From Galaxea fascicularis (lineage: Eukaryota > Cnidaria > Anthozoa > Scleractinia > Euphylliidae): a stretch of DNA of 64,000 nt. The stretch's first letter is position 1. Every line of letters begins with the position of its first letter. The stretch lies in NCBI GenBank assembly GCA_948470475.1, contig OX419338.1:9285350-9349349 (forward strand), read 5' to 3'. Positions 1 to 64,000 of this stretch are shown here, piece by piece. The notes beneath the pieces are model-generated. The model saw only the letters and a program-made list of their open reading frames with translations. It had not been told where the DNA came from and made no database searches. Both the position numbers and the translations under genes were made by a program.

Positions 1-137
1 GAAAAATCAGGGGAAAACAATTTTTTGTCAAGGACAGGGAAACGAAGATAATAATCTTGCTCTGATTGGTTCAAGTATTTGATTGTATGAACAATCCAAT
101 TAGAAACCGTTTTATATACCCACCACTTTTCGCGCTT

Positions 138-150
138 GTTTCCATGCAAC
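138..150 (+). promoter_or_regulatory. X-box-like RFX site upstream of CFAP47
   Basis: GTTTCCATGCAAC reads as two RFX half-sites, GTTTCC and TGCAAC, around a one-base spacer. RFX factors switch on ciliary genes in animals through X-boxes close to the start codon, and this one lies about 130 bp before the CFAP47 ATG. The match is imperfect, so binding is inferred. Confidence 0.45.
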
Positions 151-169
151 GAGGAGCGACCGTAAATTA

Positions 170-180
170 AATATGGCGGC
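170..180 (+). promoter_or_regulatory. YY1-like element
   Basis: AATATGGCGGC matches the AAnATGGCGGC form of the YY1 site that often lies near transcription starts of TATA-less animal genes. It lies about 100 bp before the CFAP47 ATG and may mark the 5' UTR or start site. The ATG inside it (173) is not a good start: its frame is not the CFAP47 frame. Confidence 0.35.
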
Positions 181-229
181 CAATTCAAGTTGACAACACT
201 CGTATGTTTCATTTTTAAATCCAGTTGTT

Positions 230-236
230 GTAAACA
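230..236 (+). promoter_or_regulatory. Forkhead (FOXJ1-type) motif
   Basis: GTAAACA is the core forkhead motif. FOXJ1 acts with RFX factors as the motile-cilium regulator, so this motif beside an X-box-like site before a motile-cilium gene is coherent. A 7-mer can occur by chance. Confidence 0.35.
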
Positions 237-282
237 CCTGTTAAGTAGAAAAGTGCAATAATTTTTTCGTAAGGGATCGGGA

Positions 283-3200
283 ATGGAGGGAACTGTGGCA
301 GGAGTAAGAATTGTTCCACCCGTAGTGGAATTTTTCGATGCTGAGTCCGACGTTGTTCATCAAATGACATTGACAGTACAGAATCTTAGCAAGACTTCAA
401 AAACCATCAGATTTCACGGTCCTGCATCGAACGTAAGTGGCTGTTATTCTGAAGAATAGAAAGATTCTATGCGTAAATGGCTCCTGGCTAGCTCCTTGAT
501 ACCTGGACACGTCTCAGAGTAAAATTTAAAGTGAACTTTAAGCTATTGTATACTGGCAACTGAGCAGAATATAAGCCTAAGTCTTAAGCTTACATAAATA
601 ATTGAATCTGCTGTTAAGATAAAGGAGATGTTGAGCTTAATTTCAGGTGAGATTGTTGTTTTGAAAAAACTGACACCCTGTTTAAGAAACTGATGTGGAA
701 CACCTTTAAATTTACGTTTTCTTCTGTTGCAGTCCTTCCGATTAAAAGTGAAAAACCCAGACCATGCTATAGCACCTGGGTTAGAGGTCTCTGGACTGGT
801 AGAATATTACACCACAAAGGCAGAGGATGCGCAGGACCGGGTTATACTTGTTGCTGACAGTGATGTGGTGGAGATTCCTCTTATAGCGTTAGTAAAAATG
901 TCAACTGATTTTATTTTTGTAAGAAACTTCACAAAATCACTGCAGTAAATGTAGCTGCTTTGTGGAGAAGGACTAGCTCTTGTCTGTTGGAGCATTAATT
1001 TTGGTCAATATTATAATATTATAGACTAGTGATTGCTTTACATAAACAGTTTCTAACACGAGTTGGCTGATCAAGGGTTATGGTCAACTCAGTTGGTGCA
1101 AGCGCGTTTTATTTTCCAGCCAAAAACCTGCAAATCCTCTTTACCTCTATGTAGTGATGTTTTCTGTTTAGAAACATTGACGTCAAATTTCTTTTGATAT
1201 TCAAATTTGCCACCCACTGAACAATAGCATGCATTGTTTCAACAGCCAATAAACCTCTGATTGGTACATAAGTAGCAATAGGTGACATAATGCAAAACAT
1301 TGTTATACAGCTGTAGGTCAGCAGGCTGAGCTTATTATTATTATTACATAGTTATATAATAACTTGTTATTGTTATTGTACATGCTTACAAGGTGTAAAT
1401 TTCCTGGTCAGTTACCCTTGGAAGCAAACAACAACAAGTTCCTAAAGGTCCTAAGGGAGTTCTCTCCTGAGTCTCTAAATGGACAAACCTTTTCACAATA
1501 GTCCAGCTGTTCCCAACAATGCTGTTTTCTGGACCACTTCAAGTTTGATGTTATTATTATAATAATAAAACAGGTTAATTCCAATAGTTTTCTGTTACCA
1601 ACTGAAGTCAGTCACCTGCAAAACATACACAGTACCATATCACTGAAGTTATTACAAAGTGTATCAAACAGTATGGACAAAAAACAAAGCCTTACATGTA
1701 CCTCTGCTGTTGTCCATCAACAGATACACTCCATCTCCCCAGTTAGAGCTGAGCGGCCCTGCAGATTTTGGTGTAACAGTGGCAGATGGTAAAGTATTAT
1801 CACAGGAAATTTTTGTCACAAATGAAGGCTCATTAACTGGAGAGTTTAAAATAAGGTACAATGGTGAGCAACCAATCACGATCATGCCTTCAGGAGGTAT
1901 TGTAAAGCCAGGAGCGAAGCAGGCTGTAAAGGTGAGTCATAGTTTAACCCTTAACATCCAATAGTGACCACCATATAACTTCTCCTTACCAGATCACTAG
2001 TTCATCAGGCATACAGGGCATGAGAAAACAGGAAATAATCACCATGGATCAGTTGCGGCGGTGCTTACACACAGCACAAATTCTCCCTACGTGTAACATG
2101 CAAAATAAGTGAGAATTGTAAGGAGAATACACTGTTGATTCATGCCTCTTACTAACCGAGTTTGAGGTCCGTACTGTAAGTTGTGGACTGAGTTTTTTCC
2201 CATTTGTTCATGGCCCAAGTGGAAAGCGTGCAGGCCATAAATCAACGGTAAAACTGAGGATCTGTAACTTACAGTACAGACCGAGAAAAGCAGGTTAGTA
2301 AGATGTTAATTATATCTCTGAGGTTAATCAGTTGTGCGGGAAAGGAAACTTTCAAATTTAGCGGGCCGTACAGTAGAGTACCAATCACAGCGCGAGTACT
2401 AACTCAGAGATATAATAAAGGGAATTAAAAACAAATGTTTTTTGCTGTAGAATGGTGAATGATTTTCAAACTCTGTGTATGCAGGGGCCTTTGCTATGAC
2501 CACCAGCTACAGTACTGTATAATAGCCATTTACCAGCTACCAATAACAGCTTTTTGTGTGTGTGCTTTATTGATAGGTTTTTGTTGTTGTCAGTGTCTAC
2601 TATAAAAATGTATTATTCACTGTTGCTTAAGTATGGATTTACTTTTTGTCTTCCTCTTGCTCCTTTGCAATATGTATGTACACTTTTGTAATGTGAGGAG
2701 GTTTGACACATTGATTGTGGTTGTGCAGTGACTGATTTTATTTATATTCAATGTAAAATCACATTGTTAATGAAGATCTCTGTTATAAATATTATGACAA
2801 TTTCATGTAATTCAGTTTTGGTACCAAGTAAGGAAGTAAGTAAAAGTCTTTTGTTGTTGCAGATTGAGTTTATCAGCAAAACACCAGGAAAGTTAAATGA
2901 AGTAGCACAGTAAGTGATGGTTTTTCTTTAAAAGTATGTAGCAAGTGATGTCTTGTGCTCAGCTTGTATAAAAAACAGGCAGTTTGATAAAAGCAATAGA
3001 CTGACTGGACTATTGATTTATTGAGAGTATGAGATTTCCTATTATTCTAATATTGAATCAGTACACATTTTCATAACTATTGCAATAGTTGTCTCAGTTT
3101 TGATGTAGTGGTCTTGAATAATCTTCTTTATGTTTCTGCTCTCGCAGAAACATAAAGAAGATTATTCGAGAAGCTGACCAATTCCTGACCAAGCTACAAT

Positions 3201-6200
3201 CCTGGCCAAAAACTTTAGGACGCTACACAAAAAAAGTCAATTGCAAGGCGGTATCTCCAACTCCCCCACATTCAATGTTGATTTCTTGCCATTTCTACTA
3301 CTACAATGATGCCAGTCGCTATCAACATTGTTAAGGTGGGGGGGGGGGGGAGTGGTTTTAAAACACAATACAACAGTGAACAATGTTTACCAGCTGATTC
3401 CTTTAGTATTCCAAATAATTTTGGCTAGGATTGTTGGCAGGAAGAACGGCTGAGCCATTCCAAACTAATATAGCCATTCTTAATTGATTCAGATGCCAAA
3501 CTTTTCATGTACTTAATTCATTGAATTTAAGGTTCAGCTCACAAAATGTATGGCATCCGAATTAGGCCTTACAATGTCTCCTTGTACTACAGTGCTAGGT
3601 ACTAACAAGAAATCAAGTTATATTAGAGGTATTTTTTGTGGATTAATGGTTATTAATTTTGACTTATTAATATTGCTTTTGTGAAGGGTTAAGCTTGAAG
3701 GTCAGCTTCCCACAACTCTTCAAATAATTGCGACTGTGGTTGAGAGATCTCTGGAACTTTTGACTCTGGAAACAGAGGAAATTGTGCAATCAATCAACTT
3801 TGGTTCAACTTACTATGGCACAGACCTTACGAAATCTTTCGTGATATATAACAATGGACCTGATATAGCGAACTTTGTAGTTATACTGGAAGAAGGCGGA
3901 GAAGGGCAGGAACTGGTATGTACCAGTATTGATCAATAATAATAAATAATATTATTACAATAATATTCCTTCGGGTTAAAGCACAGCAGTAACAATATAT
4001 ACAACACCTTTTATGCTGTTTGTTGCATTATGCTTGAAAAGTCCCTTACAGGGAGAAGAAAATTTATTAAGTAGCTGTTTGTTTGTCTTTTCTTTTACGT
4101 TACAGCTCATAATCTTAGTTTGTGATCACATTAACTAGCTGTCTAAGGCCACTTAAAGGAGAAAGCTGCATTAAGGCTTTTTTTTATTGTTTATCAATTT
4201 AACTCTTTTTCTGATCTTCAGGGTGTCGACTTGACAAAAAGTGCAACAGCGATGTTATTATCGCAAACAAATTTTCAGGATCTTGGTTCAGCCAATGACT
4301 TGACAACCCTAGTTACAGCTTTACCAAGTCAGGGAGTCCTTTACCCTCAAGAAAAAAGAGCAATTCACTTTAGGTTCAGTCCAAGATACTCCAAGTCTAA
4401 CAAGGGTTGGAAGAGCAGCGATCAACCTCCACCAAGGAAAGACTACTCTTTGTTCATGCACATAGAGACTGTGGGAAGTGTTGGTGGGATTTCTAATACA
4501 TCCAAGGGTGCAAGTGGAACTGGAGGTAAGCAACATTGTGTGTGTTCTGGTGGAAAATATTATTGAGTCAGAAAAAAAATAATGTGAAGGCCTGTGTGTC
4601 TTTAACTTTGGAGAGGAAGTATTTTGTCTACTTTGTAGAACTGTCTAAAATGCAACCATTATTAGTATATAACCGCACAAGTGAATAGTGCTTTTCGCAC
4701 GCTCTGATTGGTTAACTCGGAGGTGATTAGCAAAGTACTAGCGCACCTTTGAGCGGCCAAAGAGAAACAAAACAGCCTCCTGTTTCAGGTTGGAAGAGGA
4801 ATTATTCGAATAAACGCTAGTTATTCAGCTTGTGTGGTATATACTAAAACAATTATTATTCACCTCAGTGTCAGTGAAAGTGGTGGATATTTACCTCACT
4901 GCTTCGTGACTTGGTAAATATCCACCACTATTCACCTCCACTTTGGTGAATAATAATTATTGTTAATTTATAACCTTCACACCACTCAGTGATTTGTCAC
5001 TTGTAGGTACCTACAGTCATTGCAGTGGAAGAATGATAGTTGATACCAGTAACTGAAAAGTTGGGACTATGGACTCTTGCAGTGAAAACAAAATAATTGC
5101 ATCTTTTAAAAGAGATTGTTGTCTACACAAGTAGTGAAAAGAGTTTTGTTTCAAATTATGAAATTGGTCAAATGTGCACATCTGTATCATCTGTAAATGT
5201 GATTTTTTTTCCTTTAGTATCTTCACTGTAATTTCTGAAAGCCCTGGTGTTGTTTCATCTTTCCTAGGTTCAAGAGTTGAGGTTGCACTCCTGGGAACAG
5301 CTTTACCAGTCCTGCTATCCATCTCACCAAGTCCTGTGTTCAAGTTTGGAGACTGCCCTGTTGGCAATCAAATCGATGCACTGTGCACTGTGAACAATGA
5401 GTCTGCAAGTTTGCCCGTGACATTTTCACTGCATTCCACAGCACACTTCCACTCTTCACCTTCGCAGGAGCACATCAATCCTGGCCAGTCAGTAGATGTG
5501 TTGTTATCATTCAGACCTAATCAGATGGGCACGTTTAAGCCTGTAGTCCCACTAGAGGTCCTTGGAGGAGTTGTTGAAGATTTTTCATTTGACGGAGATC
5601 CTACTGCTATGAAGTATGTGTGAAGGAACACCGCTGGTAGCATCTTTCACCCAATACATTGGGACTTGTTGTAAGCATTGTTCTTTGTTACTTGCAGGTT
5701 GGTCCCCATATACACCACCTCAATTAACCTTCATGGCACAGGCACCAAGGAGACCAACCAGCAGAAAACACTACCACAGCCAGGCATGCCACAGATTGCC
5801 CACCCCAATGACAGAGCCACTAGCATCAGGCCTGCAAAGAGAAATGAGAATGTCAGGTATTTTTTCTTTCATGCAGTAACCTTTTAAAGCCGCAGCTACA
5901 CGAGATGGTGATGCAATTTTTTCTAAATTTGTCATGTCGCCAGCACATGGTTAAAATCACTCAAGACATGTAGCCACCTTTGCACAAAATGTTGCGATTG
6001 CAGCAGCTAAAAAATTGCGAGAAATTGAATGAGATTCAGAACTTTTCACAACAAAATGACAGACTTTGTCACTCATGTAGCCACCACTATGCGCCAGCAA
6101 CACAAGAATTACCAGAAAAAATCGCATCACCATCGCAAGCAAAAAATTGCTCGTGGAGTTGCAGGTTGTTGAAATGTCAGTCAATACTCACCTGGACGAT

Positions 6201-9200
6201 CATGCTTCACTTAGCTATGATATGACTCCTGGGTTGAAACCATTAACGAAGAAGTAGTTGTTACTTACACTCAACCTTCACTGTCCATTCGTTTCAAACC
6301 CGTACTGATTTTGATGAAGGTGATCAAGGATTGTAATGTTTTACAGGTGTTAGTTACTAGCTATGGTACTAGTGGTGAAAGCTAGACAGTGCAATAGTGT
6401 AATCGTTCATTGTTATGTTGTTCTTCTCACAGAACATTATTTACCGGCATCGAGAGATACACATTTGTAGACCCAGACTATGCTTTCACAGACAAAGAAG
6501 AGAGACAGAGATTAGAGCATAAACAGCAGTACCTCGACTACATCAAGAGACTGAGGGAAAAAAGATTGCTCAGTGAAAAGAAAAGGTGCGTTCAGATTAA
6601 AATAGTATCTTGTCAGAAGTTAGCTTATGAACACAAGGTGAAACAGCATGTCTCCTTAATTAACTGGCATGTCTGTAATGCAAATGTGGTCTCCAAATGA
6701 CATTCAGGATAAAGGCAGTTCCCTTTTGTATGTGCATGGACAGCTTGTACAAGTCTATGCTTCTAGTTTAAAGCTGTCTGCACTCAGGTAATCAAATTTC
6801 ATTCCAGCTCAGCTCTCTTTGTCCTGGCTAGCACCATGATATTGATCCTTTCAAGTGAAGTTTAAGATTTCAAGACTTCAGGCTGGTATTATTAAAATGA
6901 TAATAATTGATTTGGTGGTGGTGTTCTTGTTTATAAACAGTGAATTCCATGAGCTTAACAATGCTACTGATTTGGGAATGAAGAGTAACAGAGGCTTGAA
7001 ACCCCCAAAGATTTCTGCAAAGGAATCTAGGTTCCCTGAAAGAGGTCAGAAGTCATTTATTTATTATCATCATTATCACTTGTTTATCAGTAACTCATGT
7101 TGTCCATTTTGCTGCATCCTGTCACACCACTGTCATGTTGTTTTTAACAGGAGATTTCAGCATTGTTTATCTTTACCTGTAAGATCCCTTCACTCAGAAG
7201 AGCATGGTTCCCTTTAGTAGTCACATTTTTTTTGAAATCTTGTTCAGTATTATTTGCACTGCAGAGTAAAGAATGAAGTGATCATCACAGTTATGAAAAC
7301 TACTTGAGCAGTGGTGGAAATAAAGCCCCAAAAAAGTCAGGCTGTGTTTTATCTTTATTTTGTCACTGTTGCTGACAAGTACAGTCTAACCTCGATTATC
7401 AGGACTCGTGGGGACCTCGGTAAATAGTCCAGATAATCAAAAATATGAATATATTAATGAGATAGGCATGTAAACAAAAGTTACACAGCAAAGAAAACAT
7501 TTTAATTGTGAAATCTACACAGCCTGTATGTATATATCAGCTGAACGCATTAGAATATTTCCTTGTCTCGTTGCACTTGCAAATTTTGAAAAGCGCACAG
7601 GATAATACGCTGTTTCAACAGTCTTTTGAAAGGATTATTGGGCTTTTTTCATGAAAAATTGGGGCCAGAGAAAAAAGTCGGATAATTGAATAGTCCGGAT
7701 AATCGAGGTTCGACTGTAGTGATCATAACTGAGATAATCACTTACATCTTCATACTTCTTTTCTTGATACACAGCTCCCTCTCCAGTGAGTGCTGAAGTT
7801 AAGTTGTTGAGTTCCCTGACACTGGCTGGAAACAAGACTCAAACTCTGTCAAAACCTGTAAGTTATTGTGAGGCCCTGTTATGATCTGTCTGTTCATGTG
7901 ATGATAGATACAGCATGTGGACACTGCAGGTGTGAACACCTTTTGTTAATCAACAATTAAGTGTATTAGTTTTTCCCCTTTCCTTCTGCATTGGTAGACA
8001 GAGTAGTAATTAGAATGCATTTTGTCATTCTCTGTAATCAAAAATTGTTATTTTCTGTAATTATTAAAACAACACCTTTGAATTAACTCACGCATAATTT
8101 TTATGAGTTCTGCAAAAGGAACAAGAATTTAATATTGTAACAATCCACCATCACTGGTAGTTCTGCAAAATGATATTGACTAAAGTAAAGGTACAATTTT
8201 GTAGTTAATAATGTGCCATTGTGGCCATATTACTTTGTTCCAAAGAGTTCTCACTGACTGTGTTTTCTTTCATTCTTCAAGTTAAGCGATGGCTTGAATG
8301 CAGTGCCAATGACTGAAAAAGAGAAGCGTGACTGTACCACTATGCTGTCTCCTCAACAACTTAAACTTGTGGACATAGGTGAATTATTGTGTACTTCGAC
8401 ACGTAAATACCCATACCTCCCATAAAATTCCAACGTGGAGGGGGTGGCAAAAGGAGATGTTTTTAAAGAAAAGTATGGAGCTCTCTTGGTACATGTATTT
8501 CCATAGGAGAGGGGAGCTGCAAACCAAAAAATTAAACCTTCTGGAACCACACATTGATTTTTAGTTCTGATTAGTACATGCTTGTACAGTGTCAGCAGCT
8601 GTAATTAAATACTTTCAAAGATGTTGACCATTGCTGTGGATATAAAAATTAATTTAATATCATAAAATACTTTATTCTCCAAATATTTATAATTAGCAGG
8701 ATGAGTTTTATTATTAGAAACTTTACTTGTGACTTTGGAGTAATTCTTGGATTTTTAATTTTGATTTTGAACTCAGGTCCCTCACTGATGGATTTTGGCC
8801 AGGTGTGCCTACGATCTGTTAGCAGTAAAGACCTTATGATTGTCAATAACTTGGACATCTATATTCATGTTGTTGTTCAGGTGGGTGAATGTTTAATCCC
8901 TTGTTTAAATTTGTGTATTTATTGGTTTGGGGTTCGCTGACTTGGGTTTATGAACTTATCCCATAGAACATGTTTATATTATCCTTTATTTTTTAATCCC
9001 TGTTCTGATCAGTGAAAAAAAAAATCATCTGCAGAAGCATGCACATAATTGAAATCTCACTTAGTCCATTTGTGACCACCGAATAACTATGTGAAACAAG
9101 ACTGGTTAATGAGTTCTAACATATGGCAGACATTTATTGCACTTCAGAGATTTTCAACACTTTTAAAATTGAATTTCTCTGATTGTATTGTAGATTGACT

Positions 9201-12200
9201 GCCGAGAACTTCGTCAGACATCCCCCTTGTCTCAAGTGATTCCACCCGACTCTGTAGCAAAGCTTGCTATGATGTTTGAGTCCAATGTAAGAGGGACATT
9301 TGAAAGGTAAAAATTAAACAGTCAATGATTTATTGTGTTCACAACTTTCTTGTTCTCCTGGTGCTGTTTGTCTGAAATAATTTTGCTGGTACTACTAGTG
9401 ATCTGCAGCTTGAAGGTTATTCGAGTGTTTGTTTTTGTTGGTCAAACCCATTGGGATCACTTATTTCTGAGAGCCCCTGAAGTTCATCAAACTGAAGTTT
9501 ATACCAGCAGTGGATAAGTTGAACTTGCCTTGTACAAGGTTAACCAATGCCTAATAATTTGTCTTTCGGATTATTTGATTTTAAATGGTTGCATTGCAGT
9601 TTGTTTTGAGTTTCAGAGTGCTGCTCAATTTTTCTTTTTTTTTTCTGTGCTCAGGTGTTTGCCACAAACACAATGCAACATGCAATATGCAACAAACACT
9701 TCTTGCTAATGCCATCTTGCATACAGTGACTTCCTCTCCAATTAATTTTGTTGATTCATAATTGTAGGAGTGTGAACTACAGTATAAATGGCTATCATCG
9801 GCAACATATTGTTGTGATGGCTGAAGTTGTGTCTGTTGCTTTGGAATTACCAAGGGATGAAGTTGTGTTGAGACCATCCCCTGGTCTTTTGGCAGATTCA
9901 GGTGAGAATACATCATTTGAACTGTTGTGATGTTACACCAAATAAAACACACATTTTTGTGACTGTTGAATCATGCTCTTTTTCCATCTCATGTAGGTCT
10001 TCGGAGCTCTGTCACTTTGTTAAACAAAAGAAACTACCCAGCTGAGTTTTCGTGGTCTCCAATTCTTGATGAAAGAGGAACAGCATTTTCCATTCGGCCA
10101 TCTGGTGGTAAGCCTGCCTCTCTAGTTATACTTACAGATAATGTAGGGATGTGTTTCGTTCACTTTTGAGAAGAGCACAATAAAGTAACATTGAAGGATG
10201 CCGTCCTCATATTTGCTTGGAAACTAAAGCCTGATTAGATTTAATCCAGCCCACGTATTTGGAAATTGAATAAGCATAAATACCCTTAGTATAAAAAGTT
10301 AGAGTTAACAAATTTACTTGCCTAAAGGTTTCCCAAATTCACTTGACTTTCTTTTCTTTTTCTATGACAAAGTTAAAGTGAGGGAGATCTTCATGGATAC
10401 TGACATCTATTTTCTTTGGAACAGTTTCAGAACAATGGTGCTCAAAAGCACTGGTTGACCATCTGTCTGCTCAACCAACAGATACTTACCTCATGGCATG
10501 ACCCTTTTTTGAATTAATACTGTTTTTATAGTGAAAGTGCACCTAGCTATCCAAGCTAGTTTACAGGCACTCCACTTGAATCCCAAGAAATAAATAATTT
10601 GAATAAACATAACATAAGAATCCCAACTGGCAGAAGGCAAACCAGTTGGCTATTTACAAGGATAACCAAGGGGGTGAACCAGGTACTTACCCAGAACAAC
10701 ACCAGCTAGTGGCCAGAGCGGGATTTGAACCCGGGTCACCGCATTGAAATCCAGGGCCCTAAACCACTCAGTCATCCTGCCTCCTCCTATGTGATGATTG
10801 CTGGAAATAATATAATTATGTTTTTTTCTATTTTTGTGGTTTTAGGGACAGTTGATGCTTTCACTAGCTTGGAGTGTGAGGTTGTCTATCAACCAACCTT
10901 TTCAGCTCCTGAAGAAACTGATTTTCTTCTTCATGTCACTGGAGGTGGTGATCTGAAGCTCAAATGCATAGCCAAGGTATTGTGTGAGAACAGCACTCTT
11001 AAGATACTGCTGAAACAGCAAAACTAAATTTAATAATAATAATAATAACTTTATTTAAGTCTCAAATTTTCTAGCCGAGCACAGGTGCTCTACTAATTGG
11101 GGAAAAATCTCTAAAACAGATCACATCAAATCAAATGTTGGTTTTTTGAGGAGAGGGGAAAACCGGAGTGCCTGGACAACCTCCCAGAGCAAAGTACAGT
11201 GTAGAGAACCAAAAAACTCAGCCCACTTGCGATGCTGAGTCCAGCAATCAAACCCGAGACACATTCATGGAAGGCGAGCGGTCTCACCACTGCACCAACC
11301 CTGCACCCCTTAAAAAAAGCCGTTTTTTTCTTAATGTTCTTTGGTGCCAGTTGAGGTCACTCAGATCAGGTTCCTGTTTTATGTTGTTTTAAATGAGCTG
11401 TTTATCAATAGGCAGTGTTAAACAATAAACTATTCCTGCATCCATTCAAGTGTTTGATGAATTCGCACTTATTTAAGTTCCAGTCACTGTTTGAACTTAA
11501 AAAAGCAAAAGCTCTGTGGAAGGTGATCAACTTACAGTGCTTTGGCAGAAATTGGTTGATTTGAAACACTTCATGATGTGGTTTAGAAAGATAGGAAGAT
11601 CTGCCACAGGTAAGCATTTCAAAGTCTTTTGAGAGATGATATCTAACTGTTAAAATGTTATTTGACCTTGTAGCTTGGTTCTGCCCAGTGTGCATTTGTG
11701 GAAAGAAGACTTCTTTTTGGTTCAGTGGCACTTCATTTAACCACAGTGAGGACAGTGTCCCTCAAGAATACCAGCCACAACCATGCTTATTTTGAGGTTT
11801 GTACATGAGGTGTCTCCGAGACCCAGCCTCCACATCATGCTTCTGTTGTGCTGAATTGAAATTAACAATGAATAATTATTAGTAATAGTAATTAGACCGG
11901 GTGGAGTACAATTCAGTGAGTAATCGAGCGAGTAGATCACTCTCTAAATTGTACGACACGAAGTCCAATTACTAATTAATCGTATCAATAACAAATTTCG
12001 AGATTAAGAAGATTTTGAAGACCTTCTTTGAGTAGTGGAAAAAATTATAGAGGAAGCCATTAAAGTGCACGTAATTGAAGTAGGTGTCCAATTACAGGTA
12101 TCCAATTACAAAAAGTTGTAATTGGATACCTGTAATTGGAATCCCATGTGATCGCGCGCCAATTACGCGACAAATAAGCGCGCGCAGAACCAATCAGAAT

Positions 12201-15153
12201 CAATAATTTTGTTATAGATGTGATTAAGCTTGACATGGTTTGCGGATCAAGCATTTGAGATAAGTTTGTACAAGCTGAAGCTCTGCTTCTGTCTAAAACC
12301 TCAAATTTGATCGCTATTTAAACAGGGCTCGAAATTAAAAATTACAAATAAGCCGCAATTTTGCGACTAGATATGAACATTTAGTCGCAAGTTCAAATTT
12401 TAGTCGCAAAACTAAATAACCACGTGACAATTAGTATGGGTAATCGCATGGAGCCGAATAATAAAATGAAGGATTTTAAATCATCACGCGTGTTTCCAAA
12501 GTTTCTGAAATTGCCTGAGTCGCGCAGTGACGGGGGAATTTTATTAACTTCTTAAAACACAAGTGATGATATTAATCCTTAATTTTACGAGGAAACATGC
12601 GATTACTTATTTATTACTTAAATAAACTTTTCGCCTGGTCGATTTCCTCATTTAATAGATGACTTTGGAAACAAAAGTTAAATCGCTTTCATCCGACTTT
12701 CTTCAAACGCTAAGAATCAACTGCACGAGAACAGAGAAGTGTGTAAACAGTAATCTCGGGTCGTCGCGTTTTATTATGCATTCAAAATATGAGCCTTTTT
12801 CCTTTGTCTAAAGAAACCGCTGTAAATGGCGATTGATCGAGGGAATGGCGTTGTGTACCTAACATCGCAGGTACTTCAGACTGAAACAAAATTCAACATG
12901 AGAAGCAAAATGATGTAAATATTCTAGCAAATGTACCGGCAAAGTAGCAACTGCCATCCCTTTTATTTCGTAATGGCGAAGGTAAAAATCAGTCGCAAAT
13001 GTGCGACTCCTCCAGACGTTTTACAGGGTTCGCACTCGCCTTGAAAGTCCTTGAATTGAAAATTAAAAATTCAAGGCCTTAAAAGTCCTTGAAATTTGTT
13101 GCCAATTTTACTCAACAAAGCTTCACAAGTATCTGAGACGAAACACTCTCTACTTCGAGCATCTGATGTGGCATAATATTGGCTTGATTTTGCCCCTCAT
13201 GGAGTCCTTGAAAGATGGAAAAATGTGTCCTTGAAAGGCCTGGAAAAGTCCTTGAATTTTTGGTCGAAAAAAGTGTACGAACCCTGGTTTTAGTCGCAAA
13301 TGCGACTGTATTGGTCGCGATTTCGAGCTCTGTTATTACTGCGGCAATTTGTCGATGATGGAGGTGGTTCCACTAACTGACCATAAATTATATTGCTTTT
13401 CTTGGAAGCTGTTGTTTAACCTGCTGTCAGCCCGTCAAATTTTTCTCATCTACTGTCATCTAAGATTTACCTTTGCTCAACCACAGCATCATGAATTTAC
13501 GATGTCCACTATTTGCTGCTGTCTAATGAAAATAATGATCCTAAAGAAAGCAAAGGAAAATAGCTGTAAAAGCGGGGTTGGGTGTTAATAAATTACAATC
13601 CAGATAATTGTGCCAATGTCCCTAATTTAATGTCTTTATTGTGGGGTTAATCTCTTACTATTCAGGTGATTGACACCCAACCTATCCCTGGCTTGGTGAT
13701 TTCTCCGAAGGAGGGAGTTGTCCCTGTGGGAGGAACAGCAGAACTGAAGGTGTGTTCCCTTAATGTTCTAGAATTGTATGAAGTTGGAAAGAATGAAATA
13801 AGTTAGGTCGCTCAGGCATGATTACAGTGCGAGGACAACAGTGAACCCACACTGGAGTTGAGTGTTGTCTTTGAGGCGCTTGTAGGGCAGAGATTTTTCT
13901 CATCTACTGTTCAAAGTATTTGGATCTCTCTCAAGTACTACTATAGATTACCCGTTTACTTATGGAGTCACGATCTTGAAGTGAATAGCAGATCAAATTT
14001 CCAATGAGACTTTCATTCAGACGATTTCTTCCTCACTTTTTGCTGTACTAAATTGCATTTAGCCACATACCATGACATAAATACCAAATACGTTTGCTAA
14101 AAGGTCTGGAAAGCAGAAGTTCTGTCGAAGCATGTCTTACAAAATCAAACAATGAAGTTGTCCTTTTTCTTTAATTTAAATACGTTTGCTTTGTAGGTGG
14201 AGTTCACTCCCAACAGTATACACAAGTTTGACACTCACATTCAGGTGAATGTGCGAGGGTGGAAGACCATCTCACTCAGAGTAGGAGGGACTATCGAGCC
14301 TCCGTGTGTGGACATTGACGTCGTAAGTTTTGTTTTAATAGAGAGATTAAGCATGACGTTTACGGCCAACGGCAAACGGGAAACGGCAGGCTCCTGCTCA
14401 TCACAAAAGCGAGAAAATTCTCTCATTTTAACTCTCATAAGCGGAATAGCCTTCTGCTTCCAACTCCGTCGGTTTAATTTTCATTAGAATATAGCGCTCC
14501 AGATGTTTCTGATTACGACTCCGACTCCGACTCCGACTCCGACTCCGTCGCCAGTGAAAACCAGCCTGAAGAAGATGCTCTCAGTGTGTGTATTTGGCGG
14601 AAGTGATCCTTTGGAAAGGATCCTGAAACAGTAAAGACTGAGACTGCTTGCTCGTTCTCAGGGTACTGGTTCACCCATTACCATGGGAGTGAATCGTTTT
14701 TCTCGAGTGTGCAGTGGTGTGGAAAACTGAAGAAAGGTTGCGGGGATTGTACTTATCTGAATGACTCACTATGTTGACAGTTTGAGTGAGATAGTGTAGT
14801 GGTTCTTTATGCAGCATTATTTTCTTTCTTGTTTCAGAATTCGTTTCAGTTTGGTGGAGTCCACTGTGGTGCTTTAGCAACTGTAAAGTTCAAACTCAGC
14901 AACATGGTATTGTAAAAAAACTTAGTCTGTATAAATTTACATGTAAAACTGATGTTGTCTTAGTGTTGTTTTGGGACAAAAATGTGCGTGACGACAAGTC
15001 CTTGCTTTCTGCTACTCAGACTCGCACTCAAGCTGACATGGTGTTTGATCTGAGCAGATTCCTGGATTTTTCACTTAAATTCCTGGACACTGATCTTGAA
15101 GGTATTGAATATGTTCGTAGTGGTACTTAAAGCACACCACAAGAAGAGACAAA

Positions 15154-15205
<52 letters not shown>

Positions 15206-15256
15206 ACCTGGTGTTGATGTTTTATGTCTTTAGTGTGAACACATACACGACGTACA

Positions 15257-15303
<47 letters not shown>

Positions 15304-18300
15304 AATAAAACTGATCTTTTCTTTATGTCATTATGACTATGTCGTTATGTCATGTCGCCAGTGTGAACCAGGCCTAACGGGTGATCTTGCTTGTCGTGCA
15401 GTCAACATGCAGGCCTAGCTTTGATTTGTTTGATCGAAGGGTCGCTGGTGCAAGTCACTTTTTCTATAAGTTTTGTTTTTCCCCGTACACAGGGTAATTA
15501 GCACCTTTCATTATCGGTTTTCTGTTAGTAAGTATTCAGATACTCAGATACACTGCAACATGGCTCGGGGAAGCATTAAACCTAATAAAACTCTTGGGGA
15601 AATCCCATGTTGGACCAGCATAACATCTGCGCAGAGGAGTAAAATTATAGAAATAAAGATACGAGCATCGAATTGGTCCTTTGAATTTATTGATGTTTAT
15701 TTGTTGTAATCATCAGATAATCCAGTTGATGACGGCAATGGTATCTACCATGTTTCCCTGAAAAGTCAACAAGTCATGGAGTGTGCTCTGGAATTTCAGC
15801 CTTCTGAGGTATCGTTTGCATCTTGATGTTTAATCAATTTAAGAAAGAGGACAATTTGTCTGATTTCAGTTACAAAATATCTTTCGACAGAACGTCTGTC
15901 GTCTTCAGTTGTTGTCGAAACATGTTTTACGAAATTAAACAAGTTGTCCTTTCTCTTAAATGTATTACGTTTCTTCTGTATGCGGGACCTTTTGGCAACA
16001 TTATTCATGTTTAGTCGGATAATATTCAATTGATTACGGAAATTGATTACAATTTCCTGTATTGTTGCTGTCGGTTTTAACAAACGAAAACAATTTCTGC
16101 ATGAACTGTGGCCGTACCATTGCCATAGCTGATGATTGCTTTGTCCTTCACTTGCCAGGTTGCTTCATACGATTTTATCATCCCCGTTGGCATCAATCAC
16201 ACGGTAGCGCCTACTCCAGCACCATCAATGTTCCCCCCGACACCAGCCCCTTCACATATGAATTGGACCATCTCAGAACTCATGACTCCAGCGCCCTCAC
16301 TGGTGGATGTAGCGACTCCAAGTCGCCGCGTGCTGGCAACAGCGTTACGTCCTCCTCTGCAGTTGTCACACTCTGTTCTTGAGTTCCATCTTCCATCTGG
16401 TTATTTTGAGCTTGGTATCGAATCAGGGGCAGGACGAGCACAGGTTAGCATCCGCTGTATCGTACCTTATGTTAGCTGTCTTGAATACTATTGAACTCAG
16501 TGGGGTGTTTTCTTTTATTGGGGAGTTTTGAAATCTAACAACTACAAGCAACACGTTTCTGTTATTTTGCACTTCTTGTACGTTGTTGCGATCATTGACG
16601 TTTAACTTTAAGTGCCAAAGAATGAGTTCGCACAACTTTGCTTACATGCGCTCTAGGTATGAAATTTCTTGGTCGTAACATACAGTCGTATTCAGAGAGA
16701 GTCTTGGCTAAGTATCATATTGCTTTAATCTACGGCCCCGATAGTGGACGCGGAAAACAAAACTTGGAAGTAGTTTTATGGCATTCACTGAGAAATCACC
16801 TTGTTGAACAACACTTTTTATCTCTCAACAGGGCTGTTTGTTTGTCAACAACAGCAGTCAAACACTGTCATGGACATTGCACACCAAGGCTGCGGGGCCG
16901 TTTCTGGAGGATGGCACCTTTAAATTCCTTCACAGGACGGGTTCACCCTTCACCCCATCATCAGCAAGAAAGAAAAGTGTCATCCCTGATATCACCTTGG
17001 ACAGTGGGGAGACCTTTCAACTTGGAGTGCTATTCACTCCACGTAAGGAAATTTACCATGCTTCCTTTTGGTTTTCACAATGTCCCACGTTTCTTTTAGG
17101 GGCCGGTTTTTTTCTTAATCACCAGTACTTTGGTTGCTTGGAGCATTTTACCCTTACAATTTCATTATTTCAGCGCGAAGTATTTAGCCAGATTTAATTA
17201 CAGGCCTTCTAATTGTCTGTGCAAAGTTGTCGGTTTCTTCTATCTACAGTATTAAGTAACTATCTTATAATGCCGTTTTTGGACTATTTTCTAAGCTAGC
17301 TAGTGTGTGAAACTTCCATGTGATAATAAGAGCTCTCTTGTTTTTCTCCACAGCGAGACCTGGTCTGTTTGTGGCGCATGTACCCGTGCTTCTGAATGGG
17401 AACCGAGACGTTCCTTATCGTACCTTGACCCTCAAGGGGGAACTTCTTTCACCTAACATCAAGTTCGATCCAGAATGCCTTAGGCTAACACCTGTACCAC
17501 TTGCAACTCAAGTTTCTGTCGATTTTAATATAATTGCGACAGGATACAGGAGGTACGTCAAAACCATTAACCTATTTTTTCCTCCTTTCCTCTGTAATGC
17601 ATTTGAGGATCTTTGGTGGAGTATTCTTCGTTACAATTTAACTTATACTAGCATTAAGCAAGATAGCTTGCTTTATAAAGTTGTTGTGAGAGCACACACC
17701 TCTCACTCGTCGGGTTGAACGGATTGAGTCAAAATCCAGACACGATTCTATGTGGGTCAGGTTTTCCTAGTCCAAAGATTTTCCCCGAGTTTCTCACTAT
17801 CTTTTTTTTTCCGTCCAAATAAAAACTAATGAATATGAAAAATTATCGTCCACTCCCAACATCTGTGATCCATTTGTTAGTAGGTAATACACTGTATTAT
17901 GCTCAGTCTTAATCTCATTAGTTTCCTTCATTTCTATTTGGTTTTCTGCAAACGTAGTGTCGACGTGGACTGAAATGGGAGTACTGAAACAAATTATTGT
18001 TCCTTTGTTAGTCAGCATCTAACGCCTTTTATGCAAAGATGATTTTCTCTTTTTTCACTATCCGTTTACTTATTGTGTTTCCACTTCTGTCAGAGCGTCA
18101 GTGTTGGATTATGAAATCCCCGAGGTGGAACTGGAAGATGGCAGCTTGCAATCCGTGCTGGAACTGTCTTTTCCGGATGGACAGTCAATTCAGCCGTGTT
18201 GTATAAATGACGATAAAGGAGAACCTTGTGTGATTCCGTGTACTGTTACATTCCAGTCATCTAGCCCCGTGTCTTTTACTACAGCTGTTGTCTTTACGGA

Positions 18301-21300
18301 CGGAAAGGAAAGGTATCATCACAATAAGTATTATAACAGTGAAAAAAGACAGATGTACTGTTCAATTTTTCGAGAGAAAAAGTCAGGGTCTTACGTGGGA
18401 CTCATGCGCCTTCCTTTTGTACAGTGATTTTAACCTTTAATTACCAAGTTACTCTCTTCTCTGCTCTGAGAGGCTTTTCTCCGTGTACTCCGGTTTACCC
18501 CCCCCCCCCCCCCTCCAAAACCAACATTTGATTTGATTTGAGAATTAAAGATTCAGAATTGTAAAGCTTTCTTTGTAAGGCGCATTTGAAAACGTACGTT
18601 TAATTTGCACGGTATAAATAAATATTTATTATTGTTTATTTCAGGTACGAACTACCAGTGATTGCTACAGCTGACAACTGTCTCTTGTCGTCTTATCCTT
18701 TCCTGGCTGCTCACCAAACAGACTTCCACATCATCTGCAAACAACAAGGAATCTCAATTCTGGATAAACAAGAGGACACTCAAGACCTTCCCCCAGGGGA
18801 ACCTGTTTTTATGCCTTGTGTTACCCCGAACCGTCCCCCCACAGTAATGTCCACTAGTGCCACAAGTACCAGCTTTGCCATCAGTACATCCACCTACCCT
18901 GAGTCAAGTAATGAAGCTACATCGTCCACGTACCCTTCCACGCCCCATCACGGGGAGTCACAGCAAGTGGGTGCTGTTAGAGGGGTGTCTGATGGTTCTG
19001 ATGGTAATGGGACCTTTGTTTTGGTTCCTGGGATGGAGAGCGAAGAGAGAAAATTCATAAGGAAAGTTGTAAACGCTGTGCAGAGGTGCGGGAATTTAAC
19101 CACTTGTGTTGAAACTTGCTTGACTAATTGTGTGATTAAACGTTATATATCGGCTAGCGGTTGTGAAATGTCTCTTAGTGACATCACTCAACTGTGGCCA
19201 TGGAGTCATTTATCAAAAAAATTTTAAGGAATTGTTTTCGGCAAGGCTTTGTTTTTGGTGAAATGATTTATTTATCAAACAGAATCGTGCGCTTCAAGTT
19301 GAGTTGGGCTGTCCAACAAGAAAGCAGCCCTAAAAGATCTGGAAACACTAAGCTAATAACGGAGCTTTGAAATTCACAAATTCTCTAGTTTATTGACGAT
19401 ATAAAGCTTTTTGACTTTTTAACTCATGAGGGGTTTGAAAAATATCAACCGGCTCCCCGTGTTTGAATTTTTTCAATACATGTGTGTTTTTCGCATGGAT
19501 TTCCAGAGATCTTCAAGATTCCATTCAAGTGCTGGAATAACGAAGAAGAATTCGAATGTTCATTTCATTCTAGGAAATATTGGTCACGTGTGACGTAGAC
19601 TGACTGTAAAACAGCGGGGGGAAGGGGGGGGCTCTTTTTGTTTGAAGGAGAGAGGGGAGGCTGAGTCTCATTTTCACTTTACTTTTCCCAGAGCATCATG
19701 TTAAGAAGACTTTGCAGTGAAGCTGTGATAACGTTCAAAGGTTAATCAAAACCTTCTCCCTCCTGTATTCTCAACAAAACATCTCTGTTGTTCCAGGTAC
19801 TTCTCATCACAGGGATGGTCTGGCGGGCCCTACCCAATAACCACACCACAGTCCCTGCGATCAGCACTTCAGGACACCAGTGATCCCCAAACAGGTGGTA
19901 CAGGGGCTGCACGAACATCCAACTGGGATAATAATTCAAAGAAAGAAGCGAGATCAGTGTTTGATCTGGTGGGCCATTTGTGTGGGCGGCCTGTGCCCGG
20001 GATTCCATTGGCGTCCACTCTTCCAACATGTCCCGTGGACCGTGTTCGTCAGAGCCACTGGATGTACGCTACACTGCTCACTTTCCTAAGGTATGAATAG
20101 AGGTACTTTTACTGTTTACAAAAGTGAATTCTCGCAGACCTAGGTCGAGATGGGAAGAAGAGTTACTGGCAAACTCGGGACAAGCGAACGTTATAAGACA
20201 GGTGGGACAAGTTCCGATTTTGCCCGTGAATACTTCATCCCATCCTGACCATTTACCCCTGGATCTCCGAGGCTTACAAAAGTGGCGTTACATTTTACAG
20301 CTAAAATTTTGGCAAACTCTTATCTATTGCTAACCCTGATCCATACCCTCTGGGTATCTTACCCGATTTTCTAATGAACATGATCAACAGGGGACAAGGT
20401 GCTATGTTATCACATGTTAAACCAGAGGATTTATTGGATGCTGCTGACTATCAGCGTTGGCGCAAAATACAAACGAAACTCCAAGGTAAAGATGAGGAAG
20501 AGCTGTCTAACGACGGGAGCACAAGCAAGATGGAAGAGGCTCAGTTTGAGGCCACCTCTGCTCAATCCTGGACTCACATTCTGACACAACTAGTCAAGGT
20601 ACCTTGAGAAAAATTATAGTTAGATTTGATGCCGTAACTACAGTGGGTAAAATAGACCGGGAGGTTTTGTTTGCATGGACTCGTGGCAGGGAGGTGGAGT
20701 TAGTGTAACCAAAATGCTTTATACGCGAACAAAAAAAAAAGTGTCATGATCAGTTATCAGTTTTTAATAGTGTTCCAACAGATTACCCTCGTGTAATTAA
20801 TTAAACTGTGACACCGTTTAAACAGATCTTGGTTACTTCGGCAACAAGCTCAGTAAAGGGGCAACGGATGTGACGATTTTTTTGTTACCTTTCTCAACAT
20901 GTTTGTCAGTATTGTACCCACTGAAACGTTTGATAATGATAAGTGTTGCTAACTTTTCGCAATTAGAGCGAATTAATGTATTTCCTACGGTTCGAATCTA
21001 CTAGATTTGTATTGTTTTTTCGTGCAAGTCTTTAACCTCTTGATGTTTCACGTCAGGTTTTTATACTGAGCCGTATCACCCCACATCAGTACAAGAAGGT
21101 CCAGATACCCAATAAGAACGCTCCACTGCCAGAGCTGAATCCAGATCCGCTGACCAGCAATGTCTACAGCGTGGGCGAGCGGATCTTGTTAGGTTGGATC
21201 AATCATCATTATAACATACAGAGAAAGATCAGCTGGCCCGAAGCTATTGGTGGTGAGAAATTGACGTTGTCTTTGTGGAACGTTAGTCTAATCCTCAATC

Positions 21301-24300
21301 TTCAGAGATGCTTTTCAATATATTGAGCACTGGTGGAGTAGTATACTATACTGTTTGCTGAAATCGTTCCTCAATGATATCTCTCTGTGTCAGCTGTACA
21401 GGTAAAAGCACTAAACTCTTCGGATCAGCTGCTTCGATTTGTCTAACCTGTGTTTAAATCTTTCACTGTGATAACTTTTTTGCTCCCTTTCTATCGAACT
21501 AGCTTTCTTTAAATTGCATTCACTTTGCCATAACATTATTTTACGATGATTGTTTTAGGTTCCAGCCCACCCTGTCGTTGGATTGTAAACTTTGACGTTG
21601 ATTTCATGGATGGACTGGTGCTAGCTGCACTTGTGGGCGCTCATGTCCCATTTGTGGTAAGTGATTTCATATTGGATTTGTATAGTCAGGATTTTTGCTT
21701 CTTTCAGTGTTTAAAAAAAAATCCATTATCCGCAGGAATATTTCAGCAGAAAGTACAAGCAGTTAGTTTTGTTAACCTGGAAAGAGAATAGAAAAAAAAT
21801 AAAGGACAAACGATTTGGCAAAAGAGGCAACAAAGTATTCAATGGCAAACTCGAAAAAATGACCGGTGTAAGTAAAATCAAGATGTTCAAGATCTTTTAT
21901 TTGCGATAAACTTTTGAACCCCAAAATGCCCAACCCATAGCAAATAATATCTTGCCATTTTTCTGAACTCGGTACCTATTTTTAGGAATAAAAGCAAACA
22001 AGGGCCAATGCGAAGTCGCTGCACTTTAGGTGGTTTTTAATTGAGCATCGTGAAGCCAAAACCAAAGCAATTACTCCAGCCAATCACAACAGACCGAAAC
22101 AGAGCAGTGAACCAATCAGAATACGAAGTAATTACATGTAACCAGCGCCAAGCGAGGGGAAATACGTGCTTGGAAGTCGCCATTGGTATCAGTTTTCTTC
22201 TCATTGGTTGAAAAAGTGGCACGCGTTTTGCTGGCCAATCACAGAGCGAAGCAATGCAAACACAATTACCATTCGGCGCTCAAATGAAAAGCGATCTATC
22301 TATTTTTCGTGTGAATCTCATGTTCCTTTGTTTTCAGATTCCAACTCATCTGTATTCAATGTATACACGCCCCAGTAAGGGAGAGCAATGTCTTCATAAC
22401 GCGCTCAAGGTTGTTGAAGCACTTAGACATATTGGCGTGGATTATGACATACAGGTCAGTCAAAAAATGCGATCGTTTGAAAGTCTCTGAATACGGATTA
22501 CTTGCTGTAGTGAAGTCATCACTGACTACGATTTTTTTCTGGGTACGATTTTCTTTGTCTTAATCTTTTTATTTACAAAACGTCGGCACTAAATGTACAC
22601 CCTAACGGACACAAACAGAATCGTGCAAAAAGAAAAACATTACAGCAAAGCAATGCGAAGGACAACGTTATAAATTCGTCCCCTTCCATTCATTTAATAT
22701 GAATGACGGACGTGTTGTTTTTATTTTAAAGGACGAAATTCTAGGACCTTGGTGCTAACGTTCTGTCCTTGTTTTTTTTTTTCTTTTTCTCTCTTCCTAA
22801 CAGCCAACAGACTTGACAGAGCCAAACCCGATCACAATCTTGCTGTTATGCATTCATCTGTATCAGCGGCTTCCGCACTACCTACCGCGCGCAACTGTTA
22901 GCTTTGAAGGTCCACTCCACGGCACAATTACCAAACATGTAAGTTAGTAGAATCATCAAGCCCGTGCCTCAGTATGTGGTCTTCAGAATTTCTAAGCACA
23001 GTTTGACTCCTTCGAATTCGTGATCCTTTTAGCAACTCAAAAAGTAGGTTTGGTTTTAAAAGCAGTTTTGAATGCTGAACTCTTACAAAAGTTAAAATCG
23101 GAGACTTGTACATTCGTTTATTCGGACGGTAAGTCAGTCGATTGGTCGATCGTCTGTTCGATGGTCAGTCGGACATTCGTTTTCTTTTTTATGTTGTACT
23201 TGTATTTCTATCTATTTGTATTTTTCTATCCTCAGGTTCGCCTTCAGAACCCAAGTACCAAGCCACTCGTGTATCAGGCACTTTTGGCGGGAAAAGACGC
23301 TGCTAACTTTCGGCTTCCAATGGGCGACATTATACAGGTGAGTGCGAAACTGTAGGGACCGCGCAGGGAGAGAGGCCGGGGGGACAGCCTTTCCACCACC
23401 CCCCACATTTTTTTGTGAAAAAAAGGATAATTTAGTAAAATACATTTGCAAAAGTGAAAAGCACTTTCACGGGATAATGGTGGTCGGCTAACCCTGGCGG
23501 ACCTCTCGGGAAAACATCCAAGTCTGACGGAATAAGTCTTATGAAGTAAACTGACTTAGGTGCGTTTTAACCAGTTTTAGAGTCAACCCCCTCCCCTCAG
23601 TTGAAGAGGCGGAAGCGGCCCCCCACACTTTAAAAATTGCTCCGGAGGCCCTGAACTGTCAATGGACAAGCGAGACGGCTAGAATGTAACAGAAAATGTA
23701 TTTCCACAATGCTGCTTTCTTTCACGGGGCTCGTTGATCTCGAGCAGGTTACAAAAACTTTGCCAAAAGTTTTTGCTTGTACAGTATTCGTGAAATTTGT
23801 TGAGAAGTGAGAGAAAAACTGGTGAAATTGTCCAGATTACACTCCAAAATAAAGAGTCGTTGTCCGTATGAGGCACTGTAATACCAAATCTTTACTAATG
23901 ACAGATCTTTACCGTCATCAAAGCTACCAATACCCTAATTTTGCAATTGATCAATAGAGTTGAAACCTAGAAATAGAATTTATAGGGGTACATTTTCATT
24001 GAAATGACGAACATAAAACCCGCGCAAAAATAAGTTAGAGATTTGAATTTACTGACAAACGCTAGTGCTTTTGATGAGCAGGGTTGCGGCAGTTGTGAAA
24101 ACGCTCGTTTTCAATCAATGTGGCTTCAATTCCCGTACTCGGCGTCATAAGTGGGCTGAGTTCGTTGGTTCTCTTTTCTGCTCCCAAGTTTTTCTCCAGG
24201 TACTCCGGTTTTTCCCTCTCCCCAAAACGCAACATTTGATTTGAGAATTGTATGGAATTTGGAATCAGTGTAGAGATTAAGAATTGTTTGTAAGGCGCAT

Positions 24301-27300
24301 TTGAAAACTTAATTGAATTTTCCCGGTAAAAATAAAAATTTATTGTTATATTATCGTTATCTATTATAATAATGACGTCAGTATCGAAGATGTAACGTGT
24401 AATCCTGTCTTTTAGGTACCGTCTAAAGGCCATCTTCAGATGCCAGTGGAGTTCAATAGTCGTTTTCTCAGACCCTGCAATGCAACGTTAGTGCTTGTTG
24501 GAAAACGGGAGGGAACTCCGTGCGGGAACACCCTTGTGTTTACTTTGGATACATGCATTACGAACATCATACCTATGGTAAGAAAAGCATTGTTGTGAAG
24601 AATCTCAGCAATTGTCTGCTACAGTTCCAGACAAAAACCAAACCTTTTTTTCCTTGCAACCTTTCAACGTTTTTGACGATTTGTTTCCAGGCAACGATTA
24701 AAAGCGAGTCACCTTGCTATGAACTTCAGAAAGTGAATTTTGACGTCACCAACCCGTTTCCGGTGACCGGCGAGTTCCGCATCGTTTTGGTGGAAGCTCG
24801 TAACTCGTTTCCAGCCACTACGCCGCCTAAAGCCAAGGCCTCGAAATCAAGCAAGAATCTAAAGAAGGTGGAATCACGAACAGATCACGGGTAACTGCTG
24901 GAAACAATCATTGTATTGTTTAATTGAAACCTATAGCGGTAGAGGCTTTATTTTGCTCTATTAGTCGTGAGATATTGCCCATTTCCATGAGAAAATTCGA
25001 GGCCGGGAGGCCACAAGGTGGAGAACAGTATACTCCGCTCAAGTCAAGAACAGCGACTTGTGCCAGCCTGTGTATTGAAAATTTACTTAAACTAACTTGT
25101 CTTTTATCCCAACAATGACCTTCTACATTTTTCATGTAATCTAAGCCTGCGTGTTCCATATAACGGTGGGTTCTCGGGTCAAAAACCCGAGAAAGCTGGC
25201 ACCCTGACCTATTTTGAGCAACAAAATTTGGGAAGACTCAAGTCCACTGACTCCTTAAAAATCTTCCGTGACCCCCGGACTCTGAAAAGTATCTGAGATA
25301 CGTTTTTCACCGTAACTTACAAAGAGCAGAACGTAGAAATGACAGTCAGTATCATTTTACTTCTCAATACTGAATCTGCCGATGAAGCAAACTCTTCGAG
25401 GATGAAAAAAAAGGTCAACTTTGAAAGATACATCAATGTTAATGCTGAGACACAAGCAGTGTTCAAGATAACTTTCAGAGTCAGATGGTCACGGAAGATT
25501 TTTTAAGGGGTCAGTAAACATTGGTCAAATTTTCGTACTCAACAGCTCAGTGTGTCGGGTCAAGCATTCAGCTTTCTCGGGTTTTGGGGCCGAGATAACC
25601 CGCGCTTATCTAGAACACTGCACAAGCCCTACCGCTTCCTAGCGTGGCCCATATAGGACATCTAAAACATTTTTTTGATTGAAATTTTCATCTCAAATGT
25701 TTGTTACAAAATCTGAGTTGTTAAATCTTTTCAAATAAACAACGGACTTTTACTGCAAAAATCCGAGTTGTTTAATCTCCAAAATACACAACTCGGATTT
25801 CTAACGCAAAAATCCGAGTTGTTAATTTTTCAATGAAAAGATTTAACAACTCAGATTTTATAACAAACATTTGAGATGAAAATTTCAATGGAAAAAAAAT
25901 ATTTTAAGTGTCCTATATGGGCCACGGTAGCTTCCCAGCTCCGATTGCTATATTTCGACCTGTCTACTCAATACTACACACTCCCTTTTATACCACCCTG
26001 TCCATGAAAATGTAGCAGTAGACTTGCAGTGACTAATCTGTGTTTGTCTACAGTCAAACGAACAAGTCTCCTAGAAGAGAGTTTCCACCCAAAGTAGAAC
26101 AACAGAAGAACGAGGCAGTCACAGGTCGGTCATGAACACACAATTTGGTGATGTACTTGAACACTGTTAGTATATACCTCACAAGTGAATAGTGCTTTTC
26201 GCGCGTTCTGATTGGTTAACTCGGAGGTGATTAGCAAAATACTATTCACTTCCGAGCAGCCGAAGAGAAACAAACTGTCTTTCCGTTTCGGTTTCCGAAG
26301 AGGGAATTATCTGAATACTCGCTAGTTACATGTTCAGCTTGTGTGGTATATACTAAAACAATTATTCACCTTAGTGTCAGTGAATAATTGTTAATTAATC
26401 GTTTAATCCCTGTGATCAATATGAATATTCTCTTAACTGAATCCCAGAAGTGTCTTATGGCATAAGTTGGGAGAGTCTGTTCAATAATCAGGGTATTCAA
26501 TCTCTGGTGATCGTTTTGTATGTTCTCAAAACTTACATGCTTAATCTAGTAGTAACGATGCAAGGAGAAATTACATGCTGGTCAGTGGTAGTAGTTAAAG
26601 GGTTAAAACTTTAACATCGTTTTGCCTGCGGACAGTCCGTCCAGTTTCACTCAGTCTCGACATTTTTTTTCTACCATAACGACGGCATTTGCGCCGTGAT
26701 AGGGCTTTGCCAGAAAGTTAGCCTTAAAGAATATAAGGATTCGTGTCATTTCCGTGTATAGTTGTTTGATAGCTAACCAACTAATGATTATTTACTATCA
26801 GCCTATCCAGGTCCAATGCTGAGTTCGTTCTGGTCTCCCGCCAAAACTATCCACCTAGAGGCCAATAGTACCGAAGCAGTAGAAATTCACTTCCTTCCAT
26901 TCGACGTCGGCTACAGGCAGTGTTCAATCCTGTTTATTAACGATCAAATCGGCGAGTTTCTCTACTGTATTGAAGCAAACACCACCGTTCCCCTCCCCTC
27001 CCACATGCCAGTGGCCCAGTCCCTGCATAGCGTGCGTATCAGCAGTGGTGCAGCGGCCAGGAGTGGCAGGGGGGCGTACGGTGGTGACGAGAGGGTGGTA
27101 TACTGGAAATGCGAGCATGACGAGTCTTTCACAGAAGACTTGCACATCCCTGTTGTAAACGAAGCAATGGAGAATGCGCTGGGTGAGTTGACATCACCTT
27201 TTGGTGCTGTTTTTCAGCCTTGTAACGTATTGGTCATAAGAGATGGAGACGGTTAATGAATGAAAATGTGATTTAATCAACACTGACACACGCAAACTCC

Positions 27301-30300
27301 GAAAAAAAGTTCCAAATCCTCCCATAAGGAGTCGAACCAGTGAGCTTCCGATCACTAGCTCGGATACACCCCACTAGGCTACGCACTGCAGCATCCAAGC
27401 AGTAAGCAGGACGTATTCCGAAGTTTTAAGAATGCGCACCAGATTCGACTCCTGACGAAAGACGTCGGAATTATTTTTTTCCGAATTTGCGTGTGACAGC
27501 TTTGAAGAAATCATATTTTTCTGGTAAAGTGCAATTGAGTAGTTAAAGTATTTCTCTCTTTGCTTTCATCTCAAGCAATCGCAGCTCAACAGCGCATGTC
27601 AGAACGCGAGTATCAGCGCCGCAAGCTCACTGGTACGCTGACCAGTTGCACCGTCACGGCAAGTGTAGCCGCACTTGGCCTTGGAGGAGACACATTCATG
27701 CACGCAGGGGACACCAAAACAAAAAGGGTCCTAGAGAAGGAGGTCACTGAATTCCACACAGAGCTGAGCTCCAAGTTCTTCCAGGCTCCCCCCCAGGTCA
27801 TCATCCCGACCAGCGTCAATAGAAAGAGTGGTGAGTTTAATTCGGGTCCCCAGTCTGTTACAAATGTGGCAAGTTATCAAGATTATCCCCTTGGTCGTTT
27901 CGACTGATGGGTGCTTCGTATCAAAGGAAGATGCTATTCAGCACTTTTAGTTTGGGAAATTGGTTTTTGTTTCATTCACAAAATCAAATGTTACAACCGA
28001 ATTATATATCAGTACAGTGCGAAGAAATAACACCGTCGGAAAGTAATGCTCGAAAGTTGCATCTGAAGACTCAGAAATGTGAACAGCACCACACAAAAAA
28101 CACTGTTAAGCTGCTCTGTCATTCCGTGGAATTAATATACAATTCGAATATTGCTCAAGATAAACAATAGTCATGGGGTCACTGCTAAATCTCACATGAA
28201 ATTTGTTTTCAAACTTGTATGAATACTACACCTAACCAAAGACTTGCCACTCATCTATGTTAAGGTGGACTATGGAAAGAAGCACTATATTCATTCTCAT
28301 TCCAGGTGAACTGACCTCTGCTGGTCTCAAATCACCCAGGAACACAATTCCATTACCAGTGACTTTCCAACCCCAAGGACCTGGACATTACCCATGTCGA
28401 ATTATTCTTAAGTCCGCGCATGACGTTAGAGTATACCAACTGGAATGTACGGTGACACCCGAGGGCTCAGCCCTTGAGCTGGAGTTCACGTCTCCCGCAC
28501 ACCAGTCCGTAACTCAGGATATACCTGTGGTAAGAGTAATTTCTGACGTTTGAATAAATTAGTTGGAAATTATTATTCTGACGGCACGATTGAAAGGTTC
28601 GCGGGTTGTTATGGGATGTGCTAGGAATATGTAGGCTTTGAGCGGGAGATTCGGGTCATTCTAGGTAGGTCCATTTAAATTCTTACATGTGACCAAAAGC
28701 ACTGCATTGTTACTTTGTATGCGTAGTTTTATGTCAGATATTCAGCTGTTGACCTGTTCGCTTTATTCTTATCCTGGTGTATATCCCCCTCCTCCACACA
28801 GGCCACGTTATTCTTTGTATTTTTGGTATATCTCTAAAAGTCAGTCGCACCCAGTAATGTTTGAACAGCTCCTGTGCAGCAACTGATGATGATGATCATA
28901 ATAATAATAATAATAATAATATTAAAGACGTGTTGGTATTACAGAAGTCTTGTATAGTAATAATTTTTATAATTAATGAAACTTTTTTAGTTTTTACATT
29001 TTTTACCAGTATTTATCCTTGTAAATGGTGTTGATTTTGATATTCTAAAATAAAGTGATTTTTTATTTTTAAAATTTATTGTAAAAAAAATAACAATAAT
29101 AATAATAACTTCATTCCAGTTTCAGTGATCGGGGACACTGATTTGCACCTTCTTGTTGCCAGGTCAACCAAAGTAATCAGGACTGGCATCTGACAGCTAC
29201 CTTAGCAGGGGAGGGGTTTTACGGACCGTCTGTTATGATAGCAAAGTCGCACCTCACAACCCACTACCCCATGATGTTTAGACCTTCGTACGAGGGAATT
29301 GTGGAGGTAAGAGGACAAAGAACCACCTCACAAAAGGAAAGGGTGCAGGTCATAGACTGGCTCGAACAGTCTTTATATTAAAAGATATCGCCCTGGGAAG
29401 CTGTAGTTTATTTAGAAAACATCAAGGAATAATCATCAAATATGTCGAAAGTAATAACAAAACTGGACAAAACAGACAAGTAATGGCTATAGAAGCTCAA
29501 AGTTCGCTTAATTTCTGCGACCTTCTTGTTTGGAATTTAGAGAGGGTAGGGGTCCTTACTATTTACACGGAAAACCGGAAATTCGGGTGGAAAATCAAAT
29601 GGTACATACCATTCCATTTGGAGCGTTTCAGAAATTATGGGCCATAGTCTTAATCAATGCACTTTTTTTGTTATTTTTGAGCTTTTAACTGATACTAGTA
29701 CATTCCCTGATTGATCTATTTTGCGTTTGGACAAGCTGCAACTTATAAGCAATATTTAGCCAGGCAGGTTCTTGAATGTTGTCACCTAAAATGCCCACCC
29801 AGATAGACCTTGTATTAAAATGGTAAGGTTACGTGTACCTGATATGCTTGGATATGCCTTGCTTTTCGTCGGAAGTTTCAATTTGCGTGCATCTTGTTAT
29901 ATTAGCGGTTTTTAATGACGGGAGCAGGGATGGCACATTGGTGAGAGCACTTGCCTCCCACCAGTGTGGCCCGGGTTCGATTCCCGACCTTGGCGCCATA
30001 TGTGGGTTGAGTTTGTTGTCGGTTCTCTTCTCTGCTCTAGAGGTTTTTCTCCGGGTACTCCAGTTTTCCCCTCTCCTCTAAAACCAACATTTCCAAATTC
30101 CAATTCGATCTGGAATGCACGGACATCTTTGAACGAGTTCTCTTACATTTCATTGAGGTTGTTTACCATTTACATGGGAAAACCGGTTGGTCGACGGTTT
30201 GTACAAATGGTAAGCAAAAATCCCCGATGAAAAGTGCCGATTAGGATTGGCGTGTACCATTTGCACAACCCATACTAAATAACACGTGACAAGCCTCAAA

Positions 30301-33300
30301 ATCGGAGTAGGGCTTGGAACTAGTGAAAATCCCAAATGGTACATACATTTTCCGTTCGGAAATTCCGGTTGGAAATTTTGGACTACCTTTTAAGAAGTCC
30401 CGTTTTCCCGTGAAAATTTCTGTTCGGGAAGAAAAACATAGTCTTCCCATTTACATTCCGTCCGAGGTTTCCGGATTTTTTGGGTAAATCGTAAACAGCT
30501 TGAGTGTCGAAAATAATTCCCGTTTGCTTTGGTTTTGCCTTACTTCGCTCTGTGATTGGTTAACAAAACTCGTGCCACTTTCTCAGCCAATGAAAATCAA
30601 AACCAAGCGCGAGTTGCACGCACGCATTTTCCAGCGCTTAGCGCCGGTTGCATGGAATTACTTCAAATTCTGATTGGTTCACTGAGCAGTCTTCGTCTCC
30701 TGTGATTGGTCAGAGTAATTGCTTTGGTTTTGGTTTTTACGACCCTCAATTGAAAACCCGCTCTATCCAGGGTAAGCTGACGCTGACAAACACGCTTGAT
30801 GGGACTGAGCAGGTTTACAGACTGCTTGGAACAGGACAGAAACCTCTTCCCCTGGATCATATCTTGATAGAGTGTCCTGCTAAGGAGAGGTAAGAACAAT
30901 TCTCAACTGCAATGCTTAAAACCATTGAAAACCTCATTCTGTACATTTGGTATTCTGGGCATAAATTCAATTCGGTTTGAAGGTTTCTCGAGTCTCGTCC
31001 AGGAAATCTAAGCTTGTTTGAGGTGTGTCATCAGGTATAGTTGGGGCCACCCCCTAAGAAGACGACGTAATAATATGGTTTAAACATTTTGGCAAACACA
31101 CTGTGTTGCTTGGATTTGGCCGCCAAAGCCATTTAAGTATTAAAAATTTCATTTAAATATTGATGGTAAAACTTATGCATCGTAAATTCGACTGTTCTGG
31201 AAACAGTCTTTTCCTCAAGCGTTGAATGTACGTGCATTCAACCTGGTTGCTTTTCATCTGAGGCCATTCAGCTGTTAAGTTCACCTGCCTTGTTTCCCGT
31301 GATTATTCTATTATTTAGTTTTCTACTGTCTGTCTTACGGTAATTATTTACACAAACTGTAATGCTGGCTTATCACAGAGCATCCACTAAACTTTTCCAC
31401 ACACATACATATGCTTTCTGTTATTGTATTCAACATTGACAGCACTGTTAAGAATCTGTGTTTTTGTTAACAGCGCTACTTACACTCTGCAAGTACCAAA
31501 TGTGACCAGAGATAAACTCACCTTCCAGGTTGGTTCATAAAAATCTTCAAAGGGGTAACAGGGTGAGGAAGCGGATTTGCATTATTTAAAGAAACTTTGA
31601 GCAGTTTCCTAGCAGGCCAAAACGGTAGAGGACGGGTTGATCGAGCGTCGGGTTTATGTCCCACCACAGCAGAGAAGTGTAAGATCGAATGGCATTCGAT
31701 CTTACACTTCTCTGCTGTGGTGGGCTTACCCTTTGCATGATTACAAGATTGATCTCCATTTTGTCTTTAGAAATCGAGCACGCTCTGCAACAGCTTTATA
31801 GACATCAGTTATGAGAGGAATTGAAGATTGAGTAACACTCTTTTGAGTGAAGAAAAACTGCTCTTTTTGTGCGAATTTTGCTTGACTACCTTAACATAGA
31901 GCTAATAACTGCGGCTCTCAAATTTCGCGTCGAAGTGGAAACTACACTGAGTTCTTAGTTTTGTTGGTGCAGGAAACCCGTAGCACCTGGAACAACACCC
32001 TGAAACTCAAGTCCGGGATCCGAACCCTGAGGTCCGTTTCTTAAAACGTCCGTAGGGTTTTTGGTCCCGAAAAGTGTTATTTAGGCTCATTTCTCGTCGA
32101 ATGATGTAGGTTTTAAGCGGAGTAACCCGGCGTATTTATAGTTTTTCGTGCCCAAAATGTTTCCCAGATGTTGAGAAACGGGCGAGGCTCGCGCCAACCT
32201 TGCCCCAGGACATGTGCTAAATATATGTTAGTCGAATTATTACACGATCATGTTGTTTTGTGGATACTTTTGAAGGTCAAGACCGACCTGGATATTGTAA
32301 GTGGACCAATGTCAGTCACTGTACTCCCGGGAAAAACTGCTGAACACGTGATCTCTGTCTCGCCTTGGAAACGAGGTACTTTCAGTGGAATTGTTTCGTT
32401 TGAGTCATCTGGAGAACGCTCCGTTAGCCCTGGTGCGGCAAGGTAAATGCGTGCATGTGTTATTTCAAAAATATGTACAGCAGTGATAAATGCGCCTTGC
32501 ATTTGACAATTCAACCAAAAGAAAAATCTATTAGTAACGCCTTATTACAGGTAATGTTTGCTACATTATTTATTCGCGTCAGTTGCCATTTGTGCCGGTA
32601 AAAATGTGACACTGGGGCAGGGGCAGACGTGTCAAATTCCTGTTTAGCTTTATGGCAAGTCTGTCTACGTAACAGTGCAGGCGTCTATGAATTTAACGAT
32701 TTCGAAAGGAAATGCCTTATTGAAGTATTCGTTTGATATTTTCCATTATTTTTAGGGGCCACAGTCTCGTGAACACGGAACCCAAGGGTACCTTGGATTC
32801 TTGTTGCCTTCGTATCTGCTTTTATGCTGACTTTAGCTTTTACATTTCTTGTTTTATTCACAGGGAGATTGATGATGATGAAGACGAAGGTGGTCAGAAT
32901 GCCATGAGAGAAAGCAAAGCTCCTGCTGTTGATCCCAGTCCACGACCCTACCGTTTGTGGTACACTGTAGAGGTACAAGCGTCAGCTTCCCCGCCCGAGA
33001 GGACCCTCGAGGTCACGTGTGCTGCACACTCAGCAGTGGCACTGGACATAGCAGTGACGAACCCCACCCGGGAAAAGATTGTTATGGACGTACTTATTGA
33101 GGGCGTGGCTCTGACCGGCGAGCCCACGGTTATTTTGCACCCGCGGCAGCAAGTCATATATCAAGTGGCATTTGCGCCGACAGTGATAGGCGAATATACG
33201 GGAAGGTAAGAGATTTACCCTTTTGAGCAATGGCGTTTTAAAGGTAAATGTTTTCCCGCATTTCATTTTGACAGGTTTGAGGTTGCTGTTGCTGTGTTTT

Positions 33301-36300
33301 GTAGTTGTTCTGTTTTTTTTCCCTTTGCCTTGTTCTTGTTCAAGTTCTTTGAATCTTCGAATCTTTAATGAATATACAAGTATAAGTACATACCTATATT
33401 TACATATTTAATATTATTAGTTAAAAAGTAAAAGTTTATTTGAAATAGAGTCTATTAATAAACCTAGATTTAAAACGTTCCGTATTAACACAGGGTAGTA
33501 GGCTTGTTTGGATTAACAGACGTTTTGATGATTCTTTAACTCTGGGCAATGAACGTTATACAGGGGATGAGTAGGTAGGGAACTAATCTTCTTGGAGATT
33601 GTTCTGTCTGTTTTTTTCAAGTATAAATCGTATATATCTATAGCATAGGATATAAAACTGCGTTTTTGACATCTGCGAATGAACTGCTGCACCGTATTAA
33701 GTTCAGTCACGGAGGCTGCATAAACCAGTAAACCATACGAAATTTTAGGTAAAACTAAAGACTGAAATAAATGATCTTTATAATCCTTAATAAATATACT
33801 CCTAAAAACAGCATGACTATACTAGGAGTACTATGATCAATTTCCACTTAATTGTATCCTTCCTTCCTTTAGCTCCTCAACAGGTAGAGGCACTTATTCG
33901 CTCCGAAAAGCTTTCGTTTAATGTGTTCTGTAAATCTGCCATTGGCCTGGAAGTTCGTTGTTTAGTTCATTCTGCGGTTGTTTGCTAATGCCAGGTCTTG
34001 CTTTTGAGCTTTTCTTTGATCCGAAAGTTGTGTGTTGGTTTTCGTTGCAGTGTGATTTTCCAGAATGAAGCAGTAGGAGAGTTTTGGTACGATCTCATAC
34101 TGAAAGCAACCACCCCTCGACCTGTTCACCTCCCTTCGGTTCACTGCGAACTTGGCAAGTAAGTGCAAACGATAATCCCAGTCGAAGGTTTTGCTTGTTA
34201 CTTTTGGATTTAAGCTTGGGTAACGTTACCGTGTACCTTCAGATGGGCAATTTTCGTCTGGATTTTGGGGTCAATGTAATGATCGAAATGTGATCCTTAA
34301 TGTGAAAAAAATATATTGAAAAAGACTAAATATTGACGGAGAAATGGCTGTTTTACCTTTCAGCCAGAAGTAAAAATTACCCTTTTGATTCACCTTCTTA
34401 GCACTGTTTTCTCGAATCAGTGTTTTCATTGGAAGGGGACACTTTAAGGAGCTAAAACTCAAGGGAATTTGTTCGTTTGCCCACAAATTTTGACAGTGAC
34501 TAGTTTAATATATAAGCAACAAAAAGGTGTCTCACTGCGAGTTTTTTATTGCGAAATCTTTTTTCACCGAGAGCCATTTTTGTACGATCACATCACATTT
34601 CTTTAATACTATTTCAACGTCCGTTCATCAGTACAAGTGATCTGGGGAAAAAAGTGCGACTGCTCTTAGTCGGACCCGTTAATTTCGTATTTCCTTGTGA
34701 GAAATGACCACGTCGAGGTATAAGCTAATAGGGAGTTTAAGATTCTACGACGCGACGGCAACCAAAACGTCCTTTCAAAATACAACTTCTCATTTGTGTA
34801 ACTCTTTCGAGATTATTCCAACTTGTTTAACATGCAAAATGCTGGTGAGCTGTCCAGGGTCTAAATTACTGTGAACGATGTTAAAGCAAAGAAAGAGAAA
34901 GAAAAACTTGCCACCATACACTCACGTTCTCGAGAAAACCCCAAATTTGGTCATTTCACTTTGTTGTTTCGCAGAGGACGGCAAATAAATGTACCAAAAT
35001 GTTTTTTCTTTCTCTTTCTTTGCCTTAACATCGTTCATAGTAATTTAGGCCCTGGCTAAAATGCATCTCTCCGATATTGGTATCTTGTAGTGTTATTGTT
35101 ATTTTTTTTTCTTTGACTGAGCTGACTTTTGTTATTTTCAGATCCACGTATCAAATGATTCGCCTTCAGAACCCGACAGACGAGTCACTGTTGCTCACGC
35201 CCCACTGCTCTAATCCGGTTAACTACAGCCTGGAGTTGGACAATTCCCACCAGATTCTGCTGTCAGCCGGCACCTTGTTAGAGGTACCAGTGAAGTTCAC
35301 TCCCTCGGCTATCGGGAGCCTACATGCTGCTGAAATTTCCTTCGAGTGCCCTCAGGTAAAATACTTTTGTGAGTTAATATTCCCTTGCTGTTTAGATGAT
35401 CACGCACATGTCATTCTGTAGAGGTGAAGAAATATTGACGGAGCAAGGAGAAGAAACCGTGCTCTTTTCTCACCGCCCTCTTTCACCGAATCACTATTTC
35501 AACCACCTTGGTACTCAGGAAACATTTGAGTTCTGGCTCAAAAAAAATATTTTGTTGCTGAACTTCGTGAAGACATCCATCCAGAGACATCACCAGAGAC
35601 ATCACCAGAGACTCAGAAAGACGACGTACTGATATTAATGTTTAATTCTGTTTCTCTTTAGCTGGGTAGCTGGGTGTTTCATGCATCTGGTACTGGCATG
35701 ATGCCGGGACCTGTGGATCCCATCAATATCTACTCACACCTGGGTGGAAATTCCTCAGTCATCATACCGTTTAGAAACCCTACTGACAGACAAGTCATAG
35801 TGGATGTGATTATGAAGGAAAGGCTCTTGTCAAGGAGTGGTAAGTGTTGTAGTTGTAGGCCCCCTGTTCTGCATCTAGTGTGGTATGTAAATACAATATT
35901 TAGGAACTAATCTGTTCAAACCGACCAACAAATCAAAAGAAAACAGAGAGGTTTCGGTTAGAATATCGTTTTTATGGCATTTGTTTTTTACTAACATACT
36001 GCGATTTTCGCGTCAAATTAATTACAACAACAATTGTAGACCTATAAATGGCAAATCTCACTCACTGTTTTTACTCATCTTCGCAGGCGTTTTGTTTAAC
36101 ATGCGTCTTGACAAACAGCCGAAAGCCTCGGTCTTCTGTCTCCTCCTTAAACGCGCCAAAAGCATCCAACTGGAGCCTGGCGCGACTCTGGACATCCCGA
36201 TCTCCTTTGCGCCGGACACCATGCGGCTGTATGAAGCTACAGTGACTGTGACCATCCATAAGGAAGATCCCAATGACGCCTGGGATGGCAACTACCCCAG

Positions 36301-39300
36301 CTTGATGAGTACGCGCATGGTCAATGACCTCCACTGGATATACCCCATTAGGGGTATCCCCGAGTCCCTCCCCATCAAGGAGTCCCAGGCCCCTTGTATT
36401 GAGTGCAAGGCTCGAAGTCGCGTGGAAGAGCGAGTTGAAGTTACCTTGACCGGACTAGATCCCAATTCCGCGGGCTCAGGTGTGGGACGGTACCCAAGTG
36501 TTACTCCAATCAACCTGCTAGGACGCCATGTGACTGGAGAATTGGAATATGGAGTGGACTACTTGAACGTACCTGAGGAATTTAGGTGAATCATCTTTAC
36601 CAGTGAACAGGAATACATCTCATTCCTAACAATTAATGAAAGAGAATGCTCTACAGAAATTTGATGATGCAACAGACAACCACCCTAATATCAATATCCA
36701 CATTCTCCCAACTGCTCTTCCTGTGTTTCCTAACATACCAGATGGGAGAGTTTCTTAAAACATCAAGGCTTTTGATCTTTTATGATCCTGCCCTTTGTTC
36801 TTGCCACTTTTTTGTTTAAAACAACCGTCATATTGTGAAGAGATATAACATGGTGGCCTCTTTTAGGGTCAAGAGGGACAAACTTGTCGGTTGCCGCAAG
36901 ATTTTACGGAGTTTGGAGACTCGTCAGTAGCGATTTGCAACTCTTAAGGGTGTGGGACGTTAAAGAACCCACACACTGATCGGAAAGAGTAGGGGACGTA
37001 GTCCCCAGTGTGATGGTCTATAACTTATACTGTTCTGGGGGCACCTGTGTATCCTACTATTCATAATAAGATTGTAAACTGCGTGGCTGCAATTTGTGCC
37101 CATAAAAAGCAGTCCGGCAAAGTCCCCCGTTAAGTGTTGTAAAGTGCTTTGAGCCTTGGGATAAAGCGCTATATAAATCCTCATTGTTATTATTATTAGT
37201 AGGAGTAGTAGTAGTAGTAGAAATCCTGATAATATTATGAAATTTCGTTAAGCATTTATTCACTGAAGTGTTATGTGTCAGTGATATTAGAAATATATGG
37301 TTCTAAGCTGCAGTCTTTCCCTGTAGGTATGAACTGATTTACGAAGACGCAGAATCACAGTCGTGTCTTGAACGCTCCCTTGGCGTGAGTCTCTTGAGGA
37401 AGATGAAGAATCAAGTCTCTGGAGTGGTCATCTTGGTGTTTAACATTGTGTTTTCACCATTTAAACCGTTCAAGTATGTTAAAGACATATTTTGTTTACT
37501 TTTTAAAATATTTTTCATCATTTAGATTCCTTTTATTTATCGTATTATATTGCACTGATCCGATCATTTCCAGAACTTTTGGTTATGACAGCGCCCCATA
37601 TGGAGAAAAATTCGAGGAAAGAGAAAGGAGAGGTTACCCTTTCTACATTCTTGTGCATAATACCCGTCTCCTCGTGACTGAGCTTGTGTTACTTTGCGTC
37701 CACGTTTTGGTGGCTTCCGTTTGGGTGCCAATCAAAATGCTAGAGCTTCCACTCTCGCTTTGCGACGGTTGAAAACTCTACCTCCCACAGCTCTTGCCGT
37801 TTGAAAGGCCAACTCAAATGGCTTTCATCGTGTAGGCATCGGAAAGATGTGGAACAGTTATCAGTTACGAACAAAAAACAGGGAGCTTAAGTAACGAGGA
37901 TGGCAACGGCAACATGAACGCCGTAAAACAGCAGACAATCGCTCTGCTCGTGCATTTTACATTTTGATACATTTCTTTGCCGTCCTCTGCAGAACAACAA
38001 CGTGAAATGACAAAAGTTTAGGATTTCTCGAGCAAGGGAGCGCGATGGTAAACTTTTCTTTCTTTTTCCGTCAACGCTGTTTTTAGTGAATTAGTTCCTG
38101 GAGAGTTCGCCACTGTTTACAAAAGCGAGAACGCACATTTTGAAATCACATTTTCGTTGCCGTCGTCTGTATAGCAGCTACAAAGGAGATTTAATAATCA
38201 GATCTTAGGAGTTAAGGATTAACATTAAACACTGTCTTTACAATCATCTAATTTTCACTCTCAGTCACAAGACACAGCTAATGGTATCAGCAACTTCCGG
38301 TGGAGTGTGGAGATTCCCGCTTAAAGTGTTGGCTACTGAACCGGAAGTAGATGACACCATCACCATTGAATCAGTCGGACTAAACAAGGAATCAGTCGTG
38401 GGCTTCCGGATGACGAGTCAAATGAGGTTGGTGGACTGTCAGTCTTTTACATGATGTCATTATGTCACGTGATATGATGTGGTTGATGAAGATCCTATCC
38501 AGGGCCCGGTTGTTCGAAAGCCGATTGACATAATCCAGGGTTAGCGTAAACTTTGGTTGCAGTTTTTAACTATTGGATGAAAGTTGTTTTCGCTGCTTTT
38601 TCTTTTTCAGGATTAACTGTACGCACCCATGTAGTCACCCGTGTATTCATGTCGTTACCCATATAATTACCCCTCGCATCCATGAAGTTACCCATGTAGT
38701 CACCCATGTTTTCACGTAATCACCTCAAAAGACCTTCAAACACCTATATAACATAACCTATAATGGAGCATTACTAGCCTTAAAATCTGCGTTAGTGTTC
38801 CCTTTTGGTTAATTTCAACCCATTTGATGTGAATTTATTGGTGTTCGACAAGGGAAGGTAAACATATGTTTTCTTCACAGACACGCTGTTCCGTTTGAGG
38901 CTTTCTTTGCTCCAAGTTCTGACCAAGAATTCACAGTTTCCCCAGCATCCGGGGAATTGTCTCCAGCCGGTACCGAAGGGACACTTATCAGGGTCGCATA
39001 CATGCCCCAGATATACGGCAAGACTCACAAGGCTAAACTAGTTGTCCAGGTAAGAATTGTCACAAATATGAACTAATGTCGAAACCACTTTGTTTGGCAT
39101 AATAAGCATGACATTAGCTAGACGCTTTTATGTGAATGGTCGTGCTTTGGGATGCCATCCATGGAAAAAAATGGAAAAACCTTATTACCAAATAAAAACC
39201 ACGAGGACCTGATGTTCACAGGTAAGGACTCCATACGTAGGCTCAAAAGTCCACAGTCCACATACTCAAATTTAGCACAAGTTTACACATAACAAAACGT

Positions 39301-39604
39301 ACTACAGCTAGCTTTTGTAGCTTTAAATTCAAAGTTCCGAGAAACACCCTGTAGTTAGAATGACGGGTTTGTGTTGGTTTTCTTGCAGACATCAGACATG
39401 CAGTGGACATACGACATCATAGGCACAACCGCTGACTACAATCCACCTAACGCGCGGCCGAAAATTCTCTCTACAAGCTCGAACTCTTCGCGTAGGACAG
39501 TTAAACAGAAGAAAAACTACGTGCTGGAGAACTTGAAGCTACAAAGTACGGCGGTGTCTTCTCCTTTAAAAGGAATCAGGCTGGTGACACGCTCCGCCAG
39601 ATGA
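283..39604 (+). CDS. CFAP47: Cilia- and flagella-associated protein 47, 54 coding exons
   Basis: CFAP47 is a very large protein of motile cilia and sperm flagella, linked to the central-pair apparatus; loss in humans causes sperm-tail defects. Recognition rests on the whole-length layout: strings of ASH/HYDIN-type beta-sandwich modules, one calponin-homology domain near the middle, and the C-terminal end SPLKGIRLVTRSAR. All 54 exons have GT donors and AG acceptors, and every junction keeps phase. They sum to 9,522 nt, i.e. 3,173 residues, close to the roughly 3,190 of the human protein, so nothing large seems missing. The start is the ATG opening MEGTVAGVRIVPP; the stop is TGA 39602-39604. 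Exon coordinates are given in the nine segment entries below. No frameshift or internal stop was found. Weakest borders: the exon 2 donor (GTTAGT), the exon 10 donor (GTCAGA) and the exon 38 donor (GTCGGT). Confidence 0.93.
2149..2420. repeat. Pair of inverted-repeat units in intron 3
   Basis: Bases from 2149 (TTACTAACC...) and up to 2301 (...GGTTAGTAA) form imperfect terminal inverted repeats of about 30 bp, each including the block ACTGTAAGTT or its complement. Just downstream, arms at 2310-2326 and 2400-2415 (TATATCTCTGAG / CTCAGAGATATA) form a second inverted repeat. These look like two adjacent or nested non-autonomous DNA elements. No coding potential. Confidence 0.5.
3116..3167. repeat. 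Perfect 24-bp hairpin with 4-base loop
   Basis: Bases 3116-3139 are the exact reverse complement of 3144-3167, with loop TCTC at 3140-3143. It lies in CFAP47 intron 4. A perfect arm of this length implies recent origin or a copying artefact. Confidence 0.9.
4664..4968 (+). repeat. Palindromic interspersed repeat A, copy 1
   Basis: This starts at AGTATATAACCGCACAAGTG and contains the diagnostic block CTGATTGGTTAACTCGGAGG and a long internal palindrome built on GGTGGATATTTACC / GGTAAATATCCACC. Two more copies lie at 26169-26398 and 40411-40676. There is no open frame; this is a short non-autonomous element. Confidence 0.8.
5889..6167. repeat. Short TIR element (MITE-like), intron 8
   Basis: The left end GCAGCTACACGAG with a following GCAATTTTTT matches the reverse complement of the right end, AAAAAATTGC TCGTGGAGTTGC. 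It is about 280 bp with no coding capacity. Boundaries are approximate and no target duplication could be fixed. Confidence 0.5.
6433..8378 (+). other. CFAP47: CFAP47 exons 9-12 (residues 533-679), charged helix and linker
   Basis: Exons: 6433-6585, 6941-7044, 7775-7857, 8282-8378. Exon 9 encodes a highly charged helical stretch (EERQRLEHKQQYLDYIKRLR) followed by basic, low-complexity linker sequence in exon 10. This breaks the run of beta-sandwich modules and is the likeliest coiled or protein-contact segment in the N-terminal third. The exon 10 donor GTCAGA is weak, but it is the one that keeps phase with exon 11. Confidence 0.8.
7382..7716. mobile_element. Tigger/pogo-type MITE with TA duplication
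   Basis: The 335-bp element starts CAGTCTAACCTCGATTATC and ends GATAATCGAGGTTCGACTG, giving inverted repeats of about 20 bp that differ by a base or two. TA occurs directly on both sides (7380-7381 and 7717-7718), as expected of the Tc1/mariner superfamily. The CAGT(C/G)NAACCTCGATTATC end is typical of Tigger-like elements. No transposase remains. Confidence 0.85.
10560..10790 (-). mobile_element. tRNA-derived SINE (Ser/Leu-like head)
   Basis: Read on the minus strand it has an A-box, TGACTGAGTGG (10764-10774), and a B-box, GGTTCAAATCC (10721-10731), at normal spacing, then a body of about 150 bp. It is not a working tRNA gene: the 3' acceptor-stem half is lost and a SINE body follows. It lies in CFAP47 intron 16. 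Confidence 0.75.
11033..11315 (-). mobile_element. tRNA-derived SINE, family S1, copy in intron 17
   Basis: On the minus strand it begins with a tRNA-like head (TTGGTGCAGTGGTGAGACC; degenerate B-box GGGTTTGATT), followed by the family body GTGGGCTGAG, CCGGTTTTCCCC and AACATTTGATTTGATGTG, and ends in an (ATT)n tail. The body is shared with 18460-18640, 24065-24360, 29925-30115 and 59690-59865. Confidence 0.8.
11887..12230. repeat. Repeat block containing a 24-bp palindrome
   Basis: The stretch reads like a short interspersed element (GTGGAGTACAATTCAGTGAG ... ATTGTACGACACGAAGTCC), followed by perfect inverted arms 12087-12110 and 12117-12140 with a 6-base loop, then GC-rich ATCGCGCGCC sequence. 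Boundaries are uncertain. Nothing coding. Confidence 0.5.
12323..13332. mobile_element. hAT-like non-autonomous element with nested insertion
   Basis: The ends CAGGGCTCGAAAT and ATTTCGAGCTCTG are imperfect inverted repeats with the CAGGG start usual for hAT elements. Inside, TAGTCGCAA-type motifs repeat near both ends. A second element is inserted at 13024-13286. No transposase frame survives. It fills most of CFAP47 intron 18, the longest intron of the gene. Confidence 0.55.
13024..13286. mobile_element. Nested 263-bp element with CAGGGTTCG ends
   Basis: It starts CAGGGTTCG and ends CGAACCCTG, with GTTTTA directly repeated on either side (13018-13023 and 13287-13292). The interior is made of repeated CCTTGAAAGTCCTTGAA motifs. 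It lies inside the larger 12323-13332 element, so it is the younger of the two. Confidence 0.7.
14513..14550. repeat. (GACTCC)n minisatellite
   Basis: About six units of the hexamer GACTCC in intron 20. Repeats of this kind are often tails of short transposons. Confidence 0.8.
15150..15385. repeat. Short interspersed element with ACATAACGACATA motifs
   Basis: The block repeats GACATAACGACATAACG near the left and its complement (TTATGTCATTATG, TCGTTATGTCATGTCG) near the right, ending GTGTGAACCAGGCC, a common end motif of short DNA elements. It sits in intron 22. Boundaries are approximate. Confidence 0.45.
15830..15990 (-). mobile_element. Penelope-like terminal remnant with hammerhead-like core
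   Basis: On the minus strand 15908-15882 reads CTGAAGA, one base, a GACAG/CTGTC stem with a loop, then GAAA: a hammerhead-type core. A diverged copy of the flank (GTCGAAACATGTTTTAC) lies at 14115-14190 in intron 19. Hammerhead motifs are known from terminal repeats of Penelope-like elements. No coding sequence is left here. Confidence 0.4.
16159..16443 (+). other. CFAP47: CFAP47 exon 24 (residues 1069-1163), Pro-Ala-Pro-Ser linker
   Basis: This 285-nt exon starts with a module edge (VASYDFIIPVGINHTVAPTP) and then carries three TPAPS units in about 35 residues before ordinary sequence (LSHSVLEFHLPSGYFELGIE) resumes. The repeat is proline-rich and probably an extended flexible linker between two beta-sandwich modules. 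It keeps frame on both sides. Confidence 0.8.
16832..19085 (+). other. CFAP47: CFAP47 exons 25-28 (residues 1164-1520), modules and Ser/Thr-rich linker
   Basis: Exons: 16832-17042, 17354-17552, 18094-18312, 18645-19085. Exons 25-27 continue beta-sandwich modules (GCLFVNNSSQTLSWTLHTKA; NIKFDPECLRLTPVPLATQV). Exon 28 has a low-complexity Ser/Thr-rich stretch of about 60 residues (STSATSTSFAISTST and similar) before the basic helix RKFIRKVVNAVQ, which leads to the CH-domain region. The exon 28 donor is GTGCGG at 19086. Confidence 0.82.
18460..18640 (+). mobile_element. SINE family S1, 5'-truncated copy
   Basis: Body and 3' part only: TTCTCTGCTCTGAG, GTACTCCGGTTTACC, a poly-C run at 18498-18513, ACATTTGATTTGATTTGAG, then TTGTAAGGCGCATTTGAAAAC and an AT-rich tail. 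The 3' part matches the copy at 24065-24360, so the two belong to one subfamily. Confidence 0.7.
19797..22938 (+). other. CFAP47: CFAP47 exons 29-34 (residues 1520-1869), calponin-homology domain
   Basis: Exons: 19797-20090, 20391-20598, 21057-21252, 21559-21656, 22338-22454, 22804-22938. The CH fold runs from about residue 1670 to 1855. Visible signature pieces are VGERILLGWINHHYNIQRKI, VNFDVDFMDGLVLAALVGAH, LHNALKVVEALRHIGVDYDI and PNPITILLLCIHLYQRLPHY, matching CH helices with the conserved Trp, Asp-Gly-Leu and Pro. CH domains bind actin or tubulin; here an axonemal microtubule contact is the reasonable inference. The CH domain separates CFAP47 from HYDIN, which also has ASH-type modules. 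Confidence 0.9.
22030..22290 (-). repeat. Interspersed repeat C, copy 1
   Basis: On the minus strand it reads AGTAATTGCTTTGGTTTTGG ... CTCAATTAAAAACC, the same family as 30520-30765. It includes several CCAAT/ATTGG boxes. Lies in intron 32. Non-coding. Confidence 0.75.
24065..24360 (+). mobile_element. tRNA-derived SINE, family S1, near full length
   Basis: The degraded tRNA head (AGCAGGGTTGCGGCAGTTGT; B-box-like GGCTTCAATTCCC) is followed by GTGGGCTGAGTTCGTTGGTT, CTCCAGGTACTCCGG, AACATTTGATTTGAG, TTGTAAGGCGCATTTGAAAAC and an A/T-rich tail. It ends 55 bp before the exon 36 acceptor. Confidence 0.75.
25151..25619. mobile_element. 470-bp TIR element in intron 37
   Basis: The left end GTGTTCCATATAACGGTGGG and the right end, CCCGCGCTTATCTAGAACAC, are imperfect complements; both sides then carry the block AACCCGAGAAAGCT or its complement. 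No frame inside. Confidence 0.6.
25644..25925. repeat. Foldback element, long inverted repeat
   Basis: The first half (starting GTGGCCCATATAGGACA) is matched nearly base for base by the complement of the second half (ending TGTCCTATATGGGCCAC), leaving a short centre of repeated AATCCGAGTTGTT. The total is 282 bp, and each arm is about 100 bp. It sits 24 bp after the previous TIR element. It can fold into one long hairpin. Confidence 0.85.
26169..26398 (+). repeat. Palindromic interspersed repeat A, copy 2
   Basis: Same family as 4664-4968 and 40411-40676: GTATATACCTCACAAGTGAA, CTGATTGGTTAACTCGGAGG, then TGTGTGGTATATACTAAAAC and a shortened palindromic end. In CFAP47 intron 38. Confidence 0.8.
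27287..27495 (-). mobile_element. TIR element enclosing a tRNA-like sequence
   Basis: The ends CACACGCAAACTCCG and CGAATTTGCGTGTG are inverted repeats with A- and T-runs next to them. On the minus strand the interior has a tRNA A-box, TAGCCTAGTGG (27371-27381), and a perfect B-box, GGTTCGACTCC (27328-27338), about 33 bp apart, with a possible anticodon-type stem between. A tRNA-derived head enclosed by DNA-transposon-like ends is uncommon. It lies in intron 39. Confidence 0.65.
28890..29110. repeat. AT-rich intron stretch with (AAT)n runs
   Basis: AAT triplet runs near 28900-28922 and 29091-29108 flank 170 bp of T/A-rich sequence just before exon 42. No gene or element recognised. Confidence 0.6.
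29925..30115 (+). mobile_element. tRNA-derived SINE, family S1, copy with intact boxes
   Basis: Perfect A-box TGGCACATTGG (29931-29941) and B-box GGTTCGATTCC (29974-29984) head a body with GTGGGTTGAGTTTGTTG, CTCCGGGTACTCCAG and AACCAACATTTCC. This is the best-preserved head among the S1 copies in this window. Confidence 0.85.
30157..30499. mobile_element. TIR element (GGTTGTTTACCATTTAC ends)
   Basis: The left end GGTTGTTTACCATTTAC pairs with the right end GTAAATCGTAAACAGC. The interior repeats AAATGGTACATAC and CCGGTTGG blocks. A partial relative lies just upstream at about 29555-29645. Non-coding. Confidence 0.6.
30520..30765 (+). repeat. Interspersed repeat C, copy 2, abutting the exon 43 acceptor
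   Basis: It reads TTGCTTTGGTTTTGCC through GAGTAATTGCTTTGGTTTTGG to CTCAATTGAAAACCCGCTCTA, and is the complement-oriented relative of 22030-22290. The exon 43 acceptor AG (30769-30770) follows its end within a few bases, so the repeat supplies the branch-point and pyrimidine region of that intron. Confidence 0.7.
31660..31724. repeat. Perfect palindrome, 32-bp arms, 1-base centre
   Basis: Bases 31660-31691 are exactly the reverse complement of 31693-31724, with a single G at the centre. It lies in intron 44. A loop of one base cannot form a normal DNA hairpin tip without opening pairs, which makes this arrangement unusual. Confidence 0.92.
33300..33845 (-). mobile_element. LINE fragment, reverse-transcriptase C-terminal region
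   Basis: Read on the minus strand, 33710-33513 encodes ELNTVQQFIRRCQKRSFIS and further sequence typical of the region after the reverse-transcriptase domain of Jockey/CR1-like LINEs. Upstream codons to about 33845 continue it (LVLPKISYGLLVYAA). It is 5'-truncated and short of the catalytic core, so it is dead. Lies in CFAP47 intron 46. Confidence 0.6.
34730..35060 (+). mobile_element. MITE family E, copy 1 (decayed right end)
   Basis: It starts AGGGAGTTTAAGATTC, shares ACGTTCTCGAGAAAAC, CAGAGGACGGCAAA and CTAAATTACTGTGAACG with the complete copy at 53574-53941, and ends in a decayed GGCCCTGGCTAAAA. In intron 47. Confidence 0.75.
36888..37215 (+). mobile_element. SINE family S2 copy
   Basis: The body block GACGTTAAAGAACCCACACA with GAAAGAGTAGGGGACGTAG matches the body at 45860-45900. 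The 3' end AAAGTGCTTTGAGCC ... AAAGCGCTATATAAAT, followed by ATT repeats, is a common metazoan SINE 3' end. The tRNA head is missing. In intron 50. Confidence 0.65.
37880..38195 (-). mobile_element. MITE family E, copy 2, opposite orientation
   Basis: It starts AGGGAGCTTAAGTAACGAGG, has TTGCCGTCCTCTGCAGAAC (the complement of the block in the other copies) and ends near TTGCCGTCGTCTGTATAGC. Lies in intron 51. Confidence 0.7.
38502..38621 (+). mobile_element. MITE family F, truncated copy
   Basis: It starts GGGCCCGGTTGTTCGAAAGC and continues with AATCCAGGGTTAGCGTAAAC, matching the full-length copy at 49301-49501. The right half is lost. Confidence 0.75.
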
Positions 39605-39829
39605 AAACTGCACAACGTGGAAAACAACCGAATTGTAATATATATGTTTTTTAAGGCAATGAATTGTTGAAGTATGTTAATGCGCTGTAGGATATGTATA
39701 TAAAGCTTTCCAAATCCCGGTATTTTATTTTTGTATGCTTCAGACTTATAACGCCGAATATTGTTCCTTTTTTGTTTTTGGCCTTTGGCATTAGACGTAA
39801 ATGTCACTATATATACCGCCCGACTGTAA

Positions 39830-39847
39830 AATAAATTGAACAATAAA
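39830..39847 (+). terminator. CFAP47: CFAP47 polyadenylation signals
   Basis: Two AATAAA hexamers at 39830-39835 and 39842-39847, about 225 bp after the CFAP47 stop, predict a short 3' UTR ending near 39865. Confidence 0.7.
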
Positions 39848-40050
39848 AATGTTTGTCCCCTACCACTCGAGAAAGGTGTTGCACTCTTCGTTGTCATGTT
39901 AGTCGGCATTTAGAATGGTATACGGTTCTTGTCTAAGAAAAATAATTAATTTTACAACACAGCATAAAATGTACCACCTGCCTTCTAAATCACCGCCTTG
40001 GCGGCTTGCATAGCACAGGGCGACTTAAGTCTGTGTGGCAAAGGACACCT

Positions 40051-40070
40051 GTAGCCTGCGTAGCAGGCGG
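40051..40070 (+). repeat. Solo end related to the TIR of the 49591-51120 element
   Basis: GTAGCCTGCGTAGCAGGCGG differs by only a few bases from the terminal repeat at 49591. I found no matching right end nearby, so this is a truncated or solo relative. Confidence 0.5.
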
Positions 40071-40410
40071 TTGAGTCAAGAAGACTGGAAGGCGGGAATC
40101 AGACGTGCGCGTGGATACGTTCTGCGCGCTCCCTAACTTGATGCGCGTGTCCTGACAGTAAGTAAGAGCTGGGTAACACGCAACTCATGAACCTGCTAAA
40201 TGGTTCGAACATCTGACCAGTCTGCGGATAGTCATGGGCAATCGGATGTGGAAATATCTACCACTGGTTACCGACACTGAGGTGAATGATTGTTTTAGTA
40301 GATACAAAAACAGTGAGATAATAGAGCTAAAAAATGATGACCTTGAAGTCATTTATCCACGCGAGTTGCTGAGAGGGGGGGGGGGGGGGGTGAATAGCAC
40401 TTGTTAGTAA

Positions 40411-40676
40411 TGATATACCACACAAGTGAATAGTGCTTTTCGCCCGTTCTGATTGGTTAACTCGGAGGTGATTAACAAAGCACTATTCACCTCCGGGCAG
40501 CCGAAGAGAAACAAAACGGCCTCCCGTTTCTGTTTCCGAAGAGGACACTGTTTGAATTTAACGCTAGTTATTCAACTTGTGTGGTATATACTAAAACAAT
40601 TATTCACCTCAGTGTCGGTGAAAGTGGTGGATATTCACCACTATTCACCTCCACTTCTGTGAATAGTAGTTAATTA
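40411..40676 (+). repeat. Palindromic interspersed repeat A, copy 3
   Basis: It begins near GATATACCACACAAGTGAAT after a poly-G run (about 40374-40390), shares CTGATTGGTTAACTCGGAGG, and ends in the palindrome GGTGGATATTCACCACTATT. This is the only copy in the window outside a gene. Confidence 0.8.
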
Positions 40677-41105
40677 TCCTGAGTTTGAGTGGCCAACCAG
40701 AGCGCGCGAATTTTTAGTATATGCTAATTTTCTTTGCTCCCAGCTCATGTCAGGATGAATAACATGTCTTTCTCATTCACGCTCATGGCAGAAATTCTGC
40801 TCGACTTCAAAATTTAAAACAACCAAAAACACCGAGCTTACAGATTGAGAAAGCTAACCTGACAGTCCATGGGTCTAAATTCGGGAGCGTAGCTCCGTTA
40901 TCGCCTCGGGGAGAGCTAAGCATTTGGAGGCTCGGCCTCCAGCTCTGGGTGTCTCGATGCACCACATTTTGATCTCCACTAAAAATCCCTTTATTTTTTG
41001 GTAATGCGGGAACAGGCTATTCCAAAAATTACCAGTAATCGATAACGCAAGAAATACCAGAAGTATACTTATTGGGCCCATCAAGCTCGGAGTCAGCGAC
41101 CGCGA

Positions 41106-41444
41106 CAGTCGAACCTCCGCTTGCGGACACCTCCCGGGAATTTCTCCACAGAAACTGTACAGTTATAGCCTTCCGTAAGCAGACACCTCCCTTAAGCGGG
41201 CATCAAGTTACAGTCCCCGGTGATTTCTTTAATCAAACTGTACCTTCCGTAAGCGGACACCTCTCGTAAGCGGAAGCGGACGCCTTTCTGAAGCTCTAAT
41301 AACGTGCTAAAATAACCCCCTTTAAGCGGACAATGCTGTTCAAACTCGAGTTCGCTCCACATTTCGGTCGAATAAAGGGGGTAGTTTCTAAAGAAACGGT
41401 GGTGCTGCGTCGGTACGTGGGGAAGTAGTACACAAAAATTTGGT

Positions 41445-41476
<32 letters not shown>

Positions 41477-41714
41477 CACCGTACAGAGATTCTAAGAGCT
41501 GACGTTTCGAGCGTTAGCCCTTCGTCGGTCGCGTCACTTGGTTGTGAGAACCTAACTGTATCAAGGAAGTCATTGTACAATCCAATGTACTCACCCACCG
41601 AAACTTTTTCAGGCACTCACTGATACATCCTTCCTCTCATGGCGGCTTTCTTGTTTTCAACTTCCCGTAAGCGGTTGCGGTCCCTCTGGTGTCCGCTAAC
41701 CGGAGAGTCGCCTG
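41106..41714. mobile_element. Tigger-like element with nested Penelope remnant
   Basis: The left end CAGTCGAACCTCCGCTTGCG and the right end, whose complement is CAGGCGACTCTCCGGTTAGC, are diverged inverted repeats followed by GCGGACACC. The GCGGACACCTC motif recurs several times inside. TA follows the right end. Bases of about 41370-41600 differ in character and match a Penelope-like terminus (next entry). Confidence 0.65.
41370..41600 (-). mobile_element. Penelope-like terminal remnant with hammerhead-like core
   Basis: On the minus strand, 41528-41504 reads CCGACGA, A, GGGC-loop-GCTC, GAAAC, then GTCAGCTC. This is the hammerhead order (CUGANGA, stem II, GAAA, stem III and cleavage triplet) with one core base altered. 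The adjacent GGTAGTTTCTAAAGAAACGG (41379 onward, + strand) also looks Penelope-terminal to me. It is nested in a Tigger-like element. Confidence 0.5.
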
Positions 41715-42134
41715 TACTTCATACAGGGCCAGGCAGTTTCCACTGAAACAACCCTAGGTATCCCGTACAGATTGCAATTTTCCTTGAAAGGTCAGTTTAG
41801 GCTTTCCAAAAACTATTACGCCATTGAAAATGCCACATATCTACCTAAAAAGTCGTTGTGGAAATTTCTGAATGGAAATACTAAAATGAGAAGAAATTTC
41901 TATGAGAAATTTGTAGGCTGTTTCTTCTTGTAGTTGAGGCCTCCCAATCAATAGATGCAGAAACAGAATTTGCACGTTCCGACATCAGCTCTATCCATCT
42001 CATGCCTGTACCGGTAATTCAAAGCGAAAAGTTGCGTCCACAAGTTGCAACGCAGGTTTAGCCTCCCACGATGTCGTTCTCAGGGAAGTCGTATTCCTGC
42101 CAGGTGAAATACGACTACCTTTAAAACGACGGAG

Positions 42135-42997
42135 AAGCTCCATTTACACTAGAGAAATTCAGCACGGCTCGGCAAGCAAAGTAGCACGGATCGGCTAAAA
42201 ATTAGCACGGGTCAAAGGCGTTTACATTTGTTTTTAACCGCTTTTTATCCGTACTCTTTTCTGTTTACCAAAGTAACTTGGCACGGGTAACTTTAGTCAA
42301 ATTTTCTGAGCCCTTGTACCTCTTGGTCAGTGACAACAATTGCTTTCATGCGCAAAATGATTTCAGTCTGAACAATTTCCAACATGGCGACCGTCAGTGC
42401 GATGCTTGTCCTCTCAAGACTGCACCGGGTTGAACGGGATGTACTTGGGACCTTAATAAGGAAACATCAGACACCAAAAGGAAAATGCAAGAAATTAATG
42501 ATGTTGCTGATAGCAGTGGCTATCGTTGTGAATCCTTTGAGAGATCGAAACCTTTGGATAGGACTGATCGTTTTTCCTTGGGTGTCTTTGCGTTGTCTAA
42601 GTTAAATGCTATTGTCTCTTCTTTCATCAGATCTAATAAGGCTCGAACTTCGCTTTCTTTCCAAGTCTTTCCTCTCTGACCAGTTTCACTGGCGGCCGCC
42701 ATTTTACCTTGTTCTACCCATGCGCAATGTGGCAAAATGTTTGGTGAAAATGGAGGCACGGCTCGGATGGCTGTTTACATTGTACTGGAAATCCAAAATA
42801 ATGGTTCGGTGACCTTTTTTACCCGTGCTCGGACCACCTCCTGAGTTGGTCCGAGCACGGGTAAAAATCTAGCACGGCTCGGGTTCAATTTTAACGTTTA
42901 CACTGTAGAAATCATCCGAGCCGTGCTGTTCTTTTGGGTACACAGACCCTTTTTTATCCCGGCCGTACCAAAAAAAAATTGAATGTAAACGGGGCTT
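42135..42997. mobile_element. PIF/Harbinger-like element, internally deleted
   Basis: The ends AGCTCCATTTACACT and, in complement, AGCCCCGTTTACATT are inverted repeats; AGCACGGCTCGG-type motifs repeat near both ends. On the minus strand 42759-42520 encodes GKTWKESEVRALLDLMKEET, resembling the Myb/SANT-like DNA-binding protein that Harbinger elements carry beside the transposase. A short + frame from 42384 (MATVSAMLVLSRLHRVERDV) might be the start of the second protein. Both are truncated. Confidence 0.5.
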
Positions 42998-43185
42998 AAG
43001 ACTGAGTGAGAGGGAGGCTACCCCAGTGCGATGGTGTTTGTTCCTTAATTTTCTCTTTTGCGGTCTCTTTTCGAGGATGTACGAGTTCAGTTCGTCATAG
43101 GGAGGGATGAGAAGAATTGCAAGTATTTTTGGAAGTATTTCCATCTAAACAAAATTGTTTTTGAGATGGGGGGTCTCGAAATTTA

Positions 43186-43385
43186 AGGCCCTGGCAAACG
43201 AGGACACATTGTTGCGGACACATTGTGCCGACACAAATGTTTCCCCCGTTTGCCCGCGCGCGCAACATTTGTTGCAGACACAAATTTTGTGTCCGCAAGA
43301 AATGTTTCCTCGTTTGCGCTGCATGGAAACGCAACATTCATTTTGTGTCCCGCGCGCCCAAAAGACATCATGAGCAACAATGTGC
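43186..43385. repeat. GC-rich repeat before GDAP2
   Basis: It is built of alternating units of GCAAACGAGGACACA, TGTTGCGGACACA and their complements (TTTCCTCGTTTGCGC, TTTTGTGTCC), so it can fold on itself. Its right end lies about 215 bp before the GDAP2 ATG and may overlap the promoter. Non-coding although several frames are open. Confidence 0.6.
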
Positions 43386-43601
43386 CACAGTACGCCGTGA
43401 TACCAAGTACCTACCCCCTCCCCGCAAGTTCTCTAGATCCGCTGGCCAGTTAATTCGCCGTTTCATATACTCAATTTTCTGCACGGTTTTTACACTTCCA
43501 TCTTTCGAAATACCTGCGAAAAGCGATAGAGTTTGAATTTTGAATCGTTATCTCTGACCTTTGTTGAGTTGATGGTTTGACAATAGTGTCAGAAGAGAAC
43601 T

Positions 43602-46600
43602 ATGGATCCTCTTGGGGTGACGGCAAGTGTTGTAGATGCTCTTTCGCTTCCGAGATGGAGTTCCACTCCTGTTCCGGCGTACGAAATTGAGTCGCAGCCT
43701 TCAACCAGCCTTAGAACGGAAACGCCATTTCCAGTAAGGCAAGATTTAAATGATAAAGTAGCTCTTTGGTGAGTATTTGTAGCTATTAAATTCGCTTAAT
43801 GTGTTATGACTGGTTTGTTAAGAATTGTTCAACGAGGTCCCGTTAAAAAAAAAGCACAACGCGTGAGCTGTGTTGTTTTGTAATGCAAATTTGCACCGAA
43901 ATTACCAGCCGTAACCTATCCCAAGGGTTCAAAACAAACCATTGTGGACAATCATCCTACCACAATAAAGCTATCATTTTCAAATTTTGGTTAAATCATC
44001 TGTTTGTGGGTACTAATTCCTCTCAAATTTGCTGGTTTACAGAATACAAAGAATAAAAGATAGGGAATCAAATTCTTGAAGTTCGTTTATTTAATCGATA
44101 GCTCAATCAAGTTTTGTAATTTCTCTCTTGTAAGTTGAATAAGTTCTCATTAGTTCAATTAATTTCTAGCTAGTTTTGTGTGTCTTATGGACGTAATTTG
44201 CATTAACAAACAAATTTCGAAATCTCGGTTTTGACTTTTCTCTGTTCTGTTCCCATGCCCATGCTATGATGTTATACAGTCATGCAATGGTCATGAGAAT
44301 AGGTAAAGCTAATTCAAAATGTGGTTTCTTTATGCAAGCTTTAGACTTTTACAATGACTAGAAAGCCATTCTAGGCTTTCCCAGTGTGTCTAATCCATGG
44401 AAATCAATGATCCGAAAACCAATCGATAAAATTAGTTAATTGGTATCAGTCAATTGATGATCAATATTGATAACCACACAAAAACCGTTCATCGATTGCT
44501 ATCTGTTGGCATAGCAACCTCGAACAGATGTCATGCATGCTTCCTGTCCGATCATCTGTCTTTTTAGGAAGCCCTGGGAATGCAGCACAAAGAATATACC
44601 CTGTTACACATGTACTTGAATTACCCACTTGCCCATCATTACCTTTCCGCGTCATTATGTATACCCAAGAAGTTCTATCGATTGTTATTGAAAATCGATA
44701 CTAATCGATAACCACACAAATCTTAACTGTCGATTGGTCATCAATTATCAATATCAATCAATCAATCAATTATTGATATCAAATGGTATTGATTGATATC
44801 AATTATCATTGATTATCAATTTCAGTGATTGGATATGCCTGGAGGCTTTATGAGGCCTTATGCAGAGGTTTTGTTAATTGAATGAATAGAAGGCTATAGG
44901 ATTTAAAATAGTGGGACACCCTTGAGATTTCTTTGGGTTGCCCCCTTCAGCACTGTAATACATACATATATACATACATACTTACTTTAGTTGTTGTGTA
45001 GGTCAGATATGGCAGCATATTGCTGATATGGGCCTACATAAAGTAAAATTACATTTGTTTCAATGATAAAATATATTAACAAAGGCAGTGAAACACAAAT
45101 AGAGTAAAAATGTAATTTTGAGATACTAACTATACAATAATTATTACAATCATCAATAAAATAGTAATTTAAAATGTCTTTATTAGTACCTGGCATTCCA
45201 ATTTATGGAAAGCAGATACTATGTTCAGGGACCCAGAACCTGGGTCCTGGCTTCTAATAACCCTGCTTATGTGCCGCTTGGGACAAAGAGGTTCAGTGAG
45301 TGAGTGAGACTTTGTTAGCATGACAATAAAATCAAGACTCTCAAACACCTTGTGAGAACAGTTCAAGATTGCTATCCTATAAATAATTATTTTAAATAAT
45401 CTATTTATATTCTCCAAATATCACTCAAGCACAGAGCTGACTGTCAACTTTGGACAACCAGAAAATATTAAGTTTTTACACCAAACTTATATGCTTGACA
45501 CCTTAGATTTCAATTGTGTAGAGATTTTCAGCACTGCTTTTCTTAGAGCACAGCTTTCTACAGTGTAGTTGAGATGTTTTAAAAAAAGTCAACTCACTGA
45601 CAATTTTGCTTTCTGAAAGTCCATTTGCCCTTATGACTACCAACAGGTTAGCTTAATGGTAGAGCACCAGACTACCTTGTGGTTGGCTGCAGGGTTCAAA
45701 CCTGGCTGGACAAACACTCAGGGTCTTTATATAACTGAGTGGAAAGTGTTGCCTTGTAATGACATCTGCAAATGATTAGACTTTCTGGTCTTCTGAGATG
45801 AGGATAGTAAATCATAGGTCCCATCTCACAACACTTGTTTCTAATAATCCGAGAGATGTTAAAGAATCTATACACTGTTCAAAAAGAGTAAAGGGCATTG
45901 TCAGGTAGTGGTTGCATGATCACTGTCTTTGATATTCATAGTCATGCGTGGGTTGGGTGGATGAGATCAAAATATGGACTGATAGTGGCTGTTAGTGGTG
46001 TCCTCACATGCTGGTCCAATTTCACCCCACATATTGTGAACTGCCACAAGTCTAAAGATGTATATGAGTACGGCAGCCCAGTTTTTCATCGCGCTCTACC
46101 AAGTTATCTGAGCGAAGACCTAGAAAGACTTCAAAAACGCGCTATGAAGATTATTTACCCCGAACTATCGTATGCTAAGGCTCTAGAGCTGTCTGGACTT
46201 CCAACACTCTATGATAGAAGAGAGTCAATTGCAGCAAAGTTGTTCGATGAAATATGTGCAAATCAATCTCACAGTCTTCACAAACTACTTCCAAGTAGAT
46301 ACCAACCAAGCTACTATCTGAGAGAAAAAAGAACATTTATTCGTCCGAAATGTAAGACTGAAAGATGCAAGAATAGTTTTCTTTTAAGTTTTGTTCATAG
46401 TAGCTGAAAACTAGATATAAATTTGTTTCTTACTGTACATAGGAATTTGACGCATGCTTCTAATGTGTGATTCTTTAATAATTTTTATGTAGTATAAGTC
46501 CTATAATTAGTTTGTACTTAAGCGCAGTTGTAAATTTTGTATTTGTAAGCCTTACCGCAATTCAGCTTTTGGCTGCAAGTTTTTAAGGTGAATAAACTAT

Positions 46601-49600
46601 CTATCTATCTATCTATCATCGATATGTGTGGTATATAAAATTTATATACCACACATATTACCATATTTACCATTTTATTTTGTTATAAAGAAACTTACTT
46701 TTGCCATTGCCTTTTACTGTAGGTCTGGTGATATTACTAAACTGAACACTATAGCAATAGTAAACACAACAAATGAGTCTCTTAGTAACAGAGGAGTAGT
46801 GAGTGAGAAGATTCACAATGCTGCTGGCCCAGAGCTGTTGCATGAATGCAAAACACAACTTCTTGGTAAGGTGTTTGTAAACTTATAAAGAAATGGGTGT
46901 CCAGAAAACTAAGACCTATGACCTAGAAAACGGCGACATTGAAAACGATGACCCGTACAGTAAACAAACAATTTACAACAATTTTCCCTTACCTTTCCAC
47001 CAAATGACACAACAAGGTGGAACAAAAATTGTAAAAAATTGTGTAGGACACAATGTTGGCTTCTGAGCCAATATTACAGAAACAACAGTAGGTCATCGGA
47101 CATTGTCTGACCAAATTTTTAAAATGTCCAGTTGATTTCACTTTATCATCGGACATCATGTCCGAACATGAAGGCCAAACAAATTTAAATACAGTTTTCA
47201 AACTTCCATATCGAATTACATTATGCAAATTAATGCTCGGTCAAATTGGTAAAATTTTCGACCAAAAGGAAGATTTCAAATGACAAATTGCCTGTTGGGG
47301 AAGAAAAATTATTTCCAGCTCTACTATTATGATTTGAACTGTGGTGGCTTTTGATCCTTGGAGTTTGTGTTTCCTCATAGGTCGGCTATCTAGCTTTCAT
47401 TAAATACATGTAACAGATATTTTCGGCAAAAACATTACCAGAATCTCGGTGAAACATGAGGAGAAAAATATTCAGCTTCTGAACTGTTTGCAAATACGTT
47501 ACCTGAAAAGGAAACAGCACAGTAAAAACAAGAGTAAGGTTTCTGCAGCCAGTTCTATAGCTTACATTAAATAATTATATACATGAGGTATGTTCAAGTT
47601 CACACTGCAACCAGGTGGACAATCAGACATGGTTTGATGCTACTCTGGTTTGAAGTTTGATGAATGTAACTTAAAAAGTTACAATTCACGACCCAACGTT
47701 TCGACACTCCTGTCTAGTGTCTTCATCAGGGGTGATCTAGTGTTGCAAAAAGGAGCCTTTTATACGCTTACTAATTAACGACCTTTTGTTTTGATGAGGT
47801 GTAAATAGGTGTCAGGTAAAAGGCCGCCATCGTCACGGTTTAAAGGAGCGTGGGCGGAGTTGATGTGCCAAGCTTCCAAACAAAGCCGTTGATGGTACCG
47901 CCGGTTAGTGGTGATAATTTTGGAATTATCCCACGCTATTGTATGGTTGGTTTGGCAAGCATGTTCCGACAAAGCGGAATTTTCCTTTTTGCAAAGAAAA
48001 ACTGCTTTTTGATGCTCTTTTAAACGCGTGCCAAGCTGACGCTTGGTCTGTCCGATGTACTCATGATCACAGTCATTGCATGGAATAGAATAAACAGCGT
48101 CAGTTCGTTGTTCTTTCAACACAGGATCCTTAGGTTTGGCAAAAATATGACTCATTATTATTTTGTAGTTTATCACACATCATGTAAATTAAGAAAAGTA
48201 TTGCGTGACAACAAGTGAATCCCATCCCTTTCTCAGTTAAACTGCAATTCAATTTAACTTCTGTTCAACTTTTAATTAACACTTCTATCACTCTTCAAAG
48301 TACTTGGTCTATCAAAAAGTTGCAAAATAATATTACTAGCACTAGAACGGAATTTTGTAGGTCATAGGTCTTAGTTTTCTAATTTAGACACCTAAGAGAA
48401 ATTTGTGAAAATGTTCTGATTCCATATGCTGTTTATCACTCCATTTGCGACAAGCAGTGAGAAAATCTGTCCAAAGTCTTAACCAAATAATGTCTCAATC
48501 TCGTTGTTCAGTGGATAAGTGACGGGGACAATAATTGAGGAGGGCAGAAATTTGTTGTTAATTGTTCTTTTGTAGTACTATTCTCAATATGAATTGTAAT
48601 GCCAATCTTAATGGTAGTTTGCTCTTCATAGGATGCAGAACTGGTGAAGCTAAAATATCAAAAGGCTACAGTCTGCCTGCCAGGTAATAGACTTTTAATG
48701 TGTGCATAGTTGCCACAGGTCAGGAAATGGTCAGGGAAAAGTCAGGGAATTTCACTCCGAGTCAGGAAAAATTTAAGTCTTTGAGAGAAGTCAGGGAAAA
48801 GTCAAATTTTAAGGGTACTAATTTATTTATTGCCAACTGAGCAATGTTTTTGTGTAAACAAGAATGCGAGCTGTCAACATCAGTTGACAGCTTGCATTCT
48901 GTGAGGGGAGGTTGGAGGCCATTACCAGACCTTATTTGTGAATTGTTTTAAATTTAGTTGGTCAGGGAAACTTTGGATTTGTCATGGAAAAGTCAGGGAA
49001 TTTCAAAATCCTGTGGCTGTGGCAACCATGGTGTGGTTTTCTGCTGACTGAGGAACAAATGAAGTGAAAACTTTTTTCTCACACACAGCTGGGAGTATGG
49101 GTTTGAGTGTGCAGGCGGTCTTCAGGTCACATGATTTTGAAAGTTCAATTTGTTTGTTGCCATCTGCCATTGCCTGACCTGCCCCACCCACCCACCCTTC
49201 ATGTATTCTCATTTGAGGTATTGCCATAGTTCCAGTGTTATTGTACATGAATCAGGTCTAGTTGCATTGTGGCTCTTGTGACCTGTAACATTAGTGATCT
49301 GGGCTCGGTTGTTCGAAAGGCGATTAACCTAATCCAGGATTAGCGTAAACTTTGGTCGCAGTTTTTAACTTTTGTTTTTCAGGATTGACTTCCCCTAATC
49401 TAAAATTTTGCAGAATATCAGCATTGGGGATAGAGAAATAACTTCCTTGATTAACTTTTATTCTTGGATTAGCGTTAATCGGCTTTCGAACAACCGGGCC
49501 CTGTGGTGTTGATATTAAAGGTCAGGCTGCATGGTTCACTTGGCATGGCGCCCAGTTGAGTGTGAGAAGTTTTATTTTTTGCATAGCTTTGTAGCCTGCA

Positions 49601-50440
49601 GTGCAGGCGTATTTTGGGTGGGCGAAAGCTTGTTAATCGGATGGCTACGATGAAGCCGCCATCTTTGATTCTATGTCAGAGGAAGATTGGGGAGAGTAGA
49701 AATAGTAACCCTTACGGTAGGTGTGAGGGCAAAAAAAGAAGAGGGGGGAGGGGGAGGGGAGGAAAAAATACGCCTGCCCGATAACATTGTTCTTTTGCGA
49801 AATGCCGTACGCTGGCAAACGGTGCTCCTGATGGGTGCGGCTTGGGGGAGTAGATTGATGCCTGTCAATCAACTGTAAGTTTATATTGTTTATTCCGTTT
49901 TCGTTTGCACGCAACCGAAATTCGAATTTTAACTCTGCTCTCGAGGAAGTCTTTTGGAATTGGAGCGGCTTGGAATGTCGCGTGTTTTACGCACTGAACA
50001 AGTCAAATCGATTTCTACACTGTCATCAGGAGAGGATTTCATAGTGCTGCCTACTGGATTTGGAAAAAGCCTGATTTTTCAGCTTCTCGTTCGAGTGGTT
50101 GAATGTTTAACTGGGAAGGCCTCGTGCGTTTTGGTCGTTTGTCCTCTTAAAAGTATAATCCAGGACCAGTTGGCAGAAGCCACTTCGCTAGGTTTGAAAG
50201 CAGTCGCTCTTGGAAACTTTAAATTTTAAACAGAAATTCTAGCAAAGCCGTCTCGAAACCTACAGTTTGGAAACGCTACATTGATGATGTCTTTTCCCTG
50301 TGGGACATAAGCAAACCGGACATAGAGACTTTCATCGAACAAGCAAATTTACATCACCCTACAATTAAATTCACGGCAGAAATATCTGACACTGAAACTG
50401 TGTTTCTAGACACAATAGTATACAAAGGCACGCGATTCAA

Positions 50441-50481
<41 letters not shown>

Positions 50482-53400
50482 AGAGACCTTCCAATATACA
50501 CATTTCACCTCTTGTCACCCGCCAAGCGTAAAAAACGGATTCGTCAAAGGTGAGGCCTTACGAATCCTTAGAACAAACTCCTCAAAGGACACTTTCGAGG
50601 AAAACATTTCGAAATTTAAAAAAACGTTTACGGGACAGAGGTTACCTACGCAATTTGGTAGAAAAACTACTATCAGAAATCAAATTCACAAGGAGGGGCT
50701 CAGTGCTTGAAGGAAATAACAAAACACGTAAAGACATTTTACCATTTGTGACACAATACCAGCCATCAGTGTCAACCACCTATCATTTCGTACAAAAAAG
50801 GACAATCCTTAAAAGATCTGCTTGTGAGAGCAAAACTATAAAAGGTTGTTTACATGTTTTCACACAGGAAGGGAATTAGTGTGGCCTGTCATACCTTGCG
50901 TTTCTTATCTTCCGGAAGAGTGGCCAAGCGCGACTAATTAGGGGGTGTTTATCATTTTGACAGTGTTTTCGGGCAGGCGTTTTCTCTTCTTTCTCCCCGC
51001 CCCCTCCCCCTTCCCCTTGACTCGCCCCATTTCCTCCTCTCTTCGGGAGTTTCAACATGGCGCTTTAGCGATTAAAACCATTCGCGCGCGCCCGATGAAA
51101 ACGCCTGCACTGCAGGCTACATAGCTTTGTAGTGTAGATTTTTATTCAATTTTTGTTTGCTTAATTTATAGATATGTCATCCATACTGTGGGGCCACGGT
51201 ACAACATAAAGTATAAGACAGCTGCAGAGAGTGCTCTGTACTCATCTTACAGGAATGTTATGAAGATTGCAAGGTGTGTTACAAAGTAAACAAAAATAAT
51301 GTCAATATGGGATGTTCTTTCCATACATGCCATTTAAGACTAAACAAATCTGGTTTCACACTCTGTCCAGCCGCAACTTGTAATTTGCACCGAGAAGCTA
51401 TTTCTGAAGCTACGAATTTTCCTAAAAGGGCTACAAAAACTTCAATAGATTTTGAAAAAATCTACAAGTGTAACCTCATTATTAACCAAGATAGAGGTCA
51501 TAACATGGAAATCTCAGACTGAGGCCTTGAGTGATAGTGAGGTCCATACCAAGGCCGTACTGTCATTGCCATATAGTAATGTTGTTTAATATCACATGTT
51601 TCTTATAGGGAACACAGAATAGCATCAGTTGGTCTTTGTGTGATAAACACATCAAGACGAGGGTACCCCCCTGAGGATGGTGCTCACATTGCTTTGCGTA
51701 AGTGATTTGTGGTTTACCTTACACATACCAGATTGAAAATCTCACGCATTTGACTCAGAAATAGTTGGCAGGTATATGATTTTAAAACTTTGATTTAAAA
51801 GAATATTTCAGCTTTTTTCTGGTGCAGTATATGAAAAATCTGGCTTATTTTTAATGTGATGGAAGAACTGTTTTAAGACAGATTTCAGTCGAACACTTGC
51901 TGACAGTCACTGATTTCATCTTACATGTAGTTTAACTTTCAACCAAAGCTTTTTTTTCTCTTATTATTTTGAGGTTCAAAAAATTAATCGTTTCCTCGTA
52001 ATCTGTTATTGAGATCCTCAAAAATATTCTTTGGGTATCTCGAAACTCAATACTTGAAACTCGAACCTTGAACTGCAAGACTTGATTCTTGATAAGTTCT
52101 AGGATTGAGTTTGGAGTTAAGACTGTCAGCTTACTTTTGATTGGTACTGTAGTGTAATATATATCCACTGAAGGCAGGAATTCACCACACCACCAGTGGT
52201 GGTTAGCTCACATTGATTTAGCACTTCTTGTTTCTCTAGCTTTTCCCTCCAAGACCCTTGGCTAAGGTTGTACAAAAAGAGAAGTTTTCAAAACATGTGA
52301 GAACCAACAAAGGGTTTTTTAAAAACCTTTTTTTGTAAGAATGTGCACATGTCAGAGCTGTTTGATGACAGCAAAGTTTTTCTTCTCTGAAAAGGAATTC
52401 ATTTGATATTTTAGATTATTCATTAAAGTAACATTCAAGTTTCAAGTTAATCATTTAGCACTATACTAATGACAATTTTTGTTTTACTCAAAATTACACA
52501 TTTGCTTACATCTAAGGAAAAAGACAACAGCACAACAAAATTACATGTACACAGCTAGGGTAAATTTAATTCAAGTGCTTTTACTTTCTACTGACAGGAA
52601 CTGTTAGACGATTTCTTGAAAAGTTTTCAGATGTTGACCTAGTTGTATTTGTTGTGGAAAATGCTGATGAGGTAAGGGTGTTGAGAATTTTTTTCAGTCG
52701 GGTCAGAACATAACAAAAACGTTGTTCTACAAATGCATATAACTTCATTTTAAATTTTCCTTCCATAGGCCATATACAAGAAAGTGATGCCACTTTATTT
52801 TCCCAGAAACAAGGAAGAGGAAGATTTTGTACTTAATGAACTTCCTGATGATATTGGTACAGTGAATGGTGTTATATTTTTTAGCTTCAGGTTGCAAGTC
52901 TGCATGTGTGCTGTAAAACTGGCACACAGTGAATACGCTACACTCACAAATAACTTAAATAAATTATTTTAGTTAGAGTGACAAATTATGTACAAGGTTA
53001 AAAAGTATCAAAAAAGGAAAAAGTAAAAACAGAATTTTTTGGATACTAGGTCATCTTCAGGGTTGTAAATACACTGTATTTTGTCATTTTAAATCTTAGT
53101 GAATATTGTGGACATGAGTTACATGGAGCTGAGTATTACTCTGTTACAAAATAAAGTTGCTTAATTGCTAAATGACAAGGCTTGGTCAACTTTTTTCCTT
53201 GCTTCCAAATGTTGTGTCATTCAAGCCATCAGTGAATCAAACCTGTCTTTTGCTCTTATTTTAGGAAATGAGAGTGGTGAGCCAGTGATTGCCGAGAGAC
53301 AGATTAGGATAATGGATAAGCCAATTGGGCATAGAGATGATGATGGTAAGTGGTGCTGTTTTTCTAGTTAGAGTACTATCTATCTCAAGGTCAGAGTTTT

Positions 53401-56400
53401 CTTTTCTATTTCCACAGAAGGTGCTGGGTTCTATAGTCTCTCTGTGGCTCTTCTGACATAAAGTCAGCATTCTTGAAAACAGATATCTGAGAAGTGCATT
53501 TCATCAATTTCAAAACTGTTCCTGTAGTTTTAGAAAGTTCTATAAAAAGCCTCTCTGTTAAGTCATGAATAATAGGGAGTTTTAGCAACGACGACGGCGA
53601 CGGCAACGAAAACGTCATTTCAAAATATAACCTCTCGTTTCTGTGACGCTTTCGAAATTATTGGAATTTGTTCAACTTGCAAAATGCTGACGAACTGTCC
53701 AGGAACTAAATTACTGTGAACGGCGTTAAAGCAAGGAAAAAGAAAGAAAACTTTGTCGTCATGCGCTCACGTTCTCGAGAAAACATAAAACTTGGTCATT
53801 TGACGTTGTTGTTGTGCAGAGGACGGCAAAGAAATGTACAAAACTGTAAAACGCACGTGCAGAGCGATTGGTTTTGGTCATTAAACCTATTGTTTTGTGG
53901 CGTTCTCGTTGCCGTTGCCGTCCTAGTTGCTAAAACTCCCTAATGTCTGTCAATAAGTTTTATGGTATTAGAAGTCGGTAGCTGGCAGATTTCCGCCATC
54001 CACCAGACCACTTTGTACCAGCTACTTTTGTCCCAGAATAAAAGAAATTGCATCTGTGAGCTTCATGCTCATTTTTTGTCTGTAGCCATGTACGTCAGTC
54101 GATTCATCCATCTACTTAAAATCCCAGTGACAACCCTGGGTGATGTATGAGATCCTCCTTTGTCTTTGAGTTAACCTCAACATATATAAGCCGTGTAACT
54201 GGTCACTTACTGTATGGTCAGCAAATACAGAACCATGCCTTTGACATGACAACAAGCCTATATGCCAAATCAAAAGCAAATGTAAGGAAATTCAGATACA
54301 CATTGCCCAAGAAGTTATCTACTCCCTTAATTATTAATGCCAAACCTCTTCCTGTTGAAATTGATAAAACACAGTGCCCAGTCTTTCATTTTATTTACTG
54401 CAATTCTCAGCTCTTATTCATTTTTGCAGATGATGAGGTGGAGGAGGCTGAAGAAGCTGCTACTGAGCACTTGTTGGACTCGTCAGTTGTCGGCAGACAT
54501 GCATTCACAGCAATGGCGGGCGACCATGACCGATTAACTAGGCAACGATTGCAGAGATCTCCTAATGAGATGCATGGTATTCATCAGGAGAGAGTGTAAG
54601 ACATCAAATTATAAATAATAAAATAATTTTAAACATTAATTTATTCTTGAACATTGGAGGTGGATAGCTGTAGATGTACATGAGGTGTACATGAGGTGAA
54701 CTAAGATAATAGCTCAAGGTTTGAAATTAACTTTTCACCCATTCGCCAGCTTGTGACAAGAAAGAAAAATTTTGTCGCCAAATCCAAAATTTTGGCAACC
54801 AGTTCCAAAAAACTACAATGTAGTCACCAGTGCTAGATTTCTGGTTGCATTGGCGACCAGTGAGTTACAATTTCGATCCCCAGAATTCTATCTAACACTT
54901 ATCTAGGGACTCGCATCCCTGCAGTCTTGAGAATTCACCAGATGCACTGACAACTTGATGCCCCCCACATTTGTAAACAGTGAACATTTTGGCTCTTTGA
55001 CGTCCCATTTGAGTTTGATCTCAGAGTTGTTAAAAAGCACCAGTGGCCAGTGATGTTGCCCGCTACTTTCCTAGTTTTGCTGGTTATGATTCACGGGTAA
55101 AAGGAGAAAAATATATGGCAGAAAATTGTGTTGAATTACCCCTGAGTGCCGTCTACTTTCCTAGATTTTCCTTCTACTTAAAATCTTTTTGACAACCCTG
55201 GTTTCTCTTTGTGTGGGCAAGCAAGAGACAAGGCCAACATTTTACAGGTCACTGTCTGATGATGTGATCATTTGAACTGAGGCAGGTGTTAAGAACACAG
55301 TGAGCTACTGATCTAAAATGTCAAATACCAATTTGGAAACAAAGTGACCTTCTTTTTCTTTTCTTTCCTTTTTTTTTTTTTGTCGTTTTTCCCTCCTGGT
55401 TTGCTTACTTTCCCATCTGCTTTGTTCACCAGGTATCAGAGATGGTTAAGACGAGCCAGAACAGAAGACTTGTCCAGCCTGGTCAGGCTTAGAATGGTCT
55501 ATCAGTCAGGTCTGTCTGACTGTCTGTGTGTCTGTGTGTCTGTTTGTCTGTCCAGCAGTTAGTCTCTAAGTGTCTTTGTGTGTTGTGTATGGTCGGGTGA
55601 TGGGGATAGTGCAAAAAAAAAAAAGTTATTTCAGGCAAGGCCATCTTGTTTCAAAACATTTTGCTCGTTGGCTACATTTCAAGACAAGTTTTAAACTCAG
55701 TTCAATAACTGACAATAGAGGTGGCCAACAAATGAGAAAACGGCCCTAGATTATGAACTCTTCATCATCCTCAAAATAGTTAAACCAGAGCTGAGTGCCA
55801 AGACCAATGTGAAAATGAGCACTCAAGATAACCATGTTCTATTATAATGCAGTTTGGCTGGAAATTAAATGGCAACCTGTGTTTTTGTCTATGCCTAATG
55901 AAAAATAAAGTTAACAAGAAAAGAAAATGAAGATCTTTTATCAGTGTCGGTGGTGTTTTTTTGTTTTTGTTGATTCCAACAACGTTGTACCCGATGTTAT
56001 GACCAAAATTGATGACTATTCAGATAACAGATCTGACATGTGTGTGGTCAATATTGCAACACTGATTTATTCTATCTTACAAAATCAAGCTATTAAATTA
56101 CATTGTTGAGGAAAAACAAATCGATTACATAATTGTACAATCTAGTGCAAGAAGATCGACAGACAAACCTACCCTGTGCATAAAGAAGAAACAGCATTCA
56201 TGCGTATTTATTTTATTTTGTTTTATCTTTCAGGTGTGGATTTTCTGGGCAGACCTGTTGTTGTGTTTGTTGGTCGTCATTTTCAAGCCAGGAACATTGA
56301 TCTAAACAAGGTTGTTACGAAGTTTGGACATTTTTACCCCTGGTCGCCGTCACCATTGGTGAATTTTGTGAGGTTTTAAGGCTGGTGGATTTTGAGGGGA

Positions 56401-59400
56401 GGGAACAGGCAGAAACATAGCTTGGGGAGGGCATGTGAAGCTATAGCCAAAAATGTAGTATGGATGACTTTTCCTGCAATACATCGATTGATATATTTCT
56501 CCTACAGTTCAAGGAATGTTTCGGCATAAGTAAACGCCATTAAGTAGAATTTCTGTGACGTTTGGGGCCGGAAAACAGCAAAATCCTAAGACAGTGCCTT
56601 TAACGACGAGGCATCCGCATAATCATCCTCATCACCAAGGGAGGGTGTTTATTGGAGAAGAGGTGCTTATTCGGGATCAGGCGTTTCTTTCTATTTCGGC
56701 AAACAGCCGAATGTTAAAAACGATATTTTCGCCAAAACGTTTAAAGAAGAGGTCTTTCATGTAAAGGAATGATAATATGTAATACGCTCTCGCATGGAAA
56801 TTACAATCGAGGAACTTAGAACAAGTCCACTCTATGAAATATGGGATCGATGTGAGCTATTATAGAAAGATGAAACACGGCTGATCAGGCGTTTTACCGC
56901 GATTGAAACAGATGGGGGCGGCGATATTAGAGTAGGGGCGCTTATTTAAAAGTAGAGTGAGGAGGGCGGGGCGCTAATTAGAATAGGGGCACTTATTAAC
57001 AAAAGGAAATGGGCGCTTATTGGAAGGAGGGCGCTAAATCGAATCATAATGACAATCCCCCCAAAAAGGACACGTTTCCTCGGAGATTTATGAAGAAAAA
57101 GATCGAAGATTCGATGACGTTGTAGTTTATGAAAAGAAATATCACACCATTGTTTTATTCCGGCCAATTGTTTTTCGGAATGGTGGGAATTTTAATGTTT
57201 GTTTTAAAATCAGTTTTACACGTGACATTACTCGTTTTTCGTTGATTTGTTTTTTATAGTTTCTATTTCACCATGAAGACCTTTGAACAGTTTCATGGTT
57301 TATATACGAATGACCGAATACTGTTTGTGTTGTCTACTAAGGAATACATGTGAAGTGTAACCAGTGCTCTGAAGACGTGCACTTTGCCTGGTCTCGAATT
57401 TCGTATTAGGTAACATGACAGCTGGCACGTGGCTACAGCGTTTTTAACACAGACAAATTACACAGAGATAAAAAAGACAAATAACTCATCAAAATTACTC
57501 GATAAGAAGTGACATATCTAAAGGAAACTGCACGCGAAGATTTCAGAAAAGTGGGTAGATATATTCGAATTTAAAAGAAATCGTCTACATTATGAAACAG
57601 GGTCGATGTATTTGTACTTTTGAAAAAAAAAAAGGAACGGAAACTGACAGAAAAAAGCTTATTCGCCAGCAAGGAAAACAAACAGGGAGTTCCTAATTTG
57701 AAGCCACCGAAGCGTAGTTTTGAGGGGTAGAGGACAGAGGAGTGAAAAGAAAACTTGTCAAAACTTTCACACTACGTTTAGATCAGCAACTATGTTTTTT
57801 TCTTTTATTATTTGGCTTCCTCAAAGGTTTTTTCTTTTCGATTAGAGCTTTTTGTCATTTATATCACCCAAGCATAGAGGTGTCTGATAAGGGTAATGGC
57901 ATTTGATCTTTCAAATGACGGGAACCATTAGCAGTAGCATCAGTTCTCCGTTTAGTCAAACCATTATTGTTTTCCCCCAAGGTGAAGAGTTTTTTATTTT
58001 CATTCGCATGTTTTGTCTGGGGCAAACGAGTTTCAATTGTACTTGGTGGTCCACTTTATGTGATCTTGAACGTCAAGTTTCAAGTTCTTGACCAGAAAGA
58101 TAAATTTTTGTAGCCAAAACAACGAATCGATGCGGACTAACTGTGAGGTTATTAGAAATTCACCGTGATGTTTTACAAATTTGCAGATTTTTAAAAACCC
58201 TTTTCAAGTGATTCTTGGTGGATTACTAGGGAAAATGTTCACATTTTGATGTTCAGTGTAGTGATCGCAAGTCAGTGCAATCCTTTATAATCAAAATTCC
58301 GTATAGCGCAGTTAAGGTGTCACTCTTGTTGTCAAACTGATAGCCTTGCCTTGCAATTAAACCCCGTCGCTCTCAGAAAAAAAATGGGACATTAAAAGCT
58401 TTTATTATCTCTTGGTTAAAGACCAATTTCCATTTATACCCCATCGGTTACTGAGGAGCAAACATGGAGCCAAATGAACCAAAAGCTGTAAAAGGCATTT
58501 TTAAGTTCCGTATGGTGTTTGAAGCCTGTTCAAAGTGATGTTGCCATTAGCTGGACGAATTTGATCTGTTCGGATTCCTCAGCTCAAATTTAGTTGCTCG
58601 AAAATTTTAGGAAACAAAACATTTTCCTTTGAGAAATTGCTAGTTAAAATGAACTTTCCACGAACTTTCTAGGGAACTGTTTACTTTCCGAATTGTTAAC
58701 CGACGTTTTTGGCGGCCGAAAAGAGCAAATATGGCCCTTCTAAAATTGCCTGGGGCTATCATTTCCCCATTTCAATCTTTTAGGCCACGTTTCACATACG
58801 AAAATCGGAGAGCTTTCTTTGATCCACGCCGAACACCTAAGGCAAACTACCCTCCACCGAATATATATATATACCAAAACTTCTCGTTGGGTGCCTCTGA
58901 TTAGTCCCTCCCTACCTAAAATGTCCAAATTGTTAATTTGAAACAGGCATTGGCGGCGCTGACCAATATGTAGCATTTTGCCATGTTGATAAAACTGCAA
59001 GTAACGGAGAGGACTTACTGTCTTAGTTTATATTCATATCTGAGTCTGTCAGAATGAAGCTGAGCTGTTGTTTGTTGTCTTGCAGGCTGTAGCGTATTTT
59101 ATCTATGTGTTAGACAAGATCGTCAACAGGGATTATGTCATTGTGTATCTGCACACTCTGAGTTCCGAGGAGAATCAGCCCCCCCTGTCGTTTTTAAAGG
59201 ACATTTATCACCTTGTGGACAACAAGTAAGATACTGTTTATCTCGTGTGAACTTCAGCGAGTGGTAGGCTCATAGCCCATGCTTCAAAGCTCTCGCTACA
59301 TTTCAACTACAATTTTTCGAGCTGAAAGTTTGAGCGCAACGAGCGATCCAGGATAGAGAGTTGCTAAATTCCGCAGCTATCTATGGTTCATTAGTTTGCT

Positions 59401-61524
59401 AAGCAGTATAAACTGGTTACTTAAGAATGAAATTTAGCTACTAAGTTGTATGTTTTGCAAACTTGCGTGTGCGTTTTATCGAAGGCGTAATTAACCGACA
59501 GACAGACGGACGAACTGACGACAAAAGTGTATGGGATTTTTGTGGGTCTGGAAGAGGGTTTGGGTAAGACCAACCGACCGACTTCTCCCTACCATATCAC
59601 CAGTTTGTCAATAACACAGGGCATGAGAATACAGGAAGTGATCACCAGATATCAGTTGAGTTTGGTTGGGGAATGAAGAGTTAAGAACTGTAGTGTTGAG
59701 AGCGCTCTCTCCAGTTCTACTAGTGTGTCCCGCGGGTTCGATTCGACTCGGGATTAGTGGGCTGAGTTTGTTGGTTCCACTCCACCCTGCGCCGAGAGGT
59801 TTTTTTCTGGGTACTCCGGTTTAAACCAATATTTGATTTGATGTGATTTGATTGGTAATTAGATTGCTGGACACCAGTTGATACCAGCTGATTGTATTGT
59901 CAGTTAAATAAAGTTTACTATTTACGTAAACGTCGGTCGATTTTCTTCTGTTTTCAGGTATCGACGTAATCTGAAGGCATTCTACATTGTGCACCCTACC
60001 CTCTGGGCACGAATTGTCACGTGGTTTTTCACCACGTTCACCGCCTCTTCTATAAAAGAAAAAGTCCATTTCCTTTCTGGTATTCAATACCTGTACGACT
60101 GGATTGACCCGGATCAACTGGAAATACCGGCATTTGTGTTGGAATATGATATGAAGGTCGGTAAAGCTGTATTTAAACAGGTTTTTAAAGCGCTAACAGT
60201 GATTGACGGCTAATTTCTCCTCTTTGTATCTCTGCTTCACCAAACACTCAGAAGGAACATGAAAGATCAAATGTCAAATTCCCCCAACTACTACCATGCG
60301 AAATACATGGAGAAAGTGTGGAGTGTTTGGTAGTTGTTTAGGACGGCCTTTGATTCAGCAGTTGAACTCCTGTTCGGACATAACGAGTTCATTACTACTT
60401 TAGTTGAAGGCATTCGTGGATGTATTGCTGATGCATGAAAATGGACCAAAGCGAAGTCCAAATTACTGACCTAACTGTGACGTGAACTCGTTAAGAATAT
60501 ATGTCATTCGGGTCTCCTTCAGGCATCAGTTGGTATTTTATTTCATTAATGAACCTATTTTGGTGGAAAAGAAACTTCTTGAACGTTTTCGCACAGCCAA
60601 CCCCGCAAAATCGCTCTGGATCTGATGTTACTGTCACGGGTTTTATTGTACTTGAGTATGGTGGGGAGTACAGTTTCTGCATTGCAAACCTCTCCTCTTC
60701 AGGGAAGGTTCATTTCCACTTCTCGTTTTTCCGTTTTCACTTATTTTATATTAATTCGTTACTTTTGTAAACAGTCTTTGGTTGGCTGTTTTCACATTTT
60801 ATTACAAACGTGGATGATATACTCGTTTTGGACGAGTACATCACACAAGGCGAGAAAATCGGCTTGCGCAGGACGGGAAAAACTAACGGATGAATACTAT
60901 TGAGGACGAATAAAAAAAGGGACGAAGACGACTTTGGAATGAGTAACGGAGCCGTCAAGTATTTTTTTGTTTTTGTTTTGGGGGGAGGGTGGGGGGCGGG
61001 GGGAGAGTTAACATCGTAAAGGCTAGCGGATTCTTCATGGTGGCCAACAGCGGACGATTGTATATTTAGGGAACAAACGACGTGGTGAATACGTTGTTTG
61101 ACGTAAGCTTTCTCTGATTTTGTTAAATTATTGATATCCTGACTAATTGACGGTCAAATTCCATAATTAGACGCTAACTCACGGGAACTTAAACTAATTC
61201 CGCCGGGAAGTTTCATCAGTAATGATGTTTCAATGAACTCCTTGGTGTATGTGTTGTGGTGGTTCGATGAGACCGTTCTTTTGAGTCTTTGGCTCCAACG
61301 TTCTTTGATCGTCATAAAGGAAAGTGCTGTTGTGATAATTGTCGTTATTACGTAACGTAATGTTAACGTAAGGTTAACGTATATTCCCGTCGAGTTTGGT
61401 GAACAGTGCTTGTTCTTCTAACGTTGCTCGTCATTAGCTTTTTACTGACGTTTTCTTCCATTTACAGGAAAATGGAAACAACTATCATACCCCTGCCAGC
61501 ACGTATCGCACGGGAAGTCTATAA
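43602..61524 (+). CDS. GDAP2: Ganglioside-induced differentiation-associated protein 2, 14 coding exons
   Basis: GDAP2 has an N-terminal macro domain and a C-terminal CRAL-TRIO/Sec14-like lipid-binding domain; loss in humans causes a recessive ataxia, but its molecular job is unsettled. Exons: 43602-43768, 46723-46865, 48632-48683, 51172-51273, 51609-51697, 52598-52671, 52769-52856, 53265-53345, 54430-54595, 55433-55509, 56234-56310, 59086-59225, 59958-60156, 61468-61524. All are GT-AG, phases agree, and the sum of 1,512 nt gives 503 residues against 497 in human. The start MDPLG is identical to the vertebrate start, and the end FVLEYDMKENG then STYRTGSL aligns with the vertebrate tail. No stop or shift inside. 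Introns are long and full of transposons. Confidence 0.95.
44390..44830. repeat. ATCGAT/ATCAAT-rich low-complexity block
   Basis: ATCGAT, TGATATCAAT and CAATCAATCAAT motifs recur, and CGATAACCACACAAA occurs twice (near 44468 and 44706), which suggests an old element with repeated or inverted ends around about 240 bp. Confidence 0.5.
45640..45935 (+). mobile_element. tRNA-derived SINE family S2 with A and B boxes
   Basis: A-box TAGCTTAATGG (45649-45659) and B-box GGTTCAAACCT (45693-45703), then a body ending TGTTAAAGAATCTATACACT and AAAAAGAGTAAAGGGCATTG, shared with the copy at 36888-37215. Not a tRNA gene: no closing acceptor stem. Confidence 0.8.
46050..46620 (+). mobile_element. LINE 3' fragment (Jockey/CR1-like) with TATC tail
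   Basis: The frame ending at 46407 encodes YGSPVFHRALPSYLSEDLER and LQKRAMKIIYPELSYAKALE, the typical region just after the reverse-transcriptase domain of Jockey/CR1-like LINEs, followed by a Cys-containing tail and stop. A 3' UTR of about 190 bp ends in AATAAAC and (TATC)n at 46597-46617. The catalytic domain is missing, so this is a 5'-truncated insertion. Confidence 0.75.
47650..48185 (-). mobile_element. Penelope-like element, GIY-YIG endonuclease end
   Basis: The frame 48176-47775 encodes 133 residues. AVYSIPCNDCDHEYIGQTKR is the GIY-YIG start with the CDxC-type Cys pair, then QLGTRLKEHQKAV with the catalytic Arg, and CLEAWHI with the Glu. This is the C-terminal endonuclease of Penelope-like retroelements. 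The frame is open to its stop, but the reverse transcriptase that should precede it is missing, so the copy is 5'-truncated. The hammerhead-like motif follows downstream. In GDAP2 intron 2. Confidence 0.85.
47690..47729 (-). ncRNA. Hammerhead-like motif of a Penelope-like element
   Basis: On the minus strand: CTGATGA, an extra A, a six-pair stem (GACACT/AGTGTC) with a 7-base loop, GAAAC, a short stem III and GTC. The order and spacing match hammerhead ribozymes, which are known in Penelope-like elements. The extra base between CTGATGA and stem II, and poor stem I pairing, leave activity uncertain. Confidence 0.45.
48709..49027. mobile_element. Short TIR element (GTTGCCACAG ends)
   Basis: The start GTTGCCACAGGTCAGG and the end CTGTGGCTGTGGCAACC are inverted repeats; the interior is made of GTCAGGGAAAAGTCAGGGAA-type units. 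An imperfect hairpin with 18-bp arms lies at 48861-48900. It sits 25 bp after GDAP2 exon 3. Confidence 0.65.
49301..49501. mobile_element. MITE family F, complete copy
   Basis: The ends GGGCTCGGTTGTTCGAAAGG and CTTTCGAACAACCGGGCCC are nearly perfect inverted repeats, extended by GATTAACCTAATCC / GGATTAGCGTTAATC. 201 bp, non-coding. A half copy is at 38502-38621. Confidence 0.85.
49954..50229 (+). pseudogene. RecQ-like helicase fragment
   Basis: The open frame reads LRTEQVKSISTLSSGEDFIV, then PTGFGKS (motif I, Walker A), then VLVVCPLKSIIQDQLAEATS (motif Ia). This is the first third of a RecQ-type helicase core; motifs II (DEAH) to VI are missing because the sequence changes to Penelope type near 50225. 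It cannot be an active helicase. Confidence 0.75.
50232..50870 (+). pseudogene. Penelope-type reverse-transcriptase fragment
   Basis: From 50232 the frame includes KPTVWKRYIDDVFSLWD, with the YIDD catalytic motif at 50277-50288, then FLDTIVYKG. A frameshift near 50445 moves the rest (THFKPTETFQYTHFTSCHPP, then FEENISKFKK, then LVEKLLSEIKF) into other frames, with further breaks and stops. The N-terminal fingers and the GIY-YIG end are absent. It is a dead fragment inside the TIR element. Confidence 0.75.
53574..53941. mobile_element. MITE family E, complete copy with AAT duplication
   Basis: The ends AGGGAGTTTTAGCAACGACG and GTTGCTAAAACTCCCT are inverted repeats extended by GACGGCAACG-type sequence. 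AAT flanks both sides (53571-53573, 53942-53944), a 3-bp duplication as in PIF/Harbinger-type elements. 368 bp. In GDAP2 intron 8. Confidence 0.85.
54430..54595 (+). other. GDAP2: GDAP2 exon 9, acidic linker
   Basis: It encodes an acidic run (DDEVEEAEEAA), then SVVGRHAFTAMAGDHDRLTR, which corresponds to the conserved FIGSHAFARMEGD-type motif of the family. It joins the macro and CRAL-TRIO halves (residues about 266-321). Confidence 0.85.
54715..54885. repeat. Short repeat related to the 12323 element
   Basis: It starts AGGTTTGAAATTAAC and ends AATTTCGATCCCC, with GTCGCCAA and TGGCGACCAG motifs between, echoing the ends and motifs at 12323-13332. Weakly supported. Confidence 0.35.
55507..55560. 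repeat. TCTG/TGTG microsatellite at the GDAP2 exon 10 donor
   Basis: (TCTG)n with TGTG interruptions begins at the splice donor itself (GTCTGT at 55510). Length changes here could affect splicing. Confidence 0.8.
56311..59085 (+). other. GDAP2 intron 11
   Basis: 2.8 kb. 56540-57050 holds a decayed DNA element in which GGGCGCTTATT-type units recur (near 56645, 56937, 56984, 57010). 57180-59040 shows nothing recognised except AT-rich sequence and a short (TA)n at about 58861. Confidence 0.55.
56540..57050. repeat. Decayed element with GGGCGCTTATT units
   Basis: GGTGTTTATTGG, GGTGCTTATTCGG, GGGGCGCTTATT, GGGCGCTAATTAG and GGGCGCTTATTGG are scattered over 500 bp, as in the repeated termini of Tc1/mariner-type elements. 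The transposase is not recognisable. Confidence 0.4.
59690..59865 (+). mobile_element. SINE family S1 copy
   Basis: B-box-like GGTTCGATTCG (59735-59745), then GTGGGCTGAGTTTGTTGGTT, CTGGGTACTCCGGTTT and ATTTGATTTGATGTG. It lies 95 bp before GDAP2 exon 13. Confidence 0.75.
60157..61467 (+). other. GDAP2 intron 13
   Basis: 1.3 kb with a G-rich run at about 60980-61005. I recognise no gene or element. Confidence 0.6.
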
Positions 61525-63800
61525 GGACGTCTGGTGGTTATTAAAATTGAAAATGAAGCGTCATTAGAATGGAATATTAACACATGAATACAGAATAATT
61601 TCAAATGGTCCTTGAGAATACGAAACCTTCTACCTCGTGAAATACAGACATTTTTATTTATTGACTTGTTGATTTCATTAGCTTTTTGTTCTTCTAACAA
61701 AGGTTGAATAATTCTTTGATTTGCTTTTGTCGAATTTTGTCAAACACATGATCATGTTCTGCAGTCGAGAATTGATGTTCGCAGATAAACGCAGTCTACA
61801 GGAAATTAAGTCTATTTAGGCAGCTTCGCTTAATTGTTGCCGTCCGTATATAGACGAGATGTGCCTTAATTTTTTTTCTCTAGTGATGAAAAACAGTTGT
61901 TTTCTCTTTTGTAACCGATCGACTTTTTGACCAAATTTTCGGCATAATTGTGACTCACTGTTCTATGCTATTTTCGTCAAATTTTCGGAGCCTGCCAAGT
62001 TCCAGCCTAACTGGCAGAATCATTTTGATCGGAAATATACGTATTATATCAGGAACAGTTTAAGACAAGAGTTCCTCATGAATATAAAATTTATAGTGTC
62101 ATGATTATTTGCCCCGTAGAGTTTACTAAAAATAGAAATAGAGTTTGTCTTGCTGCAATTACATGCATTTTAGAGTTTCTAAAACTAGTTGAAGCTGGAG
62201 CTTCCGAAGGGGGAATTCAGACAAACAAAGTAAAGCACAGGCTAACAAGTTGTACTATAACAGAGTAATAAAGCTATTTTTGATGAATGATAGCATGGTG
62301 CGTTCACCGAATATTTAGCTTTCTCTCAGTTTTATTTCCTCCACACTACTATGAACCGTACATTGCTGACAAGATCTGAAACGTGGTTTTTCGACCACTA
62401 AGCTACTTACAGTGGTCTGGAACGCGGGTTTCAGAATTTCAGACATTTCCAGCCCTTGCCGGCAAAACAAGATGGCATTTCGAACCGTTTTAAGTTGTTG
62501 GTAGAAATGGCGTCAACTCTGACAGCAGCTGCGAGTTAAAAAGACTTCTCCGCTATGAGAGTCGATGTTGTTCGCGTGTGTTTAATCGTACCATGGCCAA
62601 GAATTAACCTTTTTCATTTAAATAGATATTACTCCCGCCCACACGCTGCATTCAGCGAATGCAAAAAATACGTTAAAGAAAAAAACCCATAGCGAAAGTG
62701 GGAAGCTTTTGAAATGCAAATTTTCCTTGTCAATGGAGATTTCGAAATTAGCACAAAATTTCCATTGACAAGAAAAGACGTTTTGTCTCGCAAGGGCTAG
62801 TTGCACTTTGTCCCTTCGAATTTTTTTAGAGTCGGATTTCTCTAGAGACATTTTTAAAAGTTGTCAACACCCCCTCAGAGAAAATTGCTTTAGCACTGTT
62901 CCTGTGTAAAGGTTGCCCGTCTTACTGGCAAGCCTGGCCGTTATTTATATCATTGAAATTTCCATGAGAAATTTCCTGAACATACTTGGTCATAGTATAT
63001 GATTGAAGACCGGAGTCAGAGAAAAGAAGTCTTTCTTTAGACCGGTGGCGTTCAAATAAACATCCGGAAACAAATCAACTTTCATTATATATGTGGAAAA
63101 ATACTGACAACAGTTTTAAGTGTAATCGAATTCCTTTCCTTGCGCTCGTTTCACCTAGGAGATATTGCCTTTTACGTTGCGCGCGTCCATCGCCTCCTGG
63201 TTCATTTCTTCGCGTCTCGTTTGTGGTGGTAAGCGATAATTATGGATTGTGGATGTGTTGGTCCCACTAGGCGCCTCATACATCCAAATTTCACTAACCA
63301 CAGACTGACTACTCGAGCAGTTTTTGTGTTTGGTTCTCCCGACTTGTGTGGATTTCGCACTCTCTTGTTCCTCTGCCTCCGCATCAATTGACATAAACAA
63401 AACTCTTGAAACGCTTGACGTCACTTTCGCTATCTATCAGGGATCAGGCACCGTGAATAAAATAAAACCATTCAAGGGAGAAGACAAAGCCGTTTCGCGC
63501 CTCATAAAAATGTTAGCGTGTGTTTCCTTTTGCGGGAACATCATATTATTCTTGATATAGAAAGGCCATTTAAAGATATGTGCGTAGTGGGTAAAAAAAA
63601 AAATTTCTGCCAGCGGTGCATTTTTTTTGCGGAAGGAAGAAACAAGAAAATCGGGGAAAGGTGATAACTTGGCATCACGAAGATGTTTATGACCCCCAGT
63701 GGGCGGGTTGTGGGTTGATAAAAAGCTATCATATCATTGGCTCTTATCATGTCTGCCACTACCGCCTCCCGTGCTAGTTGCCAAGTGATCATTTTCCATT
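61525..63800. other. Region downstream of GDAP2
   Basis: It holds the GDAP2 3' UTR, then about 1.5 kb with no supported gene. A short inverted repeat (CTTGTCAATGGA / TCCATTGACAAG) lies at about 62726-62772. Open frames here are short and show no family features. Confidence 0.6.
62267..62272 (+). terminator. GDAP2: Likely GDAP2 polyadenylation signal
   Basis: AATAAA about 745 bp after the stop. A closer variant, ATTAAA (61540-61545), lies only 16 bp after the stop. The canonical hexamer is favoured. Confidence 0.5.
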
Positions 63801-63810
63801 GTTTCCTTAG

Positions 63811-64000
63811 CCAATCAGAATGTATAAATTATCACTGAAACATGATATCTTCTCGTCGTTGGAAAAATTGAGTTCACTTCAGCGGAGTTTAGAATTGGCT
63901 GTGTTTGGTCCTTGAGAGTACAGAGGTTTACCACAAGTTTCCATCACCGATTTAGTATATTACCCTTCTGTAACGACTTACATTGAAGACATGGAGCTCA
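63811..64000 (+). promoter_or_regulatory. Promoter-like region of a possible third gene
   Basis: CCAAT (63811-63815), a TATA-like TATAAATT (63822-63829) and an ATG at 63991 (ATGGAGCTCA, window edge) are spaced as in a compact RNA polymerase II promoter with a 5' leader of about 140 bp. The three codons seen cannot identify a gene. Confidence 0.3.

Follow-up and report, generated by a model that had tools for sequence, protein, structure and literature searches.

A probable non-autonomous AcademH-type DNA transposon with retroelement cargo, present in many copies in the coral Galaxea fascicularis

A 1,528-bp unit of the Galaxea fascicularis genome, in which a fragment of a RecQ-like helicase gene is fused to a fragment of a Penelope-like retroelement between the two ends of a DNA transposon, jumped as one piece. 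In the window, the 64,000-nucleotide stretch of contig OX419338.1 analyzed here, it occupies positions 49592-51119 and reads TAGCC at its start and GGCTA at its end; comparison of 19 copies set these limits, which correct the 49591 and 51120 proposed in an earlier note on this DNA. We read the unit, with a probability of roughly 80%, as an AcademH-type cut-and-paste transposon that is non-autonomous and bears retroelement cargo, in which a Penelope copy landed, an internal deletion followed or accompanied it, and the transposase acts in trans. Two unrelated transposon classes are here clearly joined as one mobile unit. Non-autonomous DNA transposons are a known kind, of which this would be a variant with retroelement cargo, and a limited literature search at the level of titles and abstracts returned no earlier report of such a chimera.

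The left terminal inverted repeat (TIR), TAGCCTGCAGTGCAGGCGT, spans 19 bp at 49592-49610 on the forward strand and is a perfect match to the right TIR at 51101-51119 on the reverse strand. Outside these repeats lies a 10-bp target-site duplication, CATAGCTTTG, whose left copy (49582-49591, forward strand) exactly matches the right one (51120-51129, forward strand). The copy comparison assigns the G at 49591 and the C at 51120 to the target duplication, outside the TIR, so that of the 19-20-bp inverted repeats first described the near-identical ends stand, at 19 perfect base pairs, and the outer G/C pair does not. The 8-bp duplication first read, for which up to 12 bp had been allowed, gives this pair to the TIR, and we reject it because the copies compared give 9-10 bp; a 13-bp direct repeat is also present and takes in the first TAG of the TIR. 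Inverted copies of the TIR core recur subterminally, on the left as AAAATACGCCTGC (49765-49777, reverse strand; repeat I6) and on the right as GCAGGCGTTTTC (50973-50984, forward strand; repeat I8). With up to 3 mismatches allowed, the core has four matches within the window, a number equalled in 0 of 100 shuffles, and searches for the TIR pattern gave 0 matches both in the viral_contigs collection and in the prokaryotic genome_contigs collection.

From 49592 to the start of the helicase fragment, the left part of the element is a non-coding stretch. The RecQ-like fragment (49933-50218, forward strand) represents the 5' part of the gene, includes motif I as TGFGKS and was identified by matches to Pfam DEAD (E 8e-8), to RecQ, BLM and RECQ1 structures in the PDB (E about 1e-7), to native relatives in the genome and to NCBIfam recQ_fam (E 3e-12), the last scoring below the whole-protein cut-off of the family, as expected of a fragment. 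Just upstream, near 49915, a 39-column alignment gap shared with one other copy (L027) deletes a start region found in other copies. Native relatives (L033/L045) and a rearranged copy, L032, match the helicase part up to GGAAACT; identity stops at 50218 and clear Penelope homology begins at 50228, in keeping with the joint near 50225 that had been noticed from the letters alone. The 9 bp between, TTAAATTTT (50219-50227, forward strand), are present in all 18 aligned copies and may be filler or else Penelope sequence that has diverged (L030 reads TAAAATTG for comparison).

The 5'-truncated Penelope-like fragment (50228-50908, forward strand) runs from just before the YIDD motif of the reverse transcriptase to a stop after RAKL, where the frame terminates, and then through the 3' untranslated region to the natural Penelope 3' end, CTTGCGTTTCTTAT, at 50895-50908. 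Its reading frames are broken, and a 74-bp deletion near 50773 is again shared with L027. The fragment shares up to 88% identity with RVT_1 proteins and lies on the same strand as the helicase fragment, so both enzyme fragments are present between the TIRs as first described. RVT_1 reverse transcriptase was the only identification that the libraries gave, and the name Penelope is one that we assume from resemblance. The final 211 bp (50909-51119, forward strand) constitute the right end of the DNA transposon, beginning CTTCCGGAAGAG (natively CTTACTTCCGGAAGAG) and matching the native right ends of L042, L043 and L045. The few helicase relatives with a named source came from the corals Orbicella, Montipora, Paramuricea and Dendronephthya. 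In three public proteins (P0001, P0004 and P0121) the helicase part, judged by eye, meets the same right end at three breakpoints of their own and without Penelope sequence. YIDD was absent from the best 120 of 149 matches among public proteins and, by eye, from 5 relatives returned by another search.

Searching the genome (416.6 Mb, 170 contigs) with the junction (50150-50320) identified 27 places, comprising 21 that cross the junction, 3 on the Penelope side and 3 on the helicase side; 18 of the 21 align over all 171 bases, and the remaining alignments begin at query base 3, 6 or 22. Reading of 25 stretches revealed that the chimera L029 is divided by a nested insertion and accounts for one Penelope-side and one helicase-side place, and the total is 22 chimeras on 8 contigs. 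The helicase-part probe found 29 places, and the 24 matches at or near full length comprised the same 22 together with L032, the same element with its Penelope part inverted, and the native L045. Among 40 places found by the right-end probe, 21 begin within Penelope end sequence, namely 20 chimeras and a fragment, L050, the chimeras lacking a right end in this search being L013 and L029. Eighteen copies could be aligned along their length, with a mean difference of 2.9%. A nested insertion is also contained in L052.

Exact target duplications flank 19 of the 22 chimeras, 9 bp long in 16 and 10 bp in 3, and all are different; of the three that yielded none, the left end of L051 is damaged, and L013 and L029 are those whose right end was not found. 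L020 has two left ends, of which the outer was taken, and for L024, whose right TIR by eye is short of 9 bp internally, the end was set to suit. No flank matched another when 400 bp on either side of the 19 copies were compared at E 1e-10. Because the 19 duplications are distinct and the flanks do not match, the fused chimera must have moved as one unit; the earlier note's expectation of one junction at many loci, between the same TIRs and each with its own duplication, was thus borne out, and its alternative, a junction found nowhere else, was not. The deleted form itself also moved: the tree pairs the window copy with L027 (support 100/99), and they share 102 columns gapped in these two alone among the 18 aligned copies, including the 74-bp run, at sites with different duplications. 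L015 and L016, whose alignment shows 2 differing positions with gaps counted, likewise have different duplications. That nearly identical copies occupy different sites suggests recent movement, and this in turn suggests some source of transposase in the coral-like animal.

L045, a native relative of 6,402 bp, has the same TIRs and a 9-bp duplication. Relative to it, the window unit retains 838 bp of element sequence and is missing about 5.5 kb; in the part read, the helicase sequence of L033/L045 runs on past the junction point. Three internally deleted MITEs of 241, 232 and 213 bp (L047, L048 and L049) have the same ends and 9-bp duplications; these three resemble the chimera, with its 9-10-bp duplications, but hold no cargo. 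L032 likewise has a 9-bp duplication. At its native right end, L042 contains a 516-aa ORF on the opposite strand with CxxC pairs; scoring of 83 out of 367 candidates gave this ORF at least 85 genomic matches. Neither it nor the other transposase-like ORFs tried matched a transposase family in Pfam or NCBIfam; a piece further along its strand matched DUF6589 (E 0.0039, under the curated cut-off), a domain that we take to mark Academ transposases. The best literature matches for DUF6589 or Academ make no mention of DUF6589. In a distant match to the ORF (L057, 34% identity), the long ORF is overlapped on the opposite strand by a DEAD-helicase fragment, so the pairing of ORF and helicase gene recurs. 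Of the autonomous relative with helicase and transposase that the earlier note had suggested seeking, the 6.4-kb L045, read in part, and a candidate transposase ORF were found.

Nine-bp duplications occur in Mutator elements too, but AcademH fits better given the RecQ-like helicase; KolobokH, which targets TTAA, was rejected on its target. In the available text of PMC10045372, AcademH elements are given duplications of 9 or 10 bp and AcademX elements 3 or 4 bp, and that of PMC10799480 describes helicases from AcademH in fungi; AcademH DNA transposons as a group go back to Kojima 2020. The helicase fragment, together with the duplications of the 19 chimeras, points to a putative AcademH lineage. 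The unit is like AcademH in its RecQ-like helicase gene, 9-10-bp duplications, TIRs and 6.4-kb relative with the same ends, and unlike it in having neither most of the helicase nor a transposase gene and in carrying a Penelope-like fragment.

At 90% identity or more, the Penelope probe found 29 loci, the 22 chimeras and seven others (L030, L031, L032 and L058-L061); these counts are lower bounds, with 40 of 134 candidates scored and shorter 3' fragments outside the probe. Because the DNA transposon holds 22 of these 29 loci and, in another arrangement, a 23rd (L032), copy number alone would mislead on the retroelement's own activity. Five of the six loci outside the element (L030 and L058-L061) end at CTTGCGTTTCTTAT, some with one additional T, among unrelated flanks, and the forward copy in L031 departs a few bases before it. 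L058-L061 are 5'-truncated, and L030 and L031 also contain inverted partial copies, the inverted arm of L030 having 99.8% identity over 492 bp. An ORF of L030 matches RVT_1 above the cut-off, and the relatives also carry this reverse transcriptase domain (P0128 exceeds the cut-off and P0127 falls just short of it). GIY-YIG was seen in none of the 4 examined of 12 listed L030 ORFs, nor in P0127 or P0128. Canonical Penelope-like elements carry a GIY-YIG endonuclease, according to the portion of PMC11167929 available, and with this domain not found and L030 degraded we do not place the putative Penelope-like part as a canonical member. Its reverse transcriptase with YIDD, its 5'-truncated copies with a common 3' end and the inverted arm of L030 are like those of Penelope-like elements, whereas the absence of GIY-YIG from those ORFs and proteins and its mobilization here by a DNA transposon are not.

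We propose that an AcademH element received a copy of a Penelope-like RNA, made by reverse transcription beginning at the RNA's 3' end, which would have joined a 5'-truncated Penelope copy to the right end of the element at the native CTTAC/TTCCGG. Then or later, about 5.5 kb would have been lost, comprising the rest of the helicase and, presumably, the transposase gene, and the broken helicase would have become joined to the truncated Penelope copy through the 9-bp junction sequence; the left joint would then be an internal deletion joint. As both enzyme genes are truncated, a transposase from elsewhere in the genome probably acts on the ends; the internal enzyme fragments would not contribute, the Penelope part being passive cargo. 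The absence of about 5.5 kb relative to L045 means that more happened than the insertion of Penelope into an otherwise intact helicase. A clean insertion would not typically show such a junction sequence, nor lack, as this one does by eye, a duplication flanking the Penelope piece, and no Penelope-free precursor with the same breakpoints was found among the loci read.

L032 bears on a special case of this proposal, in which the Penelope reverse transcriptase primed on both broken AcademH ends, with L032 and the window type as the two products. In L032 the helicase continues 20 bp past the breakpoint of the window type, up to ACATCTCA, where the Penelope 3' end follows directly in inverted orientation, and by eye the right joint of L032 falls within about 5 bp of that of the chimera; these joints hint at a shared origin. 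The Penelope part of L032 is also nearer to the chimeras (mean distance 3.2% over 14 of the 18 copies) than that of L030 (4.5%) or L031 (5.2%), L030 shows the inverted arm described above, and in the accessible text of PMC11167929 a Penelope-like protein is reported to cut both strands and to extend them in vitro. No two-armed copy was found, however, and the shared sites do not join L032 to the chimeras: in the left part 10 group it with them and 12 group the chimeras with L045, and in the Penelope part 2 do so and 5 group the chimeras with outside copies. Priming on both ends is a tentative refinement that we think unlikely. Similarly doubtful, on our estimate, is a fuller account in which an AcademH element suffered a break while transposing, a Penelope-like reverse transcriptase mended it with the broken ends as primers, and the patched element then out-multiplied its parent, leaving a DNA transposon as the carrier of most genomic copies found of that Penelope subfamily.

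The earlier note offered two origins, Penelope insertion followed by joint movement, which we favor, and capture by template switching, which we consider improbable. In the latter, a polymerase mending a broken AcademH element would have filled the internal gap by copying a genomic Penelope stretch, and the chimera would then have been amplified. Capture and internal deletion would be a single event, and the joints (by eye, a CTTA overlap on the right and the 9-bp junction sequence on the left) resemble the microhomology or insertions at breakpoints reported, in the available part of PMC8277862, for gap filling in animal Pack-TIR elements, a text that also deals with FoSTeST. Copied DNA, however, would have no reason to end at the Penelope 3' terminus, as the cargo does in common with five of the six outside loci in their unrelated flanks (L031 being a few bases off), and for this reason we favor a retrotransposon landing. 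Compared with Pack-TIR elements as presented in that text, the chimera likewise has foreign sequence within TIR ends amplified by transposition; unlike them, its cargo is not captured non-transposon gene sequence but a repeated retroelement, a fragment with its own 3' terminus that likely arrived by retrotransposition. An origin of the copies by segmental duplication or a single local insertion, without transposition, has a negligible probability and is ruled out for the 19 copies by their distinct duplications and unrelated flanks; no chimera gives such a signal, but L043 and L044, of another derivative, share a left flank and lie about 107 kb apart.

A second chimera, distinct from the type found in the window, is present at locus L032 (2203–3663), where a DNA transposon of the same kind as the window element is combined with two inverted Penelope-like pieces and has a 9-bp duplication of its own. 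Inverted Penelope-like copies were also identified at two loci outside the element. At L030 (812–3756), a Penelope-like insertion is accompanied by an inverted, truncated arm, with the arms 99.8% identical over 492 bp and the 3′ ends of both insertion and arm pointing outward. At L031 (2093–3989), a Penelope-like pair lies within long inverted flanks, an arrangement that would fit insertion into the middle of a foldback.

Another derivative of the DNA transposon, internally deleted and ~1.9 kb long, was found at L043 and L044; because these loci have a common left flank and are ~107 kb apart, they likely represent a single segmental duplication. At L042, an ORF directly adjoins the native right end of the transposon (from 3208 onward), and by eye we take it to resemble a mariner-like transposase.

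Immediately 5′ of the window element is a ~200-bp foldback repeat (49301–49501), part of which (49301–49374) has a copy at 38502–38575 with 91% identity. Further upstream, an ORF on the minus strand (47775–48179) with a weak, sub-cut-off match to GIY-YIG (E = 0.0026) probably derives from another Penelope-like copy.
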